Source: Paracoccaceae bacterium | GTDB taxonomy: Bacteria; Pseudomonadota; Alphaproteobacteria; Rhodobacterales; Rhodobacteraceae | Direction: 5' to 3' | DNA length: 47,611 nt | NCBI GenBank assembly: GCA_902602765.1 | Contig: CACKSH010000012.1 | Span: 1-47,611, forward strand | Shown: piece after piece, positions 1-47,611 of the stretch | Numbering within the stretch: position 1 is the first letter of the stretch | How the letters are laid out: every line of letters starts with the position of its first letter | Program-made: the position numbers and the translations under genes | Notes under the pieces: generated by a model | Databases searched by the model: none | What the model was told of the DNA's origin: nothing | What the model saw: the letters and a program-made list of their open reading frames with translations, nothing else

Positions 1-236
1 CATAACACCCATTGAAATAACAACGACTGAATTAGGTCGATGTTTAGTTATGTTTTAACTGGTTTACTCGATGCTGATAAAATCAAACACCTTCTCAAAT
101 ATCCTTAGCTTCTAATTTTCTTAGGAGAATTCGAAGTTCAAACCCACTTACATATAAGTGCAGCAATTCTTCTTCTTTTGAAAAAAGATTAATTTCTTGC
201 TATATAGAAATATATTCAGAAGCATTGGGTTAACAA

Positions 237-590
237 ATGATAGAATTGAAAACCTTTGAGCAATTTGGAAATGAAGAACTTGCAGATTTCACTCCTAAGC
301 CAACTACCAAAACACCAGGACAAGTAGAGGCATCACGGATCCTTTGGTCCTCCCAGGATGACAAAACAAAAATTGGAATATGGGAGTGCTCAGAGGGCAC
401 TTTTACTGCCGACAGAACCTCTGCTGCTGAGTTTTGTCACATCCTTTACGGCAAAGCCTCAGTAATCAACTATGACAGAAATGGCCAACGTGACCTGTCT
501 GGGGGAGATCTATTAGTACTTCCTAAAGGCTGGAAAGGCGAATGGATAATACACGAGAAAGTAAAAAAACTTTTTATAATCCAAGAGTAA
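237..590 (+). CDS. Cupin-domain protein (Cupin_3 / DUF861-like)
   Basis: A 117-residue single-domain protein. The core from about residue 46 to the end reads as a small beta-barrel cupin of the COG3450 type: GIWECSEGTFTADRTSAAEF, then HILYGKASV, then GGDLLVLPKGWKGEW. The last block is the usual 'G-D-x4-P-x-G' second cupin motif. Members resemble the C-terminal cupin of (S)-ureidoglycine aminohydrolase, but short stand-alone copies have no agreed substrate. No signal peptide, so probably cytoplasmic. The ATG has no strong ribosome binding site. The next gene, a GFA-domain protein, follows after 58 nt on the same strand. Family assignment is fairly safe; the biochemical role is unknown. Confidence 0.8.
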   Translation: MIELKTFEQFGNEELADFTPKPTTKTPGQVEASRILWSSQDDKTKIGIWECSEGTFTADRTSAAEFCHILYGKASVINYDRNGQRDLSGGDLLVLPKGWKGEWIIHEKVKKLFIIQE

Positions 591-648
591 ATCTAATAAC
601 TTCATACTATAGTCATAATTAAATGTATTTTTTGAAAGTCATCGGTTC

Positions 649-1227
649 ATGAGTGCTAAAATTACTTGCCGCTGCGGATCCTGCGGATTTGAGATAACGG
701 AAGATCAACCTAGCCTAAGCTTGCTATGTGGGTGTACGGATTGTAGTGAAGCATTGGAGTGGTGCGCTAAAAAAGGTGGTTTAGAACCAGTATTTTTGCC
801 AGAATTAATTTACGTTAAATCAGATATTGTTTACACCTTTGGTTTAGAATATATGCAAGCATTCCAGTTAAGACATAACGCACGATCTACTCGCGTATAC
901 TGTAAAGAGTGCTTTTCCGTAATTGGCGTGGATCACAAAAGCTATAGAGATAATGTCTTTATGTTCTTTAAAGACCATTGTGTCACGACTTGTGATTTAT
1001 CCATTAAACCTTCCGCTGCAATTTATTTAAAAGAACTAAAAGATCCCAATCAAATTAGTAAAATGAAAAATATTCCAATGATTATGAGTTTTTCTAAGAA
1101 AGAAACCCAACAGTTTAGATCTATCAAAGCGGTTTCAGGTTCCTTTAATGAAATAAAACGTCCAAGGTATGGGCAAACTCTCAAGTCTGTAATTGAAAGC
1201 ATTTCCGTCATAGAGATTCTAAACTGA
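649..1227 (+). CDS. GFA/CENP-V-domain zinc protein
   Basis: A 192-residue protein with the cysteine pattern of the GFA (glutathione-dependent formaldehyde-activating) / CENP-V fold: CRCGSCGF near residues 8-15, CGCTDC near 27-32 and the later pair CKEC near 85-88. The family binds structural zinc through these cysteines; true formaldehyde activation is shown for very few members, so the enzymatic label should not be carried over. It is longer than the usual 120-150 residues, with a tail after about residue 120 that I do not recognise. Two other intact GFA genes and one dead copy occur in this window, with low similarity outside the Cys motifs. The start has no strong Shine-Dalgarno sequence. 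Confidence 0.75.
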   Translation: MSAKITCRCGSCGFEITEDQPSLSLLCGCTDCSEALEWCAKKGGLEPVFLPELIYVKSDIVYTFGLEYMQAFQLRHNARSTRVYCKECFSVIGVDHKSYRDNVFMFFKDHCVTTCDLSIKPSAAIYLKELKDPNQISKMKNIPMIMSFSKKETQQFRSIKAVSGSFNEIKRPRYGQTLKSVIESISVIEILN

Positions 1228-1277
1228 TAACCAAATAAATTAGGCGGTCGAACGAAATGAGTATTATCAAATATATA

Positions 1278-2141
1278 CTATTTTATTCTTAGTAAATATT
1301 GAGCGATCAATTCTTTATCCATTGCGGTAAGTTGGGAAATGTTTTCCACAACAGAAGCCATTTTACCCCCTACGACATCATAATCGGGTGTAAAACCAGA
1401 ACTGAGATATTCTACTATTTCGTCCTTAGTCCACCCTAAATCTTGCACTGTTATACCTGGTATTCTTCCTTTGCCGCTGGGGTCCTGCGCACCCTCAAAC
1501 CACTTAGCATTTTCTAATGCCCCTAGAAAGTTTCTGGGGGTATGACACTCTGTGCAATGAGCAAGTGCCTCAACCAGATACGTCCCACGATCCTGATCGC
1601 CTTTGATAAATTCGTCCGACATGTAAAGACTTTTCCAAACACCAACATTACGTCTTAAATCGAAAAAAAATGGTAAATTATGGTCTTCATTCGGTGTCTC
1701 CGAGCTTGGTAGCGTTTTCCAGAAACTCCAAAGATCAATAATATCTTTGTCCTTCATTTTGGAATATGCGGTGTAGGGAAACGCAGGAAAATAATGTTGC
1801 CCATCTGGATCTTGTCCAAGTTTTAAAGCATTGTAAAAATCTTTGAATTCCCACGACCCAATTCCAAATTCAACACTATTTGAAATGTTTGGTGCTCTAA
1901 ATGTACCAAAAGCTGTTTCAAATTTCTGCCCACCCGCTAGCAAGTATTTATTCTCTGAGCCCTCTGCTACGTGACAGCTACTACAACCTGCCGCGATATA
2001 TATATATTCACCATTATTAGGGTCAGAGTTTTTGGCAGAATATTCGATTGGGTCAGATGACTTCGGTCCGGACACAAAAAAGTACAGTGCAACACCAAAG
2101 GCGATCAGGCAAAGTATGAATATGATAGCTTTTAGTCTCAT
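1278..2141 (-). CDS. Membrane-anchored diheme cytochrome c
   Basis: A 287-residue protein with an uncleaved N-terminal membrane anchor (about residues 5-24) followed by two class I cytochrome c domains. The heme-attachment sites are CSSCH at residues 53-57 and CTECH at 196-200. Candidate axial methionines follow in the first domain (YSKMKDKD) and the second (GGKMASVVEN). The architecture matches the diheme electron-accepting cytochromes that accompany alcohol, aldehyde or thiosulfate-oxidising dehydrogenases; no such dehydrogenase is adjacent. It probably sits on the periplasmic face of the inner membrane. It is transcribed divergently from a cytochrome b561-type gene, which suggests a shared redox role, and a perfect 15-bp palindrome lies just upstream of its start codon. 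Confidence 0.85.
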   Translation of the reverse strand: MRLKAIIFILCLIAFGVALYFFVSGPKSSDPIEYSAKNSDPNNGEYIYIAAGCSSCHVAEGSENKYLLAGGQKFETAFGTFRAPNISNSVEFGIGSWEFKDFYNALKLGQDPDGQHYFPAFPYTAYSKMKDKDIIDLWSFWKTLPSSETPNEDHNLPFFFDLRRNVGVWKSLYMSDEFIKGDQDRGTYLVEALAHCTECHTPRNFLGALENAKWFEGAQDPSGKGRIPGITVQDLGWTKDEIVEYLSSGFTPDYDVVGGKMASVVENISQLTAMDKELIAQYLLRIK

Positions 2142-2151
2142 TTCATAAGAG

Positions 2152-2166
2152 TAATGGGTCCCATTA
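2152..2166. promoter_or_regulatory. Perfect palindrome between divergent cytochrome genes
   Basis: TAATGGG-T-CCCATTA is a perfect 7-1-7 inverted repeat, 10 nt upstream of the cytochrome c start codon and about 120 nt upstream of the likely b561 start. It overlaps one arm of a second, wider inverted repeat, AAGAGTAA (2147-2154) with TTACTCTT (2189-2196). The position suits an operator controlling one or both genes. No regulator gene is adjacent, so its ligand is unknown. Confidence 0.45.
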
Positions 2167-2286
2167 ACGGAAGGTCAATAGCCATGAATTACTCTTTACA
2201 ACTTCTAGAAAATAATCATGCTTACGTTGGTGGAGGATCTTTTCAGATTTTCACAAATAAGATACAATATTTTGGAGCATAACTTA

Positions 2287-2799
2287 TTGAACGAAAATAG
2301 TACTGTAGCTCCGGTTCGATATGGCAAGTTTGCTAAAACAATGCATTGGGGGTTTGTCCTCCTCTTAGCATATGGTGTTTTTAAACAAGTGGATAGCCTC
2401 TCCGAATTAGCAGACCCTTCATTATTCAGATTAGAGATTGTCTTTGCAGGAATATTTATACTTTTATTGATTATTCGATTTATTTACGTAAAAAAAACAC
2501 AGCAAAGCGCTCTACCAGAGGACACAAGCAAAATACAAAAGACCGCGGCAAAACTTGTTCACCTTGGGATGTATATTAGTCTTGGTTCAATAGCACTTAC
2601 CGGGCTCTTGATCGGTGGACTGTATTGGTTGGGAATGAGAGAAAATTTTGTAATAGAAGCCGTAATAAGTATCCACGAATTTGCTGTGACATCAACATAT
2701 TGGTTAGTAGCTATTCACATATTAGCAGCGATTTTTCATCGTTTTAAAAACGACGGTGTGTGGTCAGCAATGGTTCCGTTTTCAAAAAAGGGCACTTAA
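2287..2799 (+). CDS. Cytochrome b561-type integral membrane protein
   Basis: A four-helix cytochrome b561 family protein of about 170 residues. It opens with the family signature VRYGKFAKTMHWGFVLLLAY and carries further membrane histidines in KLVHLGMYISLG, ISIHEFAVTSTYW and VAIHILAAIFHRF, the expected heme b ligands. The reading frame is open from an ATG at 2218, but I prefer the TTG at 2287: GGAG at 2274-2277 lies 9 nt upstream, and the extra 23 residues do not look like family sequence. Such proteins pass electrons between the quinone pool and periplasmic partners. The divergent diheme cytochrome c upstream is the obvious candidate partner, which is inference from position. Confidence 0.82.
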   Translation: MNENSTVAPVRYGKFAKTMHWGFVLLLAYGVFKQVDSLSELADPSLFRLEIVFAGIFILLLIIRFIYVKKTQQSALPEDTSKIQKTAAKLVHLGMYISLGSIALTGLLIGGLYWLGMRENFVIEAVISIHEFAVTSTYWLVAIHILAAIFHRFKNDGVWSAMVPFSKKGT

Positions 2800-3354
2800 T
2801 TGATTCCCCTCCCTTTCCATTTTCATAAAAACAAAATTTTAATTAGGTCTAGTCTCTTCGCAAAAAATTTACCAAAAAATATATTGTCTGGGATCTGATC
2901 AACTATTAAGGGCTGTTTTATTCTGCCAGATTCACATTACCTAGTTGGATCAAAAGGCTTATATTAGAGCAAGGCTTTGGGTTGCTATAACCGCCAACAC
3001 GGCCACAACAGAAAGCAAGTGGATTATGGTAACCTTAGAATCCCCCATTTAATAACCTTAATATCAAATTTAAATTTAATCAAATTTTAGCCACCCCATC
3101 GACAGAATTGTCGTAAAGTTTGTAAATTTTTGCTTAAGTAATAAATTTATTGGAAATAAAAGAAACATGATTAAAAATAGTTGAATGCCATTATAGAATA
3201 CTAAAACGCGAAGATTTAAAATTACTACCAAGCGTAGTCGCAAACAGGAAAAGTAATGATTGATAGTTTGATGGTAATACTTAAGAATAAATTAGATTTA
3301 AATTCAAACTGCATAGCTGTTCAGCCATAATTGTATAAGACAAAAGGTTTATTG
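2800..3354. other. Long non-coding stretch before alkB-like gene
   Basis: A 555-nt, strongly AT-rich region between the b561 gene and the AlkB-type gene. Apart from one possible 29-codon minus-strand peptide (2959-3048) I see no gene, repeat or strong terminator. The length leaves room for regulation of the monooxygenase gene. Confidence 0.5.
2959..3048 (-). CDS. Possible 29-residue membrane peptide
   Basis: A short minus-strand reading frame, ATG to TAA, 29 residues. It begins MGDSKVTII and continues into a single hydrophobic helix (HLLSVVAVLAVIA). AAGG lies about 8 nt upstream of the ATG. A lone transmembrane segment with a short polar N-terminus is typical of bacterial small membrane proteins, but a chance frame in AT-rich DNA cannot be excluded. 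No homologue is recognised. Confidence 0.3.
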   Translation of the reverse strand: MGDSKVTIIHLLSVVAVLAVIATQSLALI

Positions 3355-4461
3355 ATGTCAGAAACAAGTCAAAATTTCACCAATCCTGAGCCACCGTTGG
3401 CTTTCGCCCTTCCATTACTGTTTTGCCCATTACTAGTTCTGGCATGGATTTATGGTGGCGTTGTTTTAATTCTAGCCCCTGCTTTTGGCTATGTCATAAT
3501 ATCGATCGTTGATTTTATAATTGGTGAGAATCGAAATAACCAAATAGATGTCACGAATGACACAAGCAGATATAAGTTAATCCTATTTGCATGGCCCTTA
3601 ATTCAATTCCTTCTACTTATTGGATCTTTAATTTCTATTTGTTGGTTCCAGCATCTAACGGTCCCAGAAGCAGTTATTTTAATGTTGGTGCAGGGCATGA
3701 TTACTGGAGCAGTCGGAATTACTTTTGCTCATGAGTTAATGCATCAAAAAACAAAGCTGGAAAGATTTTTGGCTGATATTTTAATGGCTATGGCTTTTTA
3801 TGGTCATTTTCGAACCGAACATGTATTTGTACATCACCGGTATGTGGGAACAAAAAAGGATGCAGTTACTGCACGTTTTAATGAGAGTTTCTATACTTTC
3901 TTACTACGAGTTATTCCCCAATGCCTCATTTCAGCCTGGTCTGTGGAAGCCCAAAAGCTGGCTGCAAAAAATAAGTCTACCTTCAATATGTCAAACCCAT
4001 TTTATATTTATGCTGCATTAGCATCTCTATTTGTATTATTGTCATTCATAATAGGTGGCACATACGGAATAACACTATTTTTCATTCAGGCGTTCGTCGC
4101 AATACTTCACTTAGAGGTTGTAAATTACATAGAACATTACGGGCTCTCTAGAAAAAAAATATCAGAAAATAAATATGAACCAACCAAGCCACATCATAGT
4201 TGGAATGCAAATCATGCAGCCAGTAATTTGCTACTTATAAATCTACAAAAACATTCAGATCATCATGCAAAACCAGCTAAAACTTATCCAATGCTAAGTG
4301 CATACGACGAAGAAAGCGCGCCTCAATTACCATTTGGATACCCAATTATGGTAGTGTTTAGTCTTATTCCATTTCTATGGCGAAGTGTTATGAATCCAAA
4401 AGTGATTAAATGGCGCGAACAATTCTATCCAGACGTTAAAGAATGGAGGGGCTTAAGTTAG
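3355..4461 (+). CDS. alkB: AlkB-type integral-membrane alkane 1-monooxygenase / fatty-acid-desaturase family
   Basis: A 368-residue polytopic non-heme diiron enzyme. All histidine boxes of the AlkB branch are present: HELMHQK (about residues 126-132), EHVFVHHR (155-162), NYIEHYGL (257-264, the AlkB signature) and LQKHSDHH (297-304). Six or so hydrophobic segments surround them. AlkB hydroxylates medium-chain n-alkanes at the terminal carbon, taking electrons from rubredoxin. No rubredoxin, rubredoxin reductase or alcohol dehydrogenase gene is nearby, so the electron donor must be encoded elsewhere. The frame opens at a TTG at 3331, but the ATG at 3355 with AAGG eight nt upstream is the better start. 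Substrate could be alkanes or another alkyl compound. Confidence 0.85.
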   Translation: MSETSQNFTNPEPPLAFALPLLFCPLLVLAWIYGGVVLILAPAFGYVIISIVDFIIGENRNNQIDVTNDTSRYKLILFAWPLIQFLLLIGSLISICWFQHLTVPEAVILMLVQGMITGAVGITFAHELMHQKTKLERFLADILMAMAFYGHFRTEHVFVHHRYVGTKKDAVTARFNESFYTFLLRVIPQCLISAWSVEAQKLAAKNKSTFNMSNPFYIYAALASLFVLLSFIIGGTYGITLFFIQAFVAILHLEVVNYIEHYGLSRKKISENKYEPTKPHHSWNANHAASNLLLINLQKHSDHHAKPAKTYPMLSAYDEESAPQLPFGYPIMVVFSLIPFLWRSVMNPKVIKWREQFYPDVKEWRGLS

Positions 4462-4504
4462 CTACCAAAGTATTTAAGCGCACCGGGGCTGCAACCAAAC
4501 TTAT

Positions 4505-4888
4505 TTAAGGTGAAGTAATTACTGGCTTACAGATCGGATGAACAATAGCGATCTCAGGAGCAGTTCTCAGCAGTACACGGCAATCTTCTTCGAGTTTTGA
4601 ATATGTCTTTTCTATTGTCTTAACTAATTCGTTAACATCAGGTTTTTTTTTGGTTTCCCCAAATGCAATCTGAATACATTTATCAAACCTTTCAGCTAAT
4701 TGCTTATTTTCTGGCGGGTTTATACCCTGTATTTGAGAGGCAATATTTCTTACTGTGCCTAAATCAGCAGATTTTTGAGCCGCATCACAAATATTTAAAA
4801 GAACACGCAAACGATTGTTACTCATTTCACCTAATGCGCTCGTAGAGAACGATATCAAAAAAGCTAAAAACAGTAAGCGCATCACCAA
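4505..4888 (-). CDS. Secreted protein of unknown function
   Basis: A 127-residue protein with a clear Sec signal peptide (hydrophobic MRLLFLAFLISFSTSALG, likely cleavage after SALG). The mature part is mostly helical and polar, with cysteines at ICDAAQK, KCIQIAF, DCRVLL and ICKPV that could form two disulfides in the periplasm. I do not recognise the family. It stands alone, convergent with the AlkB-type gene. Met-1 and Met-3 are both possible starts; the second begins a more typical signal peptide. Confidence 0.6.
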   Translation of the reverse strand: MVMRLLFLAFLISFSTSALGEMSNNRLRVLLNICDAAQKSADLGTVRNIASQIQGINPPENKQLAERFDKCIQIAFGETKKKPDVNELVKTIEKTYSKLEEDCRVLLRTAPEIAIVHPICKPVITSP

Positions 4889-5006
4889 AATTCTTTCAAA
4901 AAATCTTTTCTATATTAGCATCAACATTAACAAAAGTAATTTAGATAGCAATGTGAAGCTATAGTATATAATATAGATGACTCAACTTCGATTGAAAGGA
5001 AGCGAA

Positions 5007-5123
5007 ATGGATCTTGAAGAGGTTTACTTACGGCAAATAGTTGAGCAGCTTAAGCTGCAAAATAAGCTAAAAGAGGATGGCAACGAGTTATTAAAAGAAA
5101 TCTTAATTAAACTTGGAAAATAA
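5007..5123 (+). CDS. Short helical protein, 38 residues
   Basis: A 38-residue frame starting MDLEEVYLRQIVEQL, with AAAGGA at 4995-5000 placed 6 nt before the ATG and a TATAAT at 4967-4972 further upstream. It is rich in Leu, Lys and Glu with heptad-like spacing, suggesting one amphipathic helix. The next gene starts 31 nt later on the same strand. The good ribosome binding site and -10 box are the main support; no function is recognised. Confidence 0.55.
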   Translation: MDLEEVYLRQIVEQLKLQNKLKEDGNELLKEILIKLGK

Positions 5124-5154
5124 ATATTGATTTCGATTAAACAGGAAGATTTAT

Positions 5155-5454
5155 ATGACATTGGTCACAACTATAACAAAATTCAAAGCAAAGCTTGGTT
5201 TAGAGGATCAGCTAATCGATGCTCTCAGAAGCTTTGACAATTCAAACTCTGCGTCCTGGCAAATATTGAGTTTAGGAGATAATGAGTATGCTGCTGTAAA
5301 TACTTATGAAAGTATTGAAAACCGGAGCATGGATGTTGTATCCGGTTTAGATTGGTTGGATGGCATTACCCCTATTTTAGAGCTGTATGAAGACGGTAGT
5401 CGTACACAGGCTTTTTCCGGAATAGTTCTCGATCAAAATGAAACTAGTAACTAA
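5155..5454 (+). CDS. Small dimeric alpha/beta-barrel-like protein (paralogue of the gene at 25752)
   Basis: A 99-residue cytoplasmic protein with the rhythm of a single ferredoxin-like domain: a first strand (MTLVTTITKFKAK), a helix, strands (WQILSLGDNEYAAVNTYES), a helix and a last strand. It shares the block G-x-x-W-L-D-x5-L-x-x-Y and the ending S-G-(I/L)-V-L with the gene at 25752, so the two are paralogues. Similar folds occur in antibiotic-biosynthesis monooxygenases and stress-response barrel proteins, but no catalytic residues are identifiable. SD AGGA lies just upstream. Function unknown. Confidence 0.6.
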   Translation: MTLVTTITKFKAKLGLEDQLIDALRSFDNSNSASWQILSLGDNEYAAVNTYESIENRSMDVVSGLDWLDGITPILELYEDGSRTQAFSGIVLDQNETSN

Positions 5455-5485
5455 TAATTAAGAATTTTTTCTACTGTTCAAAAAA

Positions 5486-5599
5486 ATGAAAAATTATCAA
5501 CTAGTCCTACTGTTTTTAATCTTAGCAGCCTCATGTTTTTCCTATTATGTAGGCAGTCTAAAATTTACGCGGTTTGACGATTTTATAACTAGTGAATAA
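5486..5599 (+). CDS. Short membrane or lipoprotein-like peptide, 37 residues
   Basis: A 37-residue frame beginning MKNYQLVLLFLILAASCFS, a hydrophobic segment with a short basic N-terminus, then a polar tail ending TSE. The sequence around the cysteine (LAASC) only weakly resembles a lipobox, so a simple membrane anchor is as likely. Its TAA stop shares its last base with the ATG of the next gene (TAATG), which implies translational coupling and is the best evidence that the frame is real. No family recognised. Confidence 0.5.
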   Translation: MKNYQLVLLFLILAASCFSYYVGSLKFTRFDDFITSE

Positions 5600-5907
5600 T
5601 GAGAACTTTTATAATCAGCATATTTATATTTTTAAGTGTAAGCCAGGTAAGTGCACAGCTTGTGTATGGCCCAGGTAATAAACCATGTTCCGACCTCGTA
5701 AAAGCATGGGAAGGTGGTAGCTTTTTTGATAAAAACTTTTTTGATTCCTGGGTTTCAGGATTTGTTGGCGGGGCCAATTGGGTATCCCAACAATCACTTC
5801 ATGCGGATGAAACTATTTTTGGAATGGAATTACTTAAGTTCTGTAAATCAAAGCCATCAGCTAAAGTCGTTGAAGGAGTCATGCGCGTTTATGAAGAACT
5901 TAATTAG
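5599..5907 (+). CDS. Secreted Rap1a/Tai-like small protein
   Basis: A 102-residue protein with a signal peptide (FIISIFIFLSVSQVSAQ, cleavage after VSA). The mature part has CSDLVKAWEGGSF, FDSWVSGFVGGANWV, FCKSKPSAK and a closing VMRVYEEL. That order of a Gly-rich 'GFVGG' helix followed by a Cys-Pro turn and a final helix recalls the Rap1a/Tai immunity-protein fold, where two cysteines pair. The similarity is faint, and such domains are also common as plain periplasmic proteins, so an immunity role is not supported. It is coupled to the preceding short membrane peptide. The gene at 24607 may be a distant relative. Confidence 0.6.
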   Translation: MRTFIISIFIFLSVSQVSAQLVYGPGNKPCSDLVKAWEGGSFFDKNFFDSWVSGFVGGANWVSQQSLHADETIFGMELLKFCKSKPSAKVVEGVMRVYEELN

Positions 5908-5942
5908 ATAAAATTTCACAACGAGCACAACCAGAATTTTCC

Positions 5943-5970
5943 TTAACTCCTGAAACTGTACTAGTATAAT
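5943..5970 (+). promoter_or_regulatory. Candidate sigma-70 promoter
   Basis: A consensus TATAAT at 5965-5970 with TTAACT at 5943-5948 as a four-of-six -35 box and a 16-bp spacer. Transcription would start about 40 nt before the ATG at 6018. No competing gene lies on this strand in the gap. Confidence 0.45.
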
Positions 5971-6017
5971 AATTATTAGCGTTACAGACTGTTTTGATAT
6001 TTTTTAAGGAAAACAAT

Positions 6018-6395
6018 ATGTCAGATATAAAATGTATTAACCTCGGCTATGTTTGTTCCAATGCAGACGCACCAGCTGTGGAAGAAGTATTTCGGAAACA
6101 TGCTGCTTGGATGACTGATTTTTACTCAGAGTCAAATAATGGAAACGAACATTTACTGACTGCATATTTTACAAAAGCGCCCGAGTTCATTGATCCTACT
6201 GATCCAGAAAAAGGTGTAACCGGCAATACATTGTTTACAATCAATGAGCGTTTCACAGGAATGACGAGTATCCAGCGCCATGTAGAAAATGCATCACAAA
6301 ATGACTACTTTCCTAAGTTTGCCGAAATACTCGGAAACTATGGGAAAGTGATAAGTATTGGTGGGGAAATTTATCACTCAATGGGATATACATAA
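6018..6395 (+). CDS. Small protein of unknown function, ferredoxin-like pattern
   Basis: A 125-residue cytoplasmic protein. The frame opens at a TTG at 5994, but the ATG at 6018 has AAGGA seven nt upstream. A first strand (KCINLGYVCS), a helix with RKHAAWMTDFY, a strand (EHLLTAYFTKA), a loop, then FTINERFTGMTSIQRHVENA and a last strand (GKVISIGGEIY) fit a dimeric alpha/beta barrel subunit. The conserved-looking 'G-M-x-x-I-x-x-H' resembles the loop of the monooxygenase-like barrels. No enzyme activity can be assigned. A candidate promoter sits just upstream and the gene appears monocistronic. Confidence 0.6.
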   Translation: MSDIKCINLGYVCSNADAPAVEEVFRKHAAWMTDFYSESNNGNEHLLTAYFTKAPEFIDPTDPEKGVTGNTLFTINERFTGMTSIQRHVENASQNDYFPKFAEILGNYGKVISIGGEIYHSMGYT

Positions 6396-6472
6396 AGCTT
6401 TAGGTATTTATAAAACTATTTAATTAAGTGAGGTAAATGTCCATTTGAAATAATAAATAACTCATAAAGTTT

Positions 6473-6897
6473 TTATTCTCTTTGATCGAAATTTTCAAGC
6501 ATTTCCGTGAGGCGGTCGGTTATCCGGTTGTCCTCAAATGCTGCTTTGATAGATGACACCTGTGAAATATTCTTTGGTTTTCGTGAAGTCCACAATTCAA
6601 CCGTGGGAGTAATCTTTATTTGAGAATCAAGCAATCCGGCAGGCAAGTAAAACAAAGGATTTAGAAGATCTGGCTTGTTGTAAATGAAGGTACCTCATGT
6701 TGGACAAAATTATAATGTAGTTTGTTACCACTTCCACCAATAATAAAATAGTGGGACAGTGTTAGAGAAATTTCGAGCTCATCCTGTGGCATTGGTAAAG
6801 CATGCAAGCTATTCCCAAAGACTTCCTGGCATACATTGCAATTACATTTAAATTGCATCATAGCGTCCTGTGGAAACTTTAAGGTAACAGCACAACA
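6473..6897 (-). pseudogene. Decayed GFA-domain gene
   Basis: The minus strand encodes a GFA-family zinc protein in two frames. The first part carries CNCNVCQEVFGN and ends ...GSGNKLHYNF; the next frame continues GTFIYNKPDLLNPLFYLP and AGLLDSQIKITPTVELW. At the junction (about 6703-6712) one T is missing, and in the restored frame the second cysteine of the expected CPTC pair reads TGA (TTT-TGT-CCA-ACA-TGA-GGT-ACC), so a frameshift and a Cys-to-stop change coincide. Upstream, a remnant CAVTLKFPQDA of the first zinc motif remains, with its own stop before it. At least two independent lesions show the gene is dead. Confidence 0.8.
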
Positions 6898-7024
6898 TTA
6901 CTAGAAACCAAAGCTATTAATTCTCAGAAATGAGTCTCATTTACTTTAAGAAAACAAAACATAGCCAAAAGTTATTTTCTTCTATAATTGAGTATTACTT
7001 GTTCCTCGCATTAAGGAAAATATT

Positions 7025-7900
7025 TTGAAGGATTCCACACTCCAACCAGTACTATTTATGGTTGGCTCCATGGCTCTTTTTTCTTTAGAAGATTTTTTCA
7101 TAAAACTTTTATCAAAAACTATTCCTGCATCTCAAATAATGATAATTTTGGGAATACTTGGCTCAGTTTTTTTTGTAACGGCTGCAATCGTGGCCAAACA
7201 ACCAATCATTAGTAAAGATCTACTAGACAAGCATGTAATTATAAGAACTCTGGGTGACTTGTTTGGTGCGCTGTTTTTTGTAAGTGCAATAGTACTTACG
7301 CCATTATCATCAGCTTCAGCTATACTACAGGGAACACCGCTTGCAGTTACTGCTGGCGCAGCTATTTTCCTTCGAGAAACTGTAGGTCTCAGGCGCTGGC
7401 TGGCAGTTCTTATTGGCTTCATTGGTATAATTTTAATAATTAAACCTGGTGTGGCCGACTTCAGTCCTTTTAGTTTATTGGCAGTAGCCGCAGTCATCTG
7501 TTTATCGGCAAGAGATCTGGCCACTCGAGCTATGTCAGTCGCGTTACCAACAATAACCATATCGATTTATGCCTTTGTAGCATTGGCTGTGGCTGGCGTA
7601 TTAGCGATCCCATTTTACGGCTCGTTTGTCTCACCGGGTTTGAGCGAATGCGCTCTATTTATGCTTAGTATATCATCTGGAGTGGTAGCATATTATTTGA
7701 TCGTTGGAGCTACTCGGTACGGTGATGCTTCGTTGATTGCCCCATTTCGCTATTCAAGGTTGGTATTTGCGATGCTCTTATCATTATTCATTTTGGGTGA
7801 GCGTCCTGATTTATTCACGTGGATTGGGGCTTCAGTTATTGTATTGTCTGGTTACTTTATTGCTTTACGCGAGCGCAGTATTAAAAAAGTAGAAAGATGA
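7025..7900 (+). CDS. EamA-family (DMT) transporter
   Basis: A 291-residue membrane protein with ten hydrophobic segments arranged as two EamA repeats. Typical repeat signatures are seen: PLSSASAILQGTPLAVTAGA with LRETVGLRRWLAVLIGFIG in the first half, and RYGDASLIAPFRYSRLVFAM with LGERPDLFTWIGASVIVLSG in the second. The family exports or imports amino acids, nucleosides and other small metabolites; substrate cannot be read from sequence. It starts with TTG, supported by AAGGA seven nt upstream; a TATAAT lies at 6983-6988. An acetyltransferase gene follows 31 nt downstream. Confidence 0.9.
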   Translation: MKDSTLQPVLFMVGSMALFSLEDFFIKLLSKTIPASQIMIILGILGSVFFVTAAIVAKQPIISKDLLDKHVIIRTLGDLFGALFFVSAIVLTPLSSASAILQGTPLAVTAGAAIFLRETVGLRRWLAVLIGFIGIILIIKPGVADFSPFSLLAVAAVICLSARDLATRAMSVALPTITISIYAFVALAVAGVLAIPFYGSFVSPGLSECALFMLSISSGVVAYYLIVGATRYGDASLIAPFRYSRLVFAMLLSLFILGERPDLFTWIGASVIVLSGYFIALRERSIKKVER

Positions 7901-7931
7901 ATAGAATAAACCTCAATAGCGTTTCTTTGAG

Positions 7932-8363
7932 ATGCAAATGAAAAATATACGAATTTATAGAGAAAGAGACCGAGAACAAGTTCTCGCGTTGTGGCAAGAA
8001 TGCGATTTAATCCATCCCAAAAATGATCCACAAAAAGATTTAGATCGAAAGAAAGGGTTCGGCGAAGAACTGTTCCTCGTAATAGAAGAGAGGGAAAAGA
8101 TTATTGGAACAGTCATGGGCGGGTACGATGGTCATCGCGGCATAATAAACTATTTGGGCGTACACCCAAATTTTCGAGGGCAAGGTTTAGGCAAGATGTT
8201 ACTGCAGGCAGTTGAGCAAAAATTAAAAGATTTAGGCTGTCCACAAGTAAATTTATTAGTTTGGTCAAATAACTCTGAAGTCCTCAAATTTTATATGAAG
8301 ACGCAATACTCTGAAGCAAATGATATTGTTCTGCTAAGAAAGAGACTGATTTCCGATTTGTGA
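7932..8363 (+). CDS. ypeA: GNAT-family acetyltransferase, YpeA-like
   Basis: A 143-residue single-domain N-acetyltransferase closely resembling E. coli YpeA along its whole length: LWQECDLIHPKNDPQKD near the N-terminus, IIGTVMGGYDGHRGIINYLG in the middle and the acetyl-CoA loop VHPNFRGQGLGKMLL (about residues 77-91; R-G-Q-G-L-G-K is motif A). The C-terminal strand ends LLRKRLI as in YpeA. The substrate of YpeA is not established. Start at Met-1 or Met-3 (7938) cannot be decided. It lies directly behind the EamA transporter, probably in the same transcript. Confidence 0.88.
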   Translation: MQMKNIRIYRERDREQVLALWQECDLIHPKNDPQKDLDRKKGFGEELFLVIEEREKIIGTVMGGYDGHRGIINYLGVHPNFRGQGLGKMLLQAVEQKLKDLGCPQVNLLVWSNNSEVLKFYMKTQYSEANDIVLLRKRLISDL

Positions 8364-8534
8364 AGCTTGTAGAAAGTTGTGCTGACAATCATGACTTTTT
8401 TCTAATATCGGTGCATAAGCTTCTTTTTGATTATTTTCTGGGCTTTTTGTTGTTTTTAAACAAAGTAAATAAGTATTTGTTTCGTTACCTCAAGAAAGTA
8501 CCTACACTCTTTACCAAGATAGCTGAGGTGTAAA

Positions 8535-9065
8535 ATGAAACTACTGCCAGGTCAAAAATTAGATGAGATAAAATTACCATCGATTAATGGCGATATATTT
8601 AATATTAAAAAAACAAATGGAAAAAAAACCCTACTCACATTCTATCGCTTTGCGACCTGCCCGTTTTGTAATTTGCGCATTCAAGAAATCACAAGTCGCT
8701 TGGACGAGCTAGGTAAAGACTTTGAAATAATTGCGATATTCAATGCATCCCCTGAACACTTGGAAAAAACAATGCAAAAGCATAACGCCCCATTTACAAT
8801 TTTAGCAGATGAAAACTTTGAATATTTCTCAAAATATGAAGTTGAAAAGTCATTCACAAAGCTACTGATTGGTTCCGTTGTAGGCTTTTTCCGATTGCTT
8901 AAAGCAAGCGCAAAAGGTTTTTTCCCAATGGAACTGGAAGGAATGACCATAGTTCCCGTGGATGTATTAATTAATGATACAGGAGTTATTGAGAAAGTAT
9001 ATTACGGGCAAAACACGACCGATCATTTAAGCTTTGATGAGATAAAAGAGTTTTCTTTATCGTAA
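8535..9065 (+). CDS. Peroxiredoxin-like (AhpC/TSA thioredoxin-fold) protein
   Basis: A 176-residue cytoplasmic protein with a thioredoxin fold of the AhpC/TSA type. The active-site region is TFYRFATCPFCNLRIQEI, with Cys-42 and Cys-45 in a CPFC motif; the upstream LPSINGDIFN is the usual lead-in strand. The CxxC arrangement is closer to redoxin/BCP-like members than to typical 2-Cys peroxiredoxins. The end (DVLINDTGVIEKVYYGQN) matches the family's last strand pair. Likely reduces peroxides or disulfides; donor unknown. The ATG is preceded by a GAGGTG stretch. Monocistronic. Confidence 0.82.
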   Translation: MKLLPGQKLDEIKLPSINGDIFNIKKTNGKKTLLTFYRFATCPFCNLRIQEITSRLDELGKDFEIIAIFNASPEHLEKTMQKHNAPFTILADENFEYFSKYEVEKSFTKLLIGSVVGFFRLLKASAKGFFPMELEGMTIVPVDVLINDTGVIEKVYYGQNTTDHLSFDEIKEFSLS

Positions 9066-9137
9066 AATGAGATCTCAAAACAGCTTATACTTAATATAAA
9101 AATTATTTTAAATTAATTGCTCGGTGAAGCAGACAGT

Positions 9138-9782
9138 TCAATTTTGAGAAATTATGTGGCGACGATAAACTTCAATCATCCACGCCAGCATAACGGCGTT
9201 TAAAACATGCCATACAAAATGCGTGCCTAGTGGTATTTTCTGGCATAACGGCACATCCAAAATACGAGCCAACATTGAAATTACCAAAATAAAGGCACCT
9301 ACTGCCAAACCCCGCGATACAATGGGTAATCTTTTGTATAATAATAGCGAGAAAAGTATAATGAGTATCAGCATAGGCATATAAATGCGGGTAGAGCCAA
9401 GAAAGGTTAGCGGTAAGGTCAACCAATCAACGATAATTGAAAAAGGAAAATATCCTAGTGTTATTACCAATGCGATGCTTCTCGGTGCGCCCATAAAGTC
9501 TTTTGAAGCAGCAAACAGGTAAAGAAGCGTAAAGAGTAAGATAAATAATACATCTAAAGCTCCAGCCCATGCCTGAGCAAAGGAGTGGAAAAGAAATGAG
9601 GCAGCACCAATCATTCCAAGAATGAGAGCCAGAATACGTGCCGTGCTGTTCAGGCCTTCTCTTCGCAAAACCCACACGGCAGCCACCAGAAAAAATATAT
9701 TGGTTAATGCATTTAAGGGTTCAGACCAGAACGATGCATCAATTCTCTCGCAATAGCCATCGACTGCTTCGAACCAATTCAT
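9138..9782 (-). CDS. Ceramidase-like (CREST superfamily) membrane hydrolase
   Basis: A 214-residue protein with seven hydrophobic segments. The N-terminal DGYCERIDASFWSEPLNALT is the hallmark of the alkaline-ceramidase family (C-E-R ... W-x-E-P-x-N). Zinc-site motifs follow: SFLFHSFAQAWAGALD and, near the C-terminus, LGTHFVWHVLNA, supplying the Asp and His residues that coordinate the catalytic zinc. Eukaryotic members cleave the amide of ceramides; bacterial members act on unknown lipids. It is alone on the minus strand, with nothing nearby that points to sphingolipid metabolism. Family call is confident, substrate is not. Confidence 0.85.
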   Translation of the reverse strand: MNWFEAVDGYCERIDASFWSEPLNALTNIFFLVAAVWVLRREGLNSTARILALILGMIGAASFLFHSFAQAWAGALDVLFILLFTLLYLFAASKDFMGAPRSIALVITLGYFPFSIIVDWLTLPLTFLGSTRIYMPMLILIILFSLLLYKRLPIVSRGLAVGAFILVISMLARILDVPLCQKIPLGTHFVWHVLNAVMLAWMIEVYRRHIISQN

Positions 9783-10078
9783 TAATATTTCCTAAAAACA
9801 TCCATCGTAACACTACTTTTATTGCATTATAACATAAGCACAAATAACTGGCAGTTTTACAAAACTTCTCTTTGTATTTGGTGTTAATACCTCTTGTCTA
9901 TTTTGAGATAATCAGCTTGCATCCCAATTACTCATCATCCTTTACGGGTATGACGTCAATGGCTCTAATTTAATAGGATCACCAGAAGCGCTTAAAACAA
10001 TAAAAAAAGGGTCCACATTTTAAATTCCTTGCTTTGCGTTGGTTATTAAACTCTATACCATAGGCATTATTAAATTTG

Positions 10079-10402
10079 ATGAAAGATTTATTTATGAATG
10101 GGCCAGTGAAGTTTTGTGCGATTCTTACAATGCGCTATACCAACAAATCATTGATGCAAAGCGCCCATGATTACATTGACGAGCATATGCCGCCGCCGCC
10201 GCAGGGCTTGGTTGCTATCCGCTCTTTTCATATAGCACCAGACAGAGGCATGAGCATTTGTTATTTTGATACGAATGAAAATCTTAACAACGCTTTTCCA
10301 TTACTTAAAGAATTTCAGCTAGGCGTAGCAGCAAAGTTTGAGGCAAAAGCTGATGCACAAAAAGCCATCACGTCATCTCAGTCTGACTTTGGAGAAGTCT
10401 AA
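10079..10402 (+). CDS. Small alpha/beta-barrel-like protein
   Basis: About 107 residues from the ATG at 10079; a second ATG at 10094 would remove five residues and begins nearer the first strand (VKFCAILTMRY). Neither has a convincing ribosome binding site. The pattern strand, helix (NKSLMQSAHDYIDEH), Pro-rich turn (MPPPPQG), strand (LVAIRSFHIAPDRGMSICYF), helix and a short tail fits one ferredoxin-like domain of the kind repeated through this window. No close paralogue within the window and no known function. Convergent with the next gene, 22 nt apart. Confidence 0.55.
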   Translation: MKDLFMNGPVKFCAILTMRYTNKSLMQSAHDYIDEHMPPPPQGLVAIRSFHIAPDRGMSICYFDTNENLNNAFPLLKEFQLGVAAKFEAKADAQKAITSSQSDFGEV

Positions 10403-10424
10403 GTATCATTATAAAACTTTATCT

Positions 10425-10733
10425 TCATTTCAAGTGCAAAGCTGAGGGATAGTTAGTAAAAGCTTCGTTGGATATTGGCGTGAAAGTTCCTGTTTCTACT
10501 ATTGCTCCCGCCTCTGCTCTTCGCCGTGTAAGCTCTTCATCTTGATGAAATCGTTGTAAATGCGCTTCAGACTCAAAATGAATAACCGTATGCAGTTTAC
10601 TATCGTCGTCAGCTTCGGTGCCTGCAAAAATAAACGTCATACCATATTCTTTTAGCTTATCTTCACTTGCGTGAACCATTTCGTTCCAAGCCTTGAAGCC
10701 TTTTGATAAGCTTATAGTTGTAACAACGAGCAT
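10425..10733 (-). CDS. Small alpha/beta-barrel-like protein (DUF3764-like)
   Basis: A 102-residue cytoplasmic protein: strand (LVVTTISLSKGFKAWNEMV), helix (EDKLKEYGMTFIFAGTEADD), strand (LHTVIHFESEAHLQRFHQDE), helix, and a final TGTFTPIS strand. The order 'f-x-x-W ... y-G-x-x-x-x-x-G ... V-I-H-F' is what I associate with DUF3764-type proteins and is shared with the gene at 14332 (GYDHWLAAYDG, YGIKTIYRGHD, IHVVMYTP). The two are therefore probably distant paralogues. Biochemistry unknown. ATG preceded by AAAGGATCAT. Confidence 0.65.
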   Translation of the reverse strand: MLVVTTISLSKGFKAWNEMVHASEDKLKEYGMTFIFAGTEADDDSKLHTVIHFESEAHLQRFHQDEELTRRRAEAGAIVETGTFTPISNEAFTNYPSALHLK

Positions 10734-10920
10734 CTTATGATCCTTTCATGATGAAATCTCTGATAGTACTTTATAAGCTAACCACAGTCTTTCAATGCCT
10801 TAAAGCATAGTATAGAAAAACTAGAAGAAACAATAAATTAAATGGGGCATAAATTGATATAAGGGACGATTGGTCCTATTTTGTAAATTATGTCTTAAAT
10901 ATTTTTGTCGGAGGGTGGCG

Positions 10921-11250
10921 TTGAAAAAGCATTTCATATGTACTCACACATACATGAGTGACGATATTAAGGATAAATTCCTTGAGGATACAAAAAACTT
11001 AACTGACAAAGAACTTTTTGACGGGATGAAAACGGAAAAAGCTGAATTACTGCAGCATTGGATGGGCACAGAAGATTTTTTTTATTGTCATTGGTATGCT
11101 GAAGACGAAGATGCTATATTTGCAGCTTTAGATCAAATGGGCATGAATGATGTTATGGTTACGCTACCGACAGAAACGCAACGATATATATCCTCCGATA
11201 GTCTTACTGGTGAGCGCATGGTAAATCCTGCAGAGTTACTAAAAAAATAA
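10921..11250 (+). CDS. Small protein with FFYCHW motif (paralogue of the gene at 38626)
   Basis: A 109-residue protein starting at TTG 10921, placed 6 nt after a perfect GGAGG (10910-10914); the frame is open further upstream but that part has no family similarity. The central motif W-M-G-T-E-D-F-F-Y-C-H-W-Y-A-E, followed by LDQMGMNDVMVTLPTE, is matched in the gene at 38626 (WCGHEEFFFCHWRAE, LDELGMNELMSTVCYE). The Cys-His-Trp and invariant acidic residues could form a metal or heme site, but that is speculation. It fits the single-domain alpha/beta set of this window. Function unknown. Confidence 0.65.
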   Translation: MKKHFICTHTYMSDDIKDKFLEDTKNLTDKELFDGMKTEKAELLQHWMGTEDFFYCHWYAEDEDAIFAALDQMGMNDVMVTLPTETQRYISSDSLTGERMVNPAELLKK

Positions 11251-11301
11251 AACAGATACTATTAGATTATAATGTGTATCACTTTAAATAAGTTAAGATC
11301 T

Positions 11302-11871
11302 ATGACGTTAATTCCTGATGCATCTTCAGTATATCAAGAAAGTCTTCCAGTCTCTTCCGATGATCTACTTAAACTATTAGATCAGTGGGGAATTATTTAC
11401 AATCGTACCAACCATGCTCCCCTTAAAACTGTAGAAGATTCAAAAAAAATACAATATCAATTTTTATCTTCGAAAGAAGGTGGAGGTCATATTAAAAATC
11501 TTTACCTGAGGGATAAAAAAAAACGTAGCTTTCTATTAGTCACTGAACAAGACAGAAAAATTGATCTCAAATTACTCGCATCAAAACTAGGTCTTGGCCG
11601 ATTATCGTTTGGTTCTGCCGAACGATTGATGGAGCACCTGGGTGTAAGACCCGGAGCAGTTACACCATTAGCAATGATTACTGGTGCTAAAAAAGGTGTT
11701 CGACTTTTTATCGACCACGAACTGAAAAACTGTAAACAGATATATGTCCATCCATTAGTGAATGACCGAACGTTGGGGATTTCACCAATAGATCTACAAA
11801 AATTCTTAACTGAAGTTGGAGTTTCCCCAGATTGGGTAGATCTTTCAAACTCAGCCGAAAGAAGCACATAA
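11302..11871 (+). CDS. proX: ProXp-ala / YbaK-type aminoacyl-tRNA deacylase
   Basis: A 189-residue member of the prolyl-tRNA synthetase INS/YbaK editing family, which hydrolyses mischarged Ala-tRNA-Pro in trans. Signatures: HAPLKTVEDS near residue 40, the KNLYLRDKKKRSFLLVTEQD stretch, the catalytic-loop lysine region (KLLASKLGLGRLSFGSAERL) and the diagnostic LGVRPGAVTPLAMI, followed by the tRNA-proximal HPLVNDRTLGISPIDLQKFL. Length matches stand-alone ProXp-ala (also called PrdX). The frame opens at 11272, but the ATG at 11302 matches the usual start of the family. Transcribed in the same direction as its neighbours but spaced from them. Confidence 0.88.
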   Translation: MTLIPDASSVYQESLPVSSDDLLKLLDQWGIIYNRTNHAPLKTVEDSKKIQYQFLSSKEGGGHIKNLYLRDKKKRSFLLVTEQDRKIDLKLLASKLGLGRLSFGSAERLMEHLGVRPGAVTPLAMITGAKKGVRLFIDHELKNCKQIYVHPLVNDRTLGISPIDLQKFLTEVGVSPDWVDLSNSAERST

Positions 11872-11977
11872 AAAATTACAGCTTTGAATTCTGTCCTATT
11901 TCAAAACAAGAGACTGAAGAGTTTAATATCTTGAAAACTCATATGTGCAGTCTACGATTAATGGAAAGGAGATTTAT

Positions 11978-12142
11978 ATGTTTTTAGCTCATAAACTAAT
12001 TGCTACTAAGATTTTATTTACGGGAGCAGTCTTTGTTACAGCGGGAACTGTTCTTACGGCTGCTGCTCTCACTGACCCAAAGTGTAGGGACAAACTGAAA
12101 GAATGCGCTGAGAAGCTTCGCAATGGCAAGAAGGACACGTGA
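11978..12142 (+). CDS. Small membrane protein, 54 residues
   Basis: The ATG at 11978 follows AAAGGAG by 6 nt; the longer frame from 11945 lacks such a site. The protein has one transmembrane helix (KILFTGAVFVTAGTVLTAAA) and a charged tail, DPKCRDKLKECAEKLRNGKK, with two cysteines. It resembles the short single-span proteins common in Rhodobacterales but I cannot name it. Its 3' end overlaps the next gene by 20 nt in another frame, so the two are probably translated together. Confidence 0.65.
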   Translation: MFLAHKLIATKILFTGAVFVTAGTVLTAAALTDPKCRDKLKECAEKLRNGKKDT

Positions 12143-12317
12143 AGAAGATGCTGAACTAATTGAGACCGCCGATGACCTCGAAGAATTGGTTCAGGATAAA
12201 AGACAAAATTGGAGAGCAAACTCAAGTAAGGCAAGACGCAGGCAAAGAAGATATAAAAACCGCCTCACCCAGGAACTTTTGAGAATGGATATCGAGCACC
12301 CAAAGGAAAATGGCTAG
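12123..12317 (+). CDS. Small basic protein, 64 residues
   Basis: A 64-residue soluble protein with an acidic first third (EEDAELIETADDLEELVQD) and a very basic second half (SSKARRRQRRYKNRLTQ). It starts inside the preceding gene (20-nt overlap). Charge segregation suggests a nucleic-acid- or membrane-surface-binding helix, but that is only a guess. The frame following it begins close to its stop codon. No family recognised. Confidence 0.5.
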   Translation: MARRTREEDAELIETADDLEELVQDKRQNWRANSSKARRRQRRYKNRLTQELLRMDIEHPKENG

Positions 12318-12357
12318 GAAGTGTTCAGTACCGTTAAAATTTAGCAAAGGACCAATT

Positions 12358-12783
12358 TTGATAAAGAAAGTTTACATCGCCGGACCTTTGTTTAATTCTC
12401 ACGAAAAGGAATATTTGGAGAAAATTGCACAACTGTTGGAAGATAATGGTTATGTCTGTTTTCTTCCCCACCGAGACCAAAAAGGAGTTTCTGAAGACGA
12501 GCTCGATCAGCTTAATATGGCAGCTGCAACAAAAGCGAAGATTTTTAATAATGATCTTGCCGCATTAGAAGCTTCTGATCTGACGGTAGCTCTATTAACC
12601 GGCCAGGATATCGATTCCGGAACAGCGGCAGAAATAGGTTTTAGTTACGCAAAGAAAAAACCTGTAATTGCGATCACAGCCTCGGAGAGACGTTTTCGAA
12701 ATTTATTTGTTGAAGGCATGATCAGTAAGACAATAGATGAAATAGATACACTAGTCGATACGATTAAAATCCTTATAAAATAA
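12358..12783 (+). CDS. Nucleoside 2-deoxyribosyltransferase family protein
   Basis: A 141-residue protein of the nucleoside 2-deoxyribosyltransferase fold (PF05014). It starts KKVYIAGPLFNSHEKEYLEK, has the strand GYVCFLPHRD, the catalytic-side helix FNNDLAALEASDLTVALLTG and the signature DSGTAAEIGFSYAKKKPVIA, in which Asp and the 'GTAAEIG' Glu are active-site residues. The frame is open from 12310, but TTG 12358 with AAAGGA six nt upstream gives the canonical 'KK-V-Y-I-A-G-P' beginning. The family exchanges or hydrolyses the base of deoxynucleosides or nucleotides in salvage and sanitation. Downstream of the two small genes in the same direction. Confidence 0.82.
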   Translation: MIKKVYIAGPLFNSHEKEYLEKIAQLLEDNGYVCFLPHRDQKGVSEDELDQLNMAAATKAKIFNNDLAALEASDLTVALLTGQDIDSGTAAEIGFSYAKKKPVIAITASERRFRNLFVEGMISKTIDEIDTLVDTIKILIK

Positions 12784-12906
12784 GTTATAATCTTATCACA
12801 TAAGTGCGTTTTTTGTTCTAAACATAAATAATTAGATCTGACAGAAAGTCGCATTGAATTGGACTTTCAAAAACATATTTCTGAGACAGCATCAAAGGAG
12901 AATCAA

Positions 12907-13065
12907 ATGAAATATTTAGGAACAGCATTAGTAGCAATAATACTATCGTCATCTTTCACTCTTGCAGACGGTTGCAACAAGCATGGTACGGACACAGCGA
13001 TGACATGCGAAGTAGGACAAGAATGGAATGCTGAATTGGGCATGTGTATGGAAACTAATGCATGA
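12907..13065 (+). CDS. Small secreted Cys-containing protein, 52 residues
   Basis: ATG 12907 follows AAAGGAG by 6 nt. A signal peptide (LGTALVAIILSSSFTLA, cleavage before DGC) releases a mature peptide of about 30 residues: GCNKHGTDTAMTCEVG, then a W and a final GMC. Three cysteines and the 'M-x-C-x-x-G-x-x-W' pattern recall a short periplasmic family that I remember from Rhodobacterales; its function is unknown to me. The stop codon overlaps the next start (ATGA), implying coupled translation. This is the first of three tandem short genes. Confidence 0.7.
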   Translation: MKYLGTALVAIILSSSFTLADGCNKHGTDTAMTCEVGQEWNAELGMCMETNA

Positions 13066-13211
13066 GCACAAACACATCTAACAACAATGGTCTAGGATGG
13101 GCTTTTCTTAGCTGTATTTTTTTTATAGTAGGAATACCAGTAGTGATGCTTCTCGCACTTGAGGGGTCCGCGTGGTACGAGACCTTTAGTTTGATGAACC
13201 CGATGTTTTAA
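13062..13211 (+). CDS. Small membrane protein, 49 residues
   Basis: Starts at the ATG of an ATGA overlap with the preceding secreted-peptide gene and ends at TAA 13209-13211. One strongly hydrophobic helix (GWAFLSCIFFIVGIPVVMLL) is followed by a short tail ending FSLMNPMF. The stop/start overlap and lack of any other gene on this stretch support translation. It has no SD of its own beyond coupling. Unknown function. Confidence 0.55.
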   Translation: MSTNTSNNNGLGWAFLSCIFFIVGIPVVMLLALEGSAWYETFSLMNPMF

Positions 13212-13247
13212 CATTTTCACTATTTTTAATCTATATTGGAGAAAAAC

Positions 13248-13379
13248 ATGGCAAGTTGCAGTTGCGGTCGCAGCCCAACAGGAAAGTGCGTGGGCTGGCA
13301 TGACCTATCAGAAGAGCAGTATCAACAGAAGAAGTCGGTTTATGATGCCAGACAAAGCGTGAAGGGTAACGCTGACTAG
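13248..13379 (+). CDS. CDGSH-like microprotein, 43 residues
   Basis: A 43-residue protein starting MASCSCGRSPTGKCVGWHDL, with GGAG eight nt before the ATG. The residues C4-x-C6-x7-C14-x3-H18 reproduce, with one residue less in the middle, the three-cysteine one-histidine pattern that binds a [2Fe-2S] cluster in CDGSH/mitoNEET proteins (C-x-C-x8-C-x3-H, also with a Ser after the second Cys). The tail LSEEQYQQKKSVYDARQ is a charged helix. I recall similar short proteins in Rhodobacterales without a known role. Iron-sulfur binding is inference; the motif match is what the sequence shows. A strong hairpin follows the stop codon. Confidence 0.7.
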   Translation: MASCSCGRSPTGKCVGWHDLSEEQYQQKKSVYDARQSVKGNAD

Positions 13380-13390
13380 TACTGTTGTCT

Positions 13391-13413
13391 AGAGGTTGGT
13401 ATATCCAACCTCT
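13391..13413 (+). terminator. Hairpin closing the microprotein cluster
   Basis: A perfect 9-bp stem, AGAGGTTGG with CCAACCTCT, around the loop TATAT, 11 nt after the preceding stop codon. The following sequence is TCCCCGAC-like rather than a U-tract, so it may act as an mRNA-stabilising end or a weak terminator. Confidence 0.5.
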
Positions 13414-13495
13414 CCCCGACGTAAAAATTCTGTTCCATGACCTACACTTTAACCTTTAGGACGTTTTATGTGGGTTGTGATAATTAGAATAGAAT

Positions 13496-14173
13496 TTAAG
13501 TTTTATTTACGCCCGTGGGATGTTCTGTTCCATTAATAACCAGCTTAGGCTGTATTCCCACATCCACCAATTTAGGCCTAGATTTTAGATACTTTGATAC
13601 TGATTCAATATCTTCAATGTCTTTCACAAACTTAATCAATCGAGGAAACCCATTGAGTAATTCTGGGTCTAACAGCCTAGATAAATCAAGATGATGAAAA
13701 CAGGCAAATTCTGCAGCTCTTGGAATGTTATCTATAAAATACCTTCCTTCATGCTTATCAAGGTAACGCGCTAAATCAGAAAACCGGCTTTTTAAGTTAG
13801 TTCTCATACTATCTTTTTTATCTTTAAAATTCTGGCCAATAGCAAAGTTAACTGTAGGATTTAATGGGGCAAATAATTCTTGGGCGCTCTGCAAAATAGC
13901 CATGGCTTCAGCAGCCTTCACAGGATCATTAATTTTTATACCACCTAAGTTTTCTATATATTGGAGAATGGCAACACTCTGGCAAATCTGAGTGCCGTCT
14001 TCAACTTCCAGAATGGGTAATTGTTGAAAAGAAATACTGGGTTTTACATTTGCCCAAGCGTCTCCAAAGTGATCCCACGACATGCAATACTCATAATCTA
14101 CTCCACAATAAGTCAAAAGTAGTTGTGGAGCTTCTGCTAACGCTCTCATTTTAAAATAAACCAATTTTAACAT
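13496..14173 (-). CDS. Glutathione S-transferase (sigma-like)
   Basis: A 225-residue GST. The N-terminal thioredoxin-like domain starts KLVYFKMRALAEAPQLLLTY, with Tyr-6 at the position that activates glutathione in sigma/alpha-type enzymes, and includes QQLPILEVEDGTQICQSVAI, where cis-Pro and the Gln-Ser pair bind the glutathione backbone. The helical C-terminal domain follows (RFSDLARYLDKHEGRYFI). Length is normal. Likely cytoplasmic conjugating or peroxidase activity; substrate unknown. Neighbouring genes on the other strand are unrelated. A second, dissimilar GST lies at 16980. Confidence 0.85.
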   Translation of the reverse strand: MLKLVYFKMRALAEAPQLLLTYCGVDYEYCMSWDHFGDAWANVKPSISFQQLPILEVEDGTQICQSVAILQYIENLGGIKINDPVKAAEAMAILQSAQELFAPLNPTVNFAIGQNFKDKKDSMRTNLKSRFSDLARYLDKHEGRYFIDNIPRAAEFACFHHLDLSRLLDPELLNGFPRLIKFVKDIEDIESVSKYLKSRPKLVDVGIQPKLVINGTEHPTGVNKT

Positions 14174-14331
14174 TTATTCGAACCACTCTGTTAAAGATAT
14201 TTATTTACTACAATTTATTTATATTTTTTAATTATATTAGGTGCAAAAATAAAAGAGAATACAGAAGCTGTACTATGCAAGCTCTATCTCGAGCATATGA
14301 TATAATAGAAATTAAATATAAAGGGGAAATA

Positions 14332-14607
14332 ATGCCGACACTTATTCTGAAGCAAAAAATTACAAAAGGCTATGATCATTGGCTGGCTGCCTACGATGGC
14401 GCTGAAGAATTAAGAAGCACTAAATACGGAATAAAAACAATTTACAGAGGCCATGATATAAACGATAGAGATACCATCCATGTGGTAATGTATACGCCCA
14501 ATATGGACGTGATACAGGACCATATGGAAAATGAAGCAGAACTAATCGCGTCAGCAGGTGGAGATACAGACCCTAGTACAATGTCCATGTCAGTTGCGTC
14601 AGATTAG
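14332..14607 (+). CDS. Small alpha/beta-barrel-like protein (DUF3764-like)
   Basis: ATG 14332 is preceded by AAGGGGA (14321-14327); the open frame further upstream includes a TATAAT (14301-14306) that is better read as a -10 box. The 91-residue protein runs MPTLILKQKITKGYDHWLAA, YGIKTIYRGHDINDRDT, IHVVMYTPNMDVIQDHMENE and ends in a flexible Ser/Met tail. The pattern matches the gene at 10425. The DUF4242 gene downstream is 39 nt away and probably co-transcribed. Function unknown. Confidence 0.65.
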   Translation: MPTLILKQKITKGYDHWLAAYDGAEELRSTKYGIKTIYRGHDINDRDTIHVVMYTPNMDVIQDHMENEAELIASAGGDTDPSTMSMSVASD

Positions 14608-14646
14608 TCAAATACAATCTAACAGCAATTAAGAGGAGAAATTAAG

Positions 14647-14934
14647 TTGAAAAAGTTTTTAATTAAAAGGGAGATGGCAGGCGCCGGAAGCCTTCCCAAA
14701 AATGACTTGAATAATGCTGGTAAAGGCTCAGAAGAAGTTTTAGAAGCTATGCGCTCTGAAGGAAAAAATATTATGCAAGAGCAAAGCTATGTCATTGGTG
14801 ATGCAATTTACTGCGTGTATAATGCTGACAGTGAAGCACTGGTTAATGAGCATGCTGAGCGAGCAGGCGTTCCGGCTAGTGAAATTTCAGAGGTTAGTAC
14901 TATAATCAAACATAATACGTCATTTGTTAGTTAA
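14647..14934 (+). CDS. DUF4242 (nickel-binding-like) small protein
   Basis: A 95-residue single ferredoxin-like domain of the DUF4242 family: KKFLIKREMAGAGSLPKNDL at the start, SYVIGDAIYCVYNADSEALV in the middle and EHAERAGVPASEISEVSTII at the end. The conserved HAERAG helix and YCVY strand are typical. A Streptomyces relative (SCO4226) binds nickel; whether this one does is unknown. TTG start, supported by GAGGAG eight nt upstream. It follows another small barrel protein in the same direction, so the two may form mixed or neighbouring dimers. Confidence 0.75.
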   Translation: MKKFLIKREMAGAGSLPKNDLNNAGKGSEEVLEAMRSEGKNIMQEQSYVIGDAIYCVYNADSEALVNEHAERAGVPASEISEVSTIIKHNTSFVS

Positions 14935-15045
14935 TATTCTGATGCTTTTTGAAACAATGCTTAAACTTAAAAGTTGATTATTTCAGAATGAAAGCAAGTT
15001 GCTGAAATTTTTATAGTTTCAGTACTAAAAGGTATCGCCAATAAA

Positions 15046-15846
15046 ATGTATCCAGTTGCAGAAAAATTGCCGAATGAGCTTGAAAGAGCGACGTTTGTAG
15101 AGGCATTAGCATTAATTGGCACGGATCAACAGGATGAATTCTATGCATTCTGTGAAATAGGAAAACTATTGTCAGGTTTCTCAGAAACGATGGTATCATT
15201 GATCGACTCAAGTCATCAGTGTATTATTTCTGGTATTTCACCAGACCCAGATGTGGATAGATCTTGGCCAGTGGAACAGTCATTATGCCAGCACGTAATT
15301 GGAGAAATAAAACCAACAATCGTGTATGACCTTTCAGATCATCCAATCTTTAGCAAACATCCGAGAGTAAAGTCGGGTGAAATGAAGGGTAGCTACTGCG
15401 GTTTTCCAATTAGAACTAGTGACAATCTAGTGCTGGGGACATATTGCTTAGGAAATGATGAACCGCAAAATATTAGTGAAGAAGTCATCTCAGCAATTGA
15501 TAAAATGGTTACGAAACTTGGTGCCTACATTCAGCGACAGAGCCAGATCCAAAAAGATACTTCCGCAAAACTTTTACTCGGATTAAAAGAAATCCAAAAT
15601 TTAAATTCTGAAATAAGCCTTAATGATTTAATTTGCATTATTGAATTCAGAAACGGCATCAATCTAAATGATCAAGATTTGCAGGCGCTTAAAAATTTGC
15701 AGCTCGTAAGTGATAACGGAAGGCTAACAAATAAAGGTGCTTTGGCTTTAGAAAAGCTTCAACTTTATGACCAATCTTTTAAGTCGAAAAATCTCGATTT
15801 TGCAGATAGTTTAAAAGACTTTGATGCTTTATTTGAGGACTTATAA
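15046..15846 (+). CDS. GAF-domain sensory protein
   Basis: A 266-residue cytoplasmic protein. Residues 30-165 form a GAF domain: CEIGKLLSGFSETMVSLID, then QSLCQHVIGEIKPTIVYDL, SDHPIFSKHPRVKSGEMKGS and YCGFPIRTSDNLVLGTYCLG. This is the stand-alone GAF type found before diguanylate cyclases and histidine kinases, but no output domain follows. The last 100 residues are helical, with NLQLVSDNGRLTNKGALALE resembling a winged-helix or DNA-binding wing, which would make it a small-molecule-sensing regulator; that is speculative. It is followed after 2 nt by an unknown gene and then by a GFA gene, all one operon. Confidence 0.75.
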   Translation: MYPVAEKLPNELERATFVEALALIGTDQQDEFYAFCEIGKLLSGFSETMVSLIDSSHQCIISGISPDPDVDRSWPVEQSLCQHVIGEIKPTIVYDLSDHPIFSKHPRVKSGEMKGSYCGFPIRTSDNLVLGTYCLGNDEPQNISEEVISAIDKMVTKLGAYIQRQSQIQKDTSAKLLLGLKEIQNLNSEISLNDLICIIEFRNGINLNDQDLQALKNLQLVSDNGRLTNKGALALEKLQLYDQSFKSKNLDFADSLKDFDALFEDL

Positions 15847-15848
15847 TA

Positions 15849-16169
15849 ATGTATTCAAAAAGTGTAGTTTATAAGTTCACATCGTTTACGTCAGCAAAAA
15901 TAGCAGCAGGCCATTGTACAGAATATTTGAGTAAATATGTGGTGAAATTAGAAATGTCGAGTTTAACAATAACTGTAAGTAAGGAAAGTGAAGTAAGTAT
16001 TTCAGCAAATTTTGACGATATAAATTTGTTAAAAAAATTTGATAACATAATAAGTACTCTCGTGAGCGAGCTCAGGGATGCATTTGATTTTCGAGAGAAA
16101 AATAAATCTTCCGTCTGTGTATTCAATTATCAAAAAGAAACGGCAGTCGATACTGTCAAATTGAACTAA
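15849..16169 (+). CDS. Unknown protein encoded behind GAF protein
   Basis: A 106-residue protein starting 2 nt after the stop of the GAF gene (TAATAATG), so almost certainly translated with it. Predicted pattern is strand-helix-strand (VVYKFTSFTSAKIAAGHCTE, VKLEMSSLTITVSKESEVSI) with a helical centre and a short C-terminal strand. No signal peptide and no motif I can name. Its tight linkage suggests it is a partner or output protein of the GAF sensor. The next gene begins 15 nt downstream. Confidence 0.6.
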   Translation: MYSKSVVYKFTSFTSAKIAAGHCTEYLSKYVVKLEMSSLTITVSKESEVSISANFDDINLLKKFDNIISTLVSELRDAFDFREKNKSSVCVFNYQKETAVDTVKLN

Positions 16170-16184
16170 GTAGCTAGGAATTAT

Positions 16185-16616
16185 ATGGTAGATCAGATAA
16201 AAGTTACTGGAAATTGCCATTGTGGAAAGATCCAAGTTTCAGGAAAAGTTTCTGAAGATATGGTAATCGCTTGTCATTGCACCGATTGCCAGCAGTTTAG
16301 CGGTGCTCCATTTAGACCAGTGGCTATTATTAAAAATGAAGATATAAATATCGACGGCGAGGTAACTGAATACACAAAGATTGCAGACAGTGGTAACGAA
16401 CGAGTTCAGGGATTTTGCGGTAATTGCGGTTGTCAAATTTATGCTAGAGCAACTGATAAATCAGTTTTCAACGTTAGAACGGGCTTCTTAGATCAGCACC
16501 ACACACTTACTCCAAAAAAGCACATTTTTGGACAATCAAAAGTTGCGTGGATTGAAACTATTTCTGAGGCCAAATGGCATGTAGCCGGTCCTGAGAGCAA
16601 CGAAATGAAGCCTTAA
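16185..16616 (+). CDS. GFA/CENP-V-domain zinc protein
   Basis: A 143-residue GFA protein with every zinc motif in place: GNCHCGKIQVSGKV (first pair), ACHCTDCQQFSGAPFR (second set) and GFCGNCGCQIYARA (third pair), followed by the family's VRTGFLDQ loop and a C-terminal strand ending KVAWIETISEAKW. This is the regular length for the family, so a complete and functional copy. Glutathione-dependent formaldehyde activation has been proposed for a few members only. Third gene of the GAF operon; a frameshifted secreted-protein gene follows. Confidence 0.88.
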   Translation: MVDQIKVTGNCHCGKIQVSGKVSEDMVIACHCTDCQQFSGAPFRPVAIIKNEDINIDGEVTEYTKIADSGNERVQGFCGNCGCQIYARATDKSVFNVRTGFLDQHHTLTPKKHIFGQSKVAWIETISEAKWHVAGPESNEMKP

Positions 16617-16652
16617 TTTTTAATCTTAGTAATGGTCTTAAAAGAGAAATAG

Positions 16653-16926
16653 ATGATGAAAAAATTGATGCCCTTATTGTCAGTTCTGGTTTGGACGAGT
16701 TCAGCTATGGCAAGCGACTATCACACTCTATCAAAAAGACTGCGATGAGATGAAGAATGGCATACCTTATCTAATTACAATGGCTGACCAAAATTGGAGA
16801 GTACTAGAGACTAATCATGAGATAATACCTGATCAACTTGAACATGTAGAAAAGAATAAATGGTCAATAGATGTGGCCACAAATTATACAACTATCTATG
16901 AAGCGTTTTGCGATAAGAAAGAATAG
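16653..16926 (+). pseudogene. Frameshifted gene for a secreted protein
   Basis: From ATG 16653 or 16656 the frame encodes a signal peptide, MMKKLMPLLSVLVWTSSAMA, then SDYHTLSKRLR and a TGA. One base over, the next frame continues LYQKDCDEMKNGIPYLITMA and runs to TAG 16924-16926 through NWRVLETNHEI and YEAFCDKKE. The switch lies near 16720-16730, around an AAAAA run. Joined, they give a periplasmic protein of about 88 residues with two cysteines. A single one-base insertion (or two-base deletion) explains it; a sequencing error at the A run is also possible. Confidence 0.65.
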
Positions 16927-16979
16927 CCGGTAATTGGCTAAAACAGTCTTAAAGCCTTTGTTAAAAAAAAGGAAACTGC

Positions 16980-17597
16980 TTGGGCTATAAATTATATTAC
17001 GCAGAGGGAACCGCATCGATGGGTGTGCGAGTACTTCTAGAAGAAATCGGCGCTCCTTACGAACTCATATCGACAACGACCATCCGAGGCAAACCACGAC
17101 CACCGGCGCAATTAAGAATTAATCCAAATGGATGGGTACCAGTACTTATTTGGGACGATGGGGCAATGTATGAGTGCGCAGCTATAACAATATTTCTATG
17201 TGATCGTCATCAAGACGCAAAGTTAGCTCCAGCGCCCAATTCACCATTGCGTAGTCTTTTTCTCCAGACGCTCGTTTACTTCTCTAGTTCAATTCAAACT
17301 GCATTTCAGCAGGATTATCACCCATATCGATTTGCGGATAAGATAGAAGATGAGCCAGGAGCAAAAAGACGTGGGCAAAAAAGGTTAATGGAGACTTTGC
17401 AGATAATCGATGACCAAATTGGAGAGAATAAATGGATTCTAGGTGAGTGTTTTAGCGCAGCCGATATATATTTATATATGCTTACAACTTGGCTTAAACC
17501 ATCGCGAGAGCATCCAGAACTAAGTAACTTCCCTAATGTGCAGCGGATCGCCAAACAAACAGGGGTTCGACCTAGCATTAAATTAGTTTATGGATAG
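16980..17597 (+). CDS. Glutathione S-transferase family protein
   Basis: A 205-residue GST. N-terminal domain: YKLYYAEGTASMGVRVLLEE, with the Ser/Tyr-type start, then NPNGWVPVLIWDDGAMYECA, giving the cis-Pro and the Glu-Cys pair that replaces the usual Glu-Ser. The C-terminal helical domain contains GENKWILGECFSAADIYLYM, the family's N-capping box. TTG start, with AAGGAAA about six nt upstream. Resembles bacterial beta/theta-like GSTs of unknown substrate. Separate from the other GST at 13496 in sequence. Confidence 0.85.
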   Translation: MGYKLYYAEGTASMGVRVLLEEIGAPYELISTTTIRGKPRPPAQLRINPNGWVPVLIWDDGAMYECAAITIFLCDRHQDAKLAPAPNSPLRSLFLQTLVYFSSSIQTAFQQDYHPYRFADKIEDEPGAKRRGQKRLMETLQIIDDQIGENKWILGECFSAADIYLYMLTTWLKPSREHPELSNFPNVQRIAKQTGVRPSIKLVYG

Positions 17598-17621
17598 CCT
17601 TTAAGAATTTATCCAATTTTA

Positions 17622-17639
17622 TTACGCTTGTCAGCGTAA
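17622..17639. terminator. Hairpin between convergent genes
   Basis: TTACGCT-TGTC-AGCGTAA, a perfect 7-bp stem with a tetraloop, between the end of the GST gene and the end of the minus-strand microprotein gene. Neither side has a clean U-tract, so termination efficiency is uncertain. Confidence 0.35.
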
Positions 17640-17643
17640 ATGA

Positions 17644-17781
17644 CTATGAGTTTATAAGAAAGTGGTAGGTCAATAGCCCAAAAACGATACCTTTTAAAAA
17701 CCCGATCCATGCTACCGTATAATCGCTGATACCAAGTTTTGATTTAAACCATTCAATTTGTCTCTTGTGCATTGCGATCAT
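17644..17781 (-). CDS. Small membrane protein, 45 residues
   Basis: ATG at 17781-17779 follows AAAGGAAA closely. The product has an amphipathic N-terminal part (MHKRQIEWFKSKLGIS) and a hydrophobic helix (TVAWIGFLKGIVFGLLTYHF) ending LINS. It sits 27 nt downstream of another short minus-strand frame, so the two probably share a transcript. The good SD makes it more likely real than most frames of this size. Unknown function. Confidence 0.65.
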   Translation of the reverse strand: MIAMHKRQIEWFKSKLGISDYTVAWIGFLKGIVFGLLTYHFLINS

Positions 17782-17808
17782 AAATTTTCCTTTCCTAGCA
17801 TTTAACTA

Positions 17809-18024
17809 TCAACCTAGCACGAAAGCATACATCATAGGGACAGGAACTTCTGTACAAAGATCTTGAGGGTTTAAAGCAGTTGATGGCTTATCAAGACTCA
17901 TAGCAGCTAAATCTTTTGGTCGAAGCTCACACTCTTCTATCGTGTCGAAGTGATTTATCTCTTTATATTGTACTGGCTCATTCCAACCAGAAACTAAAAA
18001 AACGATAAATAGTGTCCATATAAT
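17809..18024 (-). CDS. Secreted protein with non-standard start codon
   Basis: The frame encodes IWTLFIVFLVSGWNEP, a signal-peptide-like segment, then YKEINHFDTIEECELRPKDL and a tail with DLCTEVPVPMMYAFVLG. Two cysteines and normal amino-acid use argue for a real periplasmic protein of about 70 residues. There is no in-frame ATG, GTG or TTG at the right place; AGGA lies a few nt before ATT (18024-18022) and ATA (18021-18019). Either one is a rare start, or the start codon has mutated. The coordinates use ATT. Confidence 0.4.
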   Translation of the reverse strand: MIWTLFIVFLVSGWNEPVQYKEINHFDTIEECELRPKDLAAMSLDKPSTALNPQDLCTEVPVPMMYAFVLG

Positions 18025-18140
18025 TTTATTCCTATCTTAATTAAAATTCTATATTGGGTATATATTCAAAACAGGTAACATAGTTGACCGAAATCTTAAT
18101 AGTAAAGTTTTACTAACGCATTTATTGAGCCGAGCTATTT

Positions 18141-18149
18141 TGCTATAAT
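18141..18149 (+). promoter_or_regulatory. Extended -10 promoter, leaderless start likely
   Basis: TGC-TATAAT is a perfect extended -10 element. The expected start of transcription, seven nt after the hexamer, falls on the A of the ATG at 18156, so the mRNA would have no leader. No ribosome binding site is present upstream of that ATG, which agrees. Confidence 0.5.
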
Positions 18150-18155
18150 ATTTTA

Positions 18156-18620
18156 ATGACCAAACTATTCCCCATAATAATTTTTTGCCTTTTGGCTAAT
18201 CACTGTAATGCCAATGAAAATCAGACGCTCAAACTTTTGATTGAAAATCGGTCCTGTAACGGCTGTAATTTATCTAAATTGAACCTTGGTTGGTATAACC
18301 TTTTCAAAGTTGACTTGAGCGAGGCAGACCTAAGCGAGAGTTATCTGGTTAATGTTGATCTAAGCAATGCAAACCTTTCAAGCAGCGATTTGAGCAACAC
18401 TTATATGAATGGGGCAAATCTCTCAGACGCCACGCTTGTAAAAACTAATTTAAGCGGTGCAGAATTAGAGCTAGCAGATTTTAGCCAAGCACTTTTTGTT
18501 GATGTTAATCTAGTTGATGCCTATCTTCTTCATGCTTCTATATCTGAAGAACAGCTAAATAATGCTCAATTATGTAAAACTGTTCTTCCTGATGCCAGCA
18601 CAAGTAACAGAGATTGCTAG
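18156..18620 (+). CDS. Secreted pentapeptide-repeat protein
   Basis: A 154-residue periplasmic protein. Signal peptide LFPIIIFCLLANHCNA is followed by CNGCNLSKLNL, and then about 14 tandem A(D/N)LXX pentapeptides (for example KVDLSEADLSESYLVNVDLS, SNTYMNGANLSDATLVKTNL), which fold as a right-handed quadrilateral beta helix. The domain ends with paired cysteines (QLCKTVL, NRDC) that may clip the last coil. Many bacterial genomes carry such secreted copies without known function; there is no sign of the gyrase-inhibiting type. It lacks an SD and probably starts translation leaderless. Confidence 0.85.
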   Translation: MTKLFPIIIFCLLANHCNANENQTLKLLIENRSCNGCNLSKLNLGWYNLFKVDLSEADLSESYLVNVDLSNANLSSSDLSNTYMNGANLSDATLVKTNLSGAELELADFSQALFVDVNLVDAYLLHASISEEQLNNAQLCKTVLPDASTSNRDC

Positions 18621-18660
18621 TACTGAAGTTATCGCTAGCAGCAGTTTTAAAAGAATACCT

Positions 18661-19044
18661 TTACGCGTAGAGAATATTTCCCGCTTCAACCCAGGCTCCT
18701 GATCCACCCTCTAAATTACTCACATCATTAAAGCCCATGTCCGCTAATGTTTTTGTTGCCAAGGCACCTTGTCCGCCTGCTCCACAATAAACTATTATTT
18801 TACTATCAGATTTTACATCTATTTTTTTGAAGGGGTTATCTGCTCTTTGATCAAAATAAAACTCTAGAAAACCACGGTTGGCATGTATCGCATTTTTTAT
18901 CATACCACTTTCTTCAACAGCCTCTTTTGATTGCACATCTACAAGTATAAGCTTCGGGTCATCTATTATAGATTGTAGCTCTTCTATTGAAACGGTATTT
19001 ATTTGATTGTTTGCTTCGTTAATTAATTCTGGAAAACTTTTCAT
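18661..19044 (-). CDS. Rhodanese-like sulfurtransferase domain protein
   Basis: A 127-residue single rhodanese domain. The active-site loop is IIVYCGAGGQGALATKTLAD, with the catalytic Cys in Y-C-G-A-G-G-Q, and the flanking LILVDVQSKEAVEESGMIKN and GFNDVSNLEGGSGAWVEAGN blocks are typical. It would carry a persulfide for sulfur transfer, or serve as a cyanide or thiosulfate-handling protein. A good SD (GAGGAG) precedes the ATG. It is convergent with the pentapeptide gene and stands alone. Cytoplasmic. Confidence 0.88.
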   Translation of the reverse strand: MKSFPELINEANNQINTVSIEELQSIIDDPKLILVDVQSKEAVEESGMIKNAIHANRGFLEFYFDQRADNPFKKIDVKSDSKIIVYCGAGGQGALATKTLADMGFNDVSNLEGGSGAWVEAGNILYA

Positions 19045-19251
19045 TATTTACTCCTCTTTATGAAGCTATTGTATGTATGGGTAGTCATGTAAATAGTTAT
19101 CCGTATTAAAATTCCAACCTATTTTTTTTATTTACCCATGCCATATAGTATGGCCTTTGTAAGTACTTTGTACCATTTTTAAATTAATTGGCTCCAGTTG
19201 CATACTTCGCGCCATGTTTAAAGGCATTTAAATTAAATCTGACAAGGAATT

Positions 19252-19277
19252 AAAAAAACCCCCTCGCAAGCGAGGGG
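19252..19277 (-). terminator. Strong minus-strand intrinsic terminator
   Basis: On the minus strand: CCCCTCG-CTTG-CGAGGGG, then G and seven T. This is an excellent rho-independent terminator. No protein gene ends into it from the right, so it implies an unidentified minus-strand transcript over roughly 19280-19650. Confidence 0.7.
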
Positions 19278-19682
19278 AAATAAAATAAGGGAGCTTTAAA
19301 TGAATAGTTCTTTCAATTATATTAACGGCCAATAAGCCAGAATGTTTATACACAACGGCAAACAAAATTCGACTTTCTCAAAAATCTGCGACAATTTATG
19401 CGTTGAAGCAACAAATTTCAAAGCTAGCTGTTTTTTATGCAGGGATGTGACGGATCAGTTTGTAACCTCCCAGTTTGACTGATCCACAATTAATTACCAA
19501 CACACTTATGGATCAGTTTAACCCCATTAACTGATCCACCCTGTATTAAGTGGTTTTCAAAACTATAAACTATTCAAAGTTAATAACGTTTTGTAATGAA
19601 GTGATTTCATCTTCTAATTGAAACAAAATTGAAAAGTACGTAGGTTTTGGGCTCTGGCTAATTTAAAGAAAAGGTAGGGGTT
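19278..19682. other. Structured non-coding stretch with two related hairpins
   Basis: No protein gene is seen. Four copies of GGATCAGT or its complement (19452-19459, 19478-19485, 19510-19517, 19530-19537) form two successive stem-loops of 8 and 9 bp. Read on the plus strand, the loops expose CCTCCC (19466-19471) and ACCCC (19521-19525); read on the minus strand they expose GGGAGG and GGGG, with the terminator at 19252-19277 downstream. A non-coding RNA on either strand would explain the structure. Confidence 0.5.
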
Positions 19683-19757
19683 ATGATGCGCGTAATATCA
19701 ATATTTTTTATGATGTTTTTGTCGGGATGTAGCATTCCATTCGTTCCATTTTTTTAG
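19683..19757 (+). CDS. Very short lipoprotein, 24 residues
   Basis: ATG-ATG at 19683 or 19686, preceded by AAAGG and GGGG. The peptide has a hydrophobic stretch and a lipobox, FMMFLSGC, then only SIPFVPFF. Acylated peptides this short, ending in I/V-P-F/L residues, occur in Rhodobacterales, as I recall, and resemble entericidin-like lipopeptides. A frame of this size is weak evidence alone, but a lipobox at exactly the right place is supportive. Confidence 0.45.
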   Translation: MMRVISIFFMMFLSGCSIPFVPFF

Positions 19758-19862
19758 CAAAGCGAACAAAAAATTGGCAACGAAAGTCTATCGACATTTT
19801 TACTGTTGTCACGAAGCCGCATTTTTGATTTCCTCAGATTAGCTGGATAAGGAGTTTTTAAA

Positions 19863-20156
19863 ATGACAAAGTATGCAATCCATACAAAATGGGAGTGGCC
19901 TGACGGCGTTCCCAGTGCAGATACTATGCAAGGTTGGCATCGTGAGTTTAGGAGCCAAACAAAGGCAGAAGATATCATTTGGTTTCAAATAGATGCCAAT
20001 ACACACCAGTCAGTTATTATATTTTCCTCTGAGGAAGATGCTAAAGCAGAACAAGAAATGCGCCAAAAGCAACGTGCACAGTCAATTAATGAAACTGGAC
20101 ATACAATGGTTGAAGAAACAACGGGTCCAGTTTTATCCATAATGTCTGAAGCTTAG
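19863..20156 (+). CDS. Small alpha/beta-barrel-like protein
   Basis: A 97-residue cytoplasmic protein with AAGGAG upstream of its ATG. KYAIHTKWEWPDG is the first strand, followed by a helix with MQGWHREFRSQTKAEDI, the strand IIWFQIDANTHQSVIIFSS, a charged helix (EEDAKAEQEMRQKQRAQS) and a last strand ending GPVLSIMSEA. This is the familiar single ferredoxin-like layout of the window. No active site can be pointed to. The next gene starts 1 nt after its stop. Confidence 0.6.
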   Translation: MTKYAIHTKWEWPDGVPSADTMQGWHREFRSQTKAEDIIWFQIDANTHQSVIIFSSEEDAKAEQEMRQKQRAQSINETGHTMVEETTGPVLSIMSEA

Positions 20157-20157
20157 C

Positions 20158-20511
20158 TTGCGAGTTTTAGTTATAATTATATTTTTGACGCTGGCGTCCC
20201 AGGCAAAGTCAGACGGACTTTTCTCTTGGCTATTCAGCTCTGGTCAAGAAATTAAGGCTGAAATTACTTTAGTAAACAAGTGCGAACTTGAAGCTCGATA
20301 TTTTATTGTGCGAGATCTTGCAACTGGCAAGAGTGCCGCATTCAAAAATGGAGTAGCCAAACTGAAAACAAAAGTAAATTCATCTTTACAACTGCAACTC
20401 TCACCATCCGTAAAGCATGTTATTTTTGAAGGTAACGCTGTCTCTGCAAAAAAGAAAATGAAGCTCATTGCGGACTGCTCGGAACGTAAACTTAAGGGAA
20501 TTACCGACTAA
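20158..20511 (+). CDS. Secreted protein of unknown function
   Basis: Starts at TTG 20158, one nt after the stop of the preceding gene, so probably coupled to it. The 117-residue product has a signal peptide (LVIIIFLTLASQAKS, cleavage before DG) and a beta-rich mature part (AEITLVNKCELEARYFIVRD, HVIFEGNAVSAKKKMKLIAD) with cysteines at KCEL and DCSER that could pair. The strand pattern suggests a small immunoglobulin-like or sandwich domain. No known family recognised. Confidence 0.6.
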   Translation: MRVLVIIIFLTLASQAKSDGLFSWLFSSGQEIKAEITLVNKCELEARYFIVRDLATGKSAAFKNGVAKLKTKVNSSLQLQLSPSVKHVIFEGNAVSAKKKMKLIADCSERKLKGITD

Positions 20512-20570
20512 TGATCACCCTCTCAAGAAACTCGAACTATTGGGTATTAAATATTTAAAGGAGAAAAATT

Positions 20571-20834
20571 ATGAATGTATTTATTCGTGGAACTATAGCG
20601 ACTGGCGCGCATGTCCTGCATGAGAAAATTAAACAGGATATAAAAGCCGGTGCCGGTGAATTTTTAACTGAATGGAGGTTTGCCGAAGTAAGTGAAAAAG
20701 AGTTTATGGCTTGTATGAATGTTACCGACATGGAAGCAATGGGAGCATTTATGAGTAGCCCAGAAGAATTACAGTGGGACAAAGATAACGGATGCGAATA
20801 CACAGTTTATGGCATGGAAGAAATGACAGAGTAA
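20571..20834 (+). CDS. Small alpha/beta-barrel-like protein
   Basis: An 87-residue protein with AAAGGAG eight nt before the ATG. First strand NVFIRGTIATGAHV, a helix (LHEKIKQDIKAGAGEFL), a strand (EWRFAEVSEKEFMACMNVTD), a helix (MEAMGAFMSSPEELQWDKDN) and the final strand EYTVYGMEEM make a ferredoxin-like fold likely. The 'C-M-N-V-T-D-M-E-A-M' stretch resembles the step found in NIPSNAP/DUF-type barrels. Unknown function. No recognisable paralogue in this window. Confidence 0.6.
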   Translation: MNVFIRGTIATGAHVLHEKIKQDIKAGAGEFLTEWRFAEVSEKEFMACMNVTDMEAMGAFMSSPEELQWDKDNGCEYTVYGMEEMTE

Positions 20835-21081
20835 AACCTCAACATATGGGGCAACGGCCATGCAAGTCTATGCACTTAAAAAACAAAAAAGGACGAAGCT
20901 TCTACCCCTAGGTCTTTGTGGCGGTAAATTTAGATTAGAAGTTGTTGGCTAATATTTGGTTAGCACGCACGTTTATTTGTGATTAATTTTAGTAGGGCTA
21001 ATTACTACTACTTAATTTTACTTACTTTATTTAAATTTCCTGAAATACTAATTGAAGCTCTTCAATTTGAGGACAGAAAAA

Positions 21082-21411
21082 ATGACTTTATCGGCAATTG
21101 AAAGACTTAATAAATGGGAAAAAGCCTTCTCGACAGGAAACACCTCTGAAGTAGACGAAATGCTTGCTGAAGATTATGTATTTGAAACTACAGACGGGAA
21201 CCATGAGACTAAAAATGAAGTTTTGAGTTGGGTTTCTGAAGGTGGCCAGTCCATTGGTGACTTTAAAGTTTACCATGAGGATGAGAGCATAATTTGCGGC
21301 CGGCACTCATATAAGCAAGACGGCGAACCTGAATGGGAGGTTATGTTTTTTGCAAGATTTGAAAATAATAAGTGTAAGTTTTGGAAGCTGCACGGCGGCG
21401 TAAAAAATTAA
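21082..21411 (+). CDS. SnoaL-like / NTF2-fold protein
   Basis: A 109-residue protein from ATG 21082, with GAGGA eight nt upstream; the longer frame from 21052 has no SD. RLNKWEKAFSTGNTSEVDEM, LAEDYVFETTDGNHETKNEV, then YHEDESIICGRHSYKQDG and EVMFFARFENNKCKFWKLHG follow the helix-helix-strand order of SnoaL/DUF4440 proteins, ending in the long antiparallel strands. Such domains act as small hydrolases, isomerases or ligand pockets; here no catalytic Asp/His pair is clear. Monocistronic. Confidence 0.72.
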   Translation: MTLSAIERLNKWEKAFSTGNTSEVDEMLAEDYVFETTDGNHETKNEVLSWVSEGGQSIGDFKVYHEDESIICGRHSYKQDGEPEWEVMFFARFENNKCKFWKLHGGVKN

Positions 21412-21453
21412 ACACGGACCAACCCACTACTTATTTCTCGCAGCTAGATAGGA

Positions 21454-21672
21454 CTAAGTTCGATTATATCCACGATCTAGATTAGCGTCGGTCCCACAGA
21501 CATCTCCCGTGCAACATTCAAATATATTTGATTTGCAAACAGCACAAGCTTCATGTCCATGAACCACTATTGTGTTAAGTGGTGCTGAGCACCTAGGACA
21601 TCTCTGAATGTGTTGGTTTAATGGATGCTGGTGGTTGTCCAAATTTATTTCCGTTCGCCAATCTAATTTCAA
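21454..21672 (-). CDS. Small zinc-ribbon-like protein
   Basis: A 72-residue protein with a zinc-ribbon pattern: CPRC at residues 25-28, a strand-turn (SAPLNTIVVHGHEACAVC), and then CCTGDVC. The C-P-x-C ... C-x-V-C set is the ribbon; the extra CC-x4-C tail is unusual. TTG start with AGGG six nt upstream; an upstream stop codon in frame rules out a much longer form. I recall similar short HGHxxCAVC proteins in Rhodobacterales. It lies about 100 nt downstream of the very Cys-rich peptide gene on the same strand, so the two may share metal handling, which is inference. Confidence 0.65.
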   Translation of the reverse strand: MKLDWRTEINLDNHQHPLNQHIQRCPRCSAPLNTIVVHGHEACAVCKSNIFECCTGDVCGTDANLDRGYNRT

Positions 21673-21773
21673 ATATTGCCCTGTAATAAATATCGATCAG
21701 CCATTCCAAAGTGAAAATCCAAGAAATTGCTCGCGAAATTTTCCGACTCAGAAACCATAAATGATTGAAATTC

Positions 21774-21926
21774 TTAATTACAAAGACAATGCTCAGAGTC
21801 AGTCGTACAATCTGTCTCACAACAATCGCAGCTTACACAGTTATCGACGTTACCACAGTCGCAACTGCTACAGTTACAGTCACGACTACAACAATCACAG
21901 TGATTATATTCTTTATCTAAATCCAT
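21774..21926 (-). CDS. Cysteine-rich 50-residue peptide, metallothionein-like
   Basis: An ATG-to-TAA frame encoding 50 residues, 14 of them Cys (positions 10, 12, 13, 17, 19, 22, 24, 30, 33, 35, 36, 40, 47, 49), arranged as C-x-C-C, C-x-C, C-x-x-C-x-C and C-x-x-C-x-C-C clusters with many Asp and Ser. No hydrophobic segment, so no signal peptide. Such clustering is characteristic of metallothioneins, which bind Zn, Cu or Cd in thiolate clusters, although it does not match the bacterial SmtA pattern I know. An in-frame stop lies three codons before the ATG. There is no ribosome binding site at normal distance (AAGGG is 18 nt away), the main reservation. Confidence 0.6.
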   Translation of the reverse strand: MDLDKEYNHCDCCSRDCNCSSCDCGNVDNCVSCDCCETDCTTDSEHCLCN

Positions 21927-22060
21927 GTTGTATAGTTACACAGGCCCTTACATCCGTCAAATAAAATATGCCACTATAGTATCTACCCTTCCGTGGGGTT
22001 ATATGTTTACAAATATGCGAAAATCAAATTTGATATTTGCATAACGATAAGGAGAAAATA

Positions 22061-22333
22061 ATGTTTGTATCTTTTACCGATTGGGAATTTGATGGAAATG
22101 TAGATAATGCAGTAGAAGCGGCTAAAGGTTTTTGGCCTGAAATGAAAAAGCATGGTGCAGTAAACATGCGTGCGACGGTCACTGGGGAAAAAACAATAAG
22201 AACCATGACGGTCTGGAGCAGTAAAGAACAGATTGAAGCAGCGATAGATGACATTAGAGCAGCAGCTAGCTCGGCAGTAGGCATGACTGTAACAGGCGGA
22301 ATGATGGGTGAGCTGGCAGTCGAGCTTGACTAA
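22061..22333 (+). CDS. Small alpha/beta-barrel-like protein (paralogue of the gene at 35335)
   Basis: A 90-residue protein starting MFVSFTDWEFDGNVDNAVE, with AAGGAG seven nt upstream. A long helix (AAKGFWPEMKKHGAVN), a strand pair (RATVTGEKTIRTMTVWSSK), a helix (EQIEAAIDDIRAAASSAV) and a last strand (GELAVELD) make up the fold. It is identical to the gene at 35335 at about 61 of 90 positions, including the first 16 residues and the last four, and the lengths are equal. A recent duplication within this genome. Function unknown; the 'EKTIRTMTVWSS' strand is the usual dimer interface of barrel proteins. Confidence 0.72.
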   Translation: MFVSFTDWEFDGNVDNAVEAAKGFWPEMKKHGAVNMRATVTGEKTIRTMTVWSSKEQIEAAIDDIRAAASSAVGMTVTGGMMGELAVELD

Positions 22334-22343
22334 TTGATCGGTT

Positions 22344-22361
22344 GGGCGTTTAGCCCCGCCC
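22344..22361 (+). terminator. GC-rich hairpin after small barrel gene
   Basis: GGGCG (22344-22348) pairs with CGCCC (22357-22361) around an eight-nt loop, 10 nt after the stop codon. There is no U-tract, so it may only stabilise the mRNA end. Confidence 0.35.
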
Positions 22362-22551
22362 TGCTGCCTTCTTGCGAAACGCTATAGCCCGCTACTAAAC
22401 TTTTACCGTGGTATTTAAACTGCGCGGTAGATAGACATTATAAATTAACAACATTTATATGAACACAGCTAGCATGCGTTTTTCTATCTTAACAAATTTA
22501 TGATTAAAGGGTTTCGACCGCCAACTAATTCTCAGTAAGATTTTTCTAGCA

Positions 22552-23394
22552 TTAATCAGCCAGAAAGTGGCGCATAATTTTTTCGGCACCTTTTGGGTCA
22601 TCTCGATGTGGACCATGACCGCAACCTTCTAACATTTGGAGCCGTGCATTATCACCAATAGCGTCGGCAATCGCTTCAGAGCAGATAGTAGGCGTGACTG
22701 GATCGATGGCACCTCCGATAACTAATGTTGGACATGTAATATTCGCAATCTCGGCACGCATATCCATCGTGGCCATCTCATCAGAAAAGAAATGGAATGC
22801 TACTTCAGGACGCTCTATAGCACGGTCACGGAAAGTGCCGGCCGCAGGCAAATTAGGGTTGCTGTAAAGCGGCAAGCAGACCTCACCATAAGTTTCATAG
22901 GCAGCTTTGGATGGATTGGAAAAGAACTCATGTGCAACATCTGCAGCTCGGTGGCCACCAAGTTTGCGCATCATTTTCACAGTTTCGTCGAGACGAAACT
23001 GTGCTGCCGTAGAGGAAAGAATTAGTTTTGATATCCCTTTAGGATGGCGCGCGGCGTAATGCATCGCCACCATTCCCCCAAAAGACTGCCCGAAAACTAC
23101 AGGTGAACTAATGCTCAACGTGCTGCAAAATATTGCAATATCGTCTGCCCATTGATCTAAGTGCCAAGTTTCCTTTTCGCCAGTCGAACGTCCACAACCA
23201 CGATGGTCCAGATAAATTAATTGATGTGTGTTGCTGTAACGGTCAAAATATGGTCGTAATGTTGAATGATCATACCCAGGACCTCCATGTAATAAAATCA
23301 ATGTTGGGCGTTGTGCCATATTAGAAGTTTCGACATCCAGACTTTCTCCCACTACGTCAAAAAATAAGCGTGCAGAACCAACATCAATAAACAT
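22552..23394 (-). CDS. Alpha/beta hydrolase, proline-iminopeptidase-like (S33)
   Basis: A 280-residue cytoplasmic alpha/beta hydrolase. The oxyanion-hole motif is LILLHGGPGYDHSTLRPYFD, the strand IYLDHRGCGRST follows, and the nucleophile elbow is VVFGQSFGGMVAMHYAARHP (Ser in G-Q-S-F-G-G). The acid and base are in LVIGGAIDPVTP (Asp) and LEGCGHGPHRDDP (His). HGGPG and D-x-R-G-x-G-R-S are hallmarks of proline iminopeptidases, though many relatives hydrolyse esters or other amides. Complete length. It stands alone on the minus strand. Substrate undecided. Confidence 0.88.
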   Translation of the reverse strand: MFIDVGSARLFFDVVGESLDVETSNMAQRPTLILLHGGPGYDHSTLRPYFDRYSNTHQLIYLDHRGCGRSTGEKETWHLDQWADDIAIFCSTLSISSPVVFGQSFGGMVAMHYAARHPKGISKLILSSTAAQFRLDETVKMMRKLGGHRAADVAHEFFSNPSKAAYETYGEVCLPLYSNPNLPAAGTFRDRAIERPEVAFHFFSDEMATMDMRAEIANITCPTLVIGGAIDPVTPTICSEAIADAIGDNARLQMLEGCGHGPHRDDPKGAEKIMRHFLAD

Positions 23395-23601
23395 ACAAGG
23401 CCTACTTCAAATTGTTTTTTATATTTGTCTATAGAGTTCTATATCAATTTCAAGAAATCACTAGGCCGCTACTGGCTTGAAACAAGATTAAGCTTCACTT
23501 ATCTAATTTTTATTTGGATAACTTCATTGACTGAAACCGTAGCCTAATATCTTGAATCATCGGCAACTTGAGTTAGGCTACTATTAACTTAGGAGGGTTA
23601 A

Positions 23602-23997
23602 ATGAAACCAAAAACTACATTAATAATAACTGCTCTAATTGGGCTAGTTTTTTCATCAGTAATGTACATTGCACCAGAATTCGTAACTCGTGAGCAGTTT
23701 CCAAATGCAGAAGGTCAAGGATTTGCTGACCTTGTTACAGTCAGATATGGAATAGCAAGTTTAATTCTTGCTTTAGTCATTATCACTTATCATGTGCGAA
23801 ATATTGAAGGTCAAGCTTTCCAGGCGCATGTAATGAGAGGCTATACTTTGGCGTTCAGCGTGGTTTGTATTACCACTCTTGTATTGCAAATTTTAGGAAA
23901 AATATCAGCCGTACCTCCAATTGTAGGTACTGGTATTGTTGCTATTCTTTCATTTGTCTCATGGCGTAATATTGCCAGAGAGTCCGGCCAAAAATAG
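23602..23997 (+). CDS. Four-helix membrane protein
   Basis: A 131-residue protein with a strong SD (GGAGGG) before the ATG. Four transmembrane segments: LIITALIGLVFSSVMYIAPE, then GIASLILALVIITYHV, LAFSVVCITTLVLQILGKI and IVGTGIVAILSFVSW. The first helix followed by 'EFVTREQFPNAEGQGFADLV' resembles the short four-helix DUF4345-like proteins, without certainty. No charged residue in the helices points to transport. Alone, plus strand. Confidence 0.6.
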   Translation: MKPKTTLIITALIGLVFSSVMYIAPEFVTREQFPNAEGQGFADLVTVRYGIASLILALVIITYHVRNIEGQAFQAHVMRGYTLAFSVVCITTLVLQILGKISAVPPIVGTGIVAILSFVSWRNIARESGQK

Positions 23998-24103
23998 CGA
24001 AATTCAATTCAAACTTTTGTAATATGAATATAAACGGTCTTTACAAGCTAGACGAGTACAGCAACATGGATAGAGATTAAGGTAGTCAGGATTTTTAGTC
24101 GTT

Positions 24104-24307
24104 ATGGATAAATTAATAGTGTGGATAAGAACTAACCAAACTAGAGCAGCAGCCATTGCTGTTCTTCTTGGTGCACTTGCCTACACGCAGCTGGCAAATA
24201 AACCTCGAAACCTTGAAGATTGTCTATTAAAGGTATCTAGGGAGGCACAAACAGAAGAGGCTGCAACTTTAGGAAATACTACTTGTAGAATGAAGTTTGG
24301 TGAATAA
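24104..24307 (+). CDS. Small membrane protein, 67 residues
   Basis: A short N-terminal cytoplasmic stretch (MDKLIVWIRTNQTR), one helix (AAAIAVLLGALAYTQLA) and a periplasmic tail with two cysteines (EDCLLKVSREAQTEEAATLG, TTCRMKFGE). The ATG lacks a close SD (AGGA lies 13 nt upstream). The paired cysteines in the tail argue for a folded extracytoplasmic part. No family recognised. First of four plus-strand short or small genes. Confidence 0.5.
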   Translation: MDKLIVWIRTNQTRAAAIAVLLGALAYTQLANKPRNLEDCLLKVSREAQTEEAATLGNTTCRMKFGE

Positions 24308-24360
24308 TTTGCCGCATCTAAATTCCTTGATAAAACTATCAAGAAAATTAATCTTTGGAA

Positions 24361-24453
24361 ATGAGAAGTTTATTTAAATATTTTGTTTACGCAATATTGA
24401 TTGCGATGTTTTGCATGTTCGCATGGCAATTTGTACAGGTGGTTTTCATTTAG
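24361..24453 (+). CDS. Possible 30-residue membrane peptide
   Basis: ATG 24361 to TAG, 30 residues: MRSLFKYFVYAILIAMFCMF and then AWQFVQVVFI. It is nearly all hydrophobic with an N-terminal Arg and Lys, typical of small single-span proteins. A GGA abuts the start rather than standing at normal distance. Weakly supported. Confidence 0.3.
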   Translation: MRSLFKYFVYAILIAMFCMFAWQFVQVVFI

Positions 24454-24606
24454 AAAGTAACCTCACCAGGATATGAAAATATTTGACAGCAGAGCTGTAG
24501 TAAATCAATGTTAGGTAAATATTGATTTAAGTAAGTTTGAAAATAACCGCATCACTCACAACCCAACGGACGTTTAAGCTAGATTGGGCAAATGAAAGGG
24601 TGATTA

Positions 24607-24972
24607 ATGGATAAACTAATAACCAGTATATTTATTTCTATTTTTGCAACTCAAGCAGGTGCAATGACAATAGATCAGTTTGAACAGATACTTACCCAGG
24701 AAGAGCAAGAGTTTTATCTAGCAGGTCTTGCAGACGGGATAGTTATGGGTAATGCCGTGAACGCTGCATTTGGAAATCCAGTGGATATGTGCATCCCTGC
24801 GAATGTGACTATCGGCGGCGCCGTAGTAATGACCAGTAAAAGCGAAAAATTTCAAGCTATTGCTACTACCGTGAAATTTTCTAAGGAGGCTATGCGCCTT
24901 GAAACTGATAAGTCAAAGGAGGTTGCCGTTTCTGTTTATTTTGGATTACGAAGACTGTTTCCGTGTAGATAA
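24607..24972 (+). CDS. Secreted Rap1a/Tai-like small protein
   Basis: A 121-residue protein with a signal peptide (LITSIFISIFATQAGA, cleavage before MTI). The mature region QILTQEEQEFYLAGLADGIV, MGNAVNAAFGNPVDMCIP and a helical end (VAVSVYFGLRRLFPCR) has the two-cysteine, Gly-rich-helix outline also seen at 5599, and faintly recalls the Rap1a/Tai domain. A role as an immunity protein would need a partner effector, which is absent. GTGATTA precedes the ATG; a stop-interrupted small gene follows 13 nt later. Confidence 0.6.
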   Translation: MDKLITSIFISIFATQAGAMTIDQFEQILTQEEQEFYLAGLADGIVMGNAVNAAFGNPVDMCIPANVTIGGAVVMTSKSEKFQAIATTVKFSKEAMRLETDKSKEVAVSVYFGLRRLFPCR

Positions 24973-24985
24973 AAGAGTTCCACAA

Positions 24986-25207
24986 ATGCCCCATGCGCAA
25001 ATTATAAGTACGGAATTTAACTATAAAGAAGATTTGGACGTAGCAATAATCACATGACGAAAATGTTATCCAGACAAAATGATGACGAGTTTTAGTGAAA
25101 ATGAAGACTTACTCAATCAAGCTAAGGAAATCGCTACGCAACAGTGGGAGTTGTACGGTCATCATGTTTACGAAACTATAGTTTTTGATGGGCCAGTTAT
25201 TGACTAA
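24986..25207 (+). pseudogene. Small gene interrupted by an in-frame TGA
   Basis: ATG 24986 follows AAGAG by about eight nt and opens a frame reading MPHAQIISTEFNYKEDLDVA, then IIT and TGA at 25055-25057. The same frame continues RKCYPDKMMTSFSENEDLLN and QAKEIATQQWELYGHHVYET and ends at TAA 25205-25207, 73 codons in all. Uninterrupted reading on both sides in one frame suggests a single small protein hit by one nonsense change. Alternatively the ATG at 25079 starts a separate 42-residue peptide, but it has no ribosome binding site. TGA is the normal stop of neighbouring genes, so recoding is unlikely. Confidence 0.45.
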
Positions 25208-25230
25208 GCGATATCATTGGGAGAGGTGTA

Positions 25231-25677
25231 TTGGTGATGTTAAGGGAAGTTTTAGGCGGATGCCTTTGCAAGAAAATCCGATATAAAGCATCGGGTGAAC
25301 CAAAATGGGTATCCGTGTGTCATTGCCGTATGTGTCAAAAAGCTTATGGTAATACATCTGCTATTTTTGCTGCATTCGATAAAGGTCAGTTGGAATTTAT
25401 AAGTGGGTTGCCAAAATATTTTCAATCATCAGATATCGCAAAACGAGGCTTTTGCATCGATTGTGGCAGCCCTATCGTTTTTAGTTATAAATCTTTAGAT
25501 GCTGTATTTGTTGGAAGCCTTGATGATCCAGAAAACTGGCAGCCAAATGGAGTTCACTTAGGTATTGAAAGTAAAATCCCATGGGACGTTATACATGATA
25601 AGTTGCCACAGTATCGAACTGAGGAAGATCCCGAATTTATTGCAGCCAGCTCCTTAGAGAATACTGTGATAAAATGA
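25231..25677 (+). CDS. GFA/CENP-V-domain zinc protein
   Basis: A 148-residue GFA protein with complete zinc motifs: GGCLCKKIRYKASGEP, VCHCRMCQKAYGNTSA and KRGFCIDCGSPIVFSY, then the VFVGSLDDPENWQP loop and an HLGIESKIPWDVI end, all standard for the family. TTG 25231 and ATG 25237 are both usable starts behind GGAGAGG. It lies in a run of small plus-strand genes, between the interrupted small gene and an alpha/beta-barrel gene. Zinc binding is well supported, a glutathione-adduct role is not. Confidence 0.88.
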   Translation: MVMLREVLGGCLCKKIRYKASGEPKWVSVCHCRMCQKAYGNTSAIFAAFDKGQLEFISGLPKYFQSSDIAKRGFCIDCGSPIVFSYKSLDAVFVGSLDDPENWQPNGVHLGIESKIPWDVIHDKLPQYRTEEDPEFIAASSLENTVIK

Positions 25678-25751
25678 AAAACTACTAGCCATCTATCTGT
25701 TGTTCTCTTTGTTAACTGAGTAAGCGATGGTCAAGTTTAGAGGAGTTAAAG

Positions 25752-26039
25752 ATGAATATAGTAACAATCGTAAAATATAAACTTAAAGATGGATATGTAG
25801 ATGACTTCATAAAGGCTATCAACGATTACGATTACTCAAAAGCTCTGTCTATGCGTTTGATCTCTACAAGTGACAATGAGTTCATCAGCATTATGGAATA
25901 TGATGAAATAGAAAAAACAGGCGATGATGAAGTGGATGGAGTTAACTGGCTAGACAATGTCGAACATATGCTAGATTTTTATGGAGAGAGTAGAACAGAC
26001 TCATGTTCCGGCTTGGTGTTGGCTGCACATGATCAATAA
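25752..26039 (+). CDS. Small alpha/beta-barrel-like protein (paralogue of the gene at 5155)
   Basis: A 95-residue protein with GAGGAG upstream. The order is NIVTIVKYKLKDGYVDDFIK, RLISTSDNEFISIMEYDE, VDGVNWLDNVEHMLDFYG and SGLVLAAHD. It matches the gene at 5155 in the strand-helix layout and in G-x-x-W-L-D, L-x-x-Y and S-G-L-V-L, so the two are paralogues 20 kb apart. It may bind a small hydrophobic ligand in the barrel, as related folds do, but nothing proves it. A creatininase-like gene follows about 95 nt downstream. Confidence 0.62.
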   Translation: MNIVTIVKYKLKDGYVDDFIKAINDYDYSKALSMRLISTSDNEFISIMEYDEIEKTGDDEVDGVNWLDNVEHMLDFYGESRTDSCSGLVLAAHDQ

Positions 26040-26134
26040 AATGGAAGCAATACTGTGGATATGATTCGGTGTATATAACCAGCTAAATTAATTACTCTTA
26101 ATTTTTTAAAAAATAATCCGATGAGGAATTCAAT

Positions 26135-26881
26135 ATGCGCTATGAATTCATGTTACCATACCAAATTAAGGAAGCAATCACCAAAAATACACCAGTTGTA
26201 CTTCCAATTGGAGTAATGGAGTATCACGGCGAACATATGGCAGTGGGTATGGACACGCTTGCGGTGACTAAAATCCTAGATATGTTAGAGAACCAGATGG
26301 AAGTAGTCATTCTTCCACCGTTTAGTTACGGCGCTGCTAGTTATGCCGTAGCAGCGCCAGAAGGAACTGGAAGCTTGCAAGTTGATGCATCAGTCCTTGC
26401 TCCGTTGGCCGAGCAAATATTTACTGGTTTGTTGAGAGTAGGATTCCGGAATATACACGGGATCGTACACCACCAAACCGAAAACTTTACATCTGGCATG
26501 CCAACTGATCTGGCTTTTAAATTTGGTGCTAAACAGGCAATTTTTAAATTCCTAGAACGCACGGAAGGTGAGGCGTGGTGGGGGAAGCAAGAGATGAGTG
26601 ATTATTATGCCAGAAATCAGGCAGGGAGTGAACCATTTAATTGGATAAACTTACATCCTTTAATGGATTGCGAAATTATTAAAAATTATATTTTTGACCA
26701 TGCGGGCGAAGGAGAAACTTCGCTTTTGATGGCGCTTGCTCCAGAAGGGGTTGAAATGGGTCGTATCTCTGAAAATAGCACTTGGTATACCAAATCAGCA
26801 AGCAACTCATCATCAGAAAAGGGAGAAAAAGTAACGTCGCAAATTGTAAAAAACCTAATGGATCTTCTTAAGCCACAATAA
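26135..26881 (+). CDS. Creatininase-family amidohydrolase
   Basis: A 248-residue protein of the creatininase fold. Metal-binding motifs are VLPIGVMEYHGEHMAVGMDT (Glu, His and Asp ligands) and, further on, HHQTENFTSG and FDHAGEGETSLLMALAPEGV, the family's H-A-G-x-x-E-T-S. Typical proteins bind two Zn or Mn ions and open lactam or cyclic amide rings (creatinine, mycofactocin maturation, or FAPy deformylase activity). The extra 'GMPTDLAFKFGAKQAIFKF' insert is a little unusual. Start with AGGA upstream. The hairpin behind it suggests it ends its own transcript before the SDR gene. Confidence 0.85.
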   Translation: MRYEFMLPYQIKEAITKNTPVVLPIGVMEYHGEHMAVGMDTLAVTKILDMLENQMEVVILPPFSYGAASYAVAAPEGTGSLQVDASVLAPLAEQIFTGLLRVGFRNIHGIVHHQTENFTSGMPTDLAFKFGAKQAIFKFLERTEGEAWWGKQEMSDYYARNQAGSEPFNWINLHPLMDCEIIKNYIFDHAGEGETSLLMALAPEGVEMGRISENSTWYTKSASNSSSEKGEKVTSQIVKNLMDLLKPQ

Positions 26882-26911
26882 CTGTTGATCCAAAATTACT
26901 GGATATCAAAG

Positions 26912-26931
26912 CTTGCTGATGCAAGACTTTT
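26912..26931 (+). terminator. Weak intrinsic terminator after creatininase gene
   Basis: CTTGC-TGAT-GCAAG with an AC spacer and TTTT. The stem is only 5 bp, so function is uncertain. Confidence 0.35.
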
Positions 26932-27007
26932 AATCAGCTCTTACTTTTGCTAACTTCCCGACCCTTATAAACCCGTTTTGAAAAGTGGAAATTGGTAGGT
27001 TTACATT

Positions 27008-27784
27008 ATGGAACTTGGTTTACACGAAAAAGTAATTATTGTTACTGGAGGAGGCTCTGGTATTGGAGCATCTGTTGTAGACAAGCTTTCATTAATTGGT
27101 GCGACGCCAGTTATAATTGATAAGTCAAAACCAGATGAAACTTTCAATGAAATCATAAAAAAGCGATGTCCAAGAGCTATTTGGAAAACCTTGGATCTTT
27201 GCGATGATCAAGACTGCAAAGAAGCAGTGGAAGATATCCTAACTAAGCTGAGTAGAATTGATGGTTTAGTAAATAACGCTGGATTTAATGACGCCGTTGG
27301 CATTTCGGCTGGACCAAACGAGTTTCGCAAATCATTAGATAGAAATCTTGTGCATTATTACACGATGGCAAATTTATGTATAAAGGAATTAATAAAAACT
27401 AAAGGAGCAATAGTGAATGTTTCGTCAAAAGTTGCTTTAACTGGTCAATCTGAAACCTCAGCTTATGCAGCTGCAAAGGGAGGTATCTTGGCTTTAACTC
27501 GCGAGTGGGCTGCGGAACATTCAAATCGCGGACTACGTATAAACGCAGTTATCCCCGGAGAAGTTATGACACCTATGTACAAAAAATGGTTGGAAGGCTT
27601 TAAAACGCCTGATGAAAAACTTAAACAGATTAATAGTCGTATCCCCCTAGAGAAAAGAATGACAAAAGTTGAGGAGTTAGCGATGCCTATAGTGTTTCTT
27701 TTGTCTCAATGGGCGGGACACATTACAGGGCAGTTTTTGGTGGTCGATGGAGGTTATTCGCACTTGGATAGAGCCCTTACGTAA
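27008..27784 (+). CDS. SDR oxidoreductase, L-fucose-dehydrogenase-like
   Basis: A 258-residue classical short-chain dehydrogenase. Coenzyme motif TGGGSGIGAS, the NNAG motif in VNNAGFND, catalytic Ser in NVSSKVALTGQ and the Y-A-A-A-K of SAYAAAKGG are all present. From the LGLHEKVIIVTGGGSGIG opening to the GHITGQFLVVDGGYSHLDRA ending it resembles the L-fucose (6-deoxyhexose) dehydrogenase group I remember from Burkholderia and alphaproteobacteria, which oxidise the sugar to its lactone with NAD(P). The rhamnose-type transport cluster at 39-47 kb supports deoxysugar use in this organism, but the two loci are 12 kb apart and a link is inference. Confidence 0.75.
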   Translation: MELGLHEKVIIVTGGGSGIGASVVDKLSLIGATPVIIDKSKPDETFNEIIKKRCPRAIWKTLDLCDDQDCKEAVEDILTKLSRIDGLVNNAGFNDAVGISAGPNEFRKSLDRNLVHYYTMANLCIKELIKTKGAIVNVSSKVALTGQSETSAYAAAKGGILALTREWAAEHSNRGLRINAVIPGEVMTPMYKKWLEGFKTPDEKLKQINSRIPLEKRMTKVEELAMPIVFLLSQWAGHITGQFLVVDGGYSHLDRALT

Positions 27785-27877
27785 AAACCAAGCCTACCTT
27801 ATTGGTAACTGCCGTTTAAATGGGTTTTTATAGGACCAAAATCTACCCAACTCAAAAGTACCCTACTCAGTCAGAAG

Positions 27878-27916
27878 GGCGTTTATTTGAATTATACCAT
27901 TTGCTACAGAGGTAGC
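27878..27916 (+). repeat. 39-nt upstream element, copy A
   Basis: Begins GGCGTTTATTT and ends with the hairpin GCTAC-AGAG-GTAGC, 25 nt after the first base. It matches copies B (32032), C (36901) and D (38205) with no gap. The element ends 33 nt before the start of the second SDR gene (27950). Confidence 0.7.
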
Positions 27917-27949
27917 ATAAAAAAATTTAACTAAAAATATGGAGCAATT

Positions 27950-28651
27950 ATGACAAATAAGGTGTGCGTTATTATTGGCGGCGGTAGCGGAATGGGTGCA
28001 GCTGTTGCCAGAGAAATGAAAAAACGTCATTACGACCTAGCATTGATGTCACCCTCAAAAAATTGTGAAATACTTGCCAATGAACTGGGGGGCATAGCTG
28101 TAAAGGGCAAAGCAGAAAATGCCACAGACTTGCAGGGACTATTCAATACCACCATGGAGAAATATCGGCGTATTGATAGCTTATTAATTCATGTTGGTGG
28201 ACCTCCGAAAGGAGACTTGCTAGAGATCTCAGATGAAGACTGGATCACAGCAAATGAAATGGTTTTATTACCAGTGATACGTATGTCAAAATTAGTAACA
28301 CCAGTAATGCAATCACAGGGAGGTGGTTCTATAGTTAACATAACAACATTTTCAGCTTTTGAGCCTAGCCTGATCTTCCCGACATCAAGTGTTTATCGCG
28401 TTGGTGTATCATCATTTACAAAGCTTTATTCAGATCGCTATGGCGCAGATAACATACGCATGAACTGCTTATTGCCAGGATTCACTGACAGTCTAGATTT
28501 GCCTCAAAAGTTTGCAGACATGTCTGTCTTTAAACGTCTCGCGAGTGCCAAAGAGCAAGCTAGAGCTGCAGCGTTCCTTCTCACAGAAGATAGCAGCTAT
28601 ATAACTGGTCAAAGCATCCGTAATGATGGAGGAGTAACTCGTAGCATGTAA
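27950..28651 (+). CDS. SDR oxidoreductase with altered catalytic lysine
   Basis: A 233-residue short-chain dehydrogenase/reductase. The N-terminal glycine motif is IIGGGSGMGAAVAREM and the NAG-like motif is HVGGPPKG. The catalytic stretch reads NITTFSAFEPSLIFP and SSVYRVGVSSFTKLYSDRYG: Ser and Tyr are present, but the Lys expected four residues after Tyr is Val (Y-R-V-G-V). I recall a divergent SDR group with this form ending in a similar LPGFTDSL stretch. Enzymatic activity is therefore uncertain, though a lysine from elsewhere might substitute. Preceded by GGAGC and by repeat element A. Confidence 0.78.
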   Translation: MTNKVCVIIGGGSGMGAAVAREMKKRHYDLALMSPSKNCEILANELGGIAVKGKAENATDLQGLFNTTMEKYRRIDSLLIHVGGPPKGDLLEISDEDWITANEMVLLPVIRMSKLVTPVMQSQGGGSIVNITTFSAFEPSLIFPTSSVYRVGVSSFTKLYSDRYGADNIRMNCLLPGFTDSLDLPQKFADMSVFKRLASAKEQARAAAFLLTEDSSYITGQSIRNDGGVTRSM

Positions 28652-28742
28652 AACTATAAGCTAAAAACTTGTGACTTAGTTAATTTTATTCAGTAGTATT
28701 TATACCATCTTCACTAGTAAATGCGTTATTCTCATTCTGCTT

Positions 28743-30017
28743 TTACCTTGGGTCGACATGTTTCCCCAATTCAGCAGCAATCGCGTGAATGGCAAGTTGC
28801 GTGTCAAGTTTGAAATCATCGTCAAGAAAATTAGGCCAAGTAGATAATTTAACAACCACCATATTATAGGTTGGTGCAATATAAATAAGTTGGCCAAACA
28901 CCCCTAAACACATAAACGCTTCTTTGGTCTCATCTTCGATCCAGAAATGATTTCGATAGCAGCCATTTGGCAATTGCTTACGTCTTTCCTCAGACCACAA
29001 TCCATGCTCACCTCGCCTGACATCCGCTATCCAGTCCTGAGGAATAATCTGTTTACCATGGCACATACCATCATCAAGATAGAGCTGACCAAAACGGCCA
29101 AAATCTCGCAAGCAGCCATTAAAACCGCCACTTGCCAGCCCATATCCACGCGCATCAACAGTAAAATATCCATCTTCTTCAGCGCCAATTGGCTGCCACA
29201 ATTCTTGACTAATAAGCTTATGTAATGACGAACCAGAGACGCGCATCATAATATGTGCCAGTAAGTCTGTTTCTATTGAACGATATAAAAATCTGCTACC
29301 ATGTTCAGCGTCACAAGTTTTCAATGACAAAATCTGATCCCATACCGAAGCTGGCCAATCAATATCAGAGGTCGCATCAGGCGCGATAGGCCTCCAGCCT
29401 GAAGCGACATCTGTCTTACCAACATCAGAGTCAAGCCGTGTATATTCTTCGCTATACTGAACGCCAGTCGTCATATCCAAAACATGCTGAAGTGTTGCCC
29501 CTGCCCACGCTGTTTCTGCCAGCTCTGGCATATAGGTTTTGACTGGAGCAGATGGGTCAAGTTCTCCCCGACCAATCATGATACCAGTAACGGTAGCGGT
29601 AATTGATTTGGACACTGATTGCATCAAATGTGGCGTTTCGGGCTGCATTCCATTGTGATAGCTCTCATGGACAATATAGCCATCCGCCATCACCAAAAAC
29701 CCGTCGGTGTAGGTGTCATCAAGAAATGCCTCAATTGTCTGTGAAACCTCGTTTGATCGGGTAAATTCAATCTTTGAGATATCCTTTTCTTGTCGCGGTA
29801 TCGGCATTATCTTGCCGTTACCGCGCCAGACTTGTGCTGTGGGCATTAGGCTCCTAATACGCTGAAAGCTCCACCTATTCCATGGTGGTCGATCCCAATC
29901 CATACGTGGCATTAGAGCTAAGATTTCGGCATCCGCCATGTCGAGAATTGGCGGCCGTTTTTCACTATTTTTGTAAGACGTTTCGATGACCTTATCTCCA
30001 ATATAATTGGTCTGCAT
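28743..30017 (-). CDS. Serine hydrolase, beta-lactamase/EstB-like
   Basis: A 424-residue class C beta-lactamase-fold serine hydrolase. The S-x-x-K catalytic motif is SVSKSITATVTG, the second motif is near FLYRSIETDLLAHIMMR (Y-x-S in place of Y-x-N) and the closing part contains YIAPTYNMVVVKLS. The FWIEDETKEAFMCLGVFGQL block and overall form are those of 6-aminohexanoate-oligomer hydrolases and penicillin-binding-like esterases (COG1680). No signal peptide, so cytoplasmic. Probably an esterase or amidase; not a resistance enzyme on present evidence. The start codon lacks a strong SD. Confidence 0.85.
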   Translation of the reverse strand: MQTNYIGDKVIETSYKNSEKRPPILDMADAEILALMPRMDWDRPPWNRWSFQRIRSLMPTAQVWRGNGKIMPIPRQEKDISKIEFTRSNEVSQTIEAFLDDTYTDGFLVMADGYIVHESYHNGMQPETPHLMQSVSKSITATVTGIMIGRGELDPSAPVKTYMPELAETAWAGATLQHVLDMTTGVQYSEEYTRLDSDVGKTDVASGWRPIAPDATSDIDWPASVWDQILSLKTCDAEHGSRFLYRSIETDLLAHIMMRVSGSSLHKLISQELWQPIGAEEDGYFTVDARGYGLASGGFNGCLRDFGRFGQLYLDDGMCHGKQIIPQDWIADVRRGEHGLWSEERRKQLPNGCYRNHFWIEDETKEAFMCLGVFGQLIYIAPTYNMVVVKLSTWPNFLDDDFKLDTQLAIHAIAAELGKHVDPR

Positions 30018-30169
30018 TATGACTTACGTTTGTTTAGTCTGAGAGGCAAAATAAATTCTGTCAATCACTAGACCAAAGACAAGGTTCATGGATTTTATAA
30101 TCATTTTCAGTCTCAACTCGCCTCGATAAAACAATAAAGCTAACCCAATGCGAACTATGCTAGGAATTT

Positions 30170-30925
30170 CTACTTGATATTTTCCTCGATCGATAGTTTT
30201 CCGCCAGCCCAGACCGGTAAGTTCTCTTTATCGTCAAGCCAAGCCTGTTCTTGGGGAGTGTTATTTCTGCCAAACTGTTTATTTCTCTGGGGGTACCGAC
30301 CAAATTTTTCCAATACTTGACGGTGTTGCTCGACTGCTCTCTTATTCCGGCCAGAAAATAGAGAAAAACCAGGAGAAGATGCTGAAGCTTTATCTATAAG
30401 CTCACTGGCACAATCAAGATCTTCTATATCCTCTGAATGTGCCAAGGCCCATGGTAATAGATACAAAAAAGCTGCTGGAAGTTTTAAAGTTTCTTCTATT
30501 GAATCTGTCGCAATTAATTCACGTACTAATCTTTTACCAATTTGATCGTAAGAAAAGGCTTCGCGAGTTCCTCTGAAACAGGATCGAGAAAGTTGATCTG
30601 CCAATAATACTTTAGCCACTTTACCCTCTAGACTATCCCAGTCTTCTCCTACTAACGTCGGTGGCTGAGCGTTTAACTCACGAATTACTGGACTAAACGG
30701 TTGGCATAGAGCATCCAGTGAACTGCCGCTCGCAAACCAAATAGTTAAAAGAGATCTAACCTTTTCTTCAGTATTTAGAGTTAGCCTAATTACAGGATCT
30801 GCGGTATCACAGCCGCACATATAATTGAGGACACTACGTGGCTTGCGAGGCTCTTCCAGAGCTTTTATAACCTCAGGAAGTAAACTAAAAACTTCAGGTT
30901 TGAAGTCAGAGACATCTGAATTCAT
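30170..30925 (-). CDS. DUF924 family protein
   Basis: A 251-residue protein of the DUF924 (COG3803) family, with an all-helical TPR-like fold. Signatures: VAKVLLADQLSRSCFRGTRE, FLYLLPWALAHSEDIEDLD and HRQVLEKFGRYPQRNKQFGR. Length is normal once the roughly 60-residue N-terminal extension is counted. A plausible SD, AAAGAGG, stands before the ATG. No enzymatic role is known for the family. It runs on the minus strand behind the serine hydrolase, 150 nt away. Confidence 0.82.
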   Translation of the reverse strand: MNSDVSDFKPEVFSLLPEVIKALEEPRKPRSVLNYMCGCDTADPVIRLTLNTEEKVRSLLTIWFASGSSLDALCQPFSPVIRELNAQPPTLVGEDWDSLEGKVAKVLLADQLSRSCFRGTREAFSYDQIGKRLVRELIATDSIEETLKLPAAFLYLLPWALAHSEDIEDLDCASELIDKASASSPGFSLFSGRNKRAVEQHRQVLEKFGRYPQRNKQFGRNNTPQEQAWLDDKENLPVWAGGKLSIEENIK

Positions 30926-31302
30926 TATGGGACCTCTTTAAGATTAACATCTACCACCTACACCATAGGCATACCTAGACGAGTTTAGTATTGTTGACTC
31001 TTCAAGTGCAACTGTGTTTTAACAACAGGGTTCTTATGGGACTGGGCGACTCCAGTTAATTCGTTTTGGGAGGACATTAATTGTAGAGTCGCCATTTTAA
31101 TTTTAGGTAAAATTTATTTCTGAGGTATTGTTTCCTGCTGCATTTGCAGCATTTGAGAACATTAATGCTTTATGTAGTCTTCTAAGCATAACCTTTTTCT
31201 TTTTTGTTATGCGCAAAATTTAACATATATAGCTGAAATTTTCATCATAAATTCGCTAAAAGCCTTTGCACAATAAAATTAAATCTCCTTACGCAAAGTC
31301 AA
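30926..31302. other. Non-coding stretch with hairpins before the sRNA
   Basis: No protein gene seen. Two hairpins stand out: TGCTGC-ATTT-GCAGCA (31136-31151), and GCATAAC (31186-31192) with GTTATGC (31206-31212), whose 13-nt loop is entirely pyrimidine (CTTTTTCTTTTTT). They may belong to a longer form of the RNA annotated next, or to its promoter region. A possible -10 box TAAAAT lies at 31274-31279. Confidence 0.45.
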
Positions 31303-31421
31303 CCTTGATTTGCGCTGCAATGCAGCATAATCAAGGATGTATAGGGCAGCTCCTCCCAATTTCTGCCCTTCATCTTTACTAAAAGCGCCAATGCTCCTCA
31401 GAACGGTTATTGGCGTTTTTT
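31303..31421 (+). ncRNA. Candidate trans-acting sRNA with anti-Shine-Dalgarno loop
   Basis: Three successive stem-loops ending in an intrinsic terminator. Hairpin 1 pairs CCTTGATT (31303-31310) with AATCAAGG (31329-31336), containing GCTGC-AAT-GCAGC. Hairpin 2 is GGGCAG (31344-31349) with CTGCCC (31363-31368) and the loop CTCCTCCCAATTT. Hairpin 3 is GCGCCAAT (31385-31392) with ATTGGCG (31409-31415) and six T, and its loop also has CTCCTC. CUCCUCCC in an open loop is the hallmark of alphaproteobacterial regulatory RNAs such as AbcR (alpha-r15) and the CcsR/cuckoo group, which block ribosome binding sites. The 5' end is uncertain; class assignment is inference. Confidence 0.68.
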
Positions 31422-31479
31422 ATATTCTGTAGTCGATGCTAAAATTGGCAAGGGTTAATGCATTAATGAGTTACTTATA

Positions 31480-31899
31480 CTAAGGGACAATACTATACAG
31501 CGTTTTAACCTGCTCAGACCCACTCACTCGATATATACTCATAAACCCAAGTTTAGAAAACATACTCGCGTAATTTCCTGAAACATCGCGGCGAAACAAA
31601 CTCTGATGATTTTTTAAGCCTTCCATTGTATCATATCTTTCAACAATCACATAATATACGTGATCACCAATAGGGTTTCCTTTTGTTATGGTCAGGCTGT
31701 CCAGACCTAACGCCTCGTCCCCCATTGGATGGGTCTCTTTGATCCAGTTACCCCATTCAATTAATCCTTTCTCCACGTCACCAACTTTACTCAGTGGGAC
31801 TTTCAACACGGCGCCCCAATTTGTAGTTGGAATGTCTGATGCTAAACCAGCTTGGCCAAATCCAATAATGCACGCAGCTATGAGTAAAATTTTTTTCAT
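31480..31899 (-). CDS. Secreted alpha/beta-barrel-like protein
   Basis: A 139-residue protein with a signal peptide (ILLIAACIIGFGQAGLAS). The mature portion WGAVLKVPLSKVGDVEKGLI, YYVIVERYDTMEGLKNHQSL and FMSIYRVSGSEQ fits the same ferredoxin-like fold as the cytoplasmic set of this window, here sent to the periplasm. AAGGAAAACCTT precedes the ATG. Function unknown. It is convergent with the sRNA terminator region, which could also end its transcript (the hairpin followed by TTTT on the minus strand). Confidence 0.65.
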   Translation of the reverse strand: MKKILLIAACIIGFGQAGLASDIPTTNWGAVLKVPLSKVGDVEKGLIEWGNWIKETHPMGDEALGLDSLTITKGNPIGDHVYYVIVERYDTMEGLKNHQSLFRRDVSGNYASMFSKLGFMSIYRVSGSEQVKTLYSIVP

Positions 31900-32031
31900 A
31901 AGGTTTTCCTTTTCCTAGAAACATCAAAATTACTCCACAAATGAGTAGGTCTACTCAAGTATATTATCTGTACTGCATTAGTGGTAACTTTACCCTCACC
32001 TCAAATCACACTACCCCTGCTTACTCACAAA

Positions 32032-32070
32032 GGCACTTATTTGGATCAGGTCATGTGCTACTCGCGTAGC
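32032..32070 (+). repeat. 39-nt upstream element, copy B
   Basis: Starts GGCACTTATTTGGATCAG and ends GCTAC-TCGC-GTAGC. 31 of 39 positions equal copy D, and the flank upstream (CTCACAAA) is also shared with D. Ends 100 nt before the ATG at 32171. Confidence 0.72.
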
Positions 32071-32170
32071 GTTTTATCTACTATGATTTCAGTAGTACTA
32101 AATCTGGACTATGAAGAGCGTTTCACAAATACTATCTGTTCTCCATGATTTAAACCTGAAAGGAATGAAT

Positions 32171-32632
32171 ATGAGAAAAATATTAATAGCTTTTGCCGTT
32201 CTACTAACGCCATCTTTGGCTCAAGCTGGTGGTCACTCTGGACTAGGTGGAACTGGGACGGGAATAACTGTTGATAATGAAGTAATGGAAGGCAAGACAG
32301 GAGTTCTGATAAAAAATACTACCAGCGATGTGTGGACGTGGGATAATCCACCTGAAGGGTTCCACAAGGCTACAGCAGCGACCTGCACGCAATTTCTAAC
32401 TTTTGCAGTAGGCCAAGAACAGCCAGTAGGATTCGTAGCGACATGTATGTCCGTTGATCCTGATGGCGATGTTTCGGTTAGCTTACTGACACCACACCCA
32501 GAAGGAGCATTAATCACTCAGACTTCTGGTACTGGAAAATGGGAGGCTTACACCGGGGTAAAATGGATTGGTGGAACGGATATTCAAATAGACGCCAATA
32601 CATCCACCTACTCTTGGACGGCAACAGACTAA
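32171..32632 (+). CDS. Secreted protein of unknown function
   Basis: A 153-residue protein from ATG 32171, with AGGA six nt upstream; the frame from 32111 runs through repeat-linked sequence and is not used. Signal peptide ILIAFAVLLTPSLAQA, cleavage before GGH. The mature part is beta-rich: a Gly/Thr-rich start, SDVWTWDNPPEGFHKATAAT, CTQFLTFAVGQEQPVGFVAT and TGKWEAYTGVKWIGGTDI. The order recalls beta-barrel or allene-oxide-cyclase-like proteins but I do not recognise it. Two cysteines (AATCTQ, ATCMSV) may pair. Ends at a strong hairpin. Confidence 0.65.
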   Translation: MRKILIAFAVLLTPSLAQAGGHSGLGGTGTGITVDNEVMEGKTGVLIKNTTSDVWTWDNPPEGFHKATAATCTQFLTFAVGQEQPVGFVATCMSVDPDGDVSVSLLTPHPEGALITQTSGTGKWEAYTGVKWIGGTDIQIDANTSTYSWTATD

Positions 32633-32642
32633 AAAAGCAAAG

Positions 32643-32667
32643 AGCGAGCGGGCTCAGCCTGCTTGCT
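32643..32667. terminator. Long-stem terminator, probably bidirectional
   Basis: An 11-bp stem (AGCGAGCGGGC with GCCTGCTTGCT, two G-T pairs) around a TCA loop, 10 nt after the stop codon. The A-rich sequence before it gives CTTTTTT-like bases when read on the minus strand; the plus side has only a weak T-rich follow-up. Confidence 0.5.
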
Positions 32668-32845
32668 TAAATTAGTTATAATTTTGTTAGTCAGCATTAG
32701 CTTTTTCATAAACACAAGGATAGTTCTCAGTCCAAGCTCAAATTGGTCTAAACTGAACCTTTTTCATAAATTGTGATTTCGGGATAACTGGCGAAGTAAC
32801 AATTAAAGGTTTCGGCCCCGCCCCTTTTATCACAAACTTAGCATT

Positions 32846-32883
32846 TAATGTTCCCCCTGAGTTCAACCACAGTAGTTTGCAAG
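32846..32883 (+). repeat. Partial copy of the 117-bp direct repeat
   Basis: Matches the first 38 or so positions of the repeats at 36737 and 38943: AATGTTCCCCCTGAGTTC, then CACAG and GTTTGCA. Similarity stops after about 32885. The copy lies between the secreted-protein gene and the EamA transporter gene. Confidence 0.45.
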
Positions 32884-32948
32884 TTGTTAAAAATCTTGTT
32901 TTGTGTAGAAACTTAGCGAAATAGAAACTCAGATAAAGAGATAATTAT

Positions 32949-33866
32949 TTGAAGAAAAAAGACCATATTGATCTTTATGGAACGATAGCATTGATAGCCC
33001 TTTCTGCATTATTGGGAATAAATCATGTAGTTATTAAAGTTGTTAATTCCGGGCTCAATCCAGTCTTTTTTGCAGGATTGCGATCCGTGATAGCTTTCAT
33101 TTTTTTAGTGATTTACTTTAAAATCATGAATAAAAAGATGCTGTTTTCAAGGAATACAATGGCTATATCGATCTTAGCCGGAGTGATTTTTGCCTTAGAG
33201 TTTCTATTCTTGTTTTTGGCTCTAGATTTTACAACTGTGACACGCAACTCAATACTCTATTATTCCATGCCAGTCTGGATCACTGTTATAGGTCATTTTT
33301 TTCTCCCAAACGAAAAGCTAAGTTTTTTCAAAGCCCTCGGACTAATTTTCGCTTTTGCAGGTGTGGTGCTTGCCATCTCAGATAATCAGGAGCCGCTTTC
33401 TATTCACAATTGGCAACTAATCGGAGATTTTCTAGCCATAATGGCGGCAATTCTATGGGCAATGATCATCTATCTCGCAAAGGGCACAAAATTTAATGAA
33501 GTGCCTCCAGAAATGCAACTTGCCTGGATGCTACTGATCTCTGGCCCAATTTTATTAATAGCCTCCCCGTTTTTTGGTGAATTGGTTCGAGATTTTCAAA
33601 TGCTCCACCTTTGGGGGTTATTTTTTCAAAGCATAGTTGTTGTCGCCGGTGGTTTTTTATTCTGGCTGTGGTTGGTATCTGTTTATCCAGCATCCAGTGT
33701 TGCCAGTTTCTCTTTTTTAAGTCCTATTTTTACAATATTTTTTGGTTGGCTATTACTAAATGAAACATTAGATTTTTCATTTACTCTAGCCGCATTTTTA
33801 GTGGTATTTGGTTTAGTCTGTATCAATAAAAAAAATCCAGAAAAGCCCCCTGACCTACAAGATTGA
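32949..33866 (+). CDS. EamA-family (DMT) transporter
   Basis: A 305-residue ten-helix membrane protein of the drug/metabolite transporter superfamily. First EamA repeat: LIALSALLGINHVVIKVVNS, GLRSVIAFIFLVIYFKIMNK and FLFLALDFTTVTRNSILYYS. Second repeat: LIGDFLAIMAAILWAMIIYL, and YPASSVASFSFLSPIFTIFF followed by GWLLLNETLDFSFTLAAFLV. TTG start, with AAGAGA upstream. Distinct from the EamA gene at 7025. Substrate unknown. Stands between two repeat copies. Confidence 0.9.
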   Translation: MKKKDHIDLYGTIALIALSALLGINHVVIKVVNSGLNPVFFAGLRSVIAFIFLVIYFKIMNKKMLFSRNTMAISILAGVIFALEFLFLFLALDFTTVTRNSILYYSMPVWITVIGHFFLPNEKLSFFKALGLIFAFAGVVLAISDNQEPLSIHNWQLIGDFLAIMAAILWAMIIYLAKGTKFNEVPPEMQLAWMLLISGPILLIASPFFGELVRDFQMLHLWGLFFQSIVVVAGGFLFWLWLVSVYPASSVASFSFLSPIFTIFFGWLLLNETLDFSFTLAAFLVVFGLVCINKKNPEKPPDLQD

Positions 33867-34205
33867 TTGAAGGTGGATAAGAAAAAGAGATATCCAGTCA
33901 ATTTTTAGTTCCGACTAGGGAAAACCCACCCCCGCCAAATGGACAGCTGAGGTGGAGCGGTAATTACCGCTGATACGAGAGGTGATGTGGGGCATCAGTC
34001 GCACAAAGCTGTTGTAAATCTCTGAAATTGCTCAGGACTAGCGCCAGAAATACCTATAAAAAAAGGACAGAAATTGGTGGCGGTTTTATCAAACATACTT
34101 GAGCTTTAATCAAATAGCTTCGATTGGTTTTTTTAAACTAATAACGGTGTAAGACTAAATTTCATTTTTGGGAATACAATTATTTTTACACTGCCACGGT
34201 CAAAT
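33867..34205. other. Convergent intergenic stretch with perfect palindrome
   Basis: 340 nt between two converging genes. A perfect 16-nt palindrome, AGCGGTAATTACCGCT, lies at 33956-33971, and a small hairpin (TGATG-TGGGG-CATCA) stands near 33983-33997. No protein gene seen. The palindrome could be a protein binding site or a cruciform-capable end; nothing adjacent shows which. Confidence 0.4.
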
Positions 34206-35024
34206 TTACGCACTCTCTAGTGGTACTCCCTCAACAGTAATTCGATGCATGAGTCGTGTGTTTCCTGCGTAGTCAGCTGTAGCGTAATGTTGTACTAATC
34301 TATTATCCCAAATGGCAACCATACCCGGCTCCCAAACTACCCGCGCAGTAAATATTGGTTGTGTAACAAATATATACAAATATGATAACAGTGCAGAACT
34401 TTCCTCCCTACTCCAATTTTCAAAGTGAGTTGTAAAGTCACCATTCACATAAACACAAGGTTTATTAGTAACAGGATGCTTTATAATTACTGGATGCAAT
34501 ACGGGATCACGGAACGCATCTAAATTACTTTCTAAACCTACATTGCTCTCACTAAAACTGCTATCTGAATGCCAAGCCCGCAGACTAGTTAATATCTTTT
34601 TTAGACCTGGCGATAAAGCCTCATAAGCAGCTGCCATAGAAGCAAAGTGAGTATCACCGCCATAAGGAGGAAGCTGTCGGGCACTTAGAATAGAACACAT
34701 AGCAGGAGCAGCATCATAAGAATGATCTGTGTGCCAAGTTCCACCAAGAACCGCACTTTGCCCAGCAGACGTTCGCACTTCAGCAATCATTGGGTGACTA
34801 GCAACAGGAGTAAAGAAACGATTAACATTTATAGGTCCAAAAAATTCAGCTACACTTAAGTGGTTTTCTGGAGTTAAATGTTGATCTGGCAGAACTATAA
34901 CGCCATACTCAAATAAAGCGGATCGCATTTCTTCGAGATCTGACTTTGACGCGTTTAAAAGAGAAACGCCTTCAAGGCGTGCACCGCAGTGGCCCGACAT
35001 TTTTTTAATCTTCCAACTACCCAT
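34206..35024 (-). CDS. TauD/TfdA-type 2-oxoglutarate-dependent dioxygenase
   Basis: A 272-residue Fe(II)/2-oxoglutarate dioxygenase. The start at ATG 35024 (GGAC upstream) gives the normal opening WKIKKMSGHCGARLEGVSLL; a TTG at 35072 would add 16 unlikely residues. The iron site is WHTDHSYDAAPAMCSILSAR (H-x-D) plus the distal His in NRLVQHYATADYAGNTRLMH, where the final Arg after TRLMH binds 2-oxoglutarate. FALSE-free fold blocks GDTHFASMAAAYEAL and WEPGMVAIWDN agree with taurine/2,4-D-type enzymes. The substrate could be a sulfonate, an alkyl sulfate or an aryloxy acid. No transporter for such compounds is adjacent. Confidence 0.88.
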   Translation of the reverse strand: MGSWKIKKMSGHCGARLEGVSLLNASKSDLEEMRSALFEYGVIVLPDQHLTPENHLSVAEFFGPINVNRFFTPVASHPMIAEVRTSAGQSAVLGGTWHTDHSYDAAPAMCSILSARQLPPYGGDTHFASMAAAYEALSPGLKKILTSLRAWHSDSSFSESNVGLESNLDAFRDPVLHPVIIKHPVTNKPCVYVNGDFTTHFENWSREESSALLSYLYIFVTQPIFTARVVWEPGMVAIWDNRLVQHYATADYAGNTRLMHRITVEGVPLESA

Positions 35025-35334
35025 AATTCGTCCATTGTTCAGTAGAAATGTGCTCTGAAATCGATCGTTCAATTTATTATTGTAATTTCATTATAAATTT
35101 AACTAACAACAATTTATTTATACTGTCTAGATAACCTTAGATTTTAACCCTCATCCAATCATGTGTGACAATCTACCTATGATATTTATGACACTTTTAA
35201 CTCAGGCTAGCGCCTACAAATTTCCTTACAAAGTATTGATATTCGTTTGGAAATTTGACCGCCTTCCGCAAAGTAACTTTTGACAAATACAACCAGTTTA
35301 AATGATATAACATTGCAACCATATGGAGAAAAAA

Positions 35335-35607
35335 ATGTTTGTATCTTTTACTGATTGGGAATTTGACGGAAATGTAGATAATGTAGTTGAAGGCATCAAA
35401 GCGAATTGGGCTGAAATGCAGAAGTATGGCGCAGTAAATACACGTTGCACGGTTACTGGAGAAAATACTCTTAGAACTATGACGCTCTGGAGTAGCCAAG
35501 AATTACTTGAGGCAAACGTTGATACAATTAGAGGTTTAGCAACTGCGGCTTCTGGTATGACACCAACATCTGGAATGAAAGGTTCGCTTTTAGTCGAGCT
35601 TGATTAA
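35335..35607 (+). CDS. Small alpha/beta-barrel-like protein (paralogue of the gene at 22061)
   Basis: A 90-residue protein, ATG 35335 with GGAG about eight nt upstream. MFVSFTDWEFDGNVDNVVEG opens identically to the gene at 22061, and GAVN, TVTGE, RTMT, WSS and VELD match in register, around two thirds identity. Upstream, TGA-TATAAC (35303-35311) looks like an extended -10 box and TTGACA occurs at 35280-35285, though 20 bp apart. Duplication 13 kb away implies mobility or selection for dosage. Function unknown. Confidence 0.72.
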   Translation: MFVSFTDWEFDGNVDNVVEGIKANWAEMQKYGAVNTRCTVTGENTLRTMTLWSSQELLEANVDTIRGLATAASGMTPTSGMKGSLLVELD

Positions 35608-35734
35608 TTATTGCAGCGATACCCTACATGGGCCAGTGGAGGTGCCCTGGGTGTATATACTTGTGCTGCGCAACAGATAATTTATATTTTAATTGCAGTT
35701 TCATGGCTCACCATCGCAAAAGGAATGCTGGAGA

Positions 35735-36646
35735 ATGATTACACCCCGTGCATATTCACAGGTAGGTAATACACCTCTTATTAAATTAAATTTGCCTGAA
35801 GCTGATAATTGCGCATCAGTATGGCTAAAAATTGAAAGTGGCAATCCTACTGGATCCTTCAAAGATCGAATGGCTATTTCTGTAATAGGTAATGCCCTAA
35901 CCAGAGGTGACCTAACAGAAAAACAGACCGTCATTGAGTATACGGGCGGTAGTACGGGTTCTGCGCTAGCGTTTGCTTGTGCAAGTGCTGGCATTAATTT
36001 TATGGCCATATTCTCGGATGCCTTCTCAGATCTAAAACGGCGTACTATGGAAGCATTTGGCGCTGAAGTCATAACGGTGTCATCTCATGGTAGAGGTATT
36101 ACACCAGAACTAATTCAAGAAATGAAAGCTATTTGTGCGCACAAAGTACAAGTATTGGGTGGGTTTTATGCAGACCAATTCGGTTCAAAAGATGTTGTTC
36201 TTGGTTATGAGCCAATGGGAACAGAGATAGCAGGCCAAATTGATCAGAAAGTAGACTTATTTTGTGCATCCGTAGGTACAGGTGGTGCATTAATGGGAAC
36301 TTTAAGTGGTTTAAACGCATCAGGTTTATTCCCTAAAACAGTAGCTCTGGAGCCTTCACAATCGCCCCTATTGACTACAGGGAGGGGTGGCCCTCATAGA
36401 GTTGAAGGCATAGGTGTGGGATTTTATCCTCCATTTCTAGATGATCAAAAAGTTGACGATATTTTAGCTATCGATCAAGACGAAGCATTTGAAATGAGGA
36501 ATATTCTGGCAGTAAGGCATGGTATTTTTTGTGGGACTTCAACAGGTTTAAATGTTGTTGGTGCAATGAAACTTGCTAAAAAAATGTCACCACACGAAAA
36601 TGTGGTGACACTAGGTTGCGATAGTGGCCTTAAATATCTGAACTAA
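35735..36646 (+). CDS. Cysteine-synthase-family PLP enzyme
   Basis: A 303-residue fold-type II PLP enzyme. ATG 35735 follows AAAGGA; the frame from 35693 adds 14 poor residues. TPRAYSQVGNTPLIKLNLPE is the opening, the PLP lysine is in SGNPTGSFKDRMAISVIGNA, the phosphate-binding loops are EYTGGSTGSALAFACASAG and VGTGGALMGTLSGLNAS, and the ending TLGCDSGLKYL is typical. The GSTGS (rather than the plain GNTG) loop and the SGxKYL end are seen in CysK/CysM and cystathionine-beta-synthase-like proteins, so sulfhydrylase is the best guess; other beta-replacement reactions are possible. Alone on the strand, followed by the 117-bp repeat. Confidence 0.85.
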   Translation: MITPRAYSQVGNTPLIKLNLPEADNCASVWLKIESGNPTGSFKDRMAISVIGNALTRGDLTEKQTVIEYTGGSTGSALAFACASAGINFMAIFSDAFSDLKRRTMEAFGAEVITVSSHGRGITPELIQEMKAICAHKVQVLGGFYADQFGSKDVVLGYEPMGTEIAGQIDQKVDLFCASVGTGGALMGTLSGLNASGLFPKTVALEPSQSPLLTTGRGGPHRVEGIGVGFYPPFLDDQKVDDILAIDQDEAFEMRNILAVRHGIFCGTSTGLNVVGAMKLAKKMSPHENVVTLGCDSGLKYLN

Positions 36647-36736
36647 GGTAATCTGTATTCTCAGCAAAGCTCTGCGCGCTTAGTAACCTAACCGCTGCTA
36701 GTTTTTTCCCCCACCCCTTAATCTACTGAAGGTGAG

Positions 36737-36853
36737 GTAAAATGTTTCCCCTGTGTTTCCCCACAGAAGTTTGCATCCTATGCTAGATCTGCTAACCTAT
36801 TGATTTTATTGGCACCTTAAGACGGACTTACACCCCAACCTACTATTTAAGAA
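36737..36853 (+). repeat. 117-bp imperfect direct repeat, copy 1
   Basis: Roughly 80% identical to 38943-39060, with one indel. Shared runs include GTAAAATGTT, ATTGATTTTATTGGCACC and AAGACGGACTT. On the minus strand copy 2 contains a T-arm-like GGTTCAAGTCC that is decayed here. The two copies bracket the NAPE-PLD-like gene and two small genes (about 2.1 kb). Confidence 0.6.
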
Positions 36854-36900
36854 TTAGCTGCTCTCTTATCGCAAGCATCTGAGTTATATTCCTAAAATAA

Positions 36901-36939
36901 GGCGTTTATTTAGATTGCGTGCTTTGCTACCGACGCAGC
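36901..36939 (+). repeat. 39-nt upstream element, copy C
   Basis: Starts GGCGTTTATTT and ends GCTAC-CGAC-GCAGC (one mispair in the stem). Same length and spacing as copies A, B and D. Ends 91 nt before the ATG at 37031. Confidence 0.65.
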
Positions 36940-37030
36940 TAATCCAGTCGCGATACATGATATTTTCTGATTTTGTTGTCAACTTTTACTAACCGTTCTA
37001 ATTTAACTATATTAAACAAGGCAGACCAAG

Positions 37031-38083
37031 ATGTATCGCTTAATCTTAGTCATATTAATATCTGCTTTAACTGCTTGCGGCTCTTCGATGGATTATTATC
37101 ATTCTCCCAATTTCAATTCGAGCTTAAATCGCTTTCGGCATCCTGATGGTGACCCAAGCGTTAAAAAACCGTCTGAACTTTTTGCGATAATTAGAGAATT
37201 CTCTAAACGAAAATACGATCAATCTGCACAAAATGGTTTTCCTGTTGCGTTCTCAAAACAGGATGAATTATCAACATTTTCCGAAAGTGTGATGTGGATA
37301 GGGCAATCGACGATACTATTAAATCATAAAGGTTTGACGATACTAACCGATCCTCAATTCTCAAATAGAGCATCGCCACTGTTTTTTGGTGGCCCAAAAA
37401 GAGTAACTCCCACACCGTTTAAGATAAAAGACTTACCAGATATTGACTTAGTTTTAATAAGCCATAATCACTACGATCACCTAGATCGTTCTAGCATAAG
37501 AGATTTGATCAAGCATCAACCGTCAATACAATTTATGGTTCCGCTGGGCCTAGCGCCTAAGCTTCGCAAATGGGGTGCTGTCGATGTTATAGAATTAGAC
37601 TGGTGGCAAGCTATTAAATTTGAGGACGTGGAGATACAGCCAACTCCAGTACAACATTGGTCGAAACGTTCTTTGTTTGACCGTAACAAATCACTTTGGG
37701 CTGGATGGATGATAAAGTGGGATGATTTTTCATTCTACTTTGCCGGCGATAGTGGATATTCAGATGACTTTAAAGAAACAGCCAAAAAGCTAGGCAACCC
37801 AACACTAGCAGCAATTCCTATCGGTGCTTATGAGCCGCGCGACTTTATGAAAGCTGCTCATATGAACCCAGAAGAGGCTGTGAAAACATTTAATGATCTG
37901 GGAGCAAAATATGGAGTTGCCCTGCATTGGGGAACGTTCAAGCTAACGACGGAACGAATGGATGAGCCGCCAGAGCGTTTACTTCAGAGCCTAAAAGATC
38001 AAGAAATTTCTTCTGATAAATTTAGAGCGCTCGGTCATGGGGAAAAATGGGACGCACCCTTTTCTGAAAAAATGTACGAATAA
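37031..38083 (+). CDS. NAPE-PLD-like metallo-beta-lactamase-fold lipoprotein
   Basis: A 350-residue protein. A lipobox in ILVILISALTACGSSMDYYH directs lipidation at the Cys, so it is membrane-anchored outside the cytoplasm. The MBL domain has the metal motif LVLISHNHYDHLDRSSIRDL (H-x-H-x-D-H), the FAGDSGYSDDF block and the final His in VALHWGTFKL, the pattern of the N-acyl-phosphatidylethanolamine phospholipase D family (COG2220, L-ascorbate-lactonase-like). Substrate might be an acylated lipid or a phosphodiester. Complete in length. It follows repeat element C and lies within the 117-bp repeat pair. Confidence 0.88.
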   Translation: MYRLILVILISALTACGSSMDYYHSPNFNSSLNRFRHPDGDPSVKKPSELFAIIREFSKRKYDQSAQNGFPVAFSKQDELSTFSESVMWIGQSTILLNHKGLTILTDPQFSNRASPLFFGGPKRVTPTPFKIKDLPDIDLVLISHNHYDHLDRSSIRDLIKHQPSIQFMVPLGLAPKLRKWGAVDVIELDWWQAIKFEDVEIQPTPVQHWSKRSLFDRNKSLWAGWMIKWDDFSFYFAGDSGYSDDFKETAKKLGNPTLAAIPIGAYEPRDFMKAAHMNPEEAVKTFNDLGAKYGVALHWGTFKLTTERMDEPPERLLQSLKDQEISSDKFRALGHGEKWDAPFSEKMYE

Positions 38084-38204
38084 GATAATTACCTAGATCA
38101 AGGTCTAGACTTTTGCCCCCTACCTCTCGGGATGGTCCACATAGTCTACTAGTCCACAGGTAACCCTATCACCCCAACTCACAATACCTCTAGTCGCTCA
38201 CAAA

Positions 38205-38243
38205 GGCGTTTATTTGGATCAGTTGATTTGCTACAATCGTAGC
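38205..38243 (+). repeat. 39-nt upstream element, copy D
   Basis: Starts GGCGTTTATTTGGATCAG and ends GCTAC-AATC-GTAGC. It ends 24 nt before the ATG at 38268, the shortest distance among the four copies, and shares the CTCACAAA flank with copy B. Confidence 0.72.
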
Positions 38244-38267
38244 AACGCAATTTCAGGGAATTCGGTC

Positions 38268-38573
38268 ATGGCTCGATATATGTGGTGCGCCAATCACTCA
38301 TTCACTTCAATGGAGGATCTCAAGAAACATTTGGGGCGTGATGAGAAAGTAATGATTGATATTCTACCTCAACTTAAGAAAGCTGGTCTAACCGAAGCCA
38401 AACGCGGCATTCTTACAGAGGCAGAGGGTAAATACTATCATCAAGGCATTTTAATATTTAATGACAAAGCAGCATACGAGGCGTGCATGCAAATAATTAA
38501 CGATGCCGATTGGGATGATGAAATTCTGAAGAAAAACAGATATGAGACCTACATTTTAGATCATGAATTATGA
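38268..38573 (+). CDS. Small alpha/beta-barrel-like protein
   Basis: A 101-residue protein; ATG 38268 stands behind AGGGA, and the open frame before it runs across repeat element D. The order RYMWCANHSFTSMEDLKKHL, DILPQLKKAGLTEAKRGILT, YHQGILIFNDKAAYEACMQI and YETYILDHEL fits a ferredoxin-like fold. 'G-I-L-I-F-N-D-K-A-A-Y-E-A' is the typical strand-turn-helix step of such barrels. No paralogue in the window is close. It is followed after 52 nt by the FFFCHW gene, probably co-transcribed. Confidence 0.62.
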   Translation: MARYMWCANHSFTSMEDLKKHLGRDEKVMIDILPQLKKAGLTEAKRGILTEAEGKYYHQGILIFNDKAAYEACMQIINDADWDDEILKKNRYETYILDHEL

Positions 38574-38625
38574 GACTGAGGTTCTTAAAGATTAAATATT
38601 TTATACGAATATGTGAGGTGAATTA

Positions 38626-38946
38626 ATGAAGGATTGGATGGCAATTCATACGTTCTTATCTCAGGATGCAAAGGCTCAACATTTGAGTGCGAAAGGAAAA
38701 GTGCGAACTGAGAGGGAATGGGCTGAATATGCAATGTCATTAGAAAAAGCTAAGTGTGTACAAGAATGGTGCGGTCACGAGGAGTTTTTCTTCTGCCACT
38801 GGCGAGCGGAAACAGAAGATGACATTTTACAAACTCTAGATGAGTTGGGGATGAACGAGTTAATGTCAACTGTCTGCTATGAAATGCCAAGGTTTACATC
38901 TGCTTTTCGCAATTCGGAAACCCCTAGGTGGTATTTAACAGAGTAA
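38626..38946 (+). CDS. Small protein with FFFCHW motif (paralogue of the gene at 10921)
   Basis: A 106-residue protein with GAGGTG upstream. VQEWCGHEEFFFCHWRAETE and ILQTLDELGMNELMSTVCYE align with the gene at 10921 in the W-x-G-x-E-(D/E)-F-F-x-C-H-W-x-A-E core and the L-D-x-x-G-M-N turn. The shared Cys, His and Trp are clustered, hinting at a binding site. Its stop codon is the first part of copy 2 of the 117-bp repeat. Function unknown. Confidence 0.65.
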   Translation: MKDWMAIHTFLSQDAKAQHLSAKGKVRTEREWAEYAMSLEKAKCVQEWCGHEEFFFCHWRAETEDDILQTLDELGMNELMSTVCYEMPRFTSAFRNSETPRWYLTE

Positions 38947-39060
38947 AATGTTCCCCCTGAGTTCCCCCAGAGAAGTTCAAAGCCTCCCCTATATCTGCTA
39001 AACTATTGATTTTATTGGCACCCCAAGACGGACTTGAACCGCCCACTTACTATTTACGAA
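38943..39060 (+). repeat. 117-bp imperfect direct repeat, copy 2, with tRNA-3'-end-like segment
   Basis: Same repeat as 36737-36853. Read on the minus strand it gives GGCGG-TTCAAGT-CCGTC, a proper 5-bp T-arm with a seven-base T-loop, then TTGGGGTGCCA like an acceptor 3' strand with CCA. The 5' two-thirds of a tRNA are missing. It spans the whole gap between the plus-strand gene ending at 38946 and the minus-strand kinase ending at 39054. Confidence 0.55.
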
Positions 39061-40343
39061 CAACCTTGTTCAATTAAGCTTGCTACTCCAGTACATAAAC
39101 TAAGATGATTTTTCTCACTGACGATTTGTGAAGGCCACTTTTTCTTCAGGAAATTTATGTAATTCTGGTTGTGTAAGAATGGCCCTGAAGCAACTAATGG
39201 GCCTTTTGCATCAATAGCATCTAACCCATTTAATGTCTCCTGAGCCAAAATGGTAGAAATACCTTTTTCGACTGAAGCTAAACTAAATTTACTCAGATCA
39301 ATTTCTTGGGAGGACCGGGAATTTATGAATTTTGCTTTTTGAGCACTGGCATAATCAACAAGGCGTATTGAAGACCAATCCATCAGGGAGAAATCATCCT
39401 CGGCAGTTCGCTCTTTTTCCAATACATCTTGATAAATTTTTCCTGCAGGAAAGCGAAAGTTCGGAACCAAATTACCAAAACAATCATTGGTAAGCATCAA
39501 GCCGGTTTGTTCATTAAATTTAAAGTTATTAATACCTAGCGAAAAAAGTGTTATCCATGTTCCCGAAGACAGCATTGTGCATGGTAGCGTTCTTTTTAAA
39601 AAGGGGGAAGCTAGAGTCACACTTGAATCATGTGCCCCGCAAAGTATTGGTGTTCCCTCAGGTAACCCTGTCTGATCGGAAAGCTCTTTTCTTAATCCAC
39701 CAATTTGCTCCCATGCTTTTTTCAATGGTGGGAACCTTACTTTGGAACTAACCCCATACATCTCAAGATCAATGAAATCATTTTTGGAAATATCCCAAAG
39801 ATCTGAATGAGAGCTGGCATAACTTATCTCGGAACATGCAACTCCCGAAAACCAATAGCTCCAATACTGAGGCCAAAATAGTATCTGTTCCACTTCTGCA
39901 AATTTACTGGGGAAGGTTTTATTTAGCCAATAAATTTGTGCTCCAAGATTTAGACCGGCATCCATTCTTGGTGAACCAGTTTGACTAAATTCTGGACGGA
40001 TTTTATCATAATCGGGTCGCACTGTATCGGGACCCTCAAATTCATAATCCAAAACGGGAAGTGTGAGCTCTTCATTAGATATAAAAGCAGCGCAAGCACC
40101 ATGTGTGGAAGTAAAAACTGAGTCCACTGAGTAACTTTTGGTTACTTCTTTCAATGATTTAATAATAAAATTCTTTAAAGCTTCCACATCAAAATGAGGG
40201 TACGGCGGCTCATTAATAATTAAATTTTTTCTCTGAAAGATTAGTATCTCTTTTGAAGTTAAAGTATTAAACAAGATTACTTTCGCATGGGTTTTCCCGA
40301 TATCAAGCACTACTATGTTACGATCTGACCCAGAAACTTTCAT
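39054..40343 (-). CDS. FGGY-family carbohydrate kinase (second copy)
   Basis: A 429-residue FGGY kinase starting at ATG 40343, 2 nt after the stop of the aldolase gene; the frame open further upstream overlaps that gene and is not used. N-terminal actin-fold domain: IVVLDIGKTHAKVILFNTL (phosphate-1 loop), HFDVEALKNFI, STHGACAAFI and [18 protein letters not shown]. The catalytic Asp is in GTPILCGAHDSSVTLASPFL. SSGTWITLFSLG lies at the domain junction. It is paralogous to the kinase two genes upstream, with the same blocks in register. It may phosphorylate the ketose or a distinct sugar. Last gene of the operon. Confidence 0.85.
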   Translation of the reverse strand: MKVSGSDRNIVVLDIGKTHAKVILFNTLTSKEILIFQRKNLIINEPPYPHFDVEALKNFIIKSLKEVTKSYSVDSVFTSTHGACAAFISNEELTLPVLDYEFEGPDTVRPDYDKIRPEFSQTGSPRMDAGLNLGAQIYWLNKTFPSKFAEVEQILFWPQYWSYWFSGVACSEISYASSHSDLWDISKNDFIDLEMYGVSSKVRFPPLKKAWEQIGGLRKELSDQTGLPEGTPILCGAHDSSVTLASPFLKRTLPCTMLSSGTWITLFSLGINNFKFNEQTGLMLTNDCFGNLVPNFRFPAGKIYQDVLEKERTAEDDFSLMDWSSIRLVDYASAQKAKFINSRSSQEIDLSKFSLASVEKGISTILAQETLNGLDAIDAKGPLVASGPFLHNQNYINFLKKKWPSQIVSEKNHLSLCTGVASLIEQGCS

Positions 40344-40345
40344 TA

Positions 40346-41428
40346 CTAAAAAATATTTTGTTTTTGACGATATTTTTCTGCGTCCCAATTGAGAAGGCTC
40401 TGAATTGTATCTTCTGTAAAATAATTAATATCTATATTATCTGGAAGCATCGACATTAAATCATACATACAGCGTATCATCTCTCTAGTCCCCTTTAGTG
40501 CGTCATCTCGAATGATTATACCGTAATCAACTAAAGAGATGCAGGAATTTAATGGTAGATTAGAGCTGGATAACTTACGAAGTTTTTCACGTAAACCTAT
40601 TTCATCTGGATCAATCGCTGGAACTCTAGGCCCTAAAAAAACAACGCAATCTGGAAGCGACATACCCTTCGAAAGCCGTTCTCTCCAAGTGTGTTGTACG
40701 GCAAGCTCATTAATATTTTTATCGTCACATAGGGTGTACCCGGTACCCTCGATATTAACTTTTCTCTTTCTCAAATCCCTCGGCTTTTCATGACAGCTTT
40801 CCAGCTGCGCACCTAAGCGCCTTCCTATATCGTTCATAGTTGACTCTAACTGACTTAAATTATCGCTGCAGACTACCAAACCATGATTTTCAAGTATAAA
40901 TATTTTGTCACTTTCATCTTTTAAAGATTGCAGCTGTCTACAAAGGTCAATGCCAGGTTTTATATAAGGTACAAATTTCCAGTCTAAACCTTCAAGAGCT
41001 AGATCCAATTTAGGAAAAAGCTGATCACTAAGTGTAAGGGCAATAACTTTCAGATCATGTGTGTGGACAACGTATTTAAAATCTAAGACAGCATGCATTG
41101 GTGCCTCTACGGACGGACGAAGACCTTTAAGTGAACTAGAGGGAATTATACATTCGATAATATCTTGATCGGTACAACTTGAGAGCTCAATAGCTTTTTT
41201 TATTCTAGAAATGTTCATCGGCACCATGAAGCCTTCTTCATCAGCTTTAGATAACCATTTTCCGGACGCTTTTACCCATAACGTGTCTTCAACCTTGATC
41301 GATGTGTTACCACCTGCCGCTTGTATCTGCATTCTATCCAAACCGAGCTCTTTAGAATATACCAAGAGACCATCTAGATCATCAGAAAATTTACGTTCGG
41401 GATTTACTTGTGATTTTTCAGAAACCAT
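40346..41428 (-). CDS. Class II aldolase/adducin-family protein (RhaD aldolase-domain-like)
   Basis: A 360-residue class II aldolase-like protein. QIQAAGGNTSIKVEDTLWVK, KASGKWLSKADEEGFMV and the metal site VVHTHDLKVIALTLSDQLFP (H-x-H) match the aldolase half of bifunctional rhamnulose-1-phosphate aldolase/dehydrogenase proteins (COG3347), as does KFVPYIKPGIDLC. ILENHGLVVCSD carries the third metal His. The SDR half of RhaD is absent here, so it is a stand-alone aldolase. Probable reaction: cleavage of a 6-deoxyketose 1-phosphate to dihydroxyacetone phosphate and lactaldehyde. Flanked by two FGGY kinases in one operon; 11 nt from the kinase upstream. Confidence 0.82.
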   Translation of the reverse strand: MVSEKSQVNPERKFSDDLDGLLVYSKELGLDRMQIQAAGGNTSIKVEDTLWVKASGKWLSKADEEGFMVPMNISRIKKAIELSSCTDQDIIECIIPSSSLKGLRPSVEAPMHAVLDFKYVVHTHDLKVIALTLSDQLFPKLDLALEGLDWKFVPYIKPGIDLCRQLQSLKDESDKIFILENHGLVVCSDNLSQLESTMNDIGRRLGAQLESCHEKPRDLRKRKVNIEGTGYTLCDDKNINELAVQHTWRERLSKGMSLPDCVVFLGPRVPAIDPDEIGLREKLRKLSSSNLPLNSCISLVDYGIIIRDDALKGTREMIRCMYDLMSMLPDNIDINYFTEDTIQSLLNWDAEKYRQKQNIF

Positions 41429-41439
41429 CGGGAATAGTC

Positions 41440-42819
41440 TTACTCTTCCAAAGCAGTATACCAGCGCTGCGCATATCTACAAAAAATATCACTTTCTTCG
41501 TATGTGAACTCCTCTGAGATTGGCTTCGCTAACATTTTATCAGTTTCAATCGTCAACATTGCTGCCCCTGTACTGGTACCAGTTGTGCTGCTTGCAGCAT
41601 ATACTTTGCACTGCATCGCCGAAGCCAACATTATACAATATGCCCTATTCCTAGCAAAAGGGCCTTCAACAACAATTGGACCGTCGTGTCCAGTAAGCGA
41701 AAGACATTGAGAGCTTATCATCGCCAAATAGTAACTAATCGCTGCGACCCTTCGTGGTTCACCATACAGAGGCTCGTCACCAACCCACACATGTTGCCTT
41801 CCTTGAAAGGGACCACTTTCAGTCACGACAGAAGGCATTAGCATCGGGCCCTCTTTTGCTACCTCTCTCAAGGTCTGATAGTCGATAGATGTATCTTCAA
41901 CACCACCAACAAGCAGCTCAAATTCTCTGCCACCCATAAATCGAGCGGAAGGTACTGGATTACCAAAGGCATCTACGTTTACGAGCGTATCTCGTTCGGG
42001 ATCAAGACTAATACTTCTACCCCCTATTGTCATTACAATTACCCAGGTTCCAGTCGAAACTACAGAGAATGGAGGGTGGCCCCCGAGTAAATGGGGTATC
42101 AGCGAAGCATTGGAGTCGTGTATACCGCAGTAAACGGGCGTATTTCCAGGAATGCCTGTGACCGTTTTAATTTCTGGTAAAACTGATCCTAAAATATCTG
42201 ATGACTGTCTTGCAGGAGCAATTTTATCCCTTATACCGAGTTTATCAGTCAATGATGAAAAATTCCCAAAAAATGGATTCCAAAGATCTGTGTGACAACC
42301 AAGAGACGAGACATCACAAGCCAAAATACCAGTTAAGCGATATCCCCAATATTGTGGATAGGTTACAATGTATGCAGTCCGATCCAGCAAGCTGGAATCT
42401 AGGGAAAATTGCCAGTAGATTTGAGCTCCCAAGTTTAAGCCAGCTGGTAACCGAGGTGATCCAGTTTCAGCGAACTTAGGCCGAATTGCGTCGTATTTAT
42501 TTGAAATATTTTCAGGGCCCGTATGCTCGTAATCAAGGATAGGTGCAGCCAGCTTACCATCGGCTGAAATCAAAGCTCCTGATGCACCATGAGTAGTAAC
42601 TGAAACTGCGTCGATACCAAATTTGGCTTGCGTGTACTTTAATTTATCTAACAGGAACGTCCAAATGGCTTCTACGTCAAAAAATGGATAATGTGAACCT
42701 TGCCGAACCTTATTAGGCATAATAAATACAGCTATTTCTTCAAAATCCTTAGTATCAACTATAGCAACCTTTGCGTTTGTTTTACCAATGTCGATAACTG
42801 CAATACGCTTGGATATCAT
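41440..42819 (-). CDS. rhaK: FGGY-family carbohydrate kinase, RhaK-like
   Basis: A 459-residue FGGY kinase: [20 protein letters not shown] (phosphate-1 loop), [59 protein letters not shown], the catalytic Asp in [20 protein letters not shown] and [17 protein letters not shown]. In rhizobia RhaK of this form phosphorylates L-rhamnulose (or the free sugar) and is needed for uptake by the neighbouring ABC transporter. It overlaps rhaM by 4 nt (ATGA), so the two are coupled. The related kinase at 39054 suggests gene duplication with the aldolase inserted between. Confidence 0.85.
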
Positions 42820-43130
42820 GGCATATGAAACATAGTTTTAAGAGGAACTACAACTGGCTCATTATTAGGATAAGTTTCCATAATATCAGCCATATAAGAC
42901 CACCAGCGTTGCATTATTTCTTCACTAGGAAGCTCATTCATTTTATGATCTTCTGTGCGCCACAGAACACCGATAAGTGCATACGTTTCCTCATCTAAAT
43001 GTATCGAATAATCAGATACACCTGCATCTTTTAATAAAGTCACCAGTTCTGGCCAAATTTCTTCGTGACGCTTTTTATATTCTGCCAAACAACCTGCATT
43101 TAAATGCATTTTGAAAGCAAATTTTTCCAT
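42816..43130 (-). CDS. rhaM: L-rhamnose mutarotase
   Basis: A 104-residue RhaM/RhaU homologue, a dimeric alpha/beta barrel that interconverts the anomers of L-rhamnose. Recognisable blocks are [20 protein letters not shown] (catalytic His region), [20 protein letters not shown] and [20 protein letters not shown] with the WWSYMADIM helix and MFHMP end. Starts directly at the stop of the permease gene (TAA then ATG) and overlaps the kinase by 4 nt. Length is exactly that of the family. In this operon it supplies the anomer preferred by the next enzyme. Confidence 0.92.
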
Positions 43131-44117
43131 TTATGTCCTCCAAACCGACCAAAGTCTTGGCAAAGCAATGACTGAGATTAACAAAGCCCCAATTACAATA
43201 GACATAACTATACCGGGTACGTTTAAAAGCCCAAGGCCAAACGTTACTAAACCCATAACAAAAGCTGCAATAAGTACACCTGGAATAGAGCCTGAACCAC
43301 CTAAAATGTTAACACCACCCAAAACCACCATTGTTACTATTTCCAGCTCCCAACCAAAAGCAATTGAAGGTCTGGTCGAACCAAGTCTTGATGTCAGACA
43401 AATTGCAGCAACGCCAGACATTAAACCGGTCAAAAGAAACAAAATAAATTTGACGCGATTTACGCGTATACCTGAAAAAAGAGCCCCCGTGGGATTATTT
43501 CCGATGGCATAAACAGCTCGACCAAAATTGGTCATGTGCAGTATTATCCCATACACAATCGCGAGAATTATAAATAAAATAAATTCAAAAGAAATTACCC
43601 ACCATAAATAACCCTGGCCAAAGTAGGCAAAATCTTGAGGGTATCCACGGTAAGCTTGGTCACCAAGTATAATAAAACTTATTCCCCGAAAAAGGCTCAT
43701 AGTGCCAATAGTAACTACAATTGATGGTAAGCCAAATCTTGTTACAAGGACACCATTAGTAGCGCCACACATCAGACCAACAGTAAGTCCAACGAGTATG
43801 AGACCCTCTGTTCCAATTCCAACTTGGGCAGCGGCACCCATCGCCGTCGAAGCTAGTGCAATTATTGATGCTACAGAAAGATCAATTTCACCAGAAATGA
43901 TCAACAAGGCCATAGCAAATGCAATCATTGCTTTTTCAGTAAAATTAAATGTTGCATCAGATAGATTCCAGGCGTTTAGAAAGTAAGGAGATGCAAAAGA
44001 GTTAGCTACAAATATGGTTATTGCTACTAACATTAATAAGCTCTCCCAACTCTTTAACCTTTGTTCGAGTGGAGACCGCAATCTATCAGGTATAATTAGT
44101 TTGTTCTCTTGGGTCAT
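43131..44117 (-). CDS. rhaQ: Sugar ABC transporter permease (RhaQ-like)
   Basis: A 328-residue BPD_transp_2 permease with eight to ten helices. ALLIISGEIDLSVASIIALA is the sugar-permease signature (S-G-x-I-D-L-S-V), and LGGVNILGGSGSIPGVLIAA is the cytoplasmic coupling loop (G-G-x-x-x-x-G-G-x-G-x-x-x-G). The family includes RbsC and XylH. It overlaps the companion permease gene by 4 nt. Both permeases differ enough to form a heterodimer, as in the rhizobial rhamnose transporter. Inner membrane. Confidence 0.9.
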   Translation of the reverse strand: MTQENKLIIPDRLRSPLEQRLKSWESLLMLVAITIFVANSFASPYFLNAWNLSDATFNFTEKAMIAFAMALLIISGEIDLSVASIIALASTAMGAAAQVGIGTEGLILVGLTVGLMCGATNGVLVTRFGLPSIVVTIGTMSLFRGISFIILGDQAYRGYPQDFAYFGQGYLWWVISFEFILFIILAIVYGIILHMTNFGRAVYAIGNNPTGALFSGIRVNRVKFILFLLTGLMSGVAAICLTSRLGSTRPSIAFGWELEIVTMVVLGGVNILGGSGSIPGVLIAAFVMGLVTFGLGLLNVPGIVMSIVIGALLISVIALPRLWSVWRT

Positions 44118-45094
44118 GTTGCTTGTTCTGCACGCTTTAATATTATGCGCCCTTTTACTCTATTTGCCTGAGCATTCAAAACTACTGCTATAATGATTGC
44201 ACTGCCTGATATGGCCATCTGCCAGAATGGAGAGATATTCACTACCGGTAAAGCATTGGCAATAATCCCCAGAAAAAGAGCCCCTAAAAGCGCACCGTGT
44301 ACCGTACCTATACCTCCCATAATTGACACTCCACCGATCACGCAAGCGGCAACTACAGTCAACTCAAAACCAGCCGCAACATCAACATAAGCGACTGCAA
44401 AACGGGACACCCATAGGTAACCTGTTAATCCTGCCAAAGCCCCCGAAATCGTAAACGCCCAAAACTGAGTACGGCCTACATTAATACCGGCGTAGGTAGC
44501 AGCATGAGGATTGCCGCCTGCTGCATAAAAAGCACGGCCTAGCTTAGTCCTAGACATTACAATCATAAATAATATAACCACTATAATCGCAATCCAACTC
44601 AAAACTGGCATTCCCAGAATATCAGCTCTTGGAAAAGCTTTAAATTTATCGCTCATCTCATGACTATTTACCCACTTACCTTCGGTCAGAAGGAAAATTA
44701 TCCCACGGAAAATTGTCATTGTACCAAGTGTCACTACAATAGGAGGAATATCCAACTTCCAAACTAAAACGCCATTAAACATTCCAAGAACGGTCCCAAA
44801 ACTTATGGCTATTAACATCGTAAAAATAATTGGCATATCTGGGATGGCAATGTTGACGAGAGATACCACCATACCTGTCAATGCTAAATTAGCTGCTACT
44901 GACAGATCTATACACTTTGTCAGAATAACAATCATCTGACCGATTGCTAAGAGGATTAGTGGGGAAGTATCGTTAAATACAGATGCGAGATTAGTCGGAG
45001 TAATAAAGGCCGGAAATCTGCTGGCGATAATTCCAAGTACGATGGCAATTGCCAGAAGCAAAAGTGCTTCGCGAGAAGCTATAAGACGTCTCAA
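44114..45094 (-). CDS. rhaP: Sugar ABC transporter permease (RhaP-like)
   Basis: A 326-residue permease of the same family as its neighbour. QMIVILTKCIDLSVAANLAL is the signature of the rhamnose-type permease, where Cys replaces the usual Gly/Ser, and IGGVSIMGGIGTVHGALLGA is the coupling loop. Ten hydrophobic segments are seen. Both ends overlap adjacent genes by 4 nt, so RhaT, RhaP and RhaQ are made in a coupled series. It would form the channel with RhaQ. Confidence 0.9.
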   Translation of the reverse strand: MRRLIASREALLLLAIAIVLGIIASRFPAFITPTNLASVFNDTSPLILLAIGQMIVILTKCIDLSVAANLALTGMVVSLVNIAIPDMPIIFTMLIAISFGTVLGMFNGVLVWKLDIPPIVVTLGTMTIFRGIIFLLTEGKWVNSHEMSDKFKAFPRADILGMPVLSWIAIIVVILFMIVMSRTKLGRAFYAAGGNPHAATYAGINVGRTQFWAFTISGALAGLTGYLWVSRFAVAYVDVAAGFELTVVAACVIGGVSIMGGIGTVHGALLGALFLGIIANALPVVNISPFWQMAISGSAIIIAVVLNAQANRVKGRIILKRAEQAT

Positions 45095-46626
45095 GTTACA
45101 TACTCCCTAATCCCAGCTGCATAACTTACAAGGCTCTCTGGCGTTATCTCTAGTTGGCTCAATTCTGCAACAATCCGACCCTCACGCATTACAATTGCCC
45201 TATCAGACATCCCAACAATTTCTGGGATTTCAGAGCTAACCATTATGACCGCGAGGCCTTGAGCAGCAAGTTCAGCCATGAATTCATGGACAGCCGCCTT
45301 CGAACCAATATCGATACCTTTTGTCGGTTCATCCAAAATAATTACCTTGGGTTTGGTAGCCAACCATTTCGCAATAACAACCTTTTGCTGATTACCACCT
45401 GATAAGTTTCCTACATCAGTATCTAATGATGCAGCACGTAAATCTAAACGTTCAGAGTACTCACGGGCTAGTTTGAACTCCTCAGCAAGTTTTATAAAAC
45501 CATTTTGAGAAGTCTTACTAAGTGATGGCAGCGTAACATTTTGAAAAATTGGAAGTGCTCCAATAGCTCCTTGCTTGCCTCTATCTTCTGGGACATATAC
45601 AATTCCATTATCAACGGCATCGGCCGGTGACCGTATAGACGCCATTGCACCGTCAATTTTAATTGATCCATCAGAAGTCTTTGTAATCCCAAAAAGTGCT
45701 TGCATTAGTTCAGAGCGCCCAGCGCCAACTAAACCGTAGAAGCCTAGGATCTCACCACGCCTTAAATTGAAATCTATTTCAGAAAATTCAGTCGGGTGTT
45801 CATAACCTACAACTTCGAGAACTCTTTCACCAATTTTGCGCTCCCTCGCAGGAAAGATTTGGTTAACATCACGTCCCACCATAAGCTTTACAAGCTCAGG
45901 TTCGCTCACGTCATCTATTTCACCTGCGCCAACCATCTGACCATCTCGGTACACAGTATAAAAGTCAGCGATACGAAAAATTTCGTTAAATTTGTGACTT
46001 ATAAAGAGAATAGCTTTATCCTGAGATTTTAAGGTCTCGATAAGATCATATAGCTCATCTATTTCTTTTTGACTTAATGCTGCAGTTGGTTCGTCCATTA
46101 TTACCACGCGCGCATCGATACTAAGCGCCCTTGAAATAGCTACTAGATGCTTATTGGCTGTTCCAAGGTCCTTGAGAATAGCTTTAGGGTCTATATTTGC
46201 TCCAATTTCATTTAAAATCTCTTCAGAGCGAGCAAACATAACACTCCTATCAATTAAGCCAAATCGACCCTTCGGTTCATGACCCAAAAAAATATTCTCA
46301 GCAACTGATAGTTCATCAAAGAGTACAGTTTCTTGGTGGATCGCAGTTACACCATTAGTTTCAGCAATTTGAGGTGTGAAAAACTTTACTGGTTTATTTT
46401 CAAGAAGTATTTTTCCAGCATCTGGCTGATAAATTCCGGTAAGAACTTTTACTACAGTGGACTTTCCAGCTCCATTTTCACCAACAAGAGCAGTAACCTT
46501 ACCAGGGTAGAGCTTAAGAGATACTTCGGATAGAGCGCGGACCCCAGGAAAAGTTTTGGTAATGCCCGTCAGTTCAATACTTGGGCTTTCTTCTTGCAAG
46601 GTATTCGTGAATTTCCCTGCATTCAT
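45091..46626 (-). CDS. rhaT: Sugar ABC transporter ATP-binding protein (RhaT-like)
   Basis: A 511-residue tandem ATPase of the RbsA/XylG class. First domain: Walker A ALVGENGAGKSTVVKVLTGI, signature LGTANKHLVAISRALS and Walker B VVIMDEPTAALSQKE. Second domain: a degenerate Walker A GFYGLVGAGRSELMQALFG, signature NLSGGNQQKVVIAKWL and Walker B VIILDEPTKGIDIGS. That is normal for this class. It would sit on the cytoplasmic face with RhaP and RhaQ. It overlaps the permease gene by 4 nt; a hairpin separates it from rhaS. Confidence 0.92.
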   Translation of the reverse strand: MNAGKFTNTLQEESPSIELTGITKTFPGVRALSEVSLKLYPGKVTALVGENGAGKSTVVKVLTGIYQPDAGKILLENKPVKFFTPQIAETNGVTAIHQETVLFDELSVAENIFLGHEPKGRFGLIDRSVMFARSEEILNEIGANIDPKAILKDLGTANKHLVAISRALSIDARVVIMDEPTAALSQKEIDELYDLIETLKSQDKAILFISHKFNEIFRIADFYTVYRDGQMVGAGEIDDVSEPELVKLMVGRDVNQIFPARERKIGERVLEVVGYEHPTEFSEIDFNLRRGEILGFYGLVGAGRSELMQALFGITKTSDGSIKIDGAMASIRSPADAVDNGIVYVPEDRGKQGAIGALPIFQNVTLPSLSKTSQNGFIKLAEEFKLAREYSERLDLRAASLDTDVGNLSGGNQQKVVIAKWLATKPKVIILDEPTKGIDIGSKAAVHEFMAELAAQGLAVIMVSSEIPEIVGMSDRAIVMREGRIVAELSQLEITPESLVSYAAGIREYVT

Positions 46627-46658
46627 TCGAATAATCCTATCGCTTCCTTTATAAGATA

Positions 46659-46680
46659 CGAGGGGGCAAAGCTCCCCTCG
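46659..46680 (-). other. Intercistronic hairpin between rhaS and rhaT
   Basis: CGAGGGG with CCCCTCG, a 7-bp GC stem plus one G-T pair, around six bases, 30 nt after the rhaS stop codon. No U-tract follows. Such hairpins usually protect the binding-protein mRNA from 3' decay, giving more binding protein than membrane components. Confidence 0.5.
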
Positions 46681-46709
46681 CTTATGTCAAATTACAAATT
46701 TTACTGTGC

Positions 46710-47611
46710 TTAAAAAATCGATTTAAATTGGTCTATATTAGAGCTGTCGTAAGTAAAAGGATCAGCCATCGCTGCAGAATTTGTATCATCTAGAGTTACA
46801 GATCCCATACGACCCATTGGAATATTAGCACCAGACGATGCATCAGAGCCCGTGGCTATTGAATGAGCCAACATTGTAGCGGAATATCCAAGATCAATCG
46901 GGTTCCAAATGGCAAAACTCTTTGTTGCTCCAGAATCTACACATCCAGCCATTTCTGATGGAAGCCCCAAACCAGTCACATTAATTTCACCGATTTTTCC
47001 AGCATCTGTTACTGCCTGACAAGAAGCAAGTATACCGACTGTAGTAGGTGCAATAATGGCTTTTAAATTAGGATAAGAAGCCATTAGGCCTTGCGCCTCA
47101 CGGTAAGACTTATCTGAGAGATCATCACCATAAACCGTAGCAACCAAGTTTACTCCCTTATAATTTGGTAAAACTTCCTTAGCTGCTTCAATCCATGCAT
47201 TCTGGTTTGTAGCGGTGGCGGTTGCTGATAAAATTGCGACATCTCCACCATTCGGCATATGATCGGCAGCAAGCTTAATTATTGTATTACCAATAAGCGG
47301 TGTCGAAGATGGGTTTAAGTGCATTTGACGACCATCTTGAGCCACTCCAGAGTCCCATGAAATTACTGTGATTCCGCGGCTCATAGCTTTTTTAAGAGAT
47401 GGAACCAAAGCATCTGGATCATTCGCAGATATCGCAATAGCATCAACTCCCTGCGCAATTAAAGAATTAATCACTTCGATCTGGCCCTCTGCGGTAGTAT
47501 CTGTTGGGCCAGTATAAATAATTTCAACACCACCCAGTTCAGCGGCTGCTTCTTGAGCGCCTTCTGCTGCAGCCTCAAAAAATCCAATGCCTAGTGCTTT
47601 AACAACTAGAG
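46710..47611 (-). CDS. rhaS: Rhamnose-type ABC transporter substrate-binding protein (RhaS-like), 5' end outside window
   Basis: The frame is open to the right edge of the window; 300 codons are visible and the signal peptide and start lie beyond 47611. It is a Peripla_BP_4-type sugar-binding protein: LVVKALGIGFFEAAAEGAQE, YTGPTDTTAEGQIEVINSLI and AQGVDAIAISANDPDALVP make up the first lobe, TVISWDSGV is the hinge strand, and INVTGLGLPSEMAGCVDSGA is in the second lobe. These blocks are characteristic of RhaS of rhizobia and related bacteria. It binds the sugar in the periplasm and is probably the first gene of the operon, or follows a regulator outside the window. Confidence 0.88.
   Translation of the reverse strand, partial: LVVKALGIGFFEAAAEGAQEAAAELGGVEIIYTGPTDTTAEGQIEVINSLIAQGVDAIAISANDPDALVPSLKKAMSRGITVISWDSGVAQDGRQMHLNPSSTPLIGNTIIKLAADHMPNGGDVAILSATATATNQNAWIEAAKEVLPNYKGVNLVATVYGDDLSDKSYREAQGLMASYPNLKAIIAPTTVGILASCQAVTDAGKIGEINVTGLGLPSEMAGCVDSGATKSFAIWNPIDLGYSATMLAHSIATGSDASSGANIPMGRMGSVTLDDTNSAAMADPFTYDSSNIDQFKSIF

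Follow-up and report, generated by a model that had tools for sequence, protein, structure and literature searches.

A genus-restricted, cysteine-dense 50-residue peptide of marine Rhodobacteraceae, predicted to be an acidic thionein

Is a minus-strand frame in which 14 of 50 codons specify cysteine a gene at all and, if so, what might its product do? The question was raised by a locus within the window, i.e., the whole stretch of 47,611 nucleotides that was analysed:

21774..21926, minus strand: metallothionein-like open reading frame, stop codon included; 50 amino acids, 14 cysteines

Coordinates, start, stop, length and number of cysteines are as given by the first-pass annotation, and an in-frame stop does lie just upstream, three codons separating it from the ATG. 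Translation yields MDLDKEYNHCDCCSRDCNCSSCDCGNVDNCVSCDCCETDCTTDSEHCLCN, followed by the stop. With a cysteine fraction of 0.28 the frame ranks highest among the 314 window frames of at least 35 amino acids (runner-up 0.143), and in 100 resamples of the window by a first-order Markov model the maximum was 0.196. The cysteines are arranged as C-x-C-C-x3-C-x-C-x2-C-x-C-x5-C-x2-C-x-C-C-x3-C-x6-C-x-C, while the spacers consist mostly of Asp, Glu, Asn, Ser and Thr. Since a signal or hydrophobic segment is absent, the peptide is cytoplasmic by the look of it. Its pI is 4.05, which is the floor of the method.

Searching related genomes with the peptide, as had been suggested earlier, was productive. 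The peptide was compared against 101 genomes and a profile against 16 genomes of the genus, and the profile search revealed homologues in eight of the latter, namely the window's own genome (G000), G003, G004, G005, G008, G009, G011 and G012, with E-values from 1.8e-24 to 5.4e-20; the other matches within the genus (E 0.12-0.2) are ferredoxins. All eight homologues align over 50 residues without a gap, with a start codon at the position of the window's ATG (seven ATG, one GTG). The two outcomes which the first-pass annotation had considered damaging to its proposal, cysteine codons that are not conserved and a frame broken in relatives, did not occur: the sense frame is open in 8/8 homologues and cysteine is retained in 111 of 112 cells, the sole departure being Cys12 to Tyr (C12Y) in G011. 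TGT and TGC are mixed in 11 of the 14 cysteine columns, which thus change silently, and 125 synonymous pair differences stand against seven non-synonymous ones in these columns, all seven from C12Y in G011. Since cysteine is kept while its codons change silently, there is selection for cysteine. The comparison of synonymous with non-synonymous change, likewise proposed earlier, gave dN/dS values (NG86) of 0.030-0.232 in 16 of 28 pairs, dS not being computable in the other 12, and the variable columns are distributed 20/20/41 over the three codon positions.

One might nevertheless suspect that a repetitive stretch rich in TGT and TGC produced the frame by chance or as an antisense artefact. An antisense frame (21761-21964, plus strand) is indeed open in the window copy, and over the stretch opposite the thionein it is open in five of the eight homologues including G008. 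However, it is broken in G004, G009 and G012, the codon-level selection for cysteine acts in the minus frame and the cysteine density exceeds all 100 window resamples. Given this selection together with the breakage of the antisense frame in three of eight homologues, we consider the artefact refuted, with a practically negligible residual probability. Thus, 21774-21926 on the minus strand is a genuine small gene under selection that belongs to no catalogued family and is restricted to the genus within the scope of our searches.

To which proteins can its product be compared? Pfam, NCBIfam and PHROGs delivered no credible match for the peptide, the one Pfam match (DUF7718, 0.13) lying below the cut-off. 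The first-pass annotation had remarked that the SmtA pattern does not fit, and this holds: neither the peptide nor six homologues matched PF02069 (SmtA) at E <=1, and this family exceeds its curated cut-off in 0/16 genus genomes, while the control search was positive in 1 of 14 well-known genomes. Among open-licence papers, judged by title and opening of the abstract, none dealt with a metallothionein from this genus or with the cysteine pattern. Members of the homologue set weigh 5.35-5.53 kDa and comprise 26-28% cysteine, 11-13 Asp plus Glu, 0-2 aromatic residues and 0-3 histidines, none of the latter in an invariant column (8 members). Small size, high cysteine content, CxC, CC and CxxC motifs and few aromatics, the broad functional traits of metallothioneins, are all present. 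With SmtA, BmtA and PmtA (PF02069) the peptide shares small size, cysteine richness, the absent signal segment and CxC motifs. However, 14 cysteines in 50 residues differ from the 8-10 in 55-79 residues given for SmtA and PmtA in a table of PMC8636135. Furthermore, the peptide has no conserved histidine and few hydrophobic residues, in contrast to bacterial metallothioneins, for which conserved histidine and hydrophobic residues are described as usual and the fold is of the GATA-type zinc finger (PMC10612145). Mammalian metallothioneins hold 18-23 cysteines in 60-68 residues (PMC8636135). The peptide is like vertebrate-type metallothioneins in its similar cysteine density, its few aromatics and in having no conserved ligand other than cysteine. 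The vertebrate alpha domain likewise contains the run C-x-C-C-x3-C. Vertebrate-type proteins are however rich in lysine, while the peptide is acidic and has 14 cysteines. No metallothionein was found among PDB matches at E <=10, neither with the single sequence nor with the profile. Thus the peptide appears to resemble animal metallothioneins in style, without detected homology. MymT, the mycobacterial copper metallothionein, has fewer than the 14 cysteines of the peptide. By description, it is akin to our case as a bacterial thionein apart from SmtA and as a small unannotated frame (PMC7558416).

Because of the make-up of the peptide, the simplest reading is a thionein with Zn, Cd or Cu(I) as the centre about which it folds. 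We propose, with a probability of roughly 0.7, a genus-restricted acidic 50-residue thionein in animal metallothionein style, not of the SmtA/BmtA kind, which is predicted to buffer or sequester a soft metal. Its 14 conserved cysteines would wrap metal ions in thiolate clusters, and the metal buffered or sequestered might be Zn, Cd or Cu(I). This would correspond to the mode of animal-type metallothioneins, with dense cysteines, no conserved histidine and a chain that is probably disordered without metal. Metal binding, the identity of the metal and the physiological role are what we infer here. AlphaFold2 gave no confident fold and no usable model (mean pLDDT 48.8, alignment of seven rows); such low confidence would be expected for an apo-thionein, but an alignment of seven rows could give the same result. 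Several observations speak against a thionein: residues 27-44 fit an iron-sulphur loop as well, the gene occurs in 8/16 genomes only, its neighbours differ, no metal transporter or regulator was recognised among the 28 window proteins scanned and one cysteine is lost in G011.

The first of these observations concerns the following segment:

21795..21848, minus strand: CX2CX2CX3C (C30, C33, C36, C40) within residues 27-44, like the second [4Fe-4S] loop of FdxA-like ferredoxins; the database E-value is not significant

The product might be a mini iron-sulphur protein, a shrunken ferredoxin in which one [4Fe-4S] cluster is bound by C30, C33, C36 and C40 and a second cluster by the remaining cysteines. 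The ferredoxin spacing CX2CX2CX3C is exact in 8/8 members and is joined over 18 positions by flanking acidic residues as in FdxA-type ferredoxins, FdxA being presumably the type that is resembled. When the PDB was searched with the profile, all 57 matches at E <=10 fell within residues 26-44 of the peptide and were ferredoxins or PsaC (best E 0.078; 0.024 with the single sequence), versus no match for each of three permuted control profiles with fixed cysteines. Compared with 14 ferredoxins (14 loci), 0/200 permuted profiles reached the real best of 15.5 bits (permuted best: mean 5.0, maximum 12.9), and the BLOSUM score at non-cysteine positions against the genus's ferredoxin loop gave permutation P <=0.015 in 8/8 members. 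However, no ferredoxin match is significant by database E-value, and the 15.5 and 15.0 bits belong to two sequences outside the genus, while the other 12, the genus's own included, gave 2.8-8.9. Plain identity to the ferredoxin loop reached P <0.02 in only four of eight members (0.33 in G004); moreover, the ferredoxin was chosen as best scorer, a choice biased in its favour, and the eight members share ancestry. The proline of the CP motif is Thr in 8/8 members, so that the CX2CX2CX3CP loop is incomplete, the hydrophobic core and the rest of a ferredoxin are absent and the seven cysteines before C30 stay unexplained. Pfam ferredoxin gave no match at E <=1 (7 members). Since the resemblance of the loop extends beyond cysteines we keep the iron-sulphur protein as a rival, albeit an unlikely one. 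The resemblance itself may reflect descent, shared function or convergence.

Part of this loop is also part of an internal repeat:

21876..21899, minus strand: internal repeat C[DE]CCxx[DE]C, copy 1, residues 10-17; two copies in 7/8 homologues
21807..21830, minus strand: internal repeat C[DE]CCxx[DE]C, copy 2, residues 33-40; assessed by shuffles and a DNA repeat

When three members were shuffled 100,000 times each, two copies of C[DE]CCxx[DE]C arose in 6-7 of the shuffles; two copies of the cysteine-only form CxCCxxxC arose in 1,254 of 100,000. As the latter is far commoner, much of the rarity of the repeat stems from its acidic residues. At the DNA level, a 13-nt repeat lies within the gene with copies 69 nt apart, although short two-copy repeats are often chance. 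One might speculate that a thionein family was born within the genus from a ferredoxin [4Fe-4S] loop plus duplication of C[DE]CCxx[DE]C, and that its members may to this day hold a cluster of the iron-sulphur or mixed metal-thiolate type. We consider this origin improbable, but if it were true it would document how a ferredoxin fragment can become a metallothionein.

The cysteines might serve another purpose in a RiPP precursor, where they would be cyclised or oxidised by enzymes and not bind metal as free thiols. The peptide is indeed short and cysteine-rich with Ser/Thr between the cysteines, and neither a metal transporter nor a metal regulator was recognised alongside among the 28 window proteins (Pfam). 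However, no modifying enzyme was recognised among the window proteins by Pfam either, the neighbourhood of the gene differs between genomes and Ser14 and Thr41 are the only invariant Ser/Thr of the members. In addition, the MNIO family PF05114 occurs in 0/16 genus genomes (53-96% complete), with positive controls in Caulobacter vibrioides and Deinobacterium chartae. We thus regard a RiPP precursor as very unlikely, and the thionein remains our preferred reading.

Another candidate for a functional context is found next to the thionein gene:

21454..21672, minus strand: zinc-ribbon-like frame, 72 amino acids, first start codon TTG; about 100 nt downstream of the thionein frame

The first-pass annotation had pointed to this gene as following on the same strand, which is correct, but the gene does not look like a partner. 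A partnership, in which the peptide and the zinc-ribbon protein act together, would fit the arrangement in G000, G003 and G008, where both genes lie on the same strand about 100 nt apart. However, only in these three does the zinc-ribbon gene adjoin the thionein. It is a separate gene in 14/16 genus genomes, six of which lack the thionein frame, and the remaining five thionein genomes carry it on a different contig or, in the case of G005, at a distance of about 14 kb. A partnership is therefore highly improbable. The 72-residue frame itself has no credible Pfam, NCBIfam or PHROG match and is present four times in a genome from a different genus (G060); this small cysteine protein merits separate attention.

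In general, gene neighbourhoods differ between genomes except among G000, G003 and G008, where the next gene upstream encodes an alpha/beta hydrolase that is present in those 3/16 genomes only. Three neighbours each are common to G009 and G011 (72, 73 and 81% identity) and to G004 and G012 (64, 48 and 26%), with a few weaker pairs elsewhere; such neighbours in common may include paralogues. As a side observation, 5000-28000 of the window is occupied by an extended series of small genes of various kinds (GST, pentapeptide repeat, GFA, creatininase, one weakly SnoaL-like and several without a family), the content of which partly differs between genus genomes, so that it looks like a flexible region.

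In contrast to the neighbours, the region in front of the gene is conserved:

21947..21967, minus strand: conserved upstream element ATTTTRTTTGACSGACGTTAA; the window copy departs at 3 positions; fixed distance to the start codon
21927..21946, minus strand: leader from the element to the start codon; no Shine-Dalgarno sequence in the window copy

TTTRTTTGA(C/T) is common to the eight copies and a remnant in G014, with 29 bases to the start codon in 9/9 (counted by eye). Since the leader is conserved across differing neighbourhoods, the gene might form its own transcription unit, and the element could act as promoter, operator or leader. The leader shows no consensus RNA pair and 21400-22400 no Rfam match. 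The sequence TTGACG-16-TAACTA could be a near-leaderless promoter in the window's lineage, but this is a guess, as a sigma-70 consensus scan called no minus-strand site upstream. We rejected the element as a regulon motif: its only other site in the same genome (L079, G000:C1:163496-163516) has 3 mismatches and is taken as chance, since the backward control pattern also matched once. That site sits inside a coding frame, at the start of a GTPase-like reading frame which we take to be a CobW/COG0523 GTPase. The CobW/COG0523 family is tied to zinc.

A ribosome binding site is missing in the window copy, as the first-pass annotation had observed. It had considered this its weak point; however, by a crude rule a Shine-Dalgarno sequence is lacking in 16 of 27 hand-picked window frames, the thionein included and some starts being uncertain or doubtful, so that the absence says little. 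Four relatives do possess a site. GGGAGG or GAGAGG stands 7 bases before the ATG in G004, G005 and G009, and AAAGGG 6 bases before the GTG of G011; the G014 remnant likewise has GAGAGG 7 bases before ATG. G000, G003, G008 and G012 instead show TGTGTAACT or a relative of it at this position, and the AAGG of G008, one base before the ATG, is too close. A quick tree computed from the rpoB region places G008 and G012 together in one of its deep clades, whereas G004, G009 and G014 belong to the second. As presence and absence of the site follow the clades for the genomes in this tree, the missing site looks like a lineage difference, and the mRNA might be leaderless or weakly led in the lineage of the window copy.

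How did the gene come to its patchy distribution? Within what was searched, it is confined to one genus of marine Rhodobacteraceae; one record with a homologue, REDSEA-S34_B6, stems from the Red Sea water column, depth 10 (PMC4932879). In a family sample of 394 genomes from 393 genera (two genomes of this genus), no match other than the window's own was better than E 0.0062. From the overlapping class (385 genomes) and phylum (398 genomes) samples a single foreign match each was obtained, with E 0.0068 and 0.0080 respectively, and these two are ferredoxin-like loops. Matches at E <=0.5 occurred in 132 of the 394 family-sample genomes, the window's own included, and most among the matches listed lie at residues 27-44. 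Each of 14 inspected loci of weak matches holds a ferredoxin; a further 13 were inspected by their most cysteine-dense frame, which is not always the match itself. Four candidate homologues were rejected from the sequence at the match, L063 and L064 because they read as ferredoxin loops, L035 and L036 because they appear unrelated. Phages and plasmids gave no tblastn match at E <=0.1, and no homologue was confirmed in IMG/VR (two peptide patterns, 58 stretches).

Since the genus genomes are 53-96% complete, some absences may be assembly gaps. Among those at least 90% complete, G011 (90%) and G012 (95%) carry the gene and G007 (96%) does not. The rpoB tree comprises 10/16 genomes, as 11 had a match and the fragment of G000 was omitted (G003, G005 and G011 are absent as well), and each of its two deep clades contains two gene-bearing genomes plus others without the gene. 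In G014 (L084, G014:C15; leader 17183-17203) the leader through GAGAGG and ATGATGTC is kept, the latter being like the gene opening in G004, while the frame is gone. According to blastn, 304 bases of G005 (9946-10249), in which the start codon and the frame lie, are replaced by 18 bases in G014; both realign downstream of the gap at 77% and differ upstream of the element. To judge from these alignments, the gene seems to have been truly lost in G014, where a natural deletion remnant is left. A free mobile cassette was rejected: the locus has a single short direct repeat, which lies inside the gene, and neighbours partly recur in distant members. For these two reasons, old residence and inheritance with local rearrangement and loss fit better than free mobility.

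Bacterial metallothioneins are described as rare, those named in a review (PMC7558416) being SmtA with its relatives and MymT. If our reading is true, marine Rhodobacteraceae would possess an animal-like, histidine-poor thionein with 28% cysteine, and metal-thiolate buffering would have originated one more time. Two questions could then be addressed in a small system: what leads certain marine heterotrophs to retain a metal store which close relatives drop, and whether iron-sulphur loops can give rise to thioneins. Finally, a 30-base near-palindrome around ATCAAATTTGAT (22014-22043) lies between the thionein gene and a divergent gene that starts near 22061 on the plus strand; its core is present in G003 and G008 too, and the palindrome might serve that gene as operator.
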